48,757 bases of DNA, taken from assembly GCA_013002865.1 (NCBI GenBank), contig JABDLU010000133.1, forward strand, positions 1-48,757. Direction: 5' to 3'. Shown one piece after another: positions 1 to 48,757 of this stretch (position 1 is the first letter of the stretch; each line of letters starts with the position of its first letter). The translations under genes and the position numbers were made by a program. A model generated the notes under the pieces. The model saw only the letters and a list, made by a program, of their open reading frames with translations. It was not told the DNA's origin and ran no database searches. The DNA comes from Acidimicrobiia bacterium (GTDB taxonomy: Bacteria > Actinomycetota > Acidimicrobiia > Spongiisociales > SHLN01).

Positions 1-230
1 GCCAGCACCATGGTGAGCGAGCTCATCAGCAGCACGAACGAGCTGACCGAGGTGAACGGGATGTCGAACAGTTCGTCGCTCCCCGGCCCGCCGTTGGTGC
101 GCTCCCGATACAGCAGGAACGTCGAGATGAGGGCGCCGAAGAACATGAGCTCGGACGACAGGAAGGCCCACATCGCCGTCTTGCGAATGTCGAGATTGCT
201 CGACGTCGTGTGGCCGACTTCGACAGCCAT
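1..230 (-). CDS. ctaE: Cytochrome c oxidase subunit III, N-terminal part (runs off window)
   Basis: The reverse strand reads MAVEVGHTTSSNLDIRKTAM and then a hydrophobic stretch with the subunit III hallmark WAFLSSELMFFGALIS, followed by YRER. These are the first 76 or so residues; the gene continues beyond base 1. The ATG overlaps the TAA of ctaD (TAATG), so the two are translationally coupled. Subunit III is the non-redox membrane subunit of the aa3 oxidase and stabilises subunit I. Truncation is due to the window edge. Confidence 0.93.
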   Translation of the reverse strand, partial: MAVEVGHTTSSNLDIRKTAMWAFLSSELMFFGALISTFLLYRERTNGGPGSDELFDIPFTSVSSFVLLMSSLTMVL

Positions 231-2206
231 TATTCGCTCACCTCGGTGCCGGCGCCGGCCGGGACCAGCTCTTCGGCGGTCTCGGGTTCATCCGGCTCGG
301 CCGGCTCGCCATGACCGCCCCCGTGGTCGTCATCGCCCATCGGATGGTCGATGTCTTCCAGAGCCCAGCCGAAGATGGCCCAGAACATGATCCCCGCGCC
401 CAATGCCATGACGGCAAAACCGACCGGGATCCATAGGAACCCGTAGGCAACGGTCACGATGCCAACGGCCAGCAGGATGGGGTAGTACGACGGCGAGGGC
501 AGATGGACGTGGAACTCTTCGTCGGTGTCGAGCGCCGATGGATCCAGCGGGTTGGTGTCGAGGCGCACCGGTAGGTGGTCTTCGTCCTCGCCGTACTTCT
601 TGTACCAGAAGTCATCGATGGCCTCCACGGTTGGCTCCTGGGCAAAGTTGTACTCGGCGGGGGGCGACGATGTGGTCCATTCGAGGGTGCGGCCATCCCA
701 CGGGTCGGGGCCGGCCACCTCGCCCCGCCGGTAGCTGCGCACAGCGTTGATGAGGAACACCAGGATGCTGAGGGCGATGATGAAGGCGCCGACGGTTGAG
801 ATCAGGTTCCAGAAGTTCCAGCCCAGCCCGTCGCCGTAGGTGGCGATCCGACGCGGCATGCCGTTCAGGCCCAGGATGTGCTGGGGAGCAAACGTGAGGT
901 TGAAGCCGATGAACATCAGCCAGAAGTGCCACTTCCCGATGCGCTCGTCGAGCATCCGGCCGAACACCTTGCCGAACCAGTAGTAGATGCCGGAGAAAAT
1001 CCCGAACACCGCCCCACCGAACAAGACGTAGTGGAAGTGGGCAACCACGTAATAGCTGTCGTGCTGCTGGGTGTCGGCCGGAACGATCGAGTGGGTGACG
1101 CCCGACAGGCCACCAATGGTGAACATGGCGACAAACCCGACCGCGAACAGCATGGGGGTCGGGAAGGTGATGTTCCCACCCCACATGGTCCCGACCCAGT
1201 TGAAAATCTTGATCCCGGTGGGGACCGCGATCGTCATCGTCATGATCCCGAACGCGGTCTCGGCGACCGGGCCGAGACCCGAGGTGAACATGTGGTGGGC
1301 CCACACTCCGAAGCCGAGGAAGCCGATGGCGGCGCCGGCGAAAACCACGAACTGATAGCCGAATAGCGGCTTGCGGCTGAAGGTGGGCAGCACCTCGGAA
1401 ACAATGCCCATGGCAGGCAGGATGAGGATGTAGACCTCGGGGTGGCCGAACAGCCAGAACAGGTGCTGCCACAGGATGGGGTCGCCCCCGCCGGCCGCAT
1501 CGAAGAACAGCGTCCCGAAGTTGCGGTCGAACACCACCTGGAACAGGCCAACCGTCACCAGGGGCAGGGAGAACGCCAGCAGGAACGCCACCACGAGCTG
1601 CATCCACACGAACACCGGCATCCGAAACAGCGTCATCCCGGGCGCCCGCATCGTGAAGATCGTGGTGATGAAGTTGACCGCGCCGAGCAGCGAGGCCACA
1701 CCGAGGATGAGCAGCCCGAGCGCCCAGAAATCCATCCGGATCACTTCGTTCTGGGTGGCGAGCGGTGAGTAGCCCACCCAGGCGCCGTCCGGCAGGCCGC
1801 CCAGGAAGAAGGCGCTCGAAATGAAGATCCCGCCGCCGAGGAAGATCCAGAAGCTGAGGGCATTGAGGCGGGGGAACGCCACGTCGCGCGCCCCGATCAG
1901 TATCGGCATGAAGTAGTTGCCGAAGGCGGCTGCGATCGGCATAACGAACAGGAACACCATCGTGGTGCCGTGCATGGTGAATAGCTGGTTGTAGACGTCC
2001 TCGTTGACGACCGAGCCGTCCGGAACCGCCAGTTGCGCCCTGATGAACAACGCCTCGATGCCGCCGAGGATGAAGAACGCCATCGCAGCAACGCCGTACA
2101 TGATGCCGATCTTCTTGTGGTCGACCGATGTCAGCCACGCCCAAATCCCACCCTTCGGCTCGGCCGCAGGCGGTGTGATGGGGGGCGCTTCAACAACGGT
2201 TGCCAT
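230..2206 (-). CDS. ctaD: Cytochrome c oxidase subunit I with C-terminal subunit IV-like extension
   Basis: 658-residue catalytic subunit of the aa3-type terminal oxidase, in the cytoplasmic membrane. Visible motifs: heme a ligand in TMHGTTM (about 78), CuB ligand and proton-channel Glu in GHPEVY (about 256), the HH CuB pair (about 304) and HFHYVLFGG carrying the heme ligands (about 391). After the usual 12 helices, residues about 570-625 form two more hydrophobic segments in the style of actinobacterial subunit IV, then an acidic His/Gly/Glu tail. The fusion is inferred from position and hydropathy. A GAGAGG ribosome site precedes the ATG; the gene lies 17 nt behind ctaC. Confidence 0.97.
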   Translation of the reverse strand: MATVVEAPPITPPAAEPKGGIWAWLTSVDHKKIGIMYGVAAMAFFILGGIEALFIRAQLAVPDGSVVNEDVYNQLFTMHGTTMVFLFVMPIAAAFGNYFMPILIGARDVAFPRLNALSFWIFLGGGIFISSAFFLGGLPDGAWVGYSPLATQNEVIRMDFWALGLLILGVASLLGAVNFITTIFTMRAPGMTLFRMPVFVWMQLVVAFLLAFSLPLVTVGLFQVVFDRNFGTLFFDAAGGGDPILWQHLFWLFGHPEVYILILPAMGIVSEVLPTFSRKPLFGYQFVVFAGAAIGFLGFGVWAHHMFTSGLGPVAETAFGIMTMTIAVPTGIKIFNWVGTMWGGNITFPTPMLFAVGFVAMFTIGGLSGVTHSIVPADTQQHDSYYVVAHFHYVLFGGAVFGIFSGIYYWFGKVFGRMLDERIGKWHFWLMFIGFNLTFAPQHILGLNGMPRRIATYGDGLGWNFWNLISTVGAFIIALSILVFLINAVRSYRRGEVAGPDPWDGRTLEWTTSSPPAEYNFAQEPTVEAIDDFWYKKYGEDEDHLPVRLDTNPLDPSALDTDEEFHVHLPSPSYYPILLAVGIVTVAYGFLWIPVGFAVMALGAGIMFWAIFGWALEDIDHPMGDDDHGGGHGEPAEPDEPETAEELVPAGAGTEVSE

Positions 2207-2223
2207 GTATCAGACCTCTCCTG

Positions 2224-3315
2224 TCACTCGAGGCCCTGGAGGAACGCCACCAGGGCGGTGATCTCGTCGTCGGACAATCCCAGGTTGGGCATGCCACGGT
2301 TCAAGTCGGGCTCCATCGCCTTGAGCTCGGACGGGTTCGCCAGCCAGGCTCGCAGATTCTCGGTGGTGTTGTCGTACAGGGAGCCGGCGAAGGTGTCCCG
2401 CATCGCAAAGTGGGTGAGGTTGGGTCCGGGGTTGAGGCCGCCGCCTTCGGCTTCAGTTCCGTTGATGGCGTGGCAGGCCGAGCACCCCTTGCTGATGAAC
2501 AGCTCCCAGCCCTCGGCGCGGAGATCGGCTTCATCAGCGGTCTCGGACGGGACGTCAGCGGGGGCGAGCTGGCTCTCCACCCAGGCATCGAACTCGGCCG
2601 GCTCGTGGGCGTAGACCCGCAACCGCATGTTGGCGTGTGACAGGCCGCAGAACTCCGCACATTGCCCGAGGTAGAGGCCGGGGGTGTCCGCACTGATCGT
2701 CAGCGTGTTGGTGTGGCCGGGCACGAGATCTCGCTTGCCGGACAGCCGGGGCACCCAGAAACTGTGAATCACGTCGCCGGCATCGGCGGTCAACGTGAGA
2801 AAGATGTCGCGATCGGTCGGTATGTGCATCTCGTTGGCGGTGATCACCCCGAGATCGGTGTAGTCGTACTCGAACCACCACTGATGCCCCGTCACGGTGA
2901 CATTGATGGCGTTGACCGGCTCCTCGGCATTCTCGAAGATGGTTTGCACCGTCGGGACCGCCAACCCGGCCAGGATCAGCGCGGGCACCACCGTCCAGGC
3001 GATCTCCAACCGGGTGTTGCCGTGGATCTGCTTGACCGGACGCTCCGGCTCCCCCTTCTTGCGGCGGAACTTGATCGCCGTGTAGATGATCGCCCCCTGC
3101 ACGAGCACAAAGATGACGGCGGCGATGATGACGGTCAGCCAGAACAGGTTGTCGATGTTGCGGGCGCGTTCGCTGGCCGGTGCAAGCGAGTTGGCGGGGA
3201 GCTCCTCGCCGCAGGCTGAGACGATGAGGGAAAGCAGCAGCAGTCCGCCAACAGAACCCAGGCGACGTGACGACTTCCGGCTGCGAGCGGCTTTCACCGT
3301 GGAGGGACTCCCCAT
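2224..3315 (-). CDS. ctaC: Cytochrome c oxidase subunit II with fused cytochrome c domain
   Basis: About 363 residues. A basic N-terminus leads into a lipoprotein signal ending LIVSAC, then one membrane helix (VIIAAVIFVLVQGAIIY), the cupredoxin domain with the CuA site QCAEFCGLSHANM (about 220) and a C-terminal class I cytochrome c with heme motif CSACH (about 279) and a later Met in RGMPNLG. It takes electrons from a cytochrome bc complex and passes them to subunit I. I chose the ATG at 3315 because the signal peptide begins there; an in-frame start at 3426 would place a heptamer repeat inside the protein. First gene of ctaC-ctaD-ctaE. Confidence 0.95.
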   Translation of the reverse strand: MGSPSTVKAARSRKSSRRLGSVGGLLLLSLIVSACGEELPANSLAPASERARNIDNLFWLTVIIAAVIFVLVQGAIIYTAIKFRRKKGEPERPVKQIHGNTRLEIAWTVVPALILAGLAVPTVQTIFENAEEPVNAINVTVTGHQWWFEYDYTDLGVITANEMHIPTDRDIFLTLTADAGDVIHSFWVPRLSGKRDLVPGHTNTLTISADTPGLYLGQCAEFCGLSHANMRLRVYAHEPAEFDAWVESQLAPADVPSETADEADLRAEGWELFISKGCSACHAINGTEAEGGGLNPGPNLTHFAMRDTFAGSLYDNTTENLRAWLANPSELKAMEPDLNRGMPNLGLSDDEITALVAFLQGLE

Positions 3316-3405
3316 ACTCGAGGTCGGGAATATCGTACTTATACGCGTGTACCTGCCGAAATCACTTGTGAACATGCGAAAGTGAAGGTCCGTAGCCTTC
3401 CCGTT

Positions 3406-3440
3406 CGGTGGACGGTCAACGGTCATCGGTCAACGGTCAG
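3406..3440 (+). repeat. Heptamer tandem array 1
   Basis: Five units of 7 nt: CGGTGGA, CGGTCAA, CGGTCAT, CGGTCAA, CGGTCAG. On the opposite strand this is TGACCGT-like, the same family as the array before moeA. It lies between the nucleotidyltransferase 3' end and the ctaC leader. Confidence 0.85.
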
Positions 3441-3448
3441 AAACCTGA

Positions 3449-4219
3449 TCAGCGGGCCACCCGCATGATGAGGGTGCGGAGCGTGGTGCGGAGCTCGGGG
3501 GTGTTGGGTTCGAGGTCGGTGAGGTGCTCGGCGGCAAGGTCGAGCATGGCGGTGGCAGCCCCGGGGGCGGGGCCCTTCAGTGCTTCGAGGAGCGGCGGCG
3601 CCAGGTCGGGGCGAGCGAGCTCAAACCGCCGAAACGGATCGAGGCTGTCGAGCTCGCCGGCATGGCCGCGCCCGAGCAGACCCAGCAGGTTGCCGAGGGC
3701 GTGGTGCTTGATCATGGCGTCGGCGCTGAGCTCCTCGCCCCGGCCATACCGGGTGAGGCCGATCACCAGCTGTGACGCGAACCGCCCAAAAGACACCGCC
3801 CGGTTCCGCCCGGCTGATTCCTCCGCCGTCGCCTGGGCGATGGCTGCCATCTGGTCGGCGATGCCGCCCTTGTCGACCATGACGCGGTAGTCATTGGCCC
3901 GGGTGATGCTCACCTCAGACGGTTCGAAGACCGCCTGCTCGATGAGATGCCCGTCGTCGTAGATGACGTTGCGGCCGTGTTCGGTCTCGGCGTTGAAGAG
4001 AACGATCCGCTCGTGATCGGGCAGCCAGGTCGGGTCGTCCCGTATGGTCGGGGCTGCTCCGGTCTCCGCCACAACCCAGAAGTCATGGTCGGACCACTCG
4101 TCGGGATCCCGCCCGGCCCGGGCCATCGAGCCGAGCGCAACCAAGCCGATGACAGCGGGGTTGGCTTCCGCCCACGCCACCAGCTCGGCCGTGAAACGCC
4201 GATAGGTACGGTCGTCCAT
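3449..4219 (-). CDS. Nucleotidyltransferase-fold protein (aminoglycoside adenylyltransferase-like)
   Basis: 256 residues. The N-terminal third carries the nucleotidyltransferase signature: GSMARAG followed by the acidic pair in WSDHDFWVV (about 30-50), then a mostly helical C-terminal half. The fold transfers a nucleotide to a small molecule or protein. The substrate is unknown; real aminoglycoside resistance is not shown. It follows an APH-fold kinase in the same direction with 42 nt between them, so the two transferases may be co-transcribed. ATG start at 4219. Confidence 0.75.
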   Translation of the reverse strand: MDDRTYRRFTAELVAWAEANPAVIGLVALGSMARAGRDPDEWSDHDFWVVAETGAAPTIRDDPTWLPDHERIVLFNAETEHGRNVIYDDGHLIEQAVFEPSEVSITRANDYRVMVDKGGIADQMAAIAQATAEESAGRNRAVSFGRFASQLVIGLTRYGRGEELSADAMIKHHALGNLLGLLGRGHAGELDSLDPFRRFELARPDLAPPLLEALKGPAPGAATAMLDLAAEHLTDLEPNTPELRTTLRTLIMRVAR

Positions 4220-4261
4220 GGCGTGTATTCTCGCCCGCCGCCGCAGCCGCGCCGAACGGGG

Positions 4262-5263
4262 CTATCCCGCCACCGCGTCGAATACCCCCGGATCGATCGA
4301 CTGCCACTCGTCGACGGCCCCTTCGATCCGTTTGAGGTGGTCACGCTGCATCGCTGACTCCCGGGGGGTGGTCGGCATCCACCGTGCGGTGCCGAGCGTC
4401 CAGAACACAAACATCCAGTGCAGGGCGCCTCCCGCCATAGCGACCACGTCCTCCTGCGAGACGCCCGATGCGCCGTGCTCGACTAGTGCGTCGTGATAGG
4501 CATCCAGCAACCTTCGGCGGGTGTCGCCTGCCGCCATGCCGACCAGGACCGCCGCCAGGTCCTGTGCACCGGGGCCCCGCCGGCATCCCGCCCAGTCGAT
4601 CAGATACGGCTCACCGGTCCCCGGCGCGAACAAGAAGTTGTCGAGATGGGCGTCACCGTGCACGAGCGTCGCCGGGACTCGGCCCAGGATGGCGGTTCCG
4701 CGAGCCAGCACCTCCGGAGCCCGGGCCAGCAACTCACCGGCCAGGTCGGATTGCGGTTGGCCGAACCGGTCCAGGAACGCCGACCGCCGGTCGGCACACC
4801 AGGCGTCGTCGGGGAGGGTGGTCATCGCATCGCGCAACCAGGGCAACCGATCGAGCTCCGCTGAGCCCCACCACTGCCCGTGCAGCCTGCCCAGCATCCG
4901 CACGATCCTCTCGATGACGTCATCGCCCTCGTCAACCAGCACATCCCCTTGGCGGAAGCCGTCGAGCGCACTGAGGACGAGGTAGCCCGTCGAGCCGTCG
5001 CTCCCGCCAGCGAGACAGACGGGGAGAGGTATGTCGAGACGGCCGCCGAAGTGCTCGTAGAACCGGATCTCGGCCGTGCCGGCCGGACTGTCGAGGTCCC
5101 ACCGCTTGACGACGACGTCTCCGACGGGACCGCCTGTCAGCTCGAGCCGGAATATCTCGCTGGCCAGCCCGTAGGCCTCACCCACCCGGGCCGACGAGCG
5201 GATGTCGACCTCGTACCCGAGGATGCTCGAGAGCCAGTTCGATGTGGGGGGCCGGGGGGTCAA
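4262..5263 (-). CDS. APH/choline-kinase-fold phosphotransferase
   Basis: About 333 residues. The kinase catalytic loop is LVHGDAHLDNFLF (about 215) and the metal-binding segment is LIDWAGCRRGPGAQDLA; an N-terminal lobe contains VVVKRW as the likely ATP-lysine strand. Members phosphorylate aminoglycosides, choline, sugars or other small hydroxyl compounds; the substrate cannot be read from the sequence. The likely start is a TTG whose last two bases are the first two of the upstream gene's TGA, giving direct coupling; an upstream in-frame start would overlap that gene by over 100 nt. Confidence 0.78.
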   Translation of the reverse strand: MTPRPPTSNWLSSILGYEVDIRSSARVGEAYGLASEIFRLELTGGPVGDVVVKRWDLDSPAGTAEIRFYEHFGGRLDIPLPVCLAGGSDGSTGYLVLSALDGFRQGDVLVDEGDDVIERIVRMLGRLHGQWWGSAELDRLPWLRDAMTTLPDDAWCADRRSAFLDRFGQPQSDLAGELLARAPEVLARGTAILGRVPATLVHGDAHLDNFLFAPGTGEPYLIDWAGCRRGPGAQDLAAVLVGMAAGDTRRRLLDAYHDALVEHGASGVSQEDVVAMAGGALHWMFVFWTLGTARWMPTTPRESAMQRDHLKRIEGAVDEWQSIDPGVFDAVAG

Positions 5264-6639
5264 CCCCGAGATCGTATCAACCCCGGTTCGTCGAGGACCT
5301 TCTGGAGGCCGGCCGAAACGCCTCCACCGGCAGACAGCCCGCTGGCCCCCGGCCAACTCGAGTTCCACCGGTCGTCGTGGCCGTAGACGAAGTTGTCCAT
5401 GAAGCCGAGGCTCCCCATCGCCTTGGCGTCGGCCAGCACCTGATCGGCAGTGATGGGGGCGTTGCCGTTACAGCTCCAGGTGATGCCCTCGTAGCGGGCT
5501 TCGGCGTTGCCCCACACCCGGGCACCGGTGGCGGCCAGTTCGTTCATCCACGACACGGCCGTACCGGTGTCGGCACAGTGACCGGTCTGGGGTGAGTGGG
5601 CGTCCAGCCAGCCCGCCCCCAGGTAGTTGAAGTGCTGGCCGGGAGCGGTGTGGAAGAGGATGGGCGCTCCCCAGAACCCGTTGGCGGCCTCGGCGTCGTT
5701 GATGCCGCGGGCCACCTCGGACCACACCGCACCGTGTTCGCCGCCGTTGTCCTTGGTGGTGTCTCCACCGAGCACCCAGGCCGAGACCGCCCAGCGGGAA
5801 CCGAAGTCGGGCCGGGTCCACTGCGAGGCGATCCGGTAGCCGTAGTCGTAGGCATTGCCGGCGTTGAGGCCCCCGTTCTCAACCGAAAACTGGTTGGGCC
5901 CATCCCATGCCACGACGATGCCGACCCGCAGGCCCTGCCCGGCGGCCTTGGCAATCAGCGTTTCCACGTCGTTGAGGTATTCCGGATTGGGGTTGTCGAA
6001 ACTGCCGAAGGTGTGGCCGAACCCGTTCGGGGTGTTGATGTCCTGGTTGATGTTGACAACCGAGAAGAGGAACCCGGTCACGTTCGCACCGCCGCTACCC
6101 GACGCGGCGGCCAGACGCCCGACGTACTGGGCCATGCCGTCGTTGTTGGCTTTGGCGGCAACCTGCCAGGCCGTATCCCAGAGATACATGCCGGAAGAGT
6201 TCGATGGCTGCGGTGTTGTGGTCGTTGTCGTCGTCGTGGTGGTGGTCGCAACCGGTGGCGGGGTTGTCCCCGGTGGGCTACCCCCGATTGTGGTGCTGGT
6301 CGTCGTCACGGCTCCGGCGACCGCTCCGGTCGGCGGCGGCGTCGACTGGTCATTGCCCGGGGACTGACCGGGGGTGGTGGCTGCCGCAGACCCTGCCTGG
6401 ACCGAAGCCGTGGTCTTGGTGCGGGCTGCGGTGTCGGGCTGCTCGCCGAGCGGCACGTTGCGCAGCGGCACGAGGGGGTCTTGAAAGACACCAGGCCCGG
6501 CCGCAGATTCGCCTGCCGTCAGGTCGACGATCACCGCCCCGTCCGTCGGGGCGACGGTGCTGGCGAACGCGGCGCCGACGAAGACGAGAAGTGCAGCTGC
6601 CAGGACCGTCGTGAAGCGACGTAGGTGAACGTGTGCCAT
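5260..6639 (-). CDS. Secreted glycosidase-like protein, DUF4038/apiosidase-type (beta/alpha)8 fold
   Basis: 459 residues. A signal peptide (basic start, then TVLAAALLVFVGAAFAS) is followed by about 110 residues of disordered Pro/Thr-rich linker including an eleven-Thr run, then a catalytic-type domain starting GMYLWDTAWQVAAKA. The segments WDTAWQ, GLRVGIVVAWDGPNQ, WVLGGDT, ILFHTAPGQ and a late Trp/Asn-rich part fit the DUF4038 family of plant-glycan or glycoside-cleaving enzymes; the substrate is unknown. The ATG at 6639 has GGAG 8-9 nt upstream. The leader contains a strong hairpin. Confidence 0.72.
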   Translation of the reverse strand: MAHVHLRRFTTVLAAALLVFVGAAFASTVAPTDGAVIVDLTAGESAAGPGVFQDPLVPLRNVPLGEQPDTAARTKTTASVQAGSAAATTPGQSPGNDQSTPPPTGAVAGAVTTTSTTIGGSPPGTTPPPVATTTTTTTTTTTPQPSNSSGMYLWDTAWQVAAKANNDGMAQYVGRLAAASGSGGANVTGFLFSVVNINQDINTPNGFGHTFGSFDNPNPEYLNDVETLIAKAAGQGLRVGIVVAWDGPNQFSVENGGLNAGNAYDYGYRIASQWTRPDFGSRWAVSAWVLGGDTTKDNGGEHGAVWSEVARGINDAEAANGFWGAPILFHTAPGQHFNYLGAGWLDAHSPQTGHCADTGTAVSWMNELAATGARVWGNAEARYEGITWSCNGNAPITADQVLADAKAMGSLGFMDNFVYGHDDRWNSSWPGASGLSAGGGVSAGLQKVLDEPGLIRSRG

Positions 6640-6660
6640 AGGGAAGTCTCCGCCCTGGTT

Positions 6661-6677
6661 CCCGGGCATAGCCCGGG
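6661..6677 (-). other. Perfect hairpin in the leader of the secreted glycosidase gene
   Basis: CCCGGGC-ATA-GCCCGGG, a 7-bp perfect stem lying 22 nt upstream of the ATG, with flanking GGTT and AACC that can extend it. It may affect translation or RNA stability; it matches no riboswitch class that I recognise. Confidence 0.6.
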
Positions 6678-6735
6678 CCCCCCAACCGTGTTGCATCGCT
6701 CACAGTAGCGGACAATCACACCCTATGTAGTTGGG

Positions 6736-6783
6736 AACCCTCCGGGTTGCTTTCGAGTTTGCCCGCGGCAAACTCGTGGCAGC
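6736..6783 (+). repeat. Double-hairpin element, copy A
   Basis: Two hairpins in series: AACCC-TCC-GGGTT, then GCTTT, then CGAGTTTGCC-CGC-GGCAAACTCG with a 10-bp perfect stem, ending TGGCA. A second copy lies at 7169-7216 with the same order and spacing and with compensatory changes in both stems. A heptamer array follows 5 nt later. No T-run follows, so it is not a classical terminator. Confidence 0.8.
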
Positions 6784-6788
6784 GTTCT

Positions 6789-6830
6789 AACGACCAACCA
6801 CTAACGACTAATGACTAACGACCAGCGACT
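6789..6830 (+). repeat. Heptamer tandem array 2
   Basis: Six units: TAACGAC, CAACCAC, TAACGAC, TAATGAC, TAACGAC, CAGCGAC. It ends inside the stop codon of the small membrane protein gene on the opposite strand, and the next 7-mer is TAGACAG. Confidence 0.85.
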
Positions 6831-6966
6831 AGACAGCAGCAGCTTCCGTCGCGGTCGAATCGTCTCGGGTGCGGGTGTACAAGAAGACGGCCGCCAGTCC
6901 GATCACGATGAGGACGGGCGGGACGCCCACCTTCTTGAGGCCTTTGAATGCACTCAGCCAAGCCAT
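6829..6966 (-). CDS. Small single-pass membrane protein (45 aa), unknown function
   Basis: The reverse strand encodes 45 residues beginning MAWLSAFKGLKKVGVPPV: a short amphipathic basic N-terminus, one membrane helix (VLIVIGLAAVFLY), then a polar tail TRTRDDSTATEAAAV. An AAGGAAA ribosome site lies 5-7 nt before the ATG, which supports translation. The stop codon overlaps the end of heptamer array 2. No family is recognised. It sits between the secreted glycosidase gene and the selenocysteine tRNA. Confidence 0.7.
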   Translation of the reverse strand: MAWLSAFKGLKKVGVPPVLIVIGLAAVFLYTRTRDDSTATEAAAV

Positions 6967-7054
6967 GAGATTTCCTTTCCAGTTCGTATCAACGGTCAGT
7001 TACCCCGACGGCGTGATCGCAAACCTCGGCCCCGCCCCGATCCCTCCGGTTCGG

Positions 7055-7060
7055 TACCCT
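7055..7060 (+). promoter_or_regulatory. Candidate -10 box for the tRNA-Sec gene
   Basis: TACCCT fits the TANNNT -10 used elsewhere in this window and ends 14 nt before the tRNA 5' end, leaving a short 5' leader for RNase P. No clear -35 is visible. Confidence 0.4.
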
Positions 7061-7074
7061 CCCGTCATCCATTG

Positions 7075-7166
7075 GGAGGCGTCTGAGTGCCTGGTGGGCT
7101 CCCCAGTCTTCAAAACTGGTGAAGGGGTGAAAGCTCCTTGGCGGGTTCGATTCCCGTCCGCCTCCG
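7075..7166 (+). tRNA. selC: tRNA-Sec (anticodon UCA)
   Basis: A 92-nt tRNA with the features of bacterial selenocysteine tRNA. Acceptor arms GGAGGCG and CGCCTCC pair over 7 bp, with discriminator G. The anticodon arm is CCAGT-CTTCAAA-ACTGG with UCA in the loop. A long extra arm has stem AAGGGG/CTCCTT. The T arm GCGGG-TTCGATT-CCCGT can extend by a G-C pair, giving the elongated acceptor/T stack of about 13 bp. CCA is not encoded. The D arm contains one G-G mismatch as read. UCA decodes UGA, which implies selenoprotein synthesis; selA, selB and selD are not in the window. Confidence 0.92.
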
Positions 7167-7168
7167 CG

Positions 7169-7216
7169 GCAGCCCTCCGGGCTGCTTGCGAGTTTGGCTC
7201 CGCCAAACTCGTGGCA
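7169..7216 (+). repeat. Double-hairpin element, copy B
   Basis: GCAGCCC-TCC-GGGCTGC, then TTG, then CGAGTTTGGC-TCC-GCCAAACTCG, ending TGGCA. It begins 2 nt after the tRNA-Sec discriminator base, so it could act as a 3' boundary for that transcript. Relative to copy A, the lower stem pairs and the GC/CG pairs near the loop change on both sides, which keeps pairing. Confidence 0.8.
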
Positions 7217-7240
7217 ACATATACCGTTGCTACCGCTCGG

Positions 7241-7303
7241 TGACCGTCGACAGTTGACCGTTGACAGTTGACCAGGCCGGAGACCGGCGACCGGAGACCG
7301 GAG
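7241..7303 (+). repeat. Heptamer tandem array 3
   Basis: Nine units in unbroken phase: TGACCGT, CGACAGT, TGACCGT, TGACAGT, TGACCAG, GCCGGAG, ACCGGCG, ACCGGAG, ACCGGAG. The unit changes halfway while the 7-nt period is kept. The last unit supplies the GGAG that could serve as the moeA ribosome site. Confidence 0.88.
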
Positions 7304-7311
7304 ACCCTTTC

Positions 7312-8538
7312 ATGCGCCCACTCGAAGAAGCTCAACGGCAGGTGTTGGAGACGGTGCGGGTCCTCCCGGTCGTCGAGACCGCGCTCGCCGATTGCCTCGG
7401 TCTCGTCCTGGCCGAGGATGTGCGAGCCACCCACCCCATTCCCCCCTTTGATAACTCGGCAATGGACGGCTACGCCGTTCGGGCCGCCGATGTGGAGGCC
7501 GTCCCGGTCACCCTGACCGTCGTCGAGGACGTGGCGGCGGGGCGGGCACCGGACCGCTCGGTCGGATCGGGAGAGGCCATCAAGATCATGACCGGGGCAC
7601 CGATGCCGCCGGGAGCCGACACGGTGATACGGGTGGAGGACACCGAGCAAGCCGGCGATCGAGTCACCATTTCGGTAGGGGCACCGGCCGGCACCTCGGT
7701 GCGCCGGGCCGGCGGCGATATCGCCGCCGGTGCGATGGTTGCCCAGGCAGGCACCCGGCTGGGCCCCAACCACCTCGGCGTACTCGCTTCGGTGGGAGCC
7801 GCCCGGCCCCGGGTCTACCGCCGGCCGACGGTGGCCGTCCTATCGACCGGCGACGAAGTCGTCCCCTACGAGACTGCCGAGCTGGCGCCGGGTCAAATCC
7901 GGGGCACCAACGGATTGGTGCTGGTGTCCGTCTTGCGGGAGCTGGGGGTTGAGGTCCTCGACCTGGGCATCGTCGGCGACAACGCCGATGAGCTTCGCGC
8001 CGCGCTCGCCCGGGGGTCCCGCGAGGCCGACGCCATCGTGACGTCGGGCGGCGTGTCGATGGGTGAGTACGACCTCGTGAAGGCCGTGCTGGGCGAGCTG
8101 GGCGGAGTCGAGTTCTGGCAGGTGGCGATGCAGCCCGGCAAGCCATTCGCCTTCGGGATCATCGACGGCACACCGCTCTTCGGCCTGCCCGGCAACCCGG
8201 TGTCGGTCTTCGTCGCCTTCGAGCAGTTCGTGCGTCCCGCCCTGCTCCACATGATGGGCTCTCCCCGCCTGTTTCGCCCCCACCTGCCCGCGGTTCTCGA
8301 TGAAGCGGTGTCCACTAATCCGGCCAAGACGGTCTTCGTCCGCGTTGCGGTCACCTGGGAGGATGGCCGGGCCCGGGCATCCACCAGCGGCGGCCAGGAT
8401 TCCAACGTGCTGTCGGCCCTGGCGGCAGCTGATGCGCTGGCCGTCATCCCGGTCGGCATCGGCGATGTTCCCGCCGGCGGCGCCGTCTCGCTTGAGATGT
8501 TCCGCTATCCCGAAGATCGTGGCCTATCCGGGCCGTGA
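7312..8538 (+). CDS. moeA: Molybdopterin molybdenumtransferase
   Basis: 408 residues. MoeA inserts molybdate into adenylylated molybdopterin to give molybdenum cofactor in the cytosol. Visible landmarks: N-terminal FDNSAMDGYAV, KIMTGAPMPPGAD, the MoCF-binding segment STGDEVV followed by TSGGVSMGEYD, QPGKPFAFG, and LPGNPVSVF, then a small C-terminal domain. I start at the ATG at 7312 because in-frame codons upstream lie in the heptamer array. A cofactor gene beside tRNA-Sec fits use of a molybdenum selenoenzyme such as formate dehydrogenase, but that enzyme is not in the window. Confidence 0.95.
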   Translation: MRPLEEAQRQVLETVRVLPVVETALADCLGLVLAEDVRATHPIPPFDNSAMDGYAVRAADVEAVPVTLTVVEDVAAGRAPDRSVGSGEAIKIMTGAPMPPGADTVIRVEDTEQAGDRVTISVGAPAGTSVRRAGGDIAAGAMVAQAGTRLGPNHLGVLASVGAARPRVYRRPTVAVLSTGDEVVPYETAELAPGQIRGTNGLVLVSVLRELGVEVLDLGIVGDNADELRAALARGSREADAIVTSGGVSMGEYDLVKAVLGELGGVEFWQVAMQPGKPFAFGIIDGTPLFGLPGNPVSVFVAFEQFVRPALLHMMGSPRLFRPHLPAVLDEAVSTNPAKTVFVRVAVTWEDGRARASTSGGQDSNVLSALAAADALAVIPVGIGDVPAGGAVSLEMFRYPEDRGLSGP

Positions 8539-8571
8539 GCCTATTCTGGCCGCCAACCAGGGGCAGACGCA

Positions 8572-9324
8572 GTGGCAGAGAGCTCATTTTCAGAATTCAT
8601 CACGGCCCGTCGCCGGGAGCTCGAGCTGACACTCGGGGACGTCGCCAACGGCCTCGGCGTGTCGCCGATCACCGTGTCCAACTGGTCAAACGGCCAGGCG
8701 ATCCCGAAGCCAGAACAGGTCACGGCGCTTGCCGAGCTGCTCGAGGTCGAGCCGGGGATGCTGTCCCAGCTCGCCGGGGTGCCGAACAAACCGGAAGCCG
8801 GCATCAACCTGATGCCGGTGGACGAGGCTCCGCAGCAGCCGGCGCCTGTCGTTGAGGCATCCCCGCCCGAGCCCACCGAGCCGGCGACCGCTGACGTGCC
8901 TGAGTCCCCCGCTGTTTCGGCTGATGAGCCTGTATCTGCTGACGAGATGGACAGCGAGCTGGCCGAACTGATCGAAGAGGCATCCGCCGAGATCGAGCCC
9001 CCGCCGCTTCCGGTCGGGGCGTCCGTCGGGTCCCCTGAGACCGGAACCGGTGCCGCCACCATCGCCGAGCCGGCCAGGACCGAGCGGCGGCCGAGACGCC
9101 TGCGGAGACCGGACCGGGCCGGCGCCGAGCGGCCTGTGACCACACTTCCGCTCACCTACGTCGAGGACCCCAAGCAGCTGATGCGCTACCGCATCCGCTG
9201 GGCGTTGACGGTGGTCATCCTCGTGATCATGTTCTTCATCCTGCTGTGGGCCAGTCGCGAGCTGCTGAGCTCTCTCAGCGAGATCAAGCAGGCGGTGACG
9301 CCGGGCGGCATCGGCACACCCTGA
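8572..9324 (+). CDS. XRE-type HTH protein with C-terminal membrane helix
   Basis: 250 residues. Residues 10-65 form a Cro/CI-type helix-turn-helix (LTLGDVANGLGVSPITVSNW). A long acidic Pro/Ala/Glu linker follows (about 80-185), then basic RRPRRLRRP and one membrane helix near 215-235. The layout resembles RodZ (cytoplasmic HTH tethered to the membrane) but with the HTH at the far end of a long linker and only a short tail outside. GTG start with AGGGG upstream. Function unknown; a membrane-anchored regulator or scaffold is the best guess. Confidence 0.72.
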   Translation: MAESSFSEFITARRRELELTLGDVANGLGVSPITVSNWSNGQAIPKPEQVTALAELLEVEPGMLSQLAGVPNKPEAGINLMPVDEAPQQPAPVVEASPPEPTEPATADVPESPAVSADEPVSADEMDSELAELIEEASAEIEPPPLPVGASVGSPETGTGAATIAEPARTERRPRRLRRPDRAGAERPVTTLPLTYVEDPKQLMRYRIRWALTVVILVIMFFILLWASRELLSSLSEIKQAVTPGGIGTP

Positions 9325-9337
9325 CGCGGGCGGCTGC

Positions 9338-9766
9338 TCAGCCCATCACCCGATCGTCGACATCGCGCAGCCGGCCCGCGAGGTTGCGGAGCGCTCGGGT
9401 GCGCACGCGGGGCGTCTCCATCAGCTTGTCAAAGTCGCGCTTGTGGACGACCAGCACCGAGGAGTCCTTCTCGGCGACGACATTTGCTGTGCGCGGCATG
9501 GCATCGATGAGCGACATCTCGCCGAACACATCGCCCTTCTTGCGAGTGCCCACCGTCCGGGTGTGGCGGCGCACCGAGAAGCTGCCGTCCAGCACAACGT
9601 AGGCTTCGGTGCCGACTCCTCCCTGGCGGGTCAGATAGGCCCCGGCCGGGACTTCGATCTCCTCGACGCGGTGGGCGAGTTCACCCAGGACGGTGCGGGT
9701 CATGCTCGCCAGCAGCGGGATCTTGCGTAGTGCGGCGATCCGCTGGGTCTGATTGGTCAGTCGCAA
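9338..9766 (-). CDS. Stand-alone cyclic nucleotide-binding domain protein
   Basis: 142 residues, essentially one CRP-type cNMP-binding domain. The phosphate-binding cassette is visible as FGEMSLIDAMPRTANV (about 85-100), with the Glu and Arg that contact the cyclic nucleotide. No DNA-binding or catalytic domain follows, so it probably acts on a partner. The start is a TTG with GAGGAG 8 nt upstream; a TAGGAT -10-like box lies about 35 nt upstream on the same strand. It converges with the HTH-membrane gene. Confidence 0.82.
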   Translation of the reverse strand: MRLTNQTQRIAALRKIPLLASMTRTVLGELAHRVEEIEVPAGAYLTRQGGVGTEAYVVLDGSFSVRRHTRTVGTRKKGDVFGEMSLIDAMPRTANVVAEKDSSVLVVHKRDFDKLMETPRVRTRALRNLAGRLRDVDDRVMG

Positions 9767-9841
9767 TTCAGGTCTCCTCTTTCATCGACCAGCGGATCCT
9801 AAACAGCTCATCCTCTCCCGAACCTGAGCGGAAGCTGCGGA

Positions 9842-9865
9842 CGTCTTCCGACAAATCAGAAGACG
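9842..9865. other. Inverted repeat upstream of the 65-aa membrane protein
   Basis: CGTCTTC, 10 nt, GAAGACG: a perfect 7-bp dyad 35 nt upstream of the small membrane protein start. The queA stop codon also lies within it. It could be an operator or an mRNA hairpin; neither can be proven here. Confidence 0.4.
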
Positions 9866-11169
9866 CGGGAGGATGGATACCGACAACAGAAAGGACCACC
9901 ATGTTCACACTCGTGTTGTGGCTGCTGCTGGCGGTGGTTTCGCTTCCGCTGGCGATCCTGGCGCTGTTGCTGTGGCCGCTCGTGTGGCTTGTCTCGCTCC
10001 CACTGAAGCTCGTCGGCATCACCCTCCGCGGGGTCTTCGAGCTCCTCACCACCATCGTGACCCTGCCGGCCCGCCTGCTCCGGAAGTCCAGCGGATAGCC
10101 GCACCCGGCCGCCGGACGGATCCATCGGCGGCAAGAACAGGCAGGAGTCACCGAATTCGTGCCACAGATAGTCGCCGTCGAGGGCGGCACCGTAGGCGGC
10201 CGACACCAGCTCCGGCCCCGCCACGGCCTCCAACAACGCGAGGTGGGACGCGTCGGGTGCGTGCCAGCCGGATATCAGCCCGTTCACGACCTGGGCCGGC
10301 CGGGTGGGCCCGAGCACCAGATCGGTCCACCCGGCGGCCGGTTGGGCGACCCCGTCGGCAAACGCGGACTCGAGGGCCCGGGTCACGGTCGTGCCCACGG
10401 CGATGATGCGCCCGCCCTCCCGCCGGGCCTGGTTCACCCGGCGAGCCGTCCCGGCCGGGACACGGAACCGCTCCGCCTGTGGCGGCTCGCCGGACTCCTG
10501 GGACGACACGCCGGTGTGGAGTTCGAGGCGGGCAATGCCGACCCCGCTCGCCGCGAGCCGTTTCAGCACTCGCGTGGTGAATGGGCGGCCCGCACTCGGC
10601 ATCTCGGCGCTGCCCGGCCACCGGGACCGGTCGGCAAAGACATTCTGATAGGCGGCCAGCGGCCACGGCTGCGGAACATAGCGGTACCGGATCGGCGCGC
10701 CGTGCCTCCGCATGTGCCGGGCCAGGTTGGGAATGCCCTCGATGCGTGCCAGCCACAGCCGGGCAGCACCGGTCTTCTGGCCGGGGGCCGGCTGTTCCAG
10801 CCGGATCCGGCCCGGCCCCGTCTGTATGACCTCGCCGGCTACGGCATCGAGTATCGGGCCCCGCTGATCCTGATGGCGCAGCTCGACGGTCCAGGAACCG
10901 TTGTCGTTGCGGGTGGAGAAATGGATGGTGACGGCATGGCCGCGCCGCCTGCCGGGGAGGGCGGCCGGCATCGTCGGGCTGGTGTTGAGGACGACCAGAT
11001 CGCCGGGGCCCAGGACCTCGGCGAGGTGGTCGAACCGGGAGTGAGCGATCCCGCCGTCACCGGCCACCAGCAGCCGCACTTGGTCGCGCGGTGTACCGCG
11101 CTCCTCCGGAGGTGCGCTCGCCAGACGATCGTCCGGCAGCCGGAACTGCACACTCGTGCCGGCCACCAC
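9856..11169 (-). CDS. queA: S-adenosylmethionine:tRNA ribosyltransferase-isomerase (QueA family), long 3' extension
   Basis: QueA makes epoxyqueuosine in the tRNA wobble position. Family landmarks: PGDLVVLNTSPTMPAAL, AGRPFTTRVLKRL (family TAGLHFT), LELHTGVSS, RVNQARREGGRIIAVGTTVTRALES, LISGWHAPDASHL and a typical end WHEFGDSCLFL near residue 345. The frame then stays open for about 90 residues of basic, low-complexity sequence antisense to the small membrane protein gene, so the extension is probably not a folded domain. The sequence is a divergent member. GTG start overlaps the SDR stop (TAGTG). Confidence 0.85.
   Translation of the reverse strand: MVAGTSVQFRLPDDRLASAPPEERGTPRDQVRLLVAGDGGIAHSRFDHLAEVLGPGDLVVLNTSPTMPAALPGRRRGHAVTIHFSTRNDNGSWTVELRHQDQRGPILDAVAGEVIQTGPGRIRLEQPAPGQKTGAARLWLARIEGIPNLARHMRRHGAPIRYRYVPQPWPLAAYQNVFADRSRWPGSAEMPSAGRPFTTRVLKRLAASGVGIARLELHTGVSSQESGEPPQAERFRVPAGTARRVNQARREGGRIIAVGTTVTRALESAFADGVAQPAAGWTDLVLGPTRPAQVVNGLISGWHAPDASHLALLEAVAGPELVSAAYGAALDGDYLWHEFGDSCLFLPPMDPSGGRVRLSAGLPEQAGRQGHDGGEELEDPAEGDADELQWERDKPHERPQQQRQDRQRKRNHRQQQPQHECEHGGPFCCRYPSSRVF
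9901..10098 (+). CDS. Small hydrophobic membrane protein (65 aa), unknown function
   Basis: 65 residues with two or three hydrophobic stretches: MFTLVLWLLLAVVSLPLAIL, then ALLLWPLVWLVSLPLKLV, then an amphipathic GVFELLTTIVTLP and a basic end ARLLRKSSG. AAAGGA lies 7 nt before the ATG. The regular Leu/Val/Trp pattern resembles small uncharacterised membrane proteins I have seen in other phyla, though I cannot name a family. It lies fully antisense to the 3' extension of queA. Confidence 0.68.
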   Translation: MFTLVLWLLLAVVSLPLAILALLLWPLVWLVSLPLKLVGITLRGVFELLTTIVTLPARLLRKSSG

Positions 11170-11849
11170 TAGGTGGCCTCGCTCATCATCTGGGCGGCGG
11201 TGTACCGGCCGCTCGGGGGGCGGGTCTCGATCAGGCGCATCAGGGCAGGCACGACCGACTCGGGAAGCGGTCGATCGGAAATGTCCTCTCCCGGAAATGC
11301 CGCCTGGTGCATGTCGGTGCGCATGTCACCCGGGTCGAACGAGTACACAGCGATATCCGGGAACTCCGCTGCCAGCACGAGCCCGGCATGGTCTAGCCCC
11401 GCCTTCGACGCCCCGTACGCCCCCCACCCCGGGTATGCCTCAACGGCGGCATCCGAGCTGATGTTGACGACAATTCCGGCCCGGGCCCGCAGGCCCGGTA
11501 GCAAGAGTCCGATGAGGGCAAGCGGCGAGACCAGATTCGTGTCGAACACCTCGTGCAGATCGGACGGCGCTAGGGAGGCCAGGTCCCGAAGCGGGCTTGG
11601 ACCCAGCGAGCTGGCGTTGTTGACGAGGAGATCGAGATCCCCGGCCCGGCGGGCCAGCTCGACTCGATGGTCATGGTCGCGAACCGTGCCGACCACCCCG
11701 TGCAGGCTCCCGGTAGGGGGCTCGGTGGCTTCCCGGACGGTGGCGGCAGTCCGGCCATCGATCGTTACGGTCCAGCCGGTTTCTCCGAGGGCCCGGGCCA
11801 GCTCCCTTCCGAATCCCCGCGATCCTCCGGTGATGAGTGCGTTTGGCAT
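11169..11849 (-). CDS. Short-chain dehydrogenase/reductase
   Basis: 226 residues. Rossmann motif TGGSRGFGREL at the N-terminus, NNAS in place of NNAG (about 83), catalytic Ser in NISSDAA (about 132) and YGASK (about 146). NAD(P)H-dependent oxidoreductase of unknown substrate. The ATG at 11849 has a GGAGG site 6 nt upstream. It diverges from a SoxR-like gene across a MerR-type operator, so control by that regulator is likely. queA follows with 1 nt overlap. Confidence 0.9.
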   Translation of the reverse strand: MPNALITGGSRGFGRELARALGETGWTVTIDGRTAATVREATEPPTGSLHGVVGTVRDHDHRVELARRAGDLDLLVNNASSLGPSPLRDLASLAPSDLHEVFDTNLVSPLALIGLLLPGLRARAGIVVNISSDAAVEAYPGWGAYGASKAGLDHAGLVLAAEFPDIAVYSFDPGDMRTDMHQAAFPGEDISDRPLPESVVPALMRLIETRPPSGRYTAAQMMSEAT

Positions 11850-11891
11850 GGCAACCTCCGTTTCGACTTGTGTTCTGTCCCGAATAGAGAT

Positions 11892-11922
11892 ACCGTACAA
11901 CTTAAAGTTGACTTCAAGTCAA
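11892..11922 (-). promoter_or_regulatory. MerR/SoxR-type promoter-operator between SDR and soxR
   Basis: TTGACTTCAAGTCAA at 11908-11922 is a perfect palindrome. Reading toward the SDR gene, TTGACT is a -35 and TACGGT a -10 with a 19-bp spacer, the over-long spacing typical of MerR-family promoters. The spacer holds a near-dyad of ACTTGAAGT and ACTTTAAGT. Confidence 0.65.
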
Positions 11923-11939
11923 GGGATTTTCGAAGAAAC

Positions 11940-12395
11940 ATGGAAGACCTGCTCACGATCAGCGAAACCGCCCGGCGCAGCGGCTTCACCGCGTCCGCCC
12001 TGCGCTACTACGAGCGCGAGGACCTCATCGAGGCGACGCGCACCGGCGGCGGTCAGCGGCGCTTCGAACGTCACGAGTTACGCCGCCTGGCGTTCATCGC
12101 CGCCGCCCGCCACGTCGGCCTCACGTTGGAGGAGATCCGGGAGGCGCTGAGCTTGCTGCCGTCCGGGCGCAACCCAACCAAGGCGGACTGGGCAAAGATC
12201 TCCCGTTCCTGGCGGGCACGGCTCAACGAGGAGATCGAAGCGCTCGAGCGTCTCCGCGACGGGCTGGACGGCTGCATCGGATGCGGTTGCCTGAGCTTGC
12301 AGCGCTGCCGCCTCAGCAATCCGCAGGACGTGGTGGCTGCCCGGGGCTCCGGAGCCGTCTTCCTCCCCGCTCCGCTGCACCCCACGGCGGAGTAA
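11940..12395 (+). CDS. soxR: Redox-sensitive MerR-family regulator SoxR
   Basis: 151 residues. N-terminal winged HTH (LLTISETARRSGFTASALRYY), a dimerisation helix, and the SoxR cysteine cluster CIGCGCLSLQRC near 120, the [2Fe-2S] ligand pattern. SoxR senses redox-cycling compounds. The ATG at 11940 starts at the conserved N-terminus. Divergent to the SDR gene with the operator between; unlike enteric bacteria no soxS is present, so direct control of the oxidoreductase is the inference. Confidence 0.92.
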   Translation: MEDLLTISETARRSGFTASALRYYEREDLIEATRTGGGQRRFERHELRRLAFIAAARHVGLTLEEIREALSLLPSGRNPTKADWAKISRSWRARLNEEIEALERLRDGLDGCIGCGCLSLQRCRLSNPQDVVAARGSGAVFLPAPLHPTAE

Positions 12396-12399
12396 CCGG

Positions 12400-13395
12400 C
12401 TACTCCCCTTCGGCCTTGGGGGGCCGGCCCATGAGCCGGGTAAGCATCTCGCCGACCGGCTGACCGTTCAGGACCTCGTTCACCTGAAAGGCGATCGGCA
12501 TATCGACATCATGGAAGCGAGCCAGTTCCACAACGACCGGGGTGGTCTTCACGCCCTCGGCCACCATGTTCATCTCCGAGATGATCTCCTCGAGGGAACG
12601 GCCCTCCCCCAGCGCGATGCCCACCCGGTGGTTGCGGGACAGCGGACTCACGCAGGTCGCAATCAAGTCCCCCATGCCGGCCAGCCCGGCGAACGTGGCC
12701 GGGTTTCCCCCCATGGCCTGTCCGAGCCGGCTGAGCTCGGCCAGCGCCCGGGTGATGAGCGTTGCCATCGAGTTGTCGCCGTAGCCGAGGCCGTGCGCCA
12801 TACCGGCGGCGAGCGCCATCACATTCTTGAGCGACCCGGCGATCTCACAGCCCACGACGTCGGTGTTGGAATACACCCGCAGCGTCGGCGTCATGAACAC
12901 CGACTGGAGCACGGTGGCGATGTCCTCGCTCGGGACGCTGATCACCGACGCCGCCGGCTGCCCCTCCATGATTTCCCGGGCCAGGTTCGGTCCGGTCAGA
13001 ACCCCGATTCCGGCGGGGTCGTGGTCGGGCAGCACATCGGATATCACCTGCGTCATCCGCATGTTGGTTCCAGCCTCGAGCCCCTTGGTCAGGCTGATCA
13101 CCGGTATGGCCGGTTCGATCTGCGGGCCCGCCTGCATGAGAACGGCCCGCAGGCCATGGGAGGGGACACCGAGGACGACCGCATCGGCACCGTCGAGCGC
13201 TTCACCGAGGTCGGCGGTGGCTCGCAGCGCCTCGGGGAGGGGGTATTCGGCGAGGTAGTCCGGATTGCGACCGGTGGTGTTGATGGCCTCGGCCAGTTCC
13301 GGCCGGCGGGACCAGAGCCGCACCTCGGCCGACTGGCTGGCGAGCGCAGCCACGGTGGTACCCCAGCTTCCGGCTCCGATGACGGCGACACGCAT
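12400..13395 (-). CDS. gpsA: Glycerol-3-phosphate dehydrogenase [NAD(P)+]
   Basis: 331 residues, the full family length. Reduces dihydroxyacetone phosphate to sn-glycerol 3-phosphate for phospholipid synthesis. Motifs: GAGSWGTTVA (nucleotide binding, residue 7 on), LTKGLE, TGPNLAREI, the catalytic Lys in GSLKNVMALAAGM (about 190), and NHRVG near 255. It converges with soxR, 4 nt apart. A TACCAT -10 box ends 6 nt before the ATG, so the mRNA is predicted leaderless. Confidence 0.96.
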   Translation of the reverse strand: MRVAVIGAGSWGTTVAALASQSAEVRLWSRRPELAEAINTTGRNPDYLAEYPLPEALRATADLGEALDGADAVVLGVPSHGLRAVLMQAGPQIEPAIPVISLTKGLEAGTNMRMTQVISDVLPDHDPAGIGVLTGPNLAREIMEGQPAASVISVPSEDIATVLQSVFMTPTLRVYSNTDVVGCEIAGSLKNVMALAAGMAHGLGYGDNSMATLITRALAELSRLGQAMGGNPATFAGLAGMGDLIATCVSPLSRNHRVGIALGEGRSLEEIISEMNMVAEGVKTTPVVVELARFHDVDMPIAFQVNEVLNGQPVGEMLTRLMGRPPKAEGE

Positions 13396-13401
13396 CCCCC
13401 G

Positions 13402-13407
13402 ATGGTA
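13402..13407 (-). promoter_or_regulatory. -10 box of gpsA, leaderless type
   Basis: TACCAT followed by 6 nt and the ATG. Confidence 0.5.
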
Positions 13408-13516
13408 GAGCTACCGGCCGACGTTCACAGTCGCGAAATAAATCCCAGCTGCTGACTTGGCCATGCCCGGCCTGCTTGCCAATCTCCATCGGGAACGACG
13501 TAAGGGGTCTTTCAGG

Positions 13517-13828
13517 ATGGTGGACAGGGAGCAACGCGCACTTTTGGTAGTGCCCTACACCCCTCCCCCTCCGCCGCGCGCCCACCTGTGGGGCAGCCTG
13601 GTGGCCGGGATGATCACCGCTGGAGCGATCCTCGGCCTGTTCATGGCCGACTACTCGACGAGCACCACCGTCACGCTGATCCTGGTGGCCGTAGCGGGGC
13701 TGGCGACCACTCTCGGGCTGGTCGTGGGCGGTGTCCGTGCTCGCCGCCAGTTCCACATCGAGATGGAGCGGGCGATCGATGTGAGCCGGGTGCCGGCCGC
13801 CGCCGACCGGTCCACCGAGGCCGTCTAG
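13517..13828 (+). CDS. Small membrane protein, unknown function
   Basis: 103 residues. A Pro-rich cytoplasmic-looking N-terminus (PYTPPPPPRAH) precedes two membrane helices (WGSLVAGMITAGAILGLFM and TLILVAVAGLATTLGLVVGG) and a charged tail. I chose the ATG at 13517, with AGGGG about 10 nt upstream, over upstream TTG/ATG codons. No family is recognised. The TAG shares the tetranucleotide CTAG with the stop of the convergent gene. Confidence 0.65.
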   Translation: MVDREQRALLVVPYTPPPPPRAHLWGSLVAGMITAGAILGLFMADYSTSTTVTLILVAVAGLATTLGLVVGGVRARRQFHIEMERAIDVSRVPAAADRSTEAV

Positions 13829-14277
13829 CGTTCCGTCCCGGTAACCAGCCGCCACATCGGAGCCCGCCGGTCGGCGACATAGTCCCGATAGGTCGGATAG
13901 AACTCGGCGAACCGTTCGAAATAGCCGTCCCATTGCTCGTCACCCACCAGCTCGGCGGCTGCGGCGATCTCGGTGCCATCTAGCGCTACGCGACAGCTCG
14001 GCTCCGCCCGAAGGTTGCAGGACCAGTCCGGTTCCCGGCGGCCGAAGTTGGATGCCAGCACAATGTAGGAGCCCGGCTCGGCCAGGAACCACAGCGGGGC
14101 TTGATGAGGTTGGCCGGTGGCTGCACCGGTGGTCGTGAGCAGCATCGTCGGGAACGGCGTGATCCGCCCGCCCCACCGCAGCAACACAGTGTCGATCCGG
14201 GGTACCAGCCAGGCCAGGATTGGCCGAACCAGCCGCACACTTCCGATCCACCGCGTGAAGGATCGGTAAGCCTTCAT
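13825..14277 (-). CDS. Deazaflavin-dependent nitroreductase (Ddn/DUF385) family protein
   Basis: 150 residues. Family features: PTMLLTTTGAATGQPHQAPLWF, then SNFGRREPDWSCNLRAEPSC, which form the split-barrel cofactor site for F420 in mycobacterial Ddn. Reaction and substrate unknown. The ATG overlaps the stop of the D-amino-acid oxidase gene (ATGA), so they are co-translated. Its own stop shares CTAG with the convergent membrane protein gene. Confidence 0.85.
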   Translation of the reverse strand: MKAYRSFTRWIGSVRLVRPILAWLVPRIDTVLLRWGGRITPFPTMLLTTTGAATGQPHQAPLWFLAEPGSYIVLASNFGRREPDWSCNLRAEPSCRVALDGTEIAAAAELVGDEQWDGYFERFAEFYPTYRDYVADRRAPMWRLVTGTER

Positions 14278-15209
14278 CGGGGGGCAGTGGCCAGCTCGAC
14301 GACGGTCTCGGCGCACCCCCACGACAGCGACCAGCCGTTGCCGGCATGACCGTAGTTGTGAATCACGTCGCCCTCCCGTTCTACTCGCACTTCGCCGCGG
14401 CCGGGCCGCAGACCCACCTTCACACCGATCACCTCGGCGTTGCGCAGCCCCGGTTCCAGTGTGGCCGCCGTCTCCAGCAACTGCTCGGTGACGGCATCGT
14501 CGGGGGTGCGGTCCCACACCCCCGGCTGGCGGGTGCCGCCAACGACGCACTCATCACTATGCGGCATGACGTAGGCGTACCCGAGCGGCCCCCCGTCGAC
14601 CATGGTGATCCGGTCGACCGGTTCGCCCCGAACCCGAACCACCTGCCCGCGAATCGGATGGACCAGCTGGTCGGCGGCCAACTCGCCTGCGCCGACACCT
14701 GCGCAGTTGATGACCAGCTCTCCGGGTGCGGTGGCGTCGGCGAAGCGGGAGAGCCGCCGCAACTCGATGGTCCCGCCCAGCTCGCGGAAGCGACCTTCCA
14801 GCACGCCGAGGGTGGGCACGACGTCGATGGCAACCGTCTGCTGGATGTAACCGTCGGCGTAGCCGCCGGCGAGGTCGACGGGCTCGCAGCGGCGATACCC
14901 GAGAGCCGGGTCGGCCCACCACGGATCCGGGCTGGGCTCGTAACGCAGCTCGAGCATGTCCCGCACGACGAGGCCGGGGGTCCCACCCTGGGCCAGGGCG
15001 GTGAAGATTTCGAGCGAGCGGCGGCCCCAGGCCGCTTCCCGGGTGCCGGCCGAATCGCCGTAGGGGTACCAGATGGCGCCTGCCATAGACGACGCAACCG
15101 TATCGGCCGGCGGCTCTGCCGCCACGATATGGGCATCGACGCCGGCCTCCCGCAATCGGATGCCGGTCGTGAGCCCGATGACGCCGGCGCCGATGACCGT
15201 GGCCCTCAC
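14274..15209 (-). CDS. FAD-dependent D-amino-acid oxidase
   Basis: 311 residues. ADP-binding fold at the very N-terminus (VIGAGVIGLTTGIRL), SSMAGAIWYPY (about 40), NCAGVGAGELA (about 175), PIRGQVVRV, and the C-terminal FAD loop HNYGHAGNGWSLSWG. It oxidises D-amino acids to 2-oxo acids with peroxide formation; substrate range cannot be predicted. I chose GTG at 15209 because the conserved fold starts there and because it overlaps the stop of a short leader ORF (GTGA). Confidence 0.9.
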   Translation of the reverse strand: MRATVIGAGVIGLTTGIRLREAGVDAHIVAAEPPADTVASSMAGAIWYPYGDSAGTREAAWGRRSLEIFTALAQGGTPGLVVRDMLELRYEPSPDPWWADPALGYRRCEPVDLAGGYADGYIQQTVAIDVVPTLGVLEGRFRELGGTIELRRLSRFADATAPGELVINCAGVGAGELAADQLVHPIRGQVVRVRGEPVDRITMVDGGPLGYAYVMPHSDECVVGGTRQPGVWDRTPDDAVTEQLLETAATLEPGLRNAEVIGVKVGLRPGRGEVRVEREGDVIHNYGHAGNGWSLSWGCAETVVELATAPR

Positions 15210-15235
15210 GCCGCCGTGAGCTCGAACCTGCTCAT
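15206..15235 (-). CDS. Possible leader peptide MSRFELTAA upstream of D-amino-acid oxidase
   Basis: A 9-codon ORF whose ATG lies 6 nt after a TAGCCT -10 box, the leaderless arrangement used by many genes here. Its TGA overlaps the GTG start of the oxidase (GTGA), so ribosomes ending the leader could reinitiate. Peptide function unknown. Confidence 0.45.
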   Translation of the reverse strand: MSRFELTAA

Positions 15236-15241
15236 GTGGCA

Positions 15242-15247
15242 AGGCTA
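15242..15247 (-). promoter_or_regulatory. -10 box of the leader ORF/D-amino-acid oxidase transcript
   Basis: TAGCCT followed by 6 nt and the leader ATG. Confidence 0.5.
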
Positions 15248-15258
15248 GGCCGACCAGA

Positions 15259-17322
15259 TCACGCGCTATCGGCGAGCGGCTCGCCGCGGCGCCATCCCGG
15301 GAATGACAGGCTCACCGTGGTCCCGCTGCCGGGTTCGCTCTCGATCTGCAGTGTCCCGCCGTGGGCTTCGATGAGCCGACGGGTGATGGGAATACCCAAC
15401 CCGGACCCGGCCTCGGTTGCCGACTCGGACGTTTCGACCTGACCGAACGGCGTCATGGCCACGGCAATCTCATCCGGGGACATGCCGATGCCGGTGTCGG
15501 CCACGGAAATCGACACCGAACCGTCGACGGCCTCAGCCGCAGTCACATCGACCGTCCCTCCCGCCGGCGTAAATTTCACTGCGTTGTTCACGAGGTTGAT
15601 GATCATTTGGCGAACCCGGCGATCATCCGCCCAGATCGAGCCGAGCGCCGCGGGGACCCGAGAGCTAATCGTCACGCCGCGCTGGTCGGCAAAATGAGAA
15701 ACCATCCGCACGGCAGTGGCGGCCGCCTCCGCCAGCTCGACGGATTCCTCGGTCAGTTCCAGCTTGCCCGCTTCGATGCGGGCGAGATCGAGGATGTCGT
15801 TGATGAGAGCCAGCAGATGGGTGCCGGCCTCGTGTATGTCGCTCGCATACTCGCCATACCGGGGATCTCCCATCGGCCCGAGCGCCTCCATCTTCATCAA
15901 CTCAGTGAGCCCGAGAACGGCGTTGAGCGGGGTGCGCATCTCGTGGCTCATGTTGGCCAGGAAGGCCGACTTGGCCCGGTTGGCGTCGTCGGCCGACGCT
16001 TCGGCGGCCTGCCGCTCGGCGACTTCGCGGGTCAGTTCGGCGGTGCGATCTGCCACCCGGTCCTCCAGGCTGTCCCGCAACTCGATGTTGTGACGCTCGT
16101 GCAACCGCAGGCCCTCGACCATCGCATCGAACGCTCGAGCGGTGGCGCGCAGCTCGCGTATGCGTGTCGGCACCGGGGGTCCCGGTTGCAGTCGGCCCTG
16201 CTTCACCGCCGCGGCACGCCGCCGCAGCGCTTGAAGCGGCTGCGTGACATTTCGCACCAGTCCGGCGCCGAGCACGACGAATAGCCCGGTGGCGAGCAGT
16301 GTTATGACGGCATTGCGCTGGCTGATGCTGCGAATCCCGCCAACGAAATCGCCTTCGTCGACCTGCACGCCGAGCGTCCAGCCCGTTGAGGGGAGAGTCT
16401 CGAAGACGGCCCACCGTCTGGTGCCGTCCCACTCGAACTCAATGAGCTCGTTTCCCGGGCCCGACAGGCTCGCCGGGTCGCCGAAGGCCGCGAAGGTGGC
16501 GGCCGCTTCCGAGCCGCCCGCCTCGGAGATACTCACGAGACGGAGCCCGCCCTGGTCGTCGGGCACCGGCAGTCTCCCGGCATCGGGTAGTGCCACCAGC
16601 GCTCCGTCGGATGTCACGATGAACGCAGACCCGCCGGCGCCGAGCTGCAAACCTCCGAGGAACTCCGACAGCGCCGCCAGCTCGACGTCGACCCCCACCA
16701 CTCCGGCCAGCTCACCGGCTTCGTCCCGGACGGCGACTGCTGTCGTGACGCCCGGGACCTGCGCGGAGAAGAACACGTACGGGTCGGTCCAGATAGGGTT
16801 TGTCACCGCTGCCGCCTGCTCGAACCAGGGACGAGTGCGGGGGTCGTACGCGTCGTCCGGATCTACCGCCGTGTGCACGAGGTCGCCGTGACCGCTCCGC
16901 CAGGTCAGGGAGACGGTTCGCTGGCCGCCGGCGTGGTCGATCCATTTGGTCCGAAACCCGCCTTCCTCGAAACGGTCACTTCGATTCACGAAGAAGAAGT
17001 CACCGTTGGCTTGCCCATAGAAAACACCCGAGAGCGCGGGATTGGCTCGCAGCGCCTCGAGAAAGAACAGCTCGAGGCCATCCTCACCTGTTACCAACCC
17101 GTCCTCGATGGTTGCGGCCGTCAGGGCGGCAACACTCTCGGAGGCATCGAAGAACGACTCGGACTGCCCACTCGACTGGGCGGCCACGTTGTCCATGACC
17201 TGCCGCATGCCGGCGAGCACCTCCGATTCCGTGCTTCGGGATATCGAGATGAATGTCACGACCTCGGCGAGTATGAACAGGACGAGAATCGCCCCGATCA
17301 GCTGGCGTATCGAGAATCTCAT
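15259..17322 (-). CDS. Membrane sensor histidine kinase with extracellular dCache domain
   Basis: 687 residues. A membrane helix (LIGAILVLFILAEVVTF), an extracellular double-Cache sensor (about 35-330, including PRTRPWFEQA and GVVGVDVEL), a second helix (AVITLLATGLFVVLGAGLV), HAMP, a coiled coil, HisKA with NMSHEMRTPLNAVL (about 450) and an ATPase domain with NLVNNAVKFTP, DTGIGMSPDEI and GSGLGIPITRRL. No receiver or Hpt domain is fused. The neighbouring separate REC and Hpt genes are likely partners. The start is ATG at 17322 behind GGGGTGG. Confidence 0.92.
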   Translation of the reverse strand: MRFSIRQLIGAILVLFILAEVVTFISISRSTESEVLAGMRQVMDNVAAQSSGQSESFFDASESVAALTAATIEDGLVTGEDGLELFFLEALRANPALSGVFYGQANGDFFFVNRSDRFEEGGFRTKWIDHAGGQRTVSLTWRSGHGDLVHTAVDPDDAYDPRTRPWFEQAAAVTNPIWTDPYVFFSAQVPGVTTAVAVRDEAGELAGVVGVDVELAALSEFLGGLQLGAGGSAFIVTSDGALVALPDAGRLPVPDDQGGLRLVSISEAGGSEAAATFAAFGDPASLSGPGNELIEFEWDGTRRWAVFETLPSTGWTLGVQVDEGDFVGGIRSISQRNAVITLLATGLFVVLGAGLVRNVTQPLQALRRRAAAVKQGRLQPGPPVPTRIRELRATARAFDAMVEGLRLHERHNIELRDSLEDRVADRTAELTREVAERQAAEASADDANRAKSAFLANMSHEMRTPLNAVLGLTELMKMEALGPMGDPRYGEYASDIHEAGTHLLALINDILDLARIEAGKLELTEESVELAEAAATAVRMVSHFADQRGVTISSRVPAALGSIWADDRRVRQMIINLVNNAVKFTPAGGTVDVTAAEAVDGSVSISVADTGIGMSPDEIAVAMTPFGQVETSESATEAGSGLGIPITRRLIEAHGGTLQIESEPGSGTTVSLSFPGWRRGEPLADSA

Positions 17323-17364
17323 GTCCACCCCGGCTATCGGTGAATCTGCGGGTCGACTTGACCG

Positions 17365-17562
17365 TCAGTCGGAGGGCAGTGAAACCGAGTAGGCACTGAC
17401 TGCCACGTTGCGTGACTCGTCGACTACCACGCCGGTGTCGATCAGCACGACGGGGTCGGGTCGGGCATCGGCCAGTGCCAACCCGGCCAGCGAGGGCATG
17501 GCGGTAGCGGTCAGAACGCCGATCAGCAGTGCGGTCAGACCGAGCAGTGTGCGGATGTTCAT
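17365..17562 (-). CDS. Small secreted protein (65 aa), unknown function
   Basis: A signal peptide (MNIRTLLGLTALLIGVLTAT) with likely cleavage near SLAGLALA-DARP leaves a mature peptide of about 34 residues rich in Val, Asp and Ser. AGGAG lies 8 nt upstream of the ATG. It is the gene directly upstream of the dCache kinase on the same strand, 42 nt away, so co-expression is likely; a ligand or accessory role is speculation. No family recognised. Confidence 0.65.
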   Translation of the reverse strand: MNIRTLLGLTALLIGVLTATAMPSLAGLALADARPDPVVLIDTGVVVDESRNVAVSAYSVSLPSD

Positions 17563-17718
17563 AATTGCGTCTCCTCGTTTGGGTCTCGGTGACCTATCGG
17601 AGGCGGACCCGCTCGACCGAGTAGTGCTTACGCAGGGCGTGAACAATTTCGCGGGTTCTTTACAGAACTGCCCGGGAAACACCTTCAGCTAAAACCGCCG
17701 GGGACCGAGGTACCGGGC
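17563..17718. other. Intergenic region between divergent signalling genes
   Basis: 156 nt between the secreted-peptide gene and the REC gene. It contains GTTCT-TTAC-AGAAC and other partial dyads. I see no convincing promoter or riboswitch, although divergent promoters must lie here. Confidence 0.35.
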
Positions 17719-18099
17719 ATGAACACCAACATGCGCATTCTGGTTGCCGAGGACAACTTCGTGAACCGAAAGGTCTTGCTTGCCTTCCTCGAGCAGCTGG
17801 AATTGACTGCCGACGTAGCCGAAGACGGCGAACAAGTGGTCGGCCTAGTGCGAGAGGGCGACTACGACGTGATCCTGATGGACATCAGGATGCCAGGAGT
17901 CGATGGCGTCGAAGCGACCGAGCGGATCAGGGCCCTCGGTGACGATGTGCACCAGCCCTTTGTCGTCGCCGTCACCGCTTCAGCGATGATGGACGACAAC
18001 GAGCGGTATCGGGCGGCCGGCATCGACGCCGTTCTCACCAAGCCGCTCGCCCTGAGCCAGCTGGCCGGCGTCCTGGAGAGTCTGCCCGAAGCCGCATGA
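17719..18099 (+). CDS. Stand-alone receiver (REC) domain protein
   Basis: 126 residues, a single CheY-like domain: acidic pocket AEDN (about 12), phosphoacceptor Asp in ILMDIRMPG (about 56), VTASAMM (switch Thr/Ser) and the Lys in LTKPLA (about 107). No output domain. It overlaps the Hpt gene by 4 nt (ATGA), so the two are coupled and probably exchange phosphate. Confidence 0.93.
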   Translation: MNTNMRILVAEDNFVNRKVLLAFLEQLELTADVAEDGEQVVGLVREGDYDVILMDIRMPGVDGVEATERIRALGDDVHQPFVVAVTASAMMDDNERYRAAGIDAVLTKPLALSQLAGVLESLPEAA

Positions 18100-18446
18100 C
18101 CTCGCTGACCGTCGATCGGTCCGTTCTCGACGGCCTGCTGGCCGAAACGGGCGACCACAGCCTGGTCGAGCTGGTCCTCGACGCGTATCTCGAGCGGGCA
18201 CCCGAGTTGACCGGGTCATTGGGACGGGCGGTCGCCGCCGGAGCCCGACCCGACGCAGCCCACCACGCCCACGACCTCGCATCATTGAGCGGCCAGGTGG
18301 GGGCGACGGCGCTGGCGAAGCTGGCCCGTCAGGTCGAGTACGACGCCGACCACACGAGCAATGCGCTCGATGCACAGTTCCGACGTGTCGAGCACGCCCT
18401 CCCGCTCGTACTTGCCGAAATTGCCGCTCTTCGCGCCGGTGGCTAG
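18096..18446 (+). CDS. Histidine phosphotransfer (Hpt) domain protein
   Basis: 116 residues, all-helical. The Hpt signature is AHHAHDLASLSGQVGATALAK (about 48-68), with the phosphoaccepting His in AHDLASLSG. It relays phosphate between REC domains. Coupled to the upstream REC gene; its stop shares CTAG with the convergent OmpR-type regulator. Confidence 0.85.
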   Translation: MTSLTVDRSVLDGLLAETGDHSLVELVLDAYLERAPELTGSLGRAVAAGARPDAAHHAHDLASLSGQVGATALAKLARQVEYDADHTSNALDAQFRRVEHALPLVLAEIAALRAGG

Positions 18447-19111
18447 GCGGACTCGAGCCGGTAGCCGATCCCCCGCAGAGTCGTGATGGAGAGATCGGGG
18501 AGCTTCTTGCGAACGGCGGCTACGTGGGCATCGACGGTACGTGACCGACCCATGAACTCCTGCTCCCAGACCCGCTCGAACAGGTCCTGTCGCGAAACCG
18601 CCGCCCCGATGTGACGAACCAGGTGACGTAGCAGGTCGAACTCGCGAGCGGTTAGCTCGATGACATCTCCATGGCGGCGAACCTCGCGCCGCGCCATGTC
18701 GATCTCGTACCCGGAGAGCTCGATCATTCGCTGCGGGTCTGTCTGATCGCCGACCCGTCGCTTGATCGCCCGAACCCGCGCCAGCAACTCACGAGGCGAG
18801 AACGGCTTGGTGGCGTAATCGTCGGCGCCCAACTCCAGCCCGAGCACCTTGTTCATCTCGTCGGCCTGGGAGGAGAGAATGACGATCGGCACCATTGAGG
18901 TTGAGCGTATGGTGCGGCACACGTCGAAGCCGCTCATGTCCGGCAGCCGCAGGTCGAGGATCACCACCTGCGGGTTTAACCGGGCAAACGCCTCGAGTCC
19001 GCCGCGGCCGGTGTCCTCCACGACGACCTCGTAACCCTCGCTGGCGAACGTCCGGGTGACGAGTTCTGAGAACACCGGCTCGTCCTCGATCATCAGGATG
19101 GGACGCTCCAT
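18443..19111 (-). CDS. OmpR/PhoB-family response regulator
   Basis: 222 residues. REC domain with EDEP, phosphoacceptor VVILDLRLPDMSG (about 53) and YATKPFSPREL; then a winged-helix domain with EFDLLRHLVRH, RTVDAHVAAVRKKL and TLRGIGYRLE. DNA-binding transcriptional regulator. A TAGGGT box ends 6 nt before the ATG (leaderless). Likely final output of the local phosphorelay; the LPNTG gene just upstream is a plausible target or co-regulated gene. Confidence 0.94.
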   Translation of the reverse strand: MERPILMIEDEPVFSELVTRTFASEGYEVVVEDTGRGGLEAFARLNPQVVILDLRLPDMSGFDVCRTIRSTSMVPIVILSSQADEMNKVLGLELGADDYATKPFSPRELLARVRAIKRRVGDQTDPQRMIELSGYEIDMARREVRRHGDVIELTAREFDLLRHLVRHIGAAVSRQDLFERVWEQEFMGRSRTVDAHVAAVRKKLPDLSITTLRGIGYRLESA

Positions 19112-19117
19112 GCGGCG

Positions 19118-19123
19118 ACCCTA
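19118..19123 (-). promoter_or_regulatory. -10 box of the OmpR-type regulator, leaderless type
   Basis: TAGGGT followed by 6 nt and the ATG. Confidence 0.5.
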
Positions 19124-19198
19124 CCGGTTGCTTCCAGTCGGTACAACGTTTCGACCGACCGACGCCGGGGGCCGCCGCCGCGCATCCGGTTTCGGCCG

Positions 19199-20020
19199 TC
19201 AGGCTCCCATTTCGGTGTGGGCCACGGGCGCCATCCGCAGCAACCCGAGCCCGAGCGCGAGTGCCGCGCAGGCCACGAGGGCAACGGTGGAGTGCACCCC
19301 GGTGTTCGGCAGCTCGGTGAGCTGTGGCTGCACCGAGACACTGATCCCCTTGACCGCCGCGGCCGGCACTCCGGCCGCCGGCGCCGGATCGGCAACTGCT
19401 GTCGGATCAGAAGCAGTCGCCGATCCGGAGACCGGGGCGGGCTCCGCTGCAATGGTGGCGGAAGCAGCGGACGGAGCCGGAGGAGGCACCGGCGCCGGGA
19501 GGGAGGCCGTGGTCCCGAGTGTGGCGGGGGCCACCGCCGTGAGGGCGGCACACAAGGGGACGACCGAGTTGGGGTTGTAGGCATCGAAGAAGCCGTGCTC
19601 GGCGACGACCTGGACGGCATCAGCGCCCAGCTCGATCGTGCCCAGGGCGAACACCGCGAGATCTTGGTCGGCTGGAAGGTCCGGGGTTATGGCACTGCTG
19701 GCAATACGAGTGCTGGACGCGCCCTCAAAGGACAACGACCAGACCTCGGCCGGCTGGGTGTGACCCTGTCCGGGCTTCACAGAGTGGTCATCGTAGGACG
19801 CCAGCGTGAGCTGGTAGGTGCCGGCCGGGATTTCAACCGGGAAGGGTCCGAGGCGGTTTTCGGTGTCGTTCCATCCGAGCAACTGACGGTGCGTCAGTTT
19901 CACGACGTAGTCGCCGGTCGCCGGGCAGGCGGGGGCGTTCGCAGAAGCGGCAGCCGGGGCGGCCGAGACGCCAACGACGCTGGCGGCAATGGTCAGGACG
20001 GTGATCAGTTTCTTCATCAA
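19199..20020 (-). CDS. Wall-anchored LPNTG surface protein
   Basis: 273 residues. Signal peptide (LITVLTIAASVVGVSAAPAAASA), a beta-rich globular region about 30-160 with two Cys (CPATG near 33 and PLCAAL near 160), a Pro/Ala/Thr-rich spacer, and a C-terminal sorting signal: LPNTG, hydrophobic ALVACAALALGLGLL and a short tail. The tail ends MAPVAHTEMGA with only a single Arg after the helix, weak for a sortase signal. Function of the globular part unknown. Confidence 0.8.
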   Translation of the reverse strand: MMKKLITVLTIAASVVGVSAAPAAASANAPACPATGDYVVKLTHRQLLGWNDTENRLGPFPVEIPAGTYQLTLASYDDHSVKPGQGHTQPAEVWSLSFEGASSTRIASSAITPDLPADQDLAVFALGTIELGADAVQVVAEHGFFDAYNPNSVVPLCAALTAVAPATLGTTASLPAPVPPPAPSAASATIAAEPAPVSGSATASDPTAVADPAPAAGVPAAAVKGISVSVQPQLTELPNTGVHSTVALVACAALALGLGLLRMAPVAHTEMGA

Positions 20021-20066
20021 GCTCTCCTCTTGTGTGAGGAGTCTTTCGACGGCGGCCTCGCAGACC

Positions 20067-20088
20067 TACGTACAGAAACGCAAAGAGA
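20067..20088 (-). promoter_or_regulatory. Possible direct repeat upstream of the LPNTG gene
   Basis: On the minus strand TTTACGTTCTC is followed directly by TTTGCGTTTCT, an imperfect 11-nt direct repeat about 47 nt upstream of the ATG. OmpR-family regulators bind such repeats, and one is encoded just downstream. The match is partial. Confidence 0.3.
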
Positions 20089-20104
20089 ACGTAAATTGGC
20101 CGAC

Positions 20105-20437
20105 TCAGTCGATCCGGGCAGCGAGTCCTCGTGGAGCAATCTGGAGGTAAGAGCTGCGAATCAGCTCGTCGACCTCGTCCCAGTCGATCGGCTCGACCAG
20201 CATCATGGTGAGCCACCCGTAGCGCCCGACGTAGGCCGAGCGCTCGAAGCGGGGGTCGCCGAGCAGGGCGTCGACCTCGGCGGGATCGGCCTTGAAGCCG
20301 ACAGTGGCCGCCTCTTCCCCACATGAGGCGAAGATCTTGTCGCGCACCCGGAAGGTCGGGTGACCCCAGGTTTCACGCTCGACTGTTTCGGGCAGGGCCA
20401 GGCACAACGCCCGGATCCGGTCGAGGCGGCTCGGCAT
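20105..20437 (-). CDS. MmcQ/YjbR-family protein
   Basis: 110 residues. Family features ALPETVERETWGHPTFRVRDKIFA at the N-terminus and YGWLTMMLVEPIDWDEV near 75-90. Small CyaY-like fold, sometimes called DNA-binding, of unknown cellular role. A TAGTCT box ends 6 nt before the ATG, back to back with the rnhB promoter. Confidence 0.9.
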   Translation of the reverse strand: MPSRLDRIRALCLALPETVERETWGHPTFRVRDKIFASCGEEAATVGFKADPAEVDALLGDPRFERSAYVGRYGWLTMMLVEPIDWDEVDELIRSSYLQIAPRGLAARID

Positions 20438-20443
20438 GGCCTG

Positions 20444-20449
20444 AGACTA
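20444..20449 (-). promoter_or_regulatory. -10 box of the yjbR-like gene, leaderless type
   Basis: TAGTCT followed by 6 nt and the ATG; divergent with the rnhB -10 only 13 nt away. Confidence 0.5.
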
Positions 20450-20462
20450 CGCCGGGCACTGG

Positions 20463-20468
20463 TACGCT
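20463..20468 (+). promoter_or_regulatory. -10 box of rnhB, leaderless type
   Basis: TACGCT followed by 7 nt and the ATG. Confidence 0.5.
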
Positions 20469-20475
20469 CGCCATC

Positions 20476-21177
20476 ATGACCACCGGCACAGTTCCCAAGC
20501 TGCGCAAGGCGATCAAGCGCAAGTCCCCCGGCCTCACCCAGGAGCGGGAGCTGTGGGACCGTGGCTATCAGATCGTCGTCGGAGTGGACGAGGTGGGCCG
20601 CGGCGCCTGGGCGGGGCCCATCAGTGTCGGGGCGGCCGTCATTCCCAAAGACCGCCGCATTTACAAGGTGCGCGACTCAAAAATGCTCCGGGAAGAGGAG
20701 CGTGAGGCCCTGTTCGACCGGGTGGCCGACTGGGTGGAGGCCTGGGCGGTCGGCCACGCTTCGCACTGGGAGTGCGACCGGTACGGCATGTCCGAGGCGC
20801 AGAAGGTGGCCGCCCGGCGGGCACTCGACCAGCTCGGGGTCAGCCACGACATTGCCATCATCGACGGCAACTGGGACTTCGTGGGCGGCCGGACCCGCAA
20901 GCTGATCAAGGCCGACGCGGTGTGCCTGTCGGTGGCGTCGGCCTCGATCCTCGCCAAAGTGACCCGGGACCGCATCATGCGCCGGATGGCGATCCGGTTT
21001 CCGGGCTACAACTTCGAGAACAACAAGGGTTACCGGGGACCGCACCACCAGGCCGGCCTGGCCGAGCTCGGTCCGAGCCCCATCCATCGCAAGAGCTGGG
21101 CGTTCATGGACACCATCCCCGAGATCACCGAGCCCCGCTACCGCCGCCCCGACCCGCAAGGCCAGCTGTTCGACTGA
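20476..21177 (+). CDS. rnhB: Ribonuclease HII
   Basis: 233 residues. Removes RNA from RNA-DNA hybrids and starts repair at single ribonucleotides. Catalytic motif VDEVGRGAWAGP (about 34-45), later acidic residues in IIDGNWDF (about 137), SASILAKVTRD (about 157) and NKGYRGPHH near 190. I start at the ATG at 20476 because a -10 box lies 7 nt upstream. The N-terminal 20 residues are basic. Converges with the MFS gene. Confidence 0.95.
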   Translation: MTTGTVPKLRKAIKRKSPGLTQERELWDRGYQIVVGVDEVGRGAWAGPISVGAAVIPKDRRIYKVRDSKMLREEEREALFDRVADWVEAWAVGHASHWECDRYGMSEAQKVAARRALDQLGVSHDIAIIDGNWDFVGGRTRKLIKADAVCLSVASASILAKVTRDRIMRRMAIRFPGYNFENNKGYRGPHHQAGLAELGPSPIHRKSWAFMDTIPEITEPRYRRPDPQGQLFD

Positions 21178-21183
21178 GGCGGA

Positions 21184-22338
21184 TCAGCCCTCCACCGGCT
21201 TGATCACGCCGGCGGCGATCGCAGCGAGGGCGGCCGCGCCGAGAACCGGCCAGGCCCGCGAGCCGCTGACCTCGGCGGTCCAGCCGGCCAGTGCCGGGCC
21301 GGCCGCGCCGACGGCACCGAACACGAGGGACGTGAAGCCCATGGCGGTACCGAGGCTGTCCGAGTCGAATACCTCGGCGGTGTACATCCCGGCCAGCGCC
21401 GACAGTGCACCAATCCCGAATCCGGCGCAGATGGCAAACAGGACGGCCGGGAGGAGTGTCCCGGACACCGACAGCAGCACTCCCCCGAGTGCCAGAACGA
21501 CGTAGGCGAGCTGCATGCTCCGACCGACCCCGATCGCGGACACGAGCGGCGCCAACGGGAGGCGGCCACCCAGCTGGGCGAGGCCGCGCAAGCCACCGAT
21601 CGTCGACGCCAGTCCGATCGAGAGGCCGGCACTGGTCATAGCCGGTACCTGGTACACGATGATCACCGATGCGGTCATCCCCCCGACGGCCTGCGCAAAC
21701 AGAAAGCGGCGCACATAGGTGTTGCCGAGCCGGGCGCGGATCGCCGCCAAGCTCGATTGCCGGCCCGGCATACCGGGCGTCGGAACCGACACTGCCGCAG
21801 CCAGCAGGGACGTCGTTGCGAACGCCCCGAGGACCACCAGTGCCGTCCGCCAGCCGAAGCGGGCCTCGAGCCAGGCCGCAGCCGGGATCGCCAGCACGCT
21901 GGCGAAGGCTCCCCAGATGGTCAGCACCGCGATGGCCCTATTCGGGTCGGCCGGGGCGATGCGAACGGCGACGGTCTGGGTGACGTGGTAGAACGCGAGG
22001 GCGGCCAGCGATCCTCCCGCCACGGCCCCGGCGGCCGTGAATACGGCCACCGATTGGGCCGCCGCCGCCGCCACGAACGACGCCATCGTCAGCGCCGCCC
22101 CGGCGGCGAAGACGAGACGACTACCGAAGCGGTCCAGCAGCCATCCACCGCCCAGACCACCGATCCCGCCGAGCAACAGGCTGAGTGCATAGGCCCCGGT
22201 GAGCGCCGCCTCGCTCCAGCCGGTGTCCTCGATGATCGGGTCGAGCAGGACGCCGAACGAATAGAACCAGGCACCGTAGGCGCCGATTGTGACGACTCCG
22301 AGCAGGGCCAGGCGTCCCCGCGGCAGCCCGTCGCTCAC
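21184..22338 (-). CDS. Major facilitator superfamily transporter
   Basis: 384 residues, about 12 hydrophobic helices. The loop 2-3 signature appears as GGWLLDRFGSRLV (about 64-76), with a weaker repeat in the second half. The pattern resembles MFS members of the monocarboxylate/oxalate type, but the substrate is unknown. GTG start 4 nt after the LigD-polymerase stop, so the two form one operon. Confidence 0.9.
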   Translation of the reverse strand: MSDGLPRGRLALLGVVTIGAYGAWFYSFGVLLDPIIEDTGWSEAALTGAYALSLLLGGIGGLGGGWLLDRFGSRLVFAAGAALTMASFVAAAAAQSVAVFTAAGAVAGGSLAALAFYHVTQTVAVRIAPADPNRAIAVLTIWGAFASVLAIPAAAWLEARFGWRTALVVLGAFATTSLLAAAVSVPTPGMPGRQSSLAAIRARLGNTYVRRFLFAQAVGGMTASVIIVYQVPAMTSAGLSIGLASTIGGLRGLAQLGGRLPLAPLVSAIGVGRSMQLAYVVLALGGVLLSVSGTLLPAVLFAICAGFGIGALSALAGMYTAEVFDSDSLGTAMGFTSLVFGAVGAAGPALAGWTAEVSGSRAWPVLGAAALAAIAAGVIKPVEG

Positions 22339-22342
22339 GAGG

Positions 22343-23245
22343 TCAGCTCCGAAAGCGGTCGAAGCTGTGCAGCTCCAGGCCGGCGGTCTCGAGCAGCTTC
22401 ATGACCGAAGGATGGGCAACGCCCAGGTTCGCCTTCGACTCGTCGTAGGCGGCCCAGGGGCGGCCCCCTACCCGATCGGGGGCATCGGCGATCGTCCAGG
22501 CATCCGGCTCGGTGGAGTCCAGCTCATCCCAGTCCAGCGGCATGGCGACCGGTGCAGTGGGGCGGGGCCGCACCGACCAGGGGGCGACCGCAGTGGCCCC
22601 GAAGCCGTTGCGCAGCCAGTCGACGAACACCCGATCGCCCCGGTTCTTCTTCTGGAACTCGAGGGTGAGCGCATCGGGGTCGTGGGCGACGGCCAAGCGA
22701 GCGATCCCCTGTGCCGTCTCAGACAGAGCCGTCCAGGAGTCGGTGGCATCGAGCGGGGTCACCACGTGATAGCCCTTCGATCCGGTAGACATGAGAAACC
22801 CGGGCAGTTCGAGCAGATCGAGAAACTCCTTGATGGTCCGGGCGGCCTGCCGGGCCGTATCAGTCCGGCCCGGCGAAGGATCGAGATCAAAGATGAGCCG
22901 GTCCGGCGACTCCGGGTTGGCGGCTGAGAAGACCGGGGCGTGAAACGTGATGGTGTTCTGATTGGCGAGATAGATCAGCCCGTCGGCTGAGTCGATGACC
23001 GGGTGAAGCGTCTCGCCGTCCTTCTTGTCCATCGAGAACCGCTCGATGAAGTCCGGAAAGTAGTCGGGGGAGTTCTTCTGCATGAATCCCCGCTTTCCGA
23101 TGCCGCTCGGAAATCGCTCCAGCGTGAGTGGCCGGCCGGCCAGATGCTCGAGCATCCCATCAGCGACCGATTCGTAGTAATCGATCAGCTCGCCCTTGGT
23201 GATGCCCGGGAACATGACCTTGTCGCGACTCGTGATGCGGACCAT
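22343..23245 (-). CDS. LigD-type polymerase/primase domain protein, stand-alone
   Basis: 300 residues matching the polymerase domain of bacterial NHEJ LigD: GKRGFMQKNSPDYFPDF near the N-terminus, metal-binding FDLDPSPG (about 120), STGSKGYHVVTPLD (about 153) and VDWLRNGFGATAVAPWS (about 212). The family adds ribonucleotides and fills gaps at broken ends. Ligase and nuclease domains are absent and no ku gene is in the window; stand-alone forms are common in actinobacteria. A TAGCCT box lies 6 nt before the ATG. Confidence 0.93.
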   Translation of the reverse strand: MVRITSRDKVMFPGITKGELIDYYESVADGMLEHLAGRPLTLERFPSGIGKRGFMQKNSPDYFPDFIERFSMDKKDGETLHPVIDSADGLIYLANQNTITFHAPVFSAANPESPDRLIFDLDPSPGRTDTARQAARTIKEFLDLLELPGFLMSTGSKGYHVVTPLDATDSWTALSETAQGIARLAVAHDPDALTLEFQKKNRGDRVFVDWLRNGFGATAVAPWSVRPRPTAPVAMPLDWDELDSTEPDAWTIADAPDRVGGRPWAAYDESKANLGVAHPSVMKLLETAGLELHSFDRFRS

Positions 23246-23251
23246 GGGACG

Positions 23252-23257
23252 AGGCTA
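23252..23257 (-). promoter_or_regulatory. -10 box of the LigD-polymerase operon, leaderless type
   Basis: TAGCCT followed by 6 nt and the ATG. Confidence 0.5.
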
Positions 23258-23264
23258 CGCCTCA

Positions 23265-23299
23265 GTTGGTCAGTGGTCAGTGGTCGGTGGTCAATGGCC
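23265..23299 (+). repeat. Heptamer tandem array 4
   Basis: Units GTTGGTC, AGTGGTC, AGTGGTC, GGTGGTC, AATGGCC; the other strand reads GACCACT-like units. It precedes the lipoprotein gene, whose other side carries array 5. Confidence 0.8.
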
Positions 23300-23338
23300 C
23301 GGCTACGGAGGGAGGCACGGGGTGCCGATGAGGAGAGT

Positions 23339-23701
23339 GTGAAGAACCTTGCGTTAGTGGCGGTCGGCTGTGCGCTGGTGCTCTCAGCCTGCTCGACGAT
23401 GGACGATGTGGCGGTGGTGCACGGGTGCCCGGCATCGGTCCGGATCATCACGGCTCATCTACAGCCCGGTGTTGCCTTCGTGGGCGGTGAAGCAGAGACG
23501 GCCTACCGCGGGAAGTTGTGGAGTGAGACGGTTCCGCCAGACCAGGTCACGCGCCTCGCCGGAATCGTCAACATGGGTCCCGACGATCTCGTACGCGTAT
23601 CGACCGATTTCGACTGGGAACGAACCCTCACCCGTTCCGAACTGCGCGACCTGGACGTCCCCATCGAACTCCCGCCCGAAGCCTGCCCTCCAGCCGATTG
23701 A
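23339..23701 (+). CDS. Small lipoprotein, unknown function
   Basis: 120 residues. Lipoprotein signal VKNLALVAVGCALVLSAC with lipobox LSAC near residue 18; two more Cys (HGCPAS and EACPPAD) may pair in the mature protein. GTG start with AGGAG 4 nt upstream; a longer in-frame reading would run back through array 4. No family recognised. It is flanked by heptamer arrays 4 and 5. Confidence 0.75.
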   Translation: MKNLALVAVGCALVLSACSTMDDVAVVHGCPASVRIITAHLQPGVAFVGGEAETAYRGKLWSETVPPDQVTRLAGIVNMGPDDLVRVSTDFDWERTLTRSELRDLDVPIELPPEACPPAD

Positions 23702-23707
23702 CGGGCG

Positions 23708-23735
23708 CCGTTGACAGTTGACCGTTGACGGTCGA
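23708..23735 (+). repeat. Heptamer tandem array 5
   Basis: Units CCGTTGA, CAGTTGA, CCGTTGA, CGGTCGA, then CCGGATC. Same GACCGTT/GACAGTT family as array 3; it starts 7 nt after the lipoprotein stop. Confidence 0.85.
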
Positions 23736-23877
23736 CCGGATCTTTTCGCGCCCCTCCCTATCTCGTTTCCGCGACCCGGGGAGGCGTCGATATGGTCGGC
23801 GGCACTCCCCGAGCCCGCACACTTCCCAACGCGATAGGGGTTTCTTTCGCGTTTTGTGTCACATACGTGTAATACCC

Positions 23878-23907
23878 TTGACGTAACTACACCGCTGTGA
23901 TTATCAT
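23878..23907 (+). promoter_or_regulatory. nrdJ promoter
   Basis: TTGACG (-35) and TATCAT (-10) with an 18-bp spacer. The predicted start near 23914 leaves a leader of about 145 nt that contains both NrdR boxes. Confidence 0.6.
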
Positions 23908-23917
23908 CGCGGGTCCA

Positions 23918-23933
23918 TCGCAACATGATGTGG
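23918..23933 (+). promoter_or_regulatory. NrdR box 1
   Basis: TCGCAACATGATGTGG, an imperfect 16-bp palindrome centred on the A/T step, matching box 2 in most positions. Just downstream of the predicted transcription start. Confidence 0.7.
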
Positions 23934-23949
23934 TAGCTCGCCAGCCCAA

Positions 23950-23965
23950 CCACAACATGTTGTGG
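23950..23965 (+). promoter_or_regulatory. NrdR box 2
   Basis: CCACAACATGTTGTGG, a perfect 16-bp palindrome of the NrdR-box type. Sixteen bp separate it from box 1, putting both on the same face of the helix about three turns apart. NrdR is the ATP/dATP-sensing repressor of ribonucleotide reductase genes. Confidence 0.8.
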
Positions 23966-24057
23966 TTAGCGATACCGATGCCTAGTGGCCCGGGGTTGCA
24001 CCAGACGGCCTTTCAGGGGCCCACACGACCACACAAAGACGACTCGAGGAGGAATGG

Positions 24058-27519
<3,462 letters not shown>

Positions 27520-27561
27520 CCGTCCACCAACCGCCCTCTCCAAAAGGGCACCACTAGCTAG

Positions 27562-27593
27562 GAGAAGGGATCCCGGAAACGGGGTCCCTTCTT
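27562..27593. terminator. Bidirectional hairpin terminator of nrdJ and the deaminase gene
   Basis: A 12-bp stem from GAAGGG... to ...CCCTTC with a GAAA tetraloop and one G-T pair, followed by CTTC-type sequence and preceded by AGGAG on the other side. It lies between convergent stops. Confidence 0.85.
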
Positions 27594-28063
27594 CATGCCC
27601 AGAACCGCTCGTGGGGGACGGCCGCTTCGTCTTCCAGGGCGGGGCCGTCGACGGCAATCGGCCGGTTGCCGGCGGCGATCACCTCACGGCAGGTAAGGCC
27701 GAGTGCAGGTCCGTCCGAATCGGGCGGGATCATCGCGATCAACTCGTCGTTGGACAGGGCATACACCACCCGGCCGATCCCTGCCCAGAAGATGGCGGCC
27801 GAGCACATGGCGCACGGCTCACAACTCGAATACAGCGTGTACGAGGACAGATCGTCGACCCCGAGCGCCCCCGCCTTGCGGACCAGATTGGTCTCGGCGT
27901 GGCCGGTCGGGTCGGACCCGGTTGTAACCGTGTTCTCCGCCTCGGTGACGACCGCGCCATCGGCGTTGACGAGCGTCGCTCCAAAGGGATGGTTGCCGTT
28001 CTCGCGAGCAAGTTGCGATACGCCGATGGCCCGGCGTAGATGTTCGAAGTCTCGATCGTCCAT
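27593..28063 (-). CDS. Nucleoside/base deaminase of the CMP/dCMP deaminase superfamily
   Basis: 156 residues. Zinc site HAE (about 55) and SSCEPCAMCSAAIFW (PCxxC, about 83). N-terminal HPFGATLV resembles guanine- and tRNA-adenosine deaminase-like members; the C-terminal half is longer than in TadA, so a free base or nucleoside is the likelier substrate. A TACTAT -10 box ends 6 nt before the ATG. Confidence 0.88.
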   Translation of the reverse strand: MDDRDFEHLRRAIGVSQLARENGNHPFGATLVNADGAVVTEAENTVTTGSDPTGHAETNLVRKAGALGVDDLSSYTLYSSCEPCAMCSAAIFWAGIGRVVYALSNDELIAMIPPDSDGPALGLTCREVIAAGNRPIAVDGPALEDEAAVPHERFWA

Positions 28064-28069
28064 AGTGCG

Positions 28070-28075
28070 ATAGTA
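28070..28075 (-). promoter_or_regulatory. -10 box of the deaminase gene, leaderless type
   Basis: TACTAT followed by 6 nt and the ATG. Confidence 0.55.
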
Positions 28076-28137
28076 CGCATGCCAAAGCCGTCTCCGCTCA
28101 TTCCTAGGCTGGACGCATCACGACCAGGACGGCCCCG

Positions 28138-29835
28138 ATGATCCTCTTCCATCCCCACAAACACGACCGCGCCTATCCCGATGAACGCTCCCGGGAGGTA
28201 ATGCTCGACACCATCAGCTTCTTCGAAGCGAAGGGAAAGCAGCGCCTCAAGGAGGACGATCACGCGGCCGTGTGGTACGCGGACTTCCTCGATTTCGTAA
28301 AGCGGGAGCGCATCTTCGCCACGATGTGCACGCCTGCCGGATACGGTGCCGACGACGCCCGCTGGGACTCGTGGCGGATCTGCGAGTTTGCCGAGATCCT
28401 CGGCTTCTACGGCCTCCCGTACTGGTACACGTGGCAGGTCTCGGTGCTCGGGCTGGGACCGATCTGGATGAGCGGCAACGACGCGGTCAAGCACCGGGCC
28501 GCCGAGCTGCTCGAGGGCGGCGCCATCTTCGCCTTTGGACTGTCCGAGAAGGCGCACGGGGCCGACCTGTACTCCAGTGAGATGACGCTGGCCCCGCAGA
28601 CAGACGGGAGCTATCGGGCCGATGGCCGCAAGTACTACATAGGAAACGGCAACGAGGCAGCCCTGGTCTCGGTGTTTGGCAAGATCCAGGGAACGGACGA
28701 CTACGTGTTCTTTGCGGTCGATACCAGCCGACCCGGATACACCTGCATCCAGAACGTGGTCCACTCGCAGAACTACGTCTCGGAGTTCGAACTCGCCGAC
28801 TACCCGGTGACCGAAGCAGACATCTTGCATCGAGGCGACGAGGCCTGGAACGCCGCCCTCAACACCGTCAACATCGGCAAGTTCAACCTGGGCTGGGCCT
28901 CGATCGGGATATGCACCCACGCGTTCTACGAAGCCATCCACCACGCCGCCCATCGCACCCTGTATGGCATGCAGGTCACAGACTTTCCCCACGCCAAAGC
29001 CTTGTTCACCGACGCCTACGCCCGCCTCGTCGCCATGAAGCTGGTGGCGTTGCGGGCCGCCGACTACATGCGGTCGGCCTCATCCGAAGACCGCCGCTAC
29101 CTCCTCTTCAACCCCGTCGTGAAGATGAAAGTCACGACCCAGGGCGAAGACGTGATCAACCACCTGTGGGATGTCATCGCCGCCAAGGGGTTCGAGAAGG
29201 ACATGTATTTCGAAATGGCGGCCCGCGACATCCGGGCACTGCCAAAACTGGAGGGCACCGTGCATGTGAACATCGCCCTCATCGTCAAGTTCATGGCCAA
29301 CTATTTCTTCAACCCGGCCGAGATGCCGGATATCCCACGCCGCGACGACGGCGCCAACGACGAGTTCCTCTTCGACCAGGGCCCGACGCGAGGTCTCAGC
29401 AAGATCCGGTTCCAGGACTACGGCCCCGTGTTCGATCGATTCGATCTCCCAAACGTGGGGGTGTTCCGGGAACAGACCGAGACCTTCAAGGCGATGCTGT
29501 TCCAAGCCCGTCCGGATGAGGATCAGACGGCAGATATCGACTTCCTGCTGGCCCTGGGCGAGATCTTCACCCTGGTCGTCTACGCCCAGTTGTTCCTCGA
29601 GAACGCCGAGATCTACGGCATCGAGGAAGACATCGTCGATCAGGTCTTTGACGTGTTCGTCCGCGATCTCTCAGGGTTCGCCGTTCAGCTGCACGGCAAG
29701 CCCAGCACGACCGACGCCCAGACGGAGTTCTGCCTGTCGATGATCCGCAAGCCGGCCGTGGACGCAACCCGTGCCGAGCGGGTGTGGAAGAAGCACGTGT
29801 TCGCCCTCCGGGACGCCTACGAGATGAGCCCCTGA
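28138..29835 (+). CDS. Acyl-CoA dehydrogenase family protein
   Basis: 565 residues, longer than the usual 380-400. N-terminal helices (TISFFEAKGK), mid-domain FAFGLSEKAHGADLYSSEMTL (about 140, flavin/substrate contact) and KYYIGNGNEAALVSVFGK, then a C-terminal helical domain with GKFNLGWASIGICTHAFYEA and an extra 150 residues after KFMANYFF. Flavoprotein alpha,beta-dehydrogenase; acyl substrate unknown. The start is the ATG at 28138; a TAGGCT -10-like box lies about 28 nt upstream. Confidence 0.9.
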   Translation: MILFHPHKHDRAYPDERSREVMLDTISFFEAKGKQRLKEDDHAAVWYADFLDFVKRERIFATMCTPAGYGADDARWDSWRICEFAEILGFYGLPYWYTWQVSVLGLGPIWMSGNDAVKHRAAELLEGGAIFAFGLSEKAHGADLYSSEMTLAPQTDGSYRADGRKYYIGNGNEAALVSVFGKIQGTDDYVFFAVDTSRPGYTCIQNVVHSQNYVSEFELADYPVTEADILHRGDEAWNAALNTVNIGKFNLGWASIGICTHAFYEAIHHAAHRTLYGMQVTDFPHAKALFTDAYARLVAMKLVALRAADYMRSASSEDRRYLLFNPVVKMKVTTQGEDVINHLWDVIAAKGFEKDMYFEMAARDIRALPKLEGTVHVNIALIVKFMANYFFNPAEMPDIPRRDDGANDEFLFDQGPTRGLSKIRFQDYGPVFDRFDLPNVGVFREQTETFKAMLFQARPDEDQTADIDFLLALGEIFTLVVYAQLFLENAEIYGIEEDIVDQVFDVFVRDLSGFAVQLHGKPSTTDAQTEFCLSMIRKPAVDATRAERVWKKHVFALRDAYEMSP

Positions 29836-29873
29836 GGACATTCCGGTTGGCGGCCGCAGCGCGCCGAGCCGGG

Positions 29874-30992
29874 TCAGGGCGCCCGGGGTCGCCGCTCCAA
29901 CTCTCGACCGTCGTGGACCATGCGGTGGTGGCGGCGGCACAGCAGCTCCAGGTTGTCGAGGCTGGTCGGTCCCCCGTCGATCCAGTGCACGCGATGGTGG
30001 GCGTCGCACCAGCGGGCGGGTCGATCACAGCCCGCGATGACACAACCACCGTCGCGAACGACCAGGGCCCGGCGAATGGCGGGTGGGATGGTTCGGGTGC
30101 GCCGGCCGACGTCGAGCGGTTCCGAGTCGCCGGCGGTGATGATGCGACTGATGCCACAGTCACAGGCGATGCGGCGAGCGGCATCGCCTGAGATGACTCC
30201 TGCCTCCCCCAACTCCAATGGATACCCGGATCGTTGCTCGAGAGCCTGCAGGGACACGATCACATTCATGTGCGGCCGCTCACCGCCCTTCACCGGCGCC
30301 TCACCGTGATCGAGGTAGTCACGGCACAGGTCCACCAGGGCATCGGCCCGGCGTTGGGTCGGGCTGCGGCTATCGGATGGGTCGGTCGTCTCGGCCAGTG
30401 CGCGGATGGCCGCCAGCACGGCTTCGCCGCCCTCGGCATCGAGCTCGAACTCGCCGTGAACCATGCCATCGAACGTGGCGGCGATGCTGAGCCGTCGCCG
30501 GTTGTGACGCACCATGTCGTCGACGTGCAGATGGTCGAGTGACTGTCGCCAGTAGGCGATCAACCGGGCGGCATCCCGGGGCCGCAGGCCGGCGGCCTCT
30601 CGCACGAGGGCCGCTTCGTGTTCCGCGAATATCTCGGGGTGGCGCTTCCGAGCCGCCACGAGGAGATCGACCACCCGGGTCGACAGATCGCCGGCTTCGT
30701 AGGCGGCTCGTGCATCCGGCATATCCGCGAGCGCTCGGGCCCGATGCACCTGCACGGCGGCCTCGCGTGCCGACAGGCCGCTCTGATGTCGCAACCAAGA
30801 GGTGGTCGAGAGGTAGCCGTCCGCCTCAAACGTGCCCCGGCGATCGATCTCGACGAGCCGACGGGACGCCTGCGCCTGCAGGCGGGTGACCTGGAGGTTG
30901 AGCTCGACGAGGTCTGCTTCGAGCCGGCGATCATCCACCTCGGCGAGTTCCTCGCCTGCCAATTCGTCAACGAGTGAGCGCAGCGAGCTCAT
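29874..30992 (-). CDS. DUF222 (13E12-type) HNH endonuclease-domain protein
   Basis: 372 residues. Long helical DUF222 region (about 30-260), then an HNH motif VRDGGCVIAGCDRPARWCDAHHRVHW...NLELLCRRHHRMVH near the C-terminus. These proteins are abundant in actinobacterial genomes, usually as multiple dispersed copies; role not established. ATG at 30992. A short out-of-frame ORF (MKKRPTR) ends on the start codon (ATGA). Confidence 0.9.
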   Translation of the reverse strand: MSSLRSLVDELAGEELAEVDDRRLEADLVELNLQVTRLQAQASRRLVEIDRRGTFEADGYLSTTSWLRHQSGLSAREAAVQVHRARALADMPDARAAYEAGDLSTRVVDLLVAARKRHPEIFAEHEAALVREAAGLRPRDAARLIAYWRQSLDHLHVDDMVRHNRRRLSIAATFDGMVHGEFELDAEGGEAVLAAIRALAETTDPSDSRSPTQRRADALVDLCRDYLDHGEAPVKGGERPHMNVIVSLQALEQRSGYPLELGEAGVISGDAARRIACDCGISRIITAGDSEPLDVGRRTRTIPPAIRRALVVRDGGCVIAGCDRPARWCDAHHRVHWIDGGPTSLDNLELLCRRHHRMVHDGRELERRPRAP

Positions 30993-31162
30993 CGGGTCGG
31001 TCGTTTCTTCATGCCTCCGTTGTATCAGGCGGGTCGGACACACAGATCTAATGTGCTGGCATCGAAGCTACGAGCCACCGGGCTGAACATGAGCTGCGCG
31101 CATTCCACGCCATGGTTCGCCGCTGTCAGTCGAATACGCCCTCCGCGGCATTACACCTGTAG

Positions 31163-31615
31163 ATGACCCCCCAAGAGGCATTTGAGAAGCACGTGGGTGA
31201 GTTGACTCGCTTTGCATCCGGATTGGTCGGCCCGTGGGAAGCAGAGGACGTCGTGGCTGAAGCGTGCCTGAAGGCCTTCGCCAGCCCGAAATGGAACGCC
31301 ATTACACACCAGCGCGCCTACCTCTATCGGTCGGTGATGAACCACGCTCGCATGCGTAGACGCGCTTCCCTCCGGCGGCGCACCCGAGAGGCCAGGGCAG
31401 CACGGCCCGAAGGTGAGTTCCCGATCGAACTCGATCCCGACGTTCTGGATGCCGTGAAGCGCCTGAGTGTCCGACAACGGGCCGTCACCTTTCTCACCTA
31501 TTGGGAGGATCTGCGACCCGTCGACATCGCCGCACGCCTCGGGATATCGGCTGGATCGGTGCGGCGGCATCTCCATCGAGCCCACGTGCGGCTCAGGGAG
31601 GTAATCGATGACTGA
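31163..31615 (+). CDS. ECF-type RNA polymerase sigma factor
   Basis: 150 residues. Sigma-2-like helix with LTRFASGLVGPWEAEDVVAEA and YRSVMNHARMRRR; sigma-4 HTH LSVRQRAVTFLTYWEDLRPVDIAARLGISAGSVRRHLHRA near the end. Redirects RNA polymerase to a small regulon. The stop overlaps the next gene's start by 8 nt, so the membrane protein is the likely cognate anti-sigma or sensor. Confidence 0.88.
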   Translation: MTPQEAFEKHVGELTRFASGLVGPWEAEDVVAEACLKAFASPKWNAITHQRAYLYRSVMNHARMRRRASLRRRTREARAARPEGEFPIELDPDVLDAVKRLSVRQRAVTFLTYWEDLRPVDIAARLGISAGSVRRHLHRAHVRLREVIDD

Positions 31616-32843
31616 CGAGCTCCACCCAACCGTCGCCCGACTCGTCCATCAGCTGGCCGAGGCGGCTCCCCCACCCTTGACCTACGCCGACCTCCTGGAG
31701 CGTGACCAGCCCCAGGGGCGGATGACCGCCCGCCGGACTACCTGGAAACTGTCGATGGCCGCCGGCGTGGCGGTGCTGCTTGCAGTAGCGATCCCCGTGC
31801 TATTTGTTGTCGGCGACGCACCGAGAACCGGTGCGATCGCGATAGAGCGCGGTGCTCTTATCACGAATGTCAGCCTCGATGGCCTGTTTGACGTGCGGGA
31901 CTTCGTGCCCGATCCAGAGGGCGATCGGATCTTCAGACAAGACGATGATCAGTGGTGCGTCATCCGGATTTCTCGTCTCCCAGGTCTCGAGGGTGACCCG
32001 TCTGTGCAGGCAGGTGGTTTGGCCGCCCGCAACGCAGAGTCAGCCTGCATCGGCGCCCCCTTCCGAGCCAACGCTCGATGGAGTCCGAACGGCGACCGGC
32101 TCCTTCTCTATCAACAGAACGACCCGACGGGAACCTATCGAGTCGTGGACGCTGAGATGCTCGAGCTCGTTCACGGGGGCAATCTCGGTTCCGCACTGCA
32201 GGCGGTCATGATCGATTCCGAGCGAATCCTTCACTTCTCTGACGGTCCCTCTCCCGCCTGGAAGGTGAGCCGTATCGAGGGCGAGGACGAGGCCGTGTTT
32301 GAAGGACCGGCTCCGGCCCCCACCCATCCGCCCCTCCTCACCGACGAAGCCACCGTCGTGTACCGCAGTGTTGAGGGCGAGCTGATCAGAATCGACCTGG
32401 CAGATACGTCAGCCGCCTCGGTGGCGAGGCTCCCAAACCTCAACCCGGGGGGATTCTCCGATGTAGGCACGCTTGTCGGCGTCACGCCAGATGCATCTGT
32501 GGTCCTCCTTCTTGGAACCGAGGTAGCCAATCGGACCGGCAGCGGACCAACCGCGTTCATCTATGACCCTCAGACCGACGTTCTCGTGCCCCATGTGCCC
32601 GCCGGTCTTCCAGCCACTACCCGTACCTTCATACCCTCCATAGTCGGAGACGAATGGGTCGCATATACGGTCGTACCGGATCTCACCTCGGGCGATAGCA
32701 GTCTCAATGTCTACGTGGCCCCGCTTCTGGCTCCCGAGAGAGCCGACCTTGTGTTCTCTGAAGGAACTCTCGTCGTCGCCGCCGGTAATCGCCTATTCAT
32801 CCGAGCGGGCGATGTATTGGCCGTCCTGGAAGTCGATCCATAG
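31608..32843 (+). CDS. Membrane protein with beta-propeller-like extracytoplasmic domain, possible anti-sigma factor
   Basis: 411 residues. A cytoplasmic segment of about 45 residues, one membrane helix (LSMAAGVAVLLAVAIPVLFVV, about 48-68), then about 340 residues outside with repeated WD/TolB-like strands (SPNGDRLLLYQQ, GDEWVAYTVV). The N-terminal segment lacks the His-x3-Cys-x2-Cys of zinc anti-sigma domains, so an anti-sigma role rests on the sigma-gene overlap only. Confidence 0.7.
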   Translation: MTDELHPTVARLVHQLAEAAPPPLTYADLLERDQPQGRMTARRTTWKLSMAAGVAVLLAVAIPVLFVVGDAPRTGAIAIERGALITNVSLDGLFDVRDFVPDPEGDRIFRQDDDQWCVIRISRLPGLEGDPSVQAGGLAARNAESACIGAPFRANARWSPNGDRLLLYQQNDPTGTYRVVDAEMLELVHGGNLGSALQAVMIDSERILHFSDGPSPAWKVSRIEGEDEAVFEGPAPAPTHPPLLTDEATVVYRSVEGELIRIDLADTSAASVARLPNLNPGGFSDVGTLVGVTPDASVVLLLGTEVANRTGSGPTAFIYDPQTDVLVPHVPAGLPATTRTFIPSIVGDEWVAYTVVPDLTSGDSSLNVYVAPLLAPERADLVFSEGTLVVAAGNRLFIRAGDVLAVLEVDP

Positions 32844-33062
32844 ACGGCGACCCGGTGCTCGAGTGAGTTTCCCGGGAGACGAATACACCTCGCCCGCGAA
32901 GCAGGCGATCATCGACGTCGCATAGGTCCAGATTCCAAGTTGCAGGCAGAAGTTGGGGTTGGACATGGAGGTGGCGAAGCCAACTCCCAAGGAACCCGAA
33001 CGGTTCCCCGCATCAAGCACAATCGCCTACCTAAGTTTGGCTGGACAGGCAAAGGAGCAGCC
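32844..33062. other. Intergenic region, nothing convincing
   Basis: 219 nt after the beta-propeller gene. GGAACC-CGAAC-GGTTCC near 32990 can form a 6-bp hairpin without a T-run. A 21-codon open stretch at 32863-32925 reads like a protein fragment but cannot be assigned. Confidence 0.4.
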
Positions 33063-33392
33063 GTGATCAAGCGACTGACTATGTGGCACGCACTGGACGG
33101 AGTTCCTCGGGAGGAGGCACTGCGGCACTGGCGTGGCACACATGCCGATCTCGTGGCCGAGGTTCCGGGCTTGCGACGGTACGTCCAAAACCACTGCGTC
33201 GACAGCCCGGAAGGTGGAGGACTCCCCTACACCGGGCTGGGTGAAGTCTGGTTCGACAGTTTCGAAGCTGCGGCGACGGCCACGAGCACCCCCGAGTGGG
33301 CTGCGGTCATTGCCGACGCCGGCGCCTTCATGGACCTTGGTCGCGTGGTGGCGGCTTGGGCAGACGAGCATGAGATCGTTCACCCCGTCTAG
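33063..33392 (+). CDS. EthD-domain protein
   Basis: 109 residues, ferredoxin-like alpha+beta-barrel family. Features: an LTMWHALDG beginning, HWRGTHADLVAEVPGLRRYVQN and the C-terminal Phe/Trp-rich part. Some family members help degrade aromatic or ether compounds; this one is unassigned. GTG start with AAAGGAG 6 nt upstream. Confidence 0.78.
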   Translation: MIKRLTMWHALDGVPREEALRHWRGTHADLVAEVPGLRRYVQNHCVDSPEGGGLPYTGLGEVWFDSFEAAATATSTPEWAAVIADAGAFMDLGRVVAAWADEHEIVHPV

Positions 33393-33436
33393 GCGCCGCC
33401 GCCTTCCTTGGCAGTTGGCGACCTGGTGAGAGGCTC

Positions 33437-34540
33437 ATGACTACTGAACGGTTCCTACTGAAGGACTTCTTCAATCCGGAGACGATCGGGATCATCGCCG
33501 AGGCCGTGGCTGGGGCCTACCCGGACTTCAACGCCGGCTCGTTCGTCATCGCGGTGTTCGACGATCAGTGGGACGGTCGTGAGTTGAAGCAGCGGATGCG
33601 CCAAGCCAGCGAATGTCTGCGAGCGGCCCTGCCCGACGACTATGAGGAGGCTCTGGCCATTCTGGTGGAAGCCGGCCCGAACACCGCCGAGGCCGGGTTT
33701 GCGGCGATGGTGATGTCCGACTTCGTTGAGGCGCACGGGATCGACTATTTCAAGGCGTCGGTCGATGCCCTCGCCGTCTTCACTCGCACGATATCGGCTG
33801 AGTTCGCCGTGCGCCCGTTCCTCGTTCGGTATCCGGAGGCGATGCTCGCTCGCATGCTCGACTGGGCAGACGGCCCGGACCCGGCGCTGCGACGGCTCGC
33901 CAGCGAAGGGTCCAGACCTCGCCTTCCGTGGGGTATGGCCCTCAAGCAGTACCAGGCTGATCCGGCGCCGATCATTCCGCTGCTTGCGAAGTTGCGGCAC
34001 GATCCATCCGAAGACGTTCGTCGCAGCGTCGCCAACAACCTCAACGACATCGCCAAGGACCATCCCGATCTCGTCGTCGAGGTGCTCGGGTCATGGCAGG
34101 ACGGCAGCGATGAGGTCGCCGACATCACCCGGCATGCGCTGCGGGTCCTCATCAAGCAGGGTCACGCCGGGGCGCTCGAGTTATTGGGGTTCCACCCCGA
34201 CCCTGACATCGTCGTCGAACAACTGACCGTTGAGCCATCACCCGCCACGATCGGAAGCAAAGTGGCGGTCTCATTCACCGTGCGGTCAACCGGAGCAACC
34301 ACACAACCAATCGTGGTGGACGGCGTCGTCCACTTCGCCCGCCAAACGGGTACGTCGAAGAAGGTGTTCAAGTGGAAGACGGCCGAGCTGGCGCCGGGTG
34401 CCAGTGTGCCGATCCGGCGCTCGGTCACGTTGCAGCATCTATCTACCCGCCGTATTTATGCCGGCACCCATGCCGTGGAGGTTCAGGTCAACGGCGCAGT
34501 CAAGGCCGCCGCTCAGTTCGAGGTGGAGGCCGATGGCTAG
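33437..34540 (+). CDS. AlkC-type DNA alkylation repair glycosylase with C-terminal Ig-like domain
   Basis: 367 residues. An N-terminal HEAT-like helical array (about 1-255): FVEAHG, PFLVRYPEAMLARMLDWADG, LRRLASEGSRPRLPWG, DPSEDVRRSVANNLNDIAKDHPDLV. A C-terminal beta-rich Ig-like domain (about 258-365) follows. The layout is that of AlkC, which removes 3-methylated bases from DNA without base flipping. GAGAGG precedes the ATG. Confidence 0.82.
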   Translation: MTTERFLLKDFFNPETIGIIAEAVAGAYPDFNAGSFVIAVFDDQWDGRELKQRMRQASECLRAALPDDYEEALAILVEAGPNTAEAGFAAMVMSDFVEAHGIDYFKASVDALAVFTRTISAEFAVRPFLVRYPEAMLARMLDWADGPDPALRRLASEGSRPRLPWGMALKQYQADPAPIIPLLAKLRHDPSEDVRRSVANNLNDIAKDHPDLVVEVLGSWQDGSDEVADITRHALRVLIKQGHAGALELLGFHPDPDIVVEQLTVEPSPATIGSKVAVSFTVRSTGATTQPIVVDGVVHFARQTGTSKKVFKWKTAELAPGASVPIRRSVTLQHLSTRRIYAGTHAVEVQVNGAVKAAAQFEVEADG

Positions 34541-34776
34541 GCCGTCCGTCGATGTAGCCCAGGCCGACGTCCCATCGACCGCCGAAGTCACCGCGATGCG
34601 TTCGTAGGCCCGCATCGCAGCGTTCGTGTAGGTTCGGATCGACAGAGCGCCGATTCAGCGGTCACGCTGTTTCGGCGGCCCCGTCCGCACGCCAGACCCG
34701 ATGCCGCATCTCTTCTTACGTGCCTACGAGGTCACACCTAGTGGGTCGCCATCGGCGACTCGGAAAGCGAGGAGAC
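34541..34776. other. Intergenic region, nothing convincing
   Basis: 236 nt between the AlkC-like gene and the small barrel protein gene. No promoter, RNA or hairpin of note seen. Confidence 0.5.
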
Positions 34777-35151
34777 ATGTCCCACGAGGGAGCAACGCAG
34801 ATCACGTTCATCTTCACGGCCGGCCCGGACCACGTTGCCGAAGGAGATCGCATCTTCGCCAGCCATGCCGAGTTCCTGGAGAAGACCCACCACAGAGACG
34901 GAGAGCTGGCACTACTCCGTTACAACGTGGTGAAGGGTCCCGAGCTGTCGAATCCACTCGATCCGTCATCAGAGCCGACCGAGAACACATGCTTTGCGCT
35001 CACCGAGGTCTACGCCAACCCGGAGGGCCTTGCGGACCACTGGAGGATGGGCGCGGGGGAATGGGCGGAAATGGGGGCCTTCATGGCCTGGGCCGGGAAC
35101 GTCGACGTCGCTGTGCTCCATGGCTCACCGGTGATCCACTCGCTCTGGTAA
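34777..35151 (+). CDS. Small antibiotic-biosynthesis-monooxygenase-fold protein
   Basis: 124 residues with the dimeric alpha+beta barrel pattern: ITFIFTAGPDHVAEG, a middle strand LALLRYNVV, ENTCFALTEVYANPEGLADHWRMG, and VAVLHGSPV. Similar to ABM/quinol monooxygenase folds, but no cofactor or substrate site is visible. The ATG at 34777 has GAGGAG 5 nt upstream. A hairpin terminator follows. Confidence 0.6.
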   Translation: MSHEGATQITFIFTAGPDHVAEGDRIFASHAEFLEKTHHRDGELALLRYNVVKGPELSNPLDPSSEPTENTCFALTEVYANPEGLADHWRMGAGEWAEMGAFMAWAGNVDVAVLHGSPVIHSLW

Positions 35152-35169
35152 CCCGCTAGACCAAACGCC

Positions 35170-35194
35170 AACACCCGCCGTCGAGGCGGGTGTT
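35170..35194. terminator. Perfect 10-bp hairpin terminator
   Basis: AACACCCGCC, loop GTCGA, GGCGGGTGTT, 18 nt after the preceding stop codon. No long T-run. It is symmetrical and could serve the convergent methyltransferase gene too. Confidence 0.75.
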
Positions 35195-35297
35195 GCGCGT
35201 CCGAGAACCTTTGGCGCGTTCCGAAGTTGCCATGGCAAGCCCCCAGGTACGTCCCAATCGCAGGTTCTGACAACAGTGCGGGTGCCGATGGCGGTGC

Positions 35298-36083
35298 TCA
35301 GATGTTGGTTGCCGTGACGTAGCGGAAAGCAACTTCGAATCGGATACTCCCATCGTCAAGCTGATAGGGCTCAACCGCCTGTTCCAGCAAGGGCCTGAGA
35401 GCCGCAGCGTCGACCACGTCCAGGGCGGCTTGGACGGGTCCTGCCGAGATGCTCGCTCTCCAGAACGTGTCTATGTCAGGGTAAAGAAACGGACAGTCAG
35501 CCTCTCCCACCTCCGCGACGTCCATGCCGGCAGTTTCGATCAACTCTTCGAGTGTGCCGGGCGCAGAAAGGGCAAACGGGCCTCCACCACTGGGTGGATC
35601 CGGCAAGGCGCTACGGATCACATCAAACACCGCCGCGTAATCGACCTTGTCGGGTGTGCTGAAGAGGCCAACCGCCACTCTGCCGTCTTCCGTCGCAACT
35701 CGAGACAGCTCACGCAATGCGGCAACCGGATCAGCCGCGTATTGGACTGATGACGCGGCCAGCACATCCTCAAAGGTGCGGTCATCGAAGGGCAACGCCT
35801 CCAGAGCCCCAGCCCGGAAGTCCCCATCAGGCACGCGGCGTTTGGCTACCTCGATCAGTGCGACCGATGCATCAAGACCACTGACCGAGGTGGTTCGCTC
35901 CCGTGCGAGAACACTCGCTCCTCCTGCCCCGCACCCGGCGTCGAGAAACGGAGAACTCCCCGCAACGACCAGCGAGTCCAGCATCGATTGCCAAAGGGGT
36001 ACCGAGAAGGTTTCCTGAACGTCCGCCCAATCCAACGGAGCACGACCCCAAAGCTCACCCTGTCTATCAGCGGAGCCAACCAT
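35298..36083 (-). CDS. Class I SAM-dependent methyltransferase
   Basis: 261 residues. SAM motif FLDAGCGAGGASVLA (about 45-60), SGLDASVALIEVAKRR, AGALEALPFDDRTFEDVLAASS and LSRVATEDGRVAVGLF. Substrate unknown. The ATG at 36083 has GGAGG upstream and follows the cupin gene by 13 nt, so the two form an operon. Confidence 0.9.
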   Translation of the reverse strand: MVGSADRQGELWGRAPLDWADVQETFSVPLWQSMLDSLVVAGSSPFLDAGCGAGGASVLARERTTSVSGLDASVALIEVAKRRVPDGDFRAGALEALPFDDRTFEDVLAASSVQYAADPVAALRELSRVATEDGRVAVGLFSTPDKVDYAAVFDVIRSALPDPPSGGGPFALSAPGTLEELIETAGMDVAEVGEADCPFLYPDIDTFWRASISAGPVQAALDVVDAAALRPLLEQAVEPYQLDDGSIRFEVAFRYVTATNI

Positions 36084-36096
36084 CACACCCTCCAGG

Positions 36097-36462
36097 TCAT
36101 TCCAGATGGACGAACAAGCCCTGGGCGGACGTGTCCCCGACGACTCTCGTGACATGACCCGCGCCATCGGTGTCTTCAAGCAGGACGACGCTTCCAGGAC
36201 CGAAGTGCCGTGTCTCGCCGGAACTCACGGTGACCTCGAGCTCGCCCGTCAAACCGATGTACAGCTGTCGGCGAGGTGTGGGGTGAGAGTCTCCTATCCA
36301 AGTGCTGGGTGCACTGAAGAAGAGGGCTCGCTCGGCTTTGACCGGTTCGGAAACGTTCAGCGGCGAAGCCGGAGGCGCATATTCGGCCTCTACCAGCTCC
36401 ACATGAACCTCGTCGAAATGCGATTCGCCGTCCGAACTGCTGTAGATCCGGTCGTAGCGCAC
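36097..36462 (-). CDS. Cupin-domain protein
   Basis: 121 residues, one cupin barrel: PRRQLYIGLTGELEVTVSSGE and FGPGSVVLLEDTDGAGHVTRVV. The first His/Glu metal cluster is only partly kept, so metal binding is doubtful. GTG start with an AGGAGG site 5 nt upstream. Confidence 0.82.
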   Translation of the reverse strand: MRYDRIYSSSDGESHFDEVHVELVEAEYAPPASPLNVSEPVKAERALFFSAPSTWIGDSHPTPRRQLYIGLTGELEVTVSSGETRHFGPGSVVLLEDTDGAGHVTRVVGDTSAQGLFVHLE

Positions 36463-36525
36463 GCGGCCTCCTTCCGGGGAGCACGCAAACCCTACATGGC
36501 AGCATGGCAGGCGGTGATGGCGCAG

Positions 36526-37056
36526 CTACGGCCCGACCGCGTCGGCCAAGTAGAACGCTTCGGGATATCGCACGGCGCCGCGGAACCGGGGCTCATAGTT
36601 CTCGAGCAGCTTGACCATGAAGGCGTCGTTCGGGGTGCGGGGCGATGGCGGGGTGATGCCGTGCCGCGACGCCCGTTCGAACCCGAATCGCGGGTAATAG
36701 GACGGGATCCCTTCAACCAGCACCAGCGGCTCGCCCCGGGCCTCCAGCAACTCGAGCCCGTGCCGGGTCAGGGCGTCACCGATTCCGGTCCCCTGGTGAT
36801 CGGGGTGGACGGCCAGCGGCGCCAGATCGAAGATCCGCTCCTCGCCCTGAGCCGTGTCGAGCAGCACCAGGCTGAACATGACATGGCCGGCCACCGTTCC
36901 GTCGTCCAGCACAGCGATCAGCGACAGCTCCGGCACGTACAGATCGCTCTCACGGATGAGGCGAATCAGATACGCCTCGCTCTCTTCCCCGAATGCGGCG
37001 TTGTTGACGGCCTCAACGGCCGGGAAGTCGGCGGGGGTCTCAGGACGGATGATCAT
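36526..37056 (-). CDS. GNAT-family N-acetyltransferase
   Basis: 176 residues. Acetyl-CoA loop PLAVHPDHQGTGIGDALTRHGLELL (about 75-98), preceded by the strand AGHVMFSLVLLD. The YYPRFGFERA segment is characteristic of the YhbS-like subgroup. Acceptor unknown. A TAGGTT -10 box ends 7 nt before the ATG. Confidence 0.92.
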   Translation of the reverse strand: MIIRPETPADFPAVEAVNNAAFGEESEAYLIRLIRESDLYVPELSLIAVLDDGTVAGHVMFSLVLLDTAQGEERIFDLAPLAVHPDHQGTGIGDALTRHGLELLEARGEPLVLVEGIPSYYPRFGFERASRHGITPPSPRTPNDAFMVKLLENYEPRFRGAVRYPEAFYLADAVGP

Positions 37057-37063
37057 CGGGGGC

Positions 37064-37069
37064 AACCTA
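37064..37069 (-). promoter_or_regulatory. -10 box of the GNAT gene, leaderless type
   Basis: TAGGTT followed by 7 nt and the ATG. Confidence 0.5.
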
Positions 37070-37100
37070 GCCCGCCGATGCCAGCCCGACGCGACGCGCT

Positions 37101-37106
37101 TACAAT
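37101..37106 (+). promoter_or_regulatory. -10 box of the BON-OmpA operon
   Basis: TACAAT, one base from consensus, 23 nt upstream of the ATG; GAGGG lies between as the ribosome site. Confidence 0.55.
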
Positions 37107-37129
37107 CTCCATCTCCGAGGGCGGACACG

Positions 37130-38653
37130 ATGAGCTACACCGGAATGCTGAAGGCGGCGGATGCGCGCGATTCTTTGCGTGTCGAATTGACCGTCGACGG
37201 GGGCGTTCTTCATGCCACCGAGCCGAGCGGCGCCGCCTGGGACATCGCCCTCGATCGAGTACAGGTCATCCGCTGGTCGGAGCGAGAGGTGCAGCTCGAG
37301 TTGGCCGGCAACACCGTCTTGTTCGTGCCCGACGACCCGGACGCCGCCCTCGGATCCCTGCTTCCGCTGCTGGTTGCCACATCAGACCGCTCACTCCCCG
37401 CCACAACCGGCGGCCCACCCGACCGACACCAGCCGCCGGCTGAGCTGGTCGTCGACCTCAGCGAACCCGCAACCGAACCTCGCGCTCCAGCTCCTTCCGG
37501 CCAACCCGCCGCACCGTGGCCCGACCAGCCACATACCATGCTCAGCGCGCCGGCTCGCCGGCGTCGCGAGGGACTGGCGCTGGCGATCGTGCTCGTAGTC
37601 GCCGGTCTGGTGGCGGGTGTGGCGGTGCTCCTGTCGCTGGGATCCGGCGCCGGTCCGGCAGAACGGGCCCGGGAGGCGCTGGACGATGCCGGGCTGACCG
37701 CCGTCGCCGTCGCGGTTGACGGCCAGACGGCGACATTGACGGGTACCGTCTCGGCCCCGGACGAAGCCGAGCAGGCGGCGGCGCTCCTGACCTCGGTCGA
37801 CGGAATCGACGGGGTCGTCAACCGGCTCGAGATGGCGGCTCCCGGCGCACCGACCACGGCCGGCCCAGCGACGAACCAGCCGCCCGCGCTCGCCGCCGAG
37901 GCCGGAGAGGCCCTGGCTGCGATCGGAATCGACTCAGCCGTCGTCGAGGCCGACGGGAGCCGGGTGGTGGTGACCGGCACCGTCGGGTCGGAAGCCGTCC
38001 GGCGAACCGCCCTCGCCGCCCTCTTCGCGGTCGACGGCGTTGAGGAGATCGATAATCGGTTGGAGGTGACCCCCGTCCCGGATGAGACGGTGACAACCAC
38101 CGCTCGCGCCGCGCTGGACCAGGAGGGGTTCGAAGCCGTGACCGTTACCATCGACGACGGGATTGCCACCCTCACCGGTGTAGTCCCGCTGGCCGCCCTT
38201 GACGATGGCTTCTTCCAGTACGCCGACCGGGCGGAAGACATCGTGACCGCACAATCGGGGGTCCGGGGCGTCCGCAACCGCCTCCAGCTCACCGGCGACG
38301 CCGCCACCCTGCGAGATCAGCTGCGCAGCCTCACTGCCTCTGCGCCCATCACGTTTGGGCTGGGGGACTCGGCCCTGACGGCGGCCGGGCGGGTAACGCT
38401 CGACGGCGCAGCCGAAATCATTCAGGCCCAGCCTGGTCTCCGGGTGTTGATCGCGGGTCATACCGACACCACGGGCTCGGCGGCCTTCAACGAGCAGCTC
38501 AGCCAGGAGCGGGCCGACGCCGTCCGGCAATACCTCGTCGAGCAGGGCATCGCCGCCAACCGCCTCGTCGTAGTTGCCTACGGCGAGTTGTTTCCGTCCA
38601 GCCCGGGGGCGGCCCCGCTCGACCGACGGGTCGAGTTCGAGGTGGCCGGATGA
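37130..38653 (+). CDS. Membrane-anchored protein with three BON-like domains and a C-terminal OmpA domain
   Basis: 507 residues. A cytoplasmic domain (1-85), a Pro-rich linker, one membrane helix (LALAIVLVVAGLVAGVAVLL, about 145-165), three BON-like repeats (about 175-240, 260-315, 320-385; each with AxxALxxxG and TGTV), then an OmpA/MotB peptidoglycan-binding domain with LIAGHTDTTGSAAFNEQLSQERADAVRQYL (about 440-470). Likely bridges membrane and wall. It overlaps the following lipoprotein gene by 4 nt. Confidence 0.85.
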   Translation: MSYTGMLKAADARDSLRVELTVDGGVLHATEPSGAAWDIALDRVQVIRWSEREVQLELAGNTVLFVPDDPDAALGSLLPLLVATSDRSLPATTGGPPDRHQPPAELVVDLSEPATEPRAPAPSGQPAAPWPDQPHTMLSAPARRRREGLALAIVLVVAGLVAGVAVLLSLGSGAGPAERAREALDDAGLTAVAVAVDGQTATLTGTVSAPDEAEQAAALLTSVDGIDGVVNRLEMAAPGAPTTAGPATNQPPALAAEAGEALAAIGIDSAVVEADGSRVVVTGTVGSEAVRRTALAALFAVDGVEEIDNRLEVTPVPDETVTTTARAALDQEGFEAVTVTIDDGIATLTGVVPLAALDDGFFQYADRAEDIVTAQSGVRGVRNRLQLTGDAATLRDQLRSLTASAPITFGLGDSALTAAGRVTLDGAAEIIQAQPGLRVLIAGHTDTTGSAAFNEQLSQERADAVRQYLVEQGIAANRLVVVAYGELFPSSPGAAPLDRRVEFEVAG

Positions 38654-40059
38654 GACGCGTCACGCTGATCCTCGCCGCCATCGGACTGGTCGCCGCGTCG
38701 TGCACCTCCGACGCGCCTGAGGTCCTGTCGAGAGAGCTGGCCACGGTCACTTCGACACCGCCAACTGTGACGACGCTGTCCTCACCCGAAACGACGGTGA
38801 TGGCCCCGGAGGAAGTCGCGGCGATCGACACCGACGGGGTGACGGTCACCGATGACACCATCTACGTCGGCCTGCTCACGGATCTGACCGGCCCGTTCTC
38901 CGGCAACGTGCTCGACATCGTCGATGCCCAGATCGCCTTCTGGCGCAAGCTGAACGACGAGGGCGGCATTGCCGGCCGCCGGGTCGAGCTCCTCATCGCC
39001 GACACCACGTACGCCGTGGACACCCATCGTGAGGAGTACGAGCGGCTGCGCGACCGGGTCGTCATGTTCAGCCATTCCACGGGAGCACCTCACACGCTGG
39101 GCATCGCTGCTGATCTCGTCGCCGACGACCGGTTGGTGGTGCCGGCCACGTGGTACTCGGGTTGGTCCGACACCGCAGCCGGCGCCAACGTCCTCGAAAC
39201 CGGCAGCAACTACTGCCTGGAGGCGATGAATGCCCTCACGTTCCTCTCCGAGGACTTCGCGGCCACCGACGGTGCAGCCCCGACGATCGCCATCGCCACG
39301 AATCCGGGGCACTACGGACAGGACTCGGCCGCCGGCGCCAAGCACGCCGCCGAGCAGCTGGGGCTGACGATCGCCTATGACGGCGAAGCCGCCATCACCG
39401 GCGCCGACAGCGTCCCCGGGATCGCGGCAGCGATCGCGCAGGCGAACGCCGACTGGACGTGGATCACAACCGACCCGATCACGCTCGCCCAGGTGGTGGG
39501 CGGTGCGGTGCAGCTCGGCTACGAGGGCAAGTGGAGCGGAGCCATGCCGTCGTTCAGCCCCCGCCTTCTCGACACGGCGCTCGGTCCGTACCTGTCCGCC
39601 AACTACATCCTGTCGGCGCTGTTCTCTCCACTCGGTGCCGACGTCGAGGGCATGGACGAGATCATGGCGGTGCTGACCGAGGCGTATCCGGACCGGTTCC
39701 CGAGCGACGGCGTGGTGGCGGGGTACCTCGAGTACTCGGCCGCCCGGCAGGTGTTGGAGGAGGCGGCGGCGGCCGGCGACCTCACCCCGGCCGGGGTCGT
39801 GGCGGCGGCGGGCCGCCTCGACGAGCTGTCCTTCGGAGGGGTCGGCCCCGTCAATCGCTATTCGGGTGACCCGAACGCGGACGTGAGCCGCGCCACTGCG
39901 CTCTACCGACCCGACAAAGCGTTGTTCGATGCCCAGGGAGGCCTCGCCGCCACCTTCGGGGGCGGGGCCGTGTCGGCGTTCACGCTGATCCAGGACTTCG
40001 CCGTAGCGCCGCTGGCCGCCGACTACGACTTCCAGGGCCCCTGCTACCAGCCCGGCTAG
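38650..40059 (+). CDS. ABC-type branched-chain amino acid/amide-type substrate-binding lipoprotein
   Basis: 469 residues. Lipoprotein signal RRVTLILAAIGLVAASC, a Thr/Pro-rich linker, then a periplasmic-binding-protein fold of the LivJ type (IYVGLLTDLTGPFSGNVLDI, GGIAGRRVELLIADT, ATNPGHYGQDSAAGAKHAAEQLG). Ligand unknown. No permease or ATPase is nearby, so it may work as a sensor partner of the coupled BON-OmpA protein. Confidence 0.88.
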   Translation: MRRVTLILAAIGLVAASCTSDAPEVLSRELATVTSTPPTVTTLSSPETTVMAPEEVAAIDTDGVTVTDDTIYVGLLTDLTGPFSGNVLDIVDAQIAFWRKLNDEGGIAGRRVELLIADTTYAVDTHREEYERLRDRVVMFSHSTGAPHTLGIAADLVADDRLVVPATWYSGWSDTAAGANVLETGSNYCLEAMNALTFLSEDFAATDGAAPTIAIATNPGHYGQDSAAGAKHAAEQLGLTIAYDGEAAITGADSVPGIAAAIAQANADWTWITTDPITLAQVVGGAVQLGYEGKWSGAMPSFSPRLLDTALGPYLSANYILSALFSPLGADVEGMDEIMAVLTEAYPDRFPSDGVVAGYLEYSAARQVLEEAAAAGDLTPAGVVAAAGRLDELSFGGVGPVNRYSGDPNADVSRATALYRPDKALFDAQGGLAATFGGGAVSAFTLIQDFAVAPLAADYDFQGPCYQPG

Positions 40060-40101
40060 CGGCTGAGACGGGCGCCCGGGCCTCCGCCGACCGGCGGTCT
40101 C

Positions 40102-40107
40102 TAGGCT
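40102..40107 (+). promoter_or_regulatory. -10 box of the aldo/keto reductase gene, leaderless type
   Basis: TAGGCT followed by 6 nt and the ATG. Confidence 0.5.
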
Positions 40108-40113
40108 GCGGGA

Positions 40114-41169
40114 ATGGAACATCGCACCCTCGGGTCGTCCGAGCTGAACGTCAGTTCGTTTGGCCTCGGCACGATGACATTCGGGGCCGAGGCCGACGAG
40201 GCCACCTCGCACGCCATCTTGAACCGCTTCGCCGAGGCCGGTGGGACGTTCATCGATACCGCCGATGTCTACAGCCACGGCGCCTCAGAGGAGATCATCG
40301 GCAGCTGGCTGGGCACGCGGGGCGGAACCGAGGAGCTCACCATTGCCACCAAGGCGAGGTTCCCCATGAGCGACGATCCGGCCGACGCCGGGGCGAGCCG
40401 CCAGTACCTGGAGCGAGCCGTCGATGCCAGCCTGGGCCGGCTGGGCGTGGACGTCATCGACCTATACCAGATCCATGCCTGGGATCCGGCTACTCCCCTC
40501 GCTGAGACGCTGGCGACGCTCACCGACCTGGTCGCCGCCGGCAAGATCCGCCACGCCGGGGTGTCTAACTTCACCGCCTGGCAGCTGCAGCGGGCGGTCG
40601 ACATGGCCCGGTACGTGGACTGGACCCCGATCGTGTCGCTGCAGCCCAAATACAGCTTGCTGAGCCGGGACATCGAGCTGGAGCTGCTTCCGATGTGCCT
40701 GGAAGAAAACGTCGGCGTCATCCCGTGGTCTCCGCTGGGAGGCGGATGGCTCACCGGCAAGTACACGCCGGATGAGCGGCCGACCGGATCGACCCGGCTC
40801 GGCGAGAACCCGGCCCGGGGCATCGAGGCCTACGACCTGCGCAACACCGATCGCACCTGGGCGATCCTCGAGGTGGTGCGGGCAGTCGCCGGGGCCCGCG
40901 ACGTCAGCATGAGCCAGGTCGCCCTCAACTGGGTGCGGGCCCGTCCCGGCGTGTGCTCGGTCCTGCTCGGTGCCCGCACCGTCGACCAGCTCGACGACAA
41001 CCTGGCCGCCCTGAGCTGGGAGCTCACCGAGAACGAACGCAGCGCGTTGAGCGAGGTCAGCGCCCCGGGCATCCCGATCTACCCGCACGGTTTCATGGAG
41101 ACCTACGCCGGGATGACCGTCTGGGAGGACCTGATGACCCGGGTCGAGCCCCCCGCCATCGGGCGCTGA
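40114..41169 (+). CDS. Aldo/keto reductase
   Basis: 351 residues, (beta/alpha)8 barrel. Catalytic tetrad: Asp in FIDTADVYSHG (Asp and Tyr), Lys in TIATKARF, His in YQIHAWD. NADPH site near LLGARTVDQLDDNLAAL. Related to the YajO/Tas group. Natural substrate unknown. The stop directly abuts the next gene's GTG, so they are coupled. Confidence 0.93.
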   Translation: MEHRTLGSSELNVSSFGLGTMTFGAEADEATSHAILNRFAEAGGTFIDTADVYSHGASEEIIGSWLGTRGGTEELTIATKARFPMSDDPADAGASRQYLERAVDASLGRLGVDVIDLYQIHAWDPATPLAETLATLTDLVAAGKIRHAGVSNFTAWQLQRAVDMARYVDWTPIVSLQPKYSLLSRDIELELLPMCLEENVGVIPWSPLGGGWLTGKYTPDERPTGSTRLGENPARGIEAYDLRNTDRTWAILEVVRAVAGARDVSMSQVALNWVRARPGVCSVLLGARTVDQLDDNLAALSWELTENERSALSEVSAPGIPIYPHGFMETYAGMTVWEDLMTRVEPPAIGR

Positions 41170-41778
41170 GTGACTCCGGCTGCGGACCTCTTACTCATCG
41201 CCGTCGCGGAGATAACGCTTCGCCTCGATGAAGCCGGACCGGATGCCGCCGATCGCGTGACCCCGTGCGACCCGTGGACGGTGCGCGATGTGCTGGCGCA
41301 TTGCTCGGGCTCGATGCTGCGCGTGGTGGAAGGGCGCCTCCATCAGTTCACCCCCGAAGACAACGAGATCGACGTGGCGGAGCGGCGGGCATGGCCCCTC
41401 CCCCGGGTCAGGGACGAGCTCAGCGACACGGCCGAGCCGACCGCCCGGTATGTCGACGCGGCCCACGGTCGCCTCGACGGACTGGCCCTCGGGGTGTGGG
41501 TCCATGCCGGCGACATACGGCAAGCCCTCGGTATCGAGCCGGCCTACCGCAGTCCCGGTGCTGACCTGGCGCTCGGGCTTCTCGAGGACCGCAGCCGGCG
41601 GCTCGACGTCGGGGTGGCCGCCACCATCGACGGCACCCAGCTCACCCTTGGCAGCCGGGATCCGGATGGCCGGTTGATCTGCAACACCGACACCTTCGTG
41701 CGGTTGGTCGCCGGACGAGATCCGGGCCCCGTCGAGCTGATCGGCTGCGACCCGGCCGACCTGCTGCTGTTCACCTAG
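41170..41778 (+). CDS. Maleylpyruvate isomerase-fold, mycothiol-dependent-type protein
   Basis: 202 residues. DinB-like four-helix N-terminal domain with RVTPCDPWTVRDVLAHCSGSMLRVVEG, and WVHAGDIRQALG in the second half, then a C-terminal sterol-carrier-like domain. Mycothiol is the actinobacterial thiol used by the family; the reaction here is unknown. The GTG start immediately follows the TGA of the aldo/keto reductase. Its TAG shares CTAG with the convergent gene. Confidence 0.8.
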   Translation: MTPAADLLLIAVAEITLRLDEAGPDAADRVTPCDPWTVRDVLAHCSGSMLRVVEGRLHQFTPEDNEIDVAERRAWPLPRVRDELSDTAEPTARYVDAAHGRLDGLALGVWVHAGDIRQALGIEPAYRSPGADLALGLLEDRSRRLDVGVAATIDGTQLTLGSRDPDGRLICNTDTFVRLVAGRDPGPVELIGCDPADLLLFT

Positions 41779-42605
41779 CCGCCCGCGATCATCCCTACGC
41801 CCGCCGCGGCCAGGGCCAGGCCGGCCAGCTGGGAGCGCGACAGTTGCTCACCGAGAACGAACCGGGCCAGCAGCATGGTGGCAGCCGGATACAGGGCCGT
41901 GATCACCGACACCAGGCTCAGCAGACCGCGGCGCTCTGCCAGTAGGAAGAAGACATTGGCCGCCATGTCGAGCGCACCGGCTCCCAGCACCAGGCGGCCG
42001 GTGCCCGTCCCGGGGCGCAGCGACGACCCGGTGGCCACGGCCAGCACGACGAGCAGGGTGATGGAGGCGGTGCGGGCAAACGTCAGGGTCCATAGCTCGG
42101 CCGACTCGGTTTCAGCGAGCAGTATGAAGAACACGCCGAAGCCCACTCCGGCCAGGATCCCACTGCCGACACCCGGCCCGAGCCCGTCCCGCAGTCCGGT
42201 GGCGGCGCCGCTGATCAACGCAATGGCAGCCACTGCAGTCGGGACACCGACCAGCGCCAGCAGCGAGGGCCGTTCCCCGGAGATCAAGCCCCACCCCACC
42301 GGCACCAGTGCCGTCATGACGGCACTCAGCGGTGCCACCACGCTCATCGTGCCCCGGGACAGGCCCCGATAGAGCAGCACCAGCCCGAGCGCACCCGATA
42401 CGCCGCCACCGGCCGCCCAACCGATGTCGGATGACACCAGCTCTCCGCCGGTGATGGCGAGCAGTGCCAGGATCATGGCCAGCCCGGCCAGCTGGGAAAC
42501 CGCCACCACGGCGAACACGCGATCGGACCGCCGGGTAGCGAGGCCGCCCAGGAAGTCGGCGGCCCCGTAGGTCAGCGACGAGACGAGCGCGAAGAGAGAG
42601 CTCAT
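41775..42605 (-). CDS. EamA-family (DMT) transporter
   Basis: 276 residues, ten predicted membrane helices in two EamA halves (YGAADFLGGLATRRS start; YRGLSRGTMSVVAPLSAVMTALVPVGWGL; ALDMAANVFFLLAERRGLLSLVSVITALYPAATMLLARFVLGE). Exports small metabolites; substrate unknown. The ATG at 42605 has no good ribosome site; TAAGGT lies 10 nt upstream, giving a leader of only about 3 nt. Confidence 0.92.
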   Translation of the reverse strand: MSSLFALVSSLTYGAADFLGGLATRRSDRVFAVVAVSQLAGLAMILALLAITGGELVSSDIGWAAGGGVSGALGLVLLYRGLSRGTMSVVAPLSAVMTALVPVGWGLISGERPSLLALVGVPTAVAAIALISGAATGLRDGLGPGVGSGILAGVGFGVFFILLAETESAELWTLTFARTASITLLVVLAVATGSSLRPGTGTGRLVLGAGALDMAANVFFLLAERRGLLSLVSVITALYPAATMLLARFVLGEQLSRSQLAGLALAAAGVGMIAGG

Positions 42606-42672
42606 GGGGGTCGAGACCTTACCGGCGCACAACGTATCCGGCCGGGCGGATCAGCGGCGGAACCCCCCGGAT

Positions 42673-43035
42673 CTACGTGGGAAAGGTCACCTCAACCAGC
42701 GGGCTCCGGTCCATCCAGGCGTCCATGCGGTCGGTGTGGCCCAGCCGGGCAAGCAGCACTTCGAAGACCGCCCGCCGCTCATCCTGGTCGGTCACCGGAT
42801 GAGCCACAGCGTCCAGGTCGGCAACGACCGATTCTTTGAGGTGGAAGGTGAAGTGCGGCTCGGCCAGCAGGTTGGCGTACCAATCCCGGCTGCCGGGCAG
42901 CCCGGTGATGTAGACGCGGCCATCGATGTTATGAAACCAGATCTCGATGCGGCTCGGGCGGTCGCTCCGCCTGCCGCGGGTGGTGATATCGATGGTCCGG
43001 TCCGTCCTCAGCGCTACGGCCTCAGGTTCGGTCAT
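42673..43035 (-). CDS. Deazaflavin (F420)-dependent reductase-family protein
   Basis: 120 residues. Split-barrel pattern IDITTRGRRSDRPSRIEIWFHNIDGRVYITGLPGSRDWYANL is characteristic of the nitroreductase/DUF385 group, second member in this window. Reaction unknown. A start at 43083 would add 16 residues and overlap the neighbouring divergent region; I prefer the ATG at 43035. Confidence 0.8.
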   Translation of the reverse strand: MTEPEAVALRTDRTIDITTRGRRSDRPSRIEIWFHNIDGRVYITGLPGSRDWYANLLAEPHFTFHLKESVVADLDAVAHPVTDQDERRAVFEVLLARLGHTDRMDAWMDRSPLVEVTFPT

Positions 43036-43118
43036 GGCAGGTGCAACGACCCACGACCGCCGCGCATTCCCCGGCCGACCCATTTGGACAGGACTGCCCG
43101 CCTGGCTTGGATTGGCAG

Positions 43119-43493
43119 ATGATTCGCACCAAACGAGTGTGGGACCCTCACGAGAGCTCGGACGGCGCCCGCTTCCTGGTCGACGGCCGCTGGCCGCCCG
43201 GGGTGCGCCCCGACTCGCTGCGCATCGTGCTGTGGGTGCGCGACGCTGCTCCGAGCACCAAGCTGATGCGATCGCTGCGCAAACGCCCCGACGAGTGGGA
43301 GTCCTTTCGCCGCTCGTACATCGCCGAGCTCGATGCCGACCCGGCCGGGTGGGAGCCGATCCTTCGCCAGGCCCGGCTCGGGCCCGTCACCCTGCTGTAC
43401 GCGCTGCGCGACCGGCGGCACAACAATGCTGTCGTGCTGGCCGACTACCTCACTGCGAAGCTCGACTCAGGTAATCCCGAATCAAGGAGATGA
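43119..43493 (+). CDS. DUF488-family protein
   Basis: 124 residues. Pattern DGARFLVDGRWPPGV, the helix LRKRPDEWESFRRSYIAEL, and GPVTLLYALRDRRHNNAVVLADYL fit the YeaO/DUF488 family. Function unknown. Its 3' end overlaps the convergent uridine kinase gene by 44 nt. Confidence 0.82.
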   Translation: MIRTKRVWDPHESSDGARFLVDGRWPPGVRPDSLRIVLWVRDAAPSTKLMRSLRKRPDEWESFRRSYIAELDADPAGWEPILRQARLGPVTLLYALRDRRHNNAVVLADYLTAKLDSGNPESRR

Positions 43494-44115
43494 CCGTGGC
43501 GACCGCCCCGGGGTTGTAACCCTCCGGGATGATGATGTCGGCGTGGCGTTTGGACGGTTCGACGAACTGCAGGTGCATGGGCCGGACCGTCGCCAGGTAC
43601 TGGTTGATCACCGACTCGGGGGTCCGGCCCCGTTCCTTGATGTCCCGCTCGAGGCGCCGCACGAAGCGCAGGTCGGCGTCGGTGTCCACGAAGATCTTGA
43701 GGTCCATCAGCTTGCGCAGCTCGGGCTCGGCCAGCACGAGGATGCCCTCGACGAAGATCACTGAAGCCGGCTCCACGCGGGCCGATTGGCCGGTACGCAC
43801 ATAGGCGGCGTAGTCGTAGAGGGGTTTGTCGACCGGCTCACCCTCCCGCAGGCGGGTCAGGTGGCTGATCATCAGCGGCGTATCGAAGGCGTCGGGGTGA
43901 TCGAAGTTCTGCGCCGTGCGCTCATCGAACGGCAGATGGCTGAGGTCCTTGTAGTAGGCGTCGTGCTCGAGAAAGGCAACCCGTTCGCCGTCCAGGGCGG
44001 TGACGATGGCCTCGGCAACGGTGGTCTTGCCACTTCCGGTACCGCCGGCCAGGCCGATCACCAGCACGCCGCCGGGGCCGGGCCCGGGCCAGTCCTGATG
44101 AAGCTCGGTGTCCAC
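43450..44115 (-). CDS. udk: Uridine kinase
   Basis: 221 residues. P-loop GLAGGTGSGKTTVAEAI (about 21-37), YYKDLSHLPFDERTAQNFDHPDAFD, and RRLERDIKERGRTPESVINQYLATVRPMHLQFVEPSKRHADIIIP. Phosphorylates uridine and cytidine in pyrimidine salvage. GTG start 6 nt after a TAATCT -10 box. Confidence 0.95.
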   Translation of the reverse strand: MDTELHQDWPGPGPGGVLVIGLAGGTGSGKTTVAEAIVTALDGERVAFLEHDAYYKDLSHLPFDERTAQNFDHPDAFDTPLMISHLTRLREGEPVDKPLYDYAAYVRTGQSARVEPASVIFVEGILVLAEPELRKLMDLKIFVDTDADLRFVRRLERDIKERGRTPESVINQYLATVRPMHLQFVEPSKRHADIIIPEGYNPGAVATVISLIRDYLSRASQ

Positions 44116-44121
44116 GACTCC

Positions 44122-44127
44122 AGATTA
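44122..44127 (-). promoter_or_regulatory. -10 box of udk, leaderless type
   Basis: TAATCT followed by 6 nt and the GTG. Confidence 0.5.
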
Positions 44128-45036
44128 CGGTGCGTCCGGCCCGGCCGCCGTACCGAGCAAGTCCGCATCGATCCGGTCGAGCAAGCCGGCTGAAGCGGTC
44201 TCGTCGAACTTGCGGGCGAAGACACACCGAGAGGCCGCCAGCGCATCGAAGTCGCCCACGGTGAGTGTCTTGGGGCTGTACGCGAGCCCGACGTCGAAAT
44301 CGATGAAGGTGGCGCCCGATTCGGTGGGCTCGGCGATCGGCTGGACGGTTGCGTCGTGCGAGAGCTTGCCGGCGAAGGGTGAGGCCTTCACGATGGACTG
44401 GAACACGACCTCTTCGGGGAGGAAGCTCCACCGATGCCACCGCAGGTAGCCCGGGTTCTCGTCGAGGAACCGGATGATGTGCTCAGCGCACGGGCGAGTT
44501 AGCGACCACCACGACCACCCGTGGTACTGGGGGATCTTCCGATACGGCCGGCGGGGAATCTTCTCCGAGAGCTGCAGCCGCCGCTTGGCCGGCAGCAGCG
44601 GCACATCGAGGAAGTAGTAGTGCCGCACGATCCGGTTGATGCTGTGCCCATCCTCACCGGACAGGGAACGGTTCACCCGCAGGAACTCGGTGTCGCCGTC
44701 GAGCATCTGGTGGATCCGCTCGAGCGGGGCGATCGGATAGTCCGAGCCGCTGAGCAGGGCAACACGATCTACTCGTGGTGAGGCTGCCAGGGCGGCCCGG
44801 ACCAGATGCAGCTGGGCCCGGGTCAGGCTGAGACCGCCCCACCGGATGCGCTCTCGCTGGCGGCCTTCCAGATAGGTGACGCCTTCACCCGGCGGCAGGG
44901 CCCGTGTAAACCCGTCCAGATCGGCCTTGCGATCGACATGAATGAAGAACTCGACCCACTCCGCTGTTAGCCGATCCACCAGGCGGGCGAGGTGATCGGG
45001 CTGGTGGTAGGCGGTGATGAGAACGGCGAGGCGCAT
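44125..45036 (-). CDS. Core-2/I-branching-type glycosyltransferase (GT14)
   Basis: 303 residues. N-terminal LITAYHQPDHLARLVDRL, FFIHVDRKADL, RIRWGGLSLTRAQLHLVRAAL, LLSGSDYPI, and later WSWWSLTRPCAEHI and LPEEVVFQSIV fit GT14 beta-N-acetylglucosaminyl/xylosyl-type transferases. Acceptor unknown; cell-surface glycan is likely. It precedes udk by 9 nt. A TACGCT -10 box lies 11 nt before the ATG. Confidence 0.85.
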   Translation of the reverse strand: MRLAVLITAYHQPDHLARLVDRLTAEWVEFFIHVDRKADLDGFTRALPPGEGVTYLEGRQRERIRWGGLSLTRAQLHLVRAALAASPRVDRVALLSGSDYPIAPLERIHQMLDGDTEFLRVNRSLSGEDGHSINRIVRHYYFLDVPLLPAKRRLQLSEKIPRRPYRKIPQYHGWSWWSLTRPCAEHIIRFLDENPGYLRWHRWSFLPEEVVFQSIVKASPFAGKLSHDATVQPIAEPTESGATFIDFDVGLAYSPKTLTVGDFDALAASRCVFARKFDETASAGLLDRIDADLLGTAAGPDAP

Positions 45037-45077
45037 ATCGGGCCGTCAGCGTACCCACCGGGCTGGTTTGTCATACA

Positions 45078-45464
45078 ATGTTGGTTCCGATGGAAACTGG
45101 CCAACCAACAACGCGCGTCGACAAGCCCTGGGGCTGGGAGCTGTGGTGGACGGTGACCGACCGCTATGTGGGCAAGGTCATCTTCATCACCGCCGGCCGC
45201 CGGCTGTCCCTGCAGTATCACAACCACAAGGACGAGTCCGTCTTCGTGATTGAGGGCGACATGATCCTGCATTTGGAAAACGGTGACGGAGAGCTCGAAC
45301 CCATCCCGCTCGGGCCGGGCGAGTTCCACCGGGTCACGGTCGGCAAGCGGCATCGATTCGAAGCCGTGACCGATACCAAGCTGATCGAGGTGTCGACGCC
45401 GGAACTCGATGACGTCGTACGCCTCGAGGATGACTTCGGCCGGGAAGGGACCTCAGCGCCCTGA
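45078..45464 (+). CDS. Cupin protein similar to mannose-6-phosphate isomerase C-terminal domain
   Basis: 128 residues, a single cupin: VDKPWGWELWWTV start, RRLSLQYHNHKDESVFVIEGDMIL (metal His/Glu cluster), PLGPGEFHRVTVGKRHRFEA and LIEVSTPELDDVVRLEDDFGR, as in type II phosphomannose isomerase/ManC C-terminal domains. A small stand-alone sugar-phosphate isomerase is possible. A TACAAT box overlaps the first codon, so an ATG 12 nt further in (45090) may be the true start. Confidence 0.82.
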   Translation: MLVPMETGQPTTRVDKPWGWELWWTVTDRYVGKVIFITAGRRLSLQYHNHKDESVFVIEGDMILHLENGDGELEPIPLGPGEFHRVTVGKRHRFEAVTDTKLIEVSTPELDDVVRLEDDFGREGTSAP

Positions 45465-46346
45465 GGGCCGGCCCAGTGCGTCGGCAACCGCCGCCACCGA
45501 GCGGTCGATGTCGCCGTCGGCGGGGAACAGCAGAGTCCGGCCGGTCACCATGCCCCGCACCTGCGGCATGGCCAGCACGGCACGCCACCGATCGACCACG
45601 GTCTCCATGTCGGCGCCGGGATCGCCACCCACCAGCAACACCGGCATCGACGTGGCGGCGACGACGGCCTCCGTCTCCCGCACCACGGGAACTTTCAGCC
45701 AGGTGTGGCTCGATTGGGCGCTCAGACCTGAGGCGACCCCCAGGGCCCTGATCAGGCCTTCGGCGTCGCTGATCACCCGCAGGCGCCCGCCTTCCTGAAT
45801 CACCGGAAGCGGCTCGAGCAGGGTCACCAGCCCGGCCCGGGCCAGCTGCTTGATGTGGGCGGCCACCGCTGCGAGCGTGGCGTTGGTGCCGGAGTCCCGC
45901 CAGTCGAGACGGATGGTCAGCTTGCCGCCGTCGAGGTTGCCGTCGGCAATGGTTGCCACGTCGTAGGCGCTCACCCGATCGTCGACCTCCCAGGTCGACC
46001 CGGACAGGCCCGATCGGTTCATCGAGCCGAGCACGACCTTGTCGTGTAGAGCACCCAGCAGCAGCAGGTCGTCGACGATGTCGGGAGTGGCCACGACCCC
46101 GTCGACCGCCGGATGCTCCAGCACGTAGACCAGGCGATCCAGCAGCTTGCGGCGGTCGCCGAGCGCGACGGGGTTGGCTCCGATCTGAAGTGAGCCGCGG
46201 GCGGCGTCATCGGCGGTCACCAGGAAGAGACCCCGTCCATCGTCGAACTCGTTTCGCCGCTTGCGAGATCGGGCCAGCTCGGCGAACACGTCGGGACGAC
46301 GCGCCCGAGCTTCGACGATATCGGCGAATTGTTGATCTGAGATCAT
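45453..46346 (-). CDS. Cgl0159-type (beta/alpha)8-fold aldolase-like protein
   Basis: 297 residues. Segments FLVTADDAARGSLQIG, GVVATPDIVDDLLLLGAL, NRSGLSGSTWEVDDR, KLTIRLDW, LVTLLEPLPVI and SSHTWLKVPVV match a class I aldolase-like barrel found next to inositol-catabolism genes in some actinobacteria. Its reaction is not established. It overlaps the convergent cupin gene by 12 nt. Confidence 0.72.
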   Translation of the reverse strand: MISDQQFADIVEARARRPDVFAELARSRKRRNEFDDGRGLFLVTADDAARGSLQIGANPVALGDRRKLLDRLVYVLEHPAVDGVVATPDIVDDLLLLGALHDKVVLGSMNRSGLSGSTWEVDDRVSAYDVATIADGNLDGGKLTIRLDWRDSGTNATLAAVAAHIKQLARAGLVTLLEPLPVIQEGGRLRVISDAEGLIRALGVASGLSAQSSHTWLKVPVVRETEAVVAATSMPVLLVGGDPGADMETVVDRWRAVLAMPQVRGMVTGRTLLFPADGDIDRSVAAVADALGRPSGR

Positions 46347-46502
46347 GCTGCGTCCCGGAGCCCTGGTGCCGCCTATTCTGGCAGATTTCGCGAGGCCACG
46401 CTGAGTGGCATAACGCAACCGCGCTGCAAGTTCCGGAACCGAATGCCGATATGCGTCGTCATAGGGCATATGCCTCGTATGCTCCGGAGCCAGGAGGGCA
46501 CC

Positions 46503-47156
46503 ATGAAACGATTGACCGGCTTAGCTCTGACACTCGCGCTGGTCGCCGCGGCCTGCGGCGGCGACGATGCCGCCGACACCACCACCACGACTGCGGCGCC
46601 CACCACGACCACCACCACGGCGCCTGCCACCACCACGACCACCGTGCCGCCCACGACGACGACGTCGTCCACCACGTTCCCGGTGAACCCGAATATTGGA
46701 ACGTCGGACACCGTCACGACCGGCGGGCTCGGCGCCATCCGCATCGGCATGAATCCGCAGGAGGCAAACATCGCCGCCGGATTCGGTCTCACCGTCGACT
46801 TCTTCGTTGATGACACCTGCTACTACCTGCTGCCGGAGCCGGTCCTCGAGAACGTTGGCTTCATGGTCAGCAACGACACCATCGCCCGCGTCGACATCTT
46901 TCCCGGCAGCAATATCACCACCCGGTCCGGTGCCCGCATCGGCATGACCGAAGCCCAGATCATCGATTTGTTCGGTGACAAGATCGAAACCAGCCCGCAC
47001 CCGTACGTGACCGGTGGCAAGTATCTGACGTTCGTGCCCGTCGACGAGATCGACAAGAACTTCCGGGTGATCTTCGAAACCAACGAGGCTGGTGTTGTCA
47101 CCAGCTACCGGTCCGGCCGCCTGCCCGAGGTGGGCTGGATCGAAGGCTGCCTGTAG
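46503..47156 (+). CDS. Lipoprotein with Thr-rich linker, unknown function
   Basis: 217 residues. Lipobox VAAAC (signal to about 18), a linker of almost pure Thr/Pro/Ala (about 25-60), and a folded domain of about 150 residues (GAIRIGMNPQEANIAAGF, DDTCYYL, ARIGMTEAQIIDLFG). Two GxxIGMT/IGMN segments look like a repeated small module. The ATG at 46503 is 7 nt after AGGAGG. No family recognised. Confidence 0.78.
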   Translation: MKRLTGLALTLALVAAACGGDDAADTTTTTAAPTTTTTTAPATTTTTVPPTTTTSSTTFPVNPNIGTSDTVTTGGLGAIRIGMNPQEANIAAGFGLTVDFFVDDTCYYLLPEPVLENVGFMVSNDTIARVDIFPGSNITTRSGARIGMTEAQIIDLFGDKIETSPHPYVTGGKYLTFVPVDEIDKNFRVIFETNEAGVVTSYRSGRLPEVGWIEGCL

Positions 47157-47348
47157 CGGACGGGCCGACTCGCCCGGCGCCGCTCGCAGCGAGGGCTCGA
47201 CCGCCGATTGATATTGCCAACAATTGGCAATAGTCGTGGTAGCTTGGGGGCACGCCTACCCGAGGGGATTTGCGAGTGCCCAACTCGTCGATTCACATGG
47301 CGTCGGACCGGTACCCGTCGTTTAGTGAGACAAACGCGAGCGTGACCG
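47157..47348. other. Intergenic region with the LacI-family promoter and leader
   Basis: 192 nt holding the palindromic operator, possible -35/-10 elements overlapping it, and a short leader ORF that overlaps the regulator start. Confidence 0.5.
47212..47232. promoter_or_regulatory. LacI-type palindromic operator
   Basis: Arms TATTGCCAA and TTGGCAATA, spaced by CAA: a perfect 9-bp dyad. TTGATA beginning at 47209 could be a -35 with the dyad in the spacer. Probable autoregulatory site. Confidence 0.65.
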
Positions 47349-47356
47349 GTGCCTGA
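47276..47356 (+). CDS. Possible leader peptide overlapping the LacI-type gene start
   Basis: GTG ORF of 26 codons with AGGGG about 9 nt upstream; its TGA lies 3 nt inside the regulator's start (GTG at 47349). Coding status uncertain. Confidence 0.35.
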   Translation: MPNSSIHMASDRYPSFSETNASVTGA

Positions 47357-48365
47357 TTCCGGCGATCGGCGCCGCCCAACTATCCGCGACGTCGCAGCCC
47401 AGGCCGGCGTGTCGAAGTCGCTGGTTTCGCTGGTCCTGCGCGACTCCCCGAAGGTGAGCGAAGGCAGCCGGGCGGCCGTCCTGACGGCCATCGACGAGCT
47501 CGGCTATCGACCGAGCGCCACCGCCCGCAGCCTGGTGAGCGGCCGCTCCGGGCTGATCGGGATCATCACCAGCAACGCGCTCGACTTCTTCTACTTCGAA
47601 GTCATCGAAGGCGTGTCGGCGCATCTGCACGGCGCAGACACGAACCTGACCCCGCTGATCAGCCACGGGACCAGAGACCTCGCAGCAGAGGCAACCGCAG
47701 CCGATCGGTTCCTCGAATTGCGGGTCGAGAGCATCATGCTCATGGGGTCGTCCATGCCAAATGCAGCCATCGAGCAGCTTGCGACCGAAGTGCCCGTCGT
47801 GCTCGTCGGGCGGTACCTCGAATGCCCCGGCGTCGATGCCATTACCACCGATGACACCCGCGGCGGCTATCTGGCCGGCCGTCACCTCACCGATCTCGGC
47901 CACCGCAGAGTCGCCCACATCACCGGAGGTGACGGGAACGGAGCCGCCGAGCGGGAGCGGGGCTTTCGGACTGCGGTCGAGGAGGCCGGAGGCGAGGCCA
48001 TCGTCGTCGACGGGAACTACAACATGGACGGCGGCCGCCGCGGCGCCCAGCAACTGATAGACCTTCCCGGAGGACCACCGACGGCCGTGTTCGCGGCCAA
48101 CGATCTGTGCGCCATCGGCGCCATGGACCAGCTGCGCCGATCCGGCCATCGAATTCCCGAGGACATCTCGATCATCGGGTACGACGACATCGAACTGGCG
48201 CAACTCGCCGGGATCGATCTAACCACTATCAACCAGCCGACCCGGCAGATGGGCGCCACCGCGGCCGCCCGCATCATCAAGCGCATTGAATCGGCCGACG
48301 AGGTCGGCCAGCAGATCTTGATCGAGCCGGCGTTGCGCGTCAGGTCGACGACCCGGCCGCTCTAA
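47349..48365 (+). CDS. LacI-family transcriptional regulator
   Basis: 338 residues. HTH TIRDVAAQAGVSKSLVSLVL (about 10-30) and hinge helix ELGYRPSATARSLVSG, then a sugar-binding-protein-like domain (GIITSNALDFFYFEVIEGV, PTAVFAANDLCAIGAMDQL, YDDIELAQLAGIDLTTINQP). Ligand and regulon unknown; no sugar operon is adjacent. The TAA shares CTAA with the convergent gene. Confidence 0.93.
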   Translation: MPDSGDRRRPTIRDVAAQAGVSKSLVSLVLRDSPKVSEGSRAAVLTAIDELGYRPSATARSLVSGRSGLIGIITSNALDFFYFEVIEGVSAHLHGADTNLTPLISHGTRDLAAEATAADRFLELRVESIMLMGSSMPNAAIEQLATEVPVVLVGRYLECPGVDAITTDDTRGGYLAGRHLTDLGHRRVAHITGGDGNGAAERERGFRTAVEEAGGEAIVVDGNYNMDGGRRGAQQLIDLPGGPPTAVFAANDLCAIGAMDQLRRSGHRIPEDISIIGYDDIELAQLAGIDLTTINQPTRQMGATAAARIIKRIESADEVGQQILIEPALRVRSTTRPL

Positions 48366-48634
48366 CCGAAGCTGGCGATCGCCCGGTCGAGCAAGTCGCC
48401 CAGCGCCGCGCGCCGGAGACGAGCCACTTGCAGCAGGCCCGGCTCAAACCCGATCAGCTCGAGGCTGGCGGGATCGGCCAGCGTCGTCTCCCCGCCGGCA
48501 CGCCGGCGGGCGCTGCGGAGATTCTCAACGTTGCCCTGCGCGAACGTGACCAGGTCTTCAATGGCCTCACTGGCAGGCACATCAGCCTCGATGAGCACGT
48601 ACGCCCGGTGCAGCACACGGTGACCATTATCCAT
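48362..48634 (-). CDS. Hypothetical protein (90 aa)
   Basis: 90 residues, soluble, charged, mostly helical: VLIEADVPASEAIEDLV, NVENLRSARRRAGGE, PGLLQVARLRRAALGDLLDRA. AAGGGGGG lies just upstream of the ATG. No family recognised. It converges with the LacI-type gene sharing its stop bases. Confidence 0.6.
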   Translation of the reverse strand: MDNGHRVLHRAYVLIEADVPASEAIEDLVTFAQGNVENLRSARRRAGGETTLADPASLELIGFEPGLLQVARLRRAALGDLLDRAIASFG

Positions 48635-48671
48635 GCCCCCCTTTTCGGCAGATCGCGGAATACCTGGAGGG

Positions 48672-48734
48672 ATCAGCTATCAGCAATCAGCAATCAGCAA
48701 TCAGCAATCAGCAATCAGCAATCAGCAATCAGCG
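48672..48734 (+). repeat. Heptamer tandem array 6
   Basis: Nine exact-length units: ATCAGCT, seven ATCAGCA, ATCAGCG. It is the most uniform of the six arrays, which suggests recent expansion. It lies upstream of the 90-aa gene; nothing is seen in the remaining 23 nt. Confidence 0.95.
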
Positions 48735-48757
48735 GGGATACCTCCCCCGCGAGCGCA

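Follow-up and report, generated by a model that had tools for sequence, protein, structure and literature searches.

The locus raises the question of whether an Acidimicrobiia bacterium that carries a selenocysteine tRNA gene with an irregular D arm uses selenocysteine (Sec), and whether the adjacent moeA gene points to the enzyme that would need it. The whole stretch of DNA analyzed here, 48,757 nucleotides and hereafter the window, contains a single tRNA according to ARAGORN, a tRNA-SeC with the anticodon tca at positions 7075 to 7167 of the plus strand. A sequence-only reading had called this gene the tRNA-Sec of an actinobacterium from its UCA anticodon, long extra arm, and elongated acceptor/T stack, and the covariance model that it proposed as a check agrees: the Rfam tRNA-Sec family (RF01852) matched positions 7075 to 7165 over model positions 1 to 91 of 91, with 71.1 bits (E = 1.1e-12) against a gathering cut-off of 47 bits. 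All three structural features were found as described, and the stack comprises 13 bp (Table 1). A search of the window's genome with RF01852 identified this gene as the only true tRNA-Sec; seven of the 16 other matches were taken as loci, and these turned out to be tRNAs for Ser, Leu, Gly, or Cys. CCA is not encoded at the 3′ end, where GCGG follows directly, and a pattern search of the surrounding sequence found no sigma-70-like promoter or terminator pattern.

Table 1. Features of the tRNA-Sec locus, in window positions
Feature	Position	Strand	Evidence
tRNA-Sec gene (selC), including discriminator base G73 at 7166	7075..7166	+	RF01852, ARAGORN, fold
D arm: 6-bp D-stem (4+2), 4-nt loop, bulged G at 7089	7085..7101	+	Fold; extra base conserved across the order
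Anticodon UCA, reads UGA	7110..7112	+	ARAGORN, RF01852
Long variable arm, 7-bp stem	7122..7139	+	Fold
T arm, 6-bp stem; its G48-C66 pair is the thirteenth of the 13-bp stack (7+6)	7140..7158	+	Fold, pairing counts among relatives
moeA, molybdopterin molybdotransferase	7312..8538	+	Pfam MoeA_N, MoCF_biosynth, MoeA_C, all complete

The strand at 7075 to 7166 is predicted to fold into a cloverleaf with a long variable arm (−41.1 kcal/mol; 4 of 200 shuffles were equally good), in which the acceptor has 7 bp, the D-stem 4+2 bp and a bulged G, the anticodon loop 7 nt, the variable arm 7 bp, and the T-stem 6 bp. Beyond its full-length match to RF01852, the gene shares with that family the UCA anticodon, the long variable arm, G73, the 13-bp acceptor/T stack, and the 6-bp D-stem with a 4-nt loop, here built of 4+2 pairs, one bulged G, and a UGGU loop. 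It differs from the family in the bulged D-stem purine and in the thirteenth pair of the stack, which is G48-C66 (7+6) and not 7a-66 (8+5). The bulge consists of one additional purine, G7089, which separates the fourth D-stem pair from the fifth. The sequence-only reading had seen a mismatch in the D arm and questioned the function of the tRNA on that account; the irregularity is real, but the doubt falls away because the same extra base recurs in the relatives that were sampled within the order. Its usual context is GAGC/GCTC or GGAC/GTCC, and in one case it is an A. It is absent from most of the other Actinomycetota sampled. The D arm was therefore rejected as a signal of decay, and the bulge is a structure of the lineage and not lost function. 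A D-stem bulge at position 13a, apparently the same place, is on record for Clostridiales tRNA-Sec in the part of the source consulted (PMC5330540), where it accompanies a 12-bp acceptor/T stack, whereas the tRNA studied here keeps 13 pairs.

These 13 pairs are reached by a route other than the textbook 8+5 form, with 7a-66 a U-C mismatch and G48 pairing with C66. Of the 30 distinct tRNAs compared within the order, 28 have a 7a that is unable to pair with 66, and all 30 have a G48 that is able to, counts that are approximate, as 2 of the 30 come from sequences with a misplaced 5′ end or from a family with a 12-bp stack (f8). In the rest of the phylum, G48-C66 was found in 17 of 27 tRNA-Sec and the textbook 7a-66 pair in 9. 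In our reading the 13-bp stack takes a 7+6 form here, which, judging from these counts, is common in the phylum; the literature passages on tRNA-Sec structure that were consulted contain no description of it. It is conceivable, if rather doubtful, that Actinomycetota tRNA-Sec form a structural class with G48-C66 (7+6), to which this order adds the D-stem purine bulge, and that the phylum's SelA and SelB are matched to that class. In family f8, two tRNA-Sec (L069, about 4769 to 4859, and L072, about 4944 to 5037) have an apparently 12-bp stack (7+5) and lower Rfam scores of 58 to 60 bits, and they resemble the Rubrobacter type described in the consulted part of PMC5330540.

The genome was then considered as a whole for the remaining Sec machinery. 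It is a metagenome-assembled genome (MAG) of 2.92 Mb in 224 contigs, with an estimated completeness of 89.8% and contamination of 0.9%. Consistent with the earlier statement that no selA, selB, selD, or UGA-containing gene is visible nearby, all three sel genes lie outside the window, and the tRNA-Sec gene is located away from selAB. Each was recovered above its curated cut-off: selA (TIGR00474, 433.9 bits versus 267.9) and the adjacent selB (TIGR00475, 308.9 versus 242.25) on contig 100, and selD (TIGR00476, 396.2 versus 125) on contig 23. The SelB protein comprises a GTPase domain, a beta-barrel, and two SelB winged-helix domains. The predicted selenocysteine system is thus complete, with the tRNA-Sec gene, selAB, selD, and a formate dehydrogenase (FDH) on four contigs whose correct binning is assumed. 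Neither outcome that the sequence-only reading had named as speaking against it, a lack of the sel genes or a weak covariance match, was observed. The window holds no credible selenoprotein gene according to a codon-usage scan that looked for in-frame TGA flanked on either side by coding signal; one site (17365, minus strand) is the stop of one gene with the start of the next in frame and was rejected. The scan did pick up the FDH site, which effectively served as a positive control; it is not exhaustive, since it missed SelD, where the TGA lies near the start. Selenoproteins beyond these two were sought within the examined stretches only.

Two genes with in-frame TGA, selD and the FDH gene, were found by the search for such genes and bacterial SECIS elements that the sequence-only reading had suggested. 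FdhA and SelD are the most widespread bacterial selenoproteins, and Actinobacteria are selenoprotein-rich (PMC1794560). In selD the TGA falls at MIKLTRYSHGSG-U-ACK, so that the product, in addition to its TIGR00476 score, would carry Sec in the N-terminal SHGSG-U-ACK of Sec-containing SelD. Among 59 genomes of the order, 55 have a SelD relative, and most of these relatives contain one TGA; the 30 examined all read SHG[SA]G-U-ACK, and a hairpin with GGU in its apex recurs about 30 to 46 nt downstream of the TGA.

The FDH operon is on the minus strand of contig 64 (L029, 5358 to 9876), downstream of the end of a gene that by eye reads like formate-tetrahydrofolate ligase. Its first gene encodes a catalytic subunit of 632 codons with a AAGGAGGTGAG ribosome site, Molybdopterin (PF00384) and Molydop_binding (PF01568) domains, and one TGA, which would place Sec and then His at the metal (NRT-U-HAPSVAGL). 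The second encodes a fused NuoE-NuoF-like protein of 600 amino acids, and the third a 274-amino-acid Fe-S protein with a Molybdop_Fe4S4 domain at its end. The catalytic chain alone scored 648.2 bits with the formate dehydrogenase alpha model TIGR01591, below the curated cut-off of 666.25; model positions 51 to 672 are found in the first gene and positions 1 to 48 in the third. The predicted alpha subunit is therefore divided where the Fe4S4 part meets the molybdopterin part, and its two pieces are encoded in reverse order. The catalytic subunit is homologous to chain 1aa6 (E. coli FdhF, FDH-H). In E. coli FdhF, too, the Sec at the metal-ligand position precedes a His, and a GGUCU SECIS loop lies about 20 nt past the UGA. 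There, a single chain includes the Fe4S4 domain, which here occupies a separate gene.

To assess the conservation of this arrangement, the GTDB genome collection was scanned; of the 360 relatives returned, the best 80 were retained. Most are Acidimicrobiia or other Actinomycetota, and it is from these FDH relatives that the class of the bacterium, Acidimicrobiia, was judged. Of the 80, 78 have TGA as the Sec codon and two have TGC, and the orthologues from the order that cover the site (68 to 82% identity) have one TGA. In 66 of the 80 the genes are colinear (catalytic-NuoE-NuoF-FeS), with the stop of the Fe-S gene at most 25 codons from the Fe4S4 domain in 60 of these 66 and at most 32 in the other six. 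Both TGC genes belong to Saccharopolyspora (L139 and L143, about position 8235) and have also lost the SECIS loop, a conversion of Sec to Cys. According to the part of PMC7176365 consulted, Actinomycetospora chiangmaiensis DSM 45062 removes formate in a selenium-dependent manner, and its cytoplasmic Sec enzyme FDH3 was detected, with subunits FdhA3, FdhB3, and FdhC3 of 640, 614, and 316 amino acids; the 632, 600, and 274 residues found here come in the same order, so that by subunit size and arrangement it is the same three-part enzyme. The relatives found include congeners of that strain (L149, L154, and L159). The consulted passages of PMC7176365 contain no discussion of a split alpha subunit, and a literature search for split Sec FDHs in Acidimicrobiia gave nothing useful. 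The predicted product is an NAD-type formate-oxidizing Mo or W enzyme in which Sec should ligate the metal.

Downstream of the FDH TGA, nucleotides +16 to +21 pair with +27 to +32 to form a SECIS stem enclosing GGUCU at +22 to +26. Across the FDH relatives, the stem is paired in 99.5% of cells, and three of its six pairs have changed on both sides; neither the observed pairing nor the observed covariation score was reached by any shuffle or any slid control. One of the pairs changes from C-G to U-A and so replaces two residues simultaneously (Ala to Val and Ala to Thr), an outcome not expected from protein constraint alone. The GGUC loop is lost in both Cys-encoding genes.

The distribution of the trait was estimated from tRNA-Sec, whose sequence is conserved across the order and which was found in 94 of 119 relatives and in 118 of 199 genomes sampled across the phylum. 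The expectation that selenocysteine use is patchy in actinobacteria thus does not describe this clade. In some genomes with a UGA-containing FDH, tRNA-Sec was not found even when the search was filtered less; weak matches in relatives that seemed to lack it were rejected as tRNA-Ser, tRNA-Leu, or no tRNA by ARAGORN. One of these genomes (G011), estimated to be 100% complete, has a UGA-FDH, a UGA-selD, and a selB match, and either an assembly gap or a tRNA-Sec that escaped detection may account for it. Six of six checked genomes of this kind have selB (partial in two), so missing contigs are the likely but unproven explanation.

Taken together, the RF01852 score, the presence of selA, selB, and selD, the UGA codons at conserved positions in selD and the FDH gene, the covariation of the SECIS hairpin, and the conservation of the tRNA across the order make it almost certain that 7075 to 7166 is the single functional tRNA-Sec gene of a bacterium with a complete bacterial Sec pathway. 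We infer that the gene is transcribed, the tRNA charged, Sec inserted, and the enzyme active. In this pathway, SerRS would charge the tRNA with serine, SelA would convert the serine to Sec with selenophosphate from SelD, and SelB would take Sec-tRNA to UGA codons that are closely followed by a SECIS hairpin as their mark. The demonstrable clients are SelD itself and the NAD-type FDH, whose Sec would ligate Mo or W. Weighing against this are the UGA-FDH relatives without a detected tRNA-Sec, G011 included, and the dependence on correct binning of key genes from four contigs of a 90% complete MAG. The extra unpaired D-stem base and the unpaired 7a and 66 could instead mark a decaying remnant of a lost Sec system with an already damaged D arm, yet both features are common to the whole order and selA, selB, selD, and two open UGA genes accompany the tRNA, so that decay is very improbable. 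Equally remote is a selC-like tRNA or allo-tRNA that inserts Cys or Ser at UGA: tRNAs of tRNA-Sec shape with other amino acids exist, as stated in the part of PMC7609411 consulted, but this one has G73 and not U73 together with a UCA anticodon, and it coexists with the full selA, selB, and selD set and with SECIS-bearing UGA genes.

A functional tRNA-Sec being the favored reading, the role of moeA can be considered separately. The gene had been taken to suggest a molybdenum selenoenzyme; a Mo/W selenoenzyme is indeed encoded, the FDH with UGA at the metal ligand, but the neighborhood is not what indicates it. MoeA relatives (49 to 75% identity) adjoin tRNA-Sec in four of the four members of the window's family that have tRNA-Sec, whereas in 16 genomes from outside the family no moeA was found closer to tRNA-Sec than about 5 kb. 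The adjacency is therefore synteny of one family, not itself evidence for a selenoenzyme, and moeA was rejected as a marker of a tRNA-Sec operon outside the family. The two genes might still work as a unit and be transcribed together in the service of a Mo selenoenzyme, as their proximity in all four members and the presence of a Mo/W Sec enzyme in the genome would allow. This is nevertheless unlikely given the 16 outside genomes, the location of the FDH on another contig beside what reads like fhs, and the arrangement in G003, a member of the same genus with moeA on the opposite strand and the other side of the tRNA. In G003 (L061, 3628 to 5071), moeA is upstream of tRNA-Sec, unlike in the window and three other family members, and a local rearrangement between the two genes would account for this.

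The surroundings of the tRNA are also repetitive. Intergenic-looking arrays of 7-bp tandem repeats occur in the window at 3412 to 3439, 6787 to 6831, 7241 to 7306, 23262 to 23297, 23708 to 23738, and 48672 to 48733, with one unit per array (ACGGTCA, CTAACGA, TGACCGT, CCGGAGA, TCAGTGG, and ATCAGCA); two of them flank the tRNA-Sec gene. By eye, contigs 23 and 64 also show heptamer arrays of this sort, and the arrays recall the heptameric repeats described in cyanobacteria and Beggiatoaceae (PMC4679880). A palindromic element (ctccggg..gcgagtttg..caaactcgtggca) is likewise visible by eye in two similar copies, one on each side of the tRNA, at 6740 to 6781 and 7175 to 7215; a pattern search for this repeat, with a pattern that was too strict, matched nothing.

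The tRNA-Sec gene is itself ordinary and of a kind already known. Its analysis confirms selenocysteine use in an uncultured Acidimicrobiia lineage, in whose order the trait is the rule, and cautions that a D-arm mismatch in tRNA-Sec can be a structure of the lineage and not a sign of decay. It also adds one genome to the selenium-dependent pathway of formate oxidation already reported in a cultured actinobacterium.
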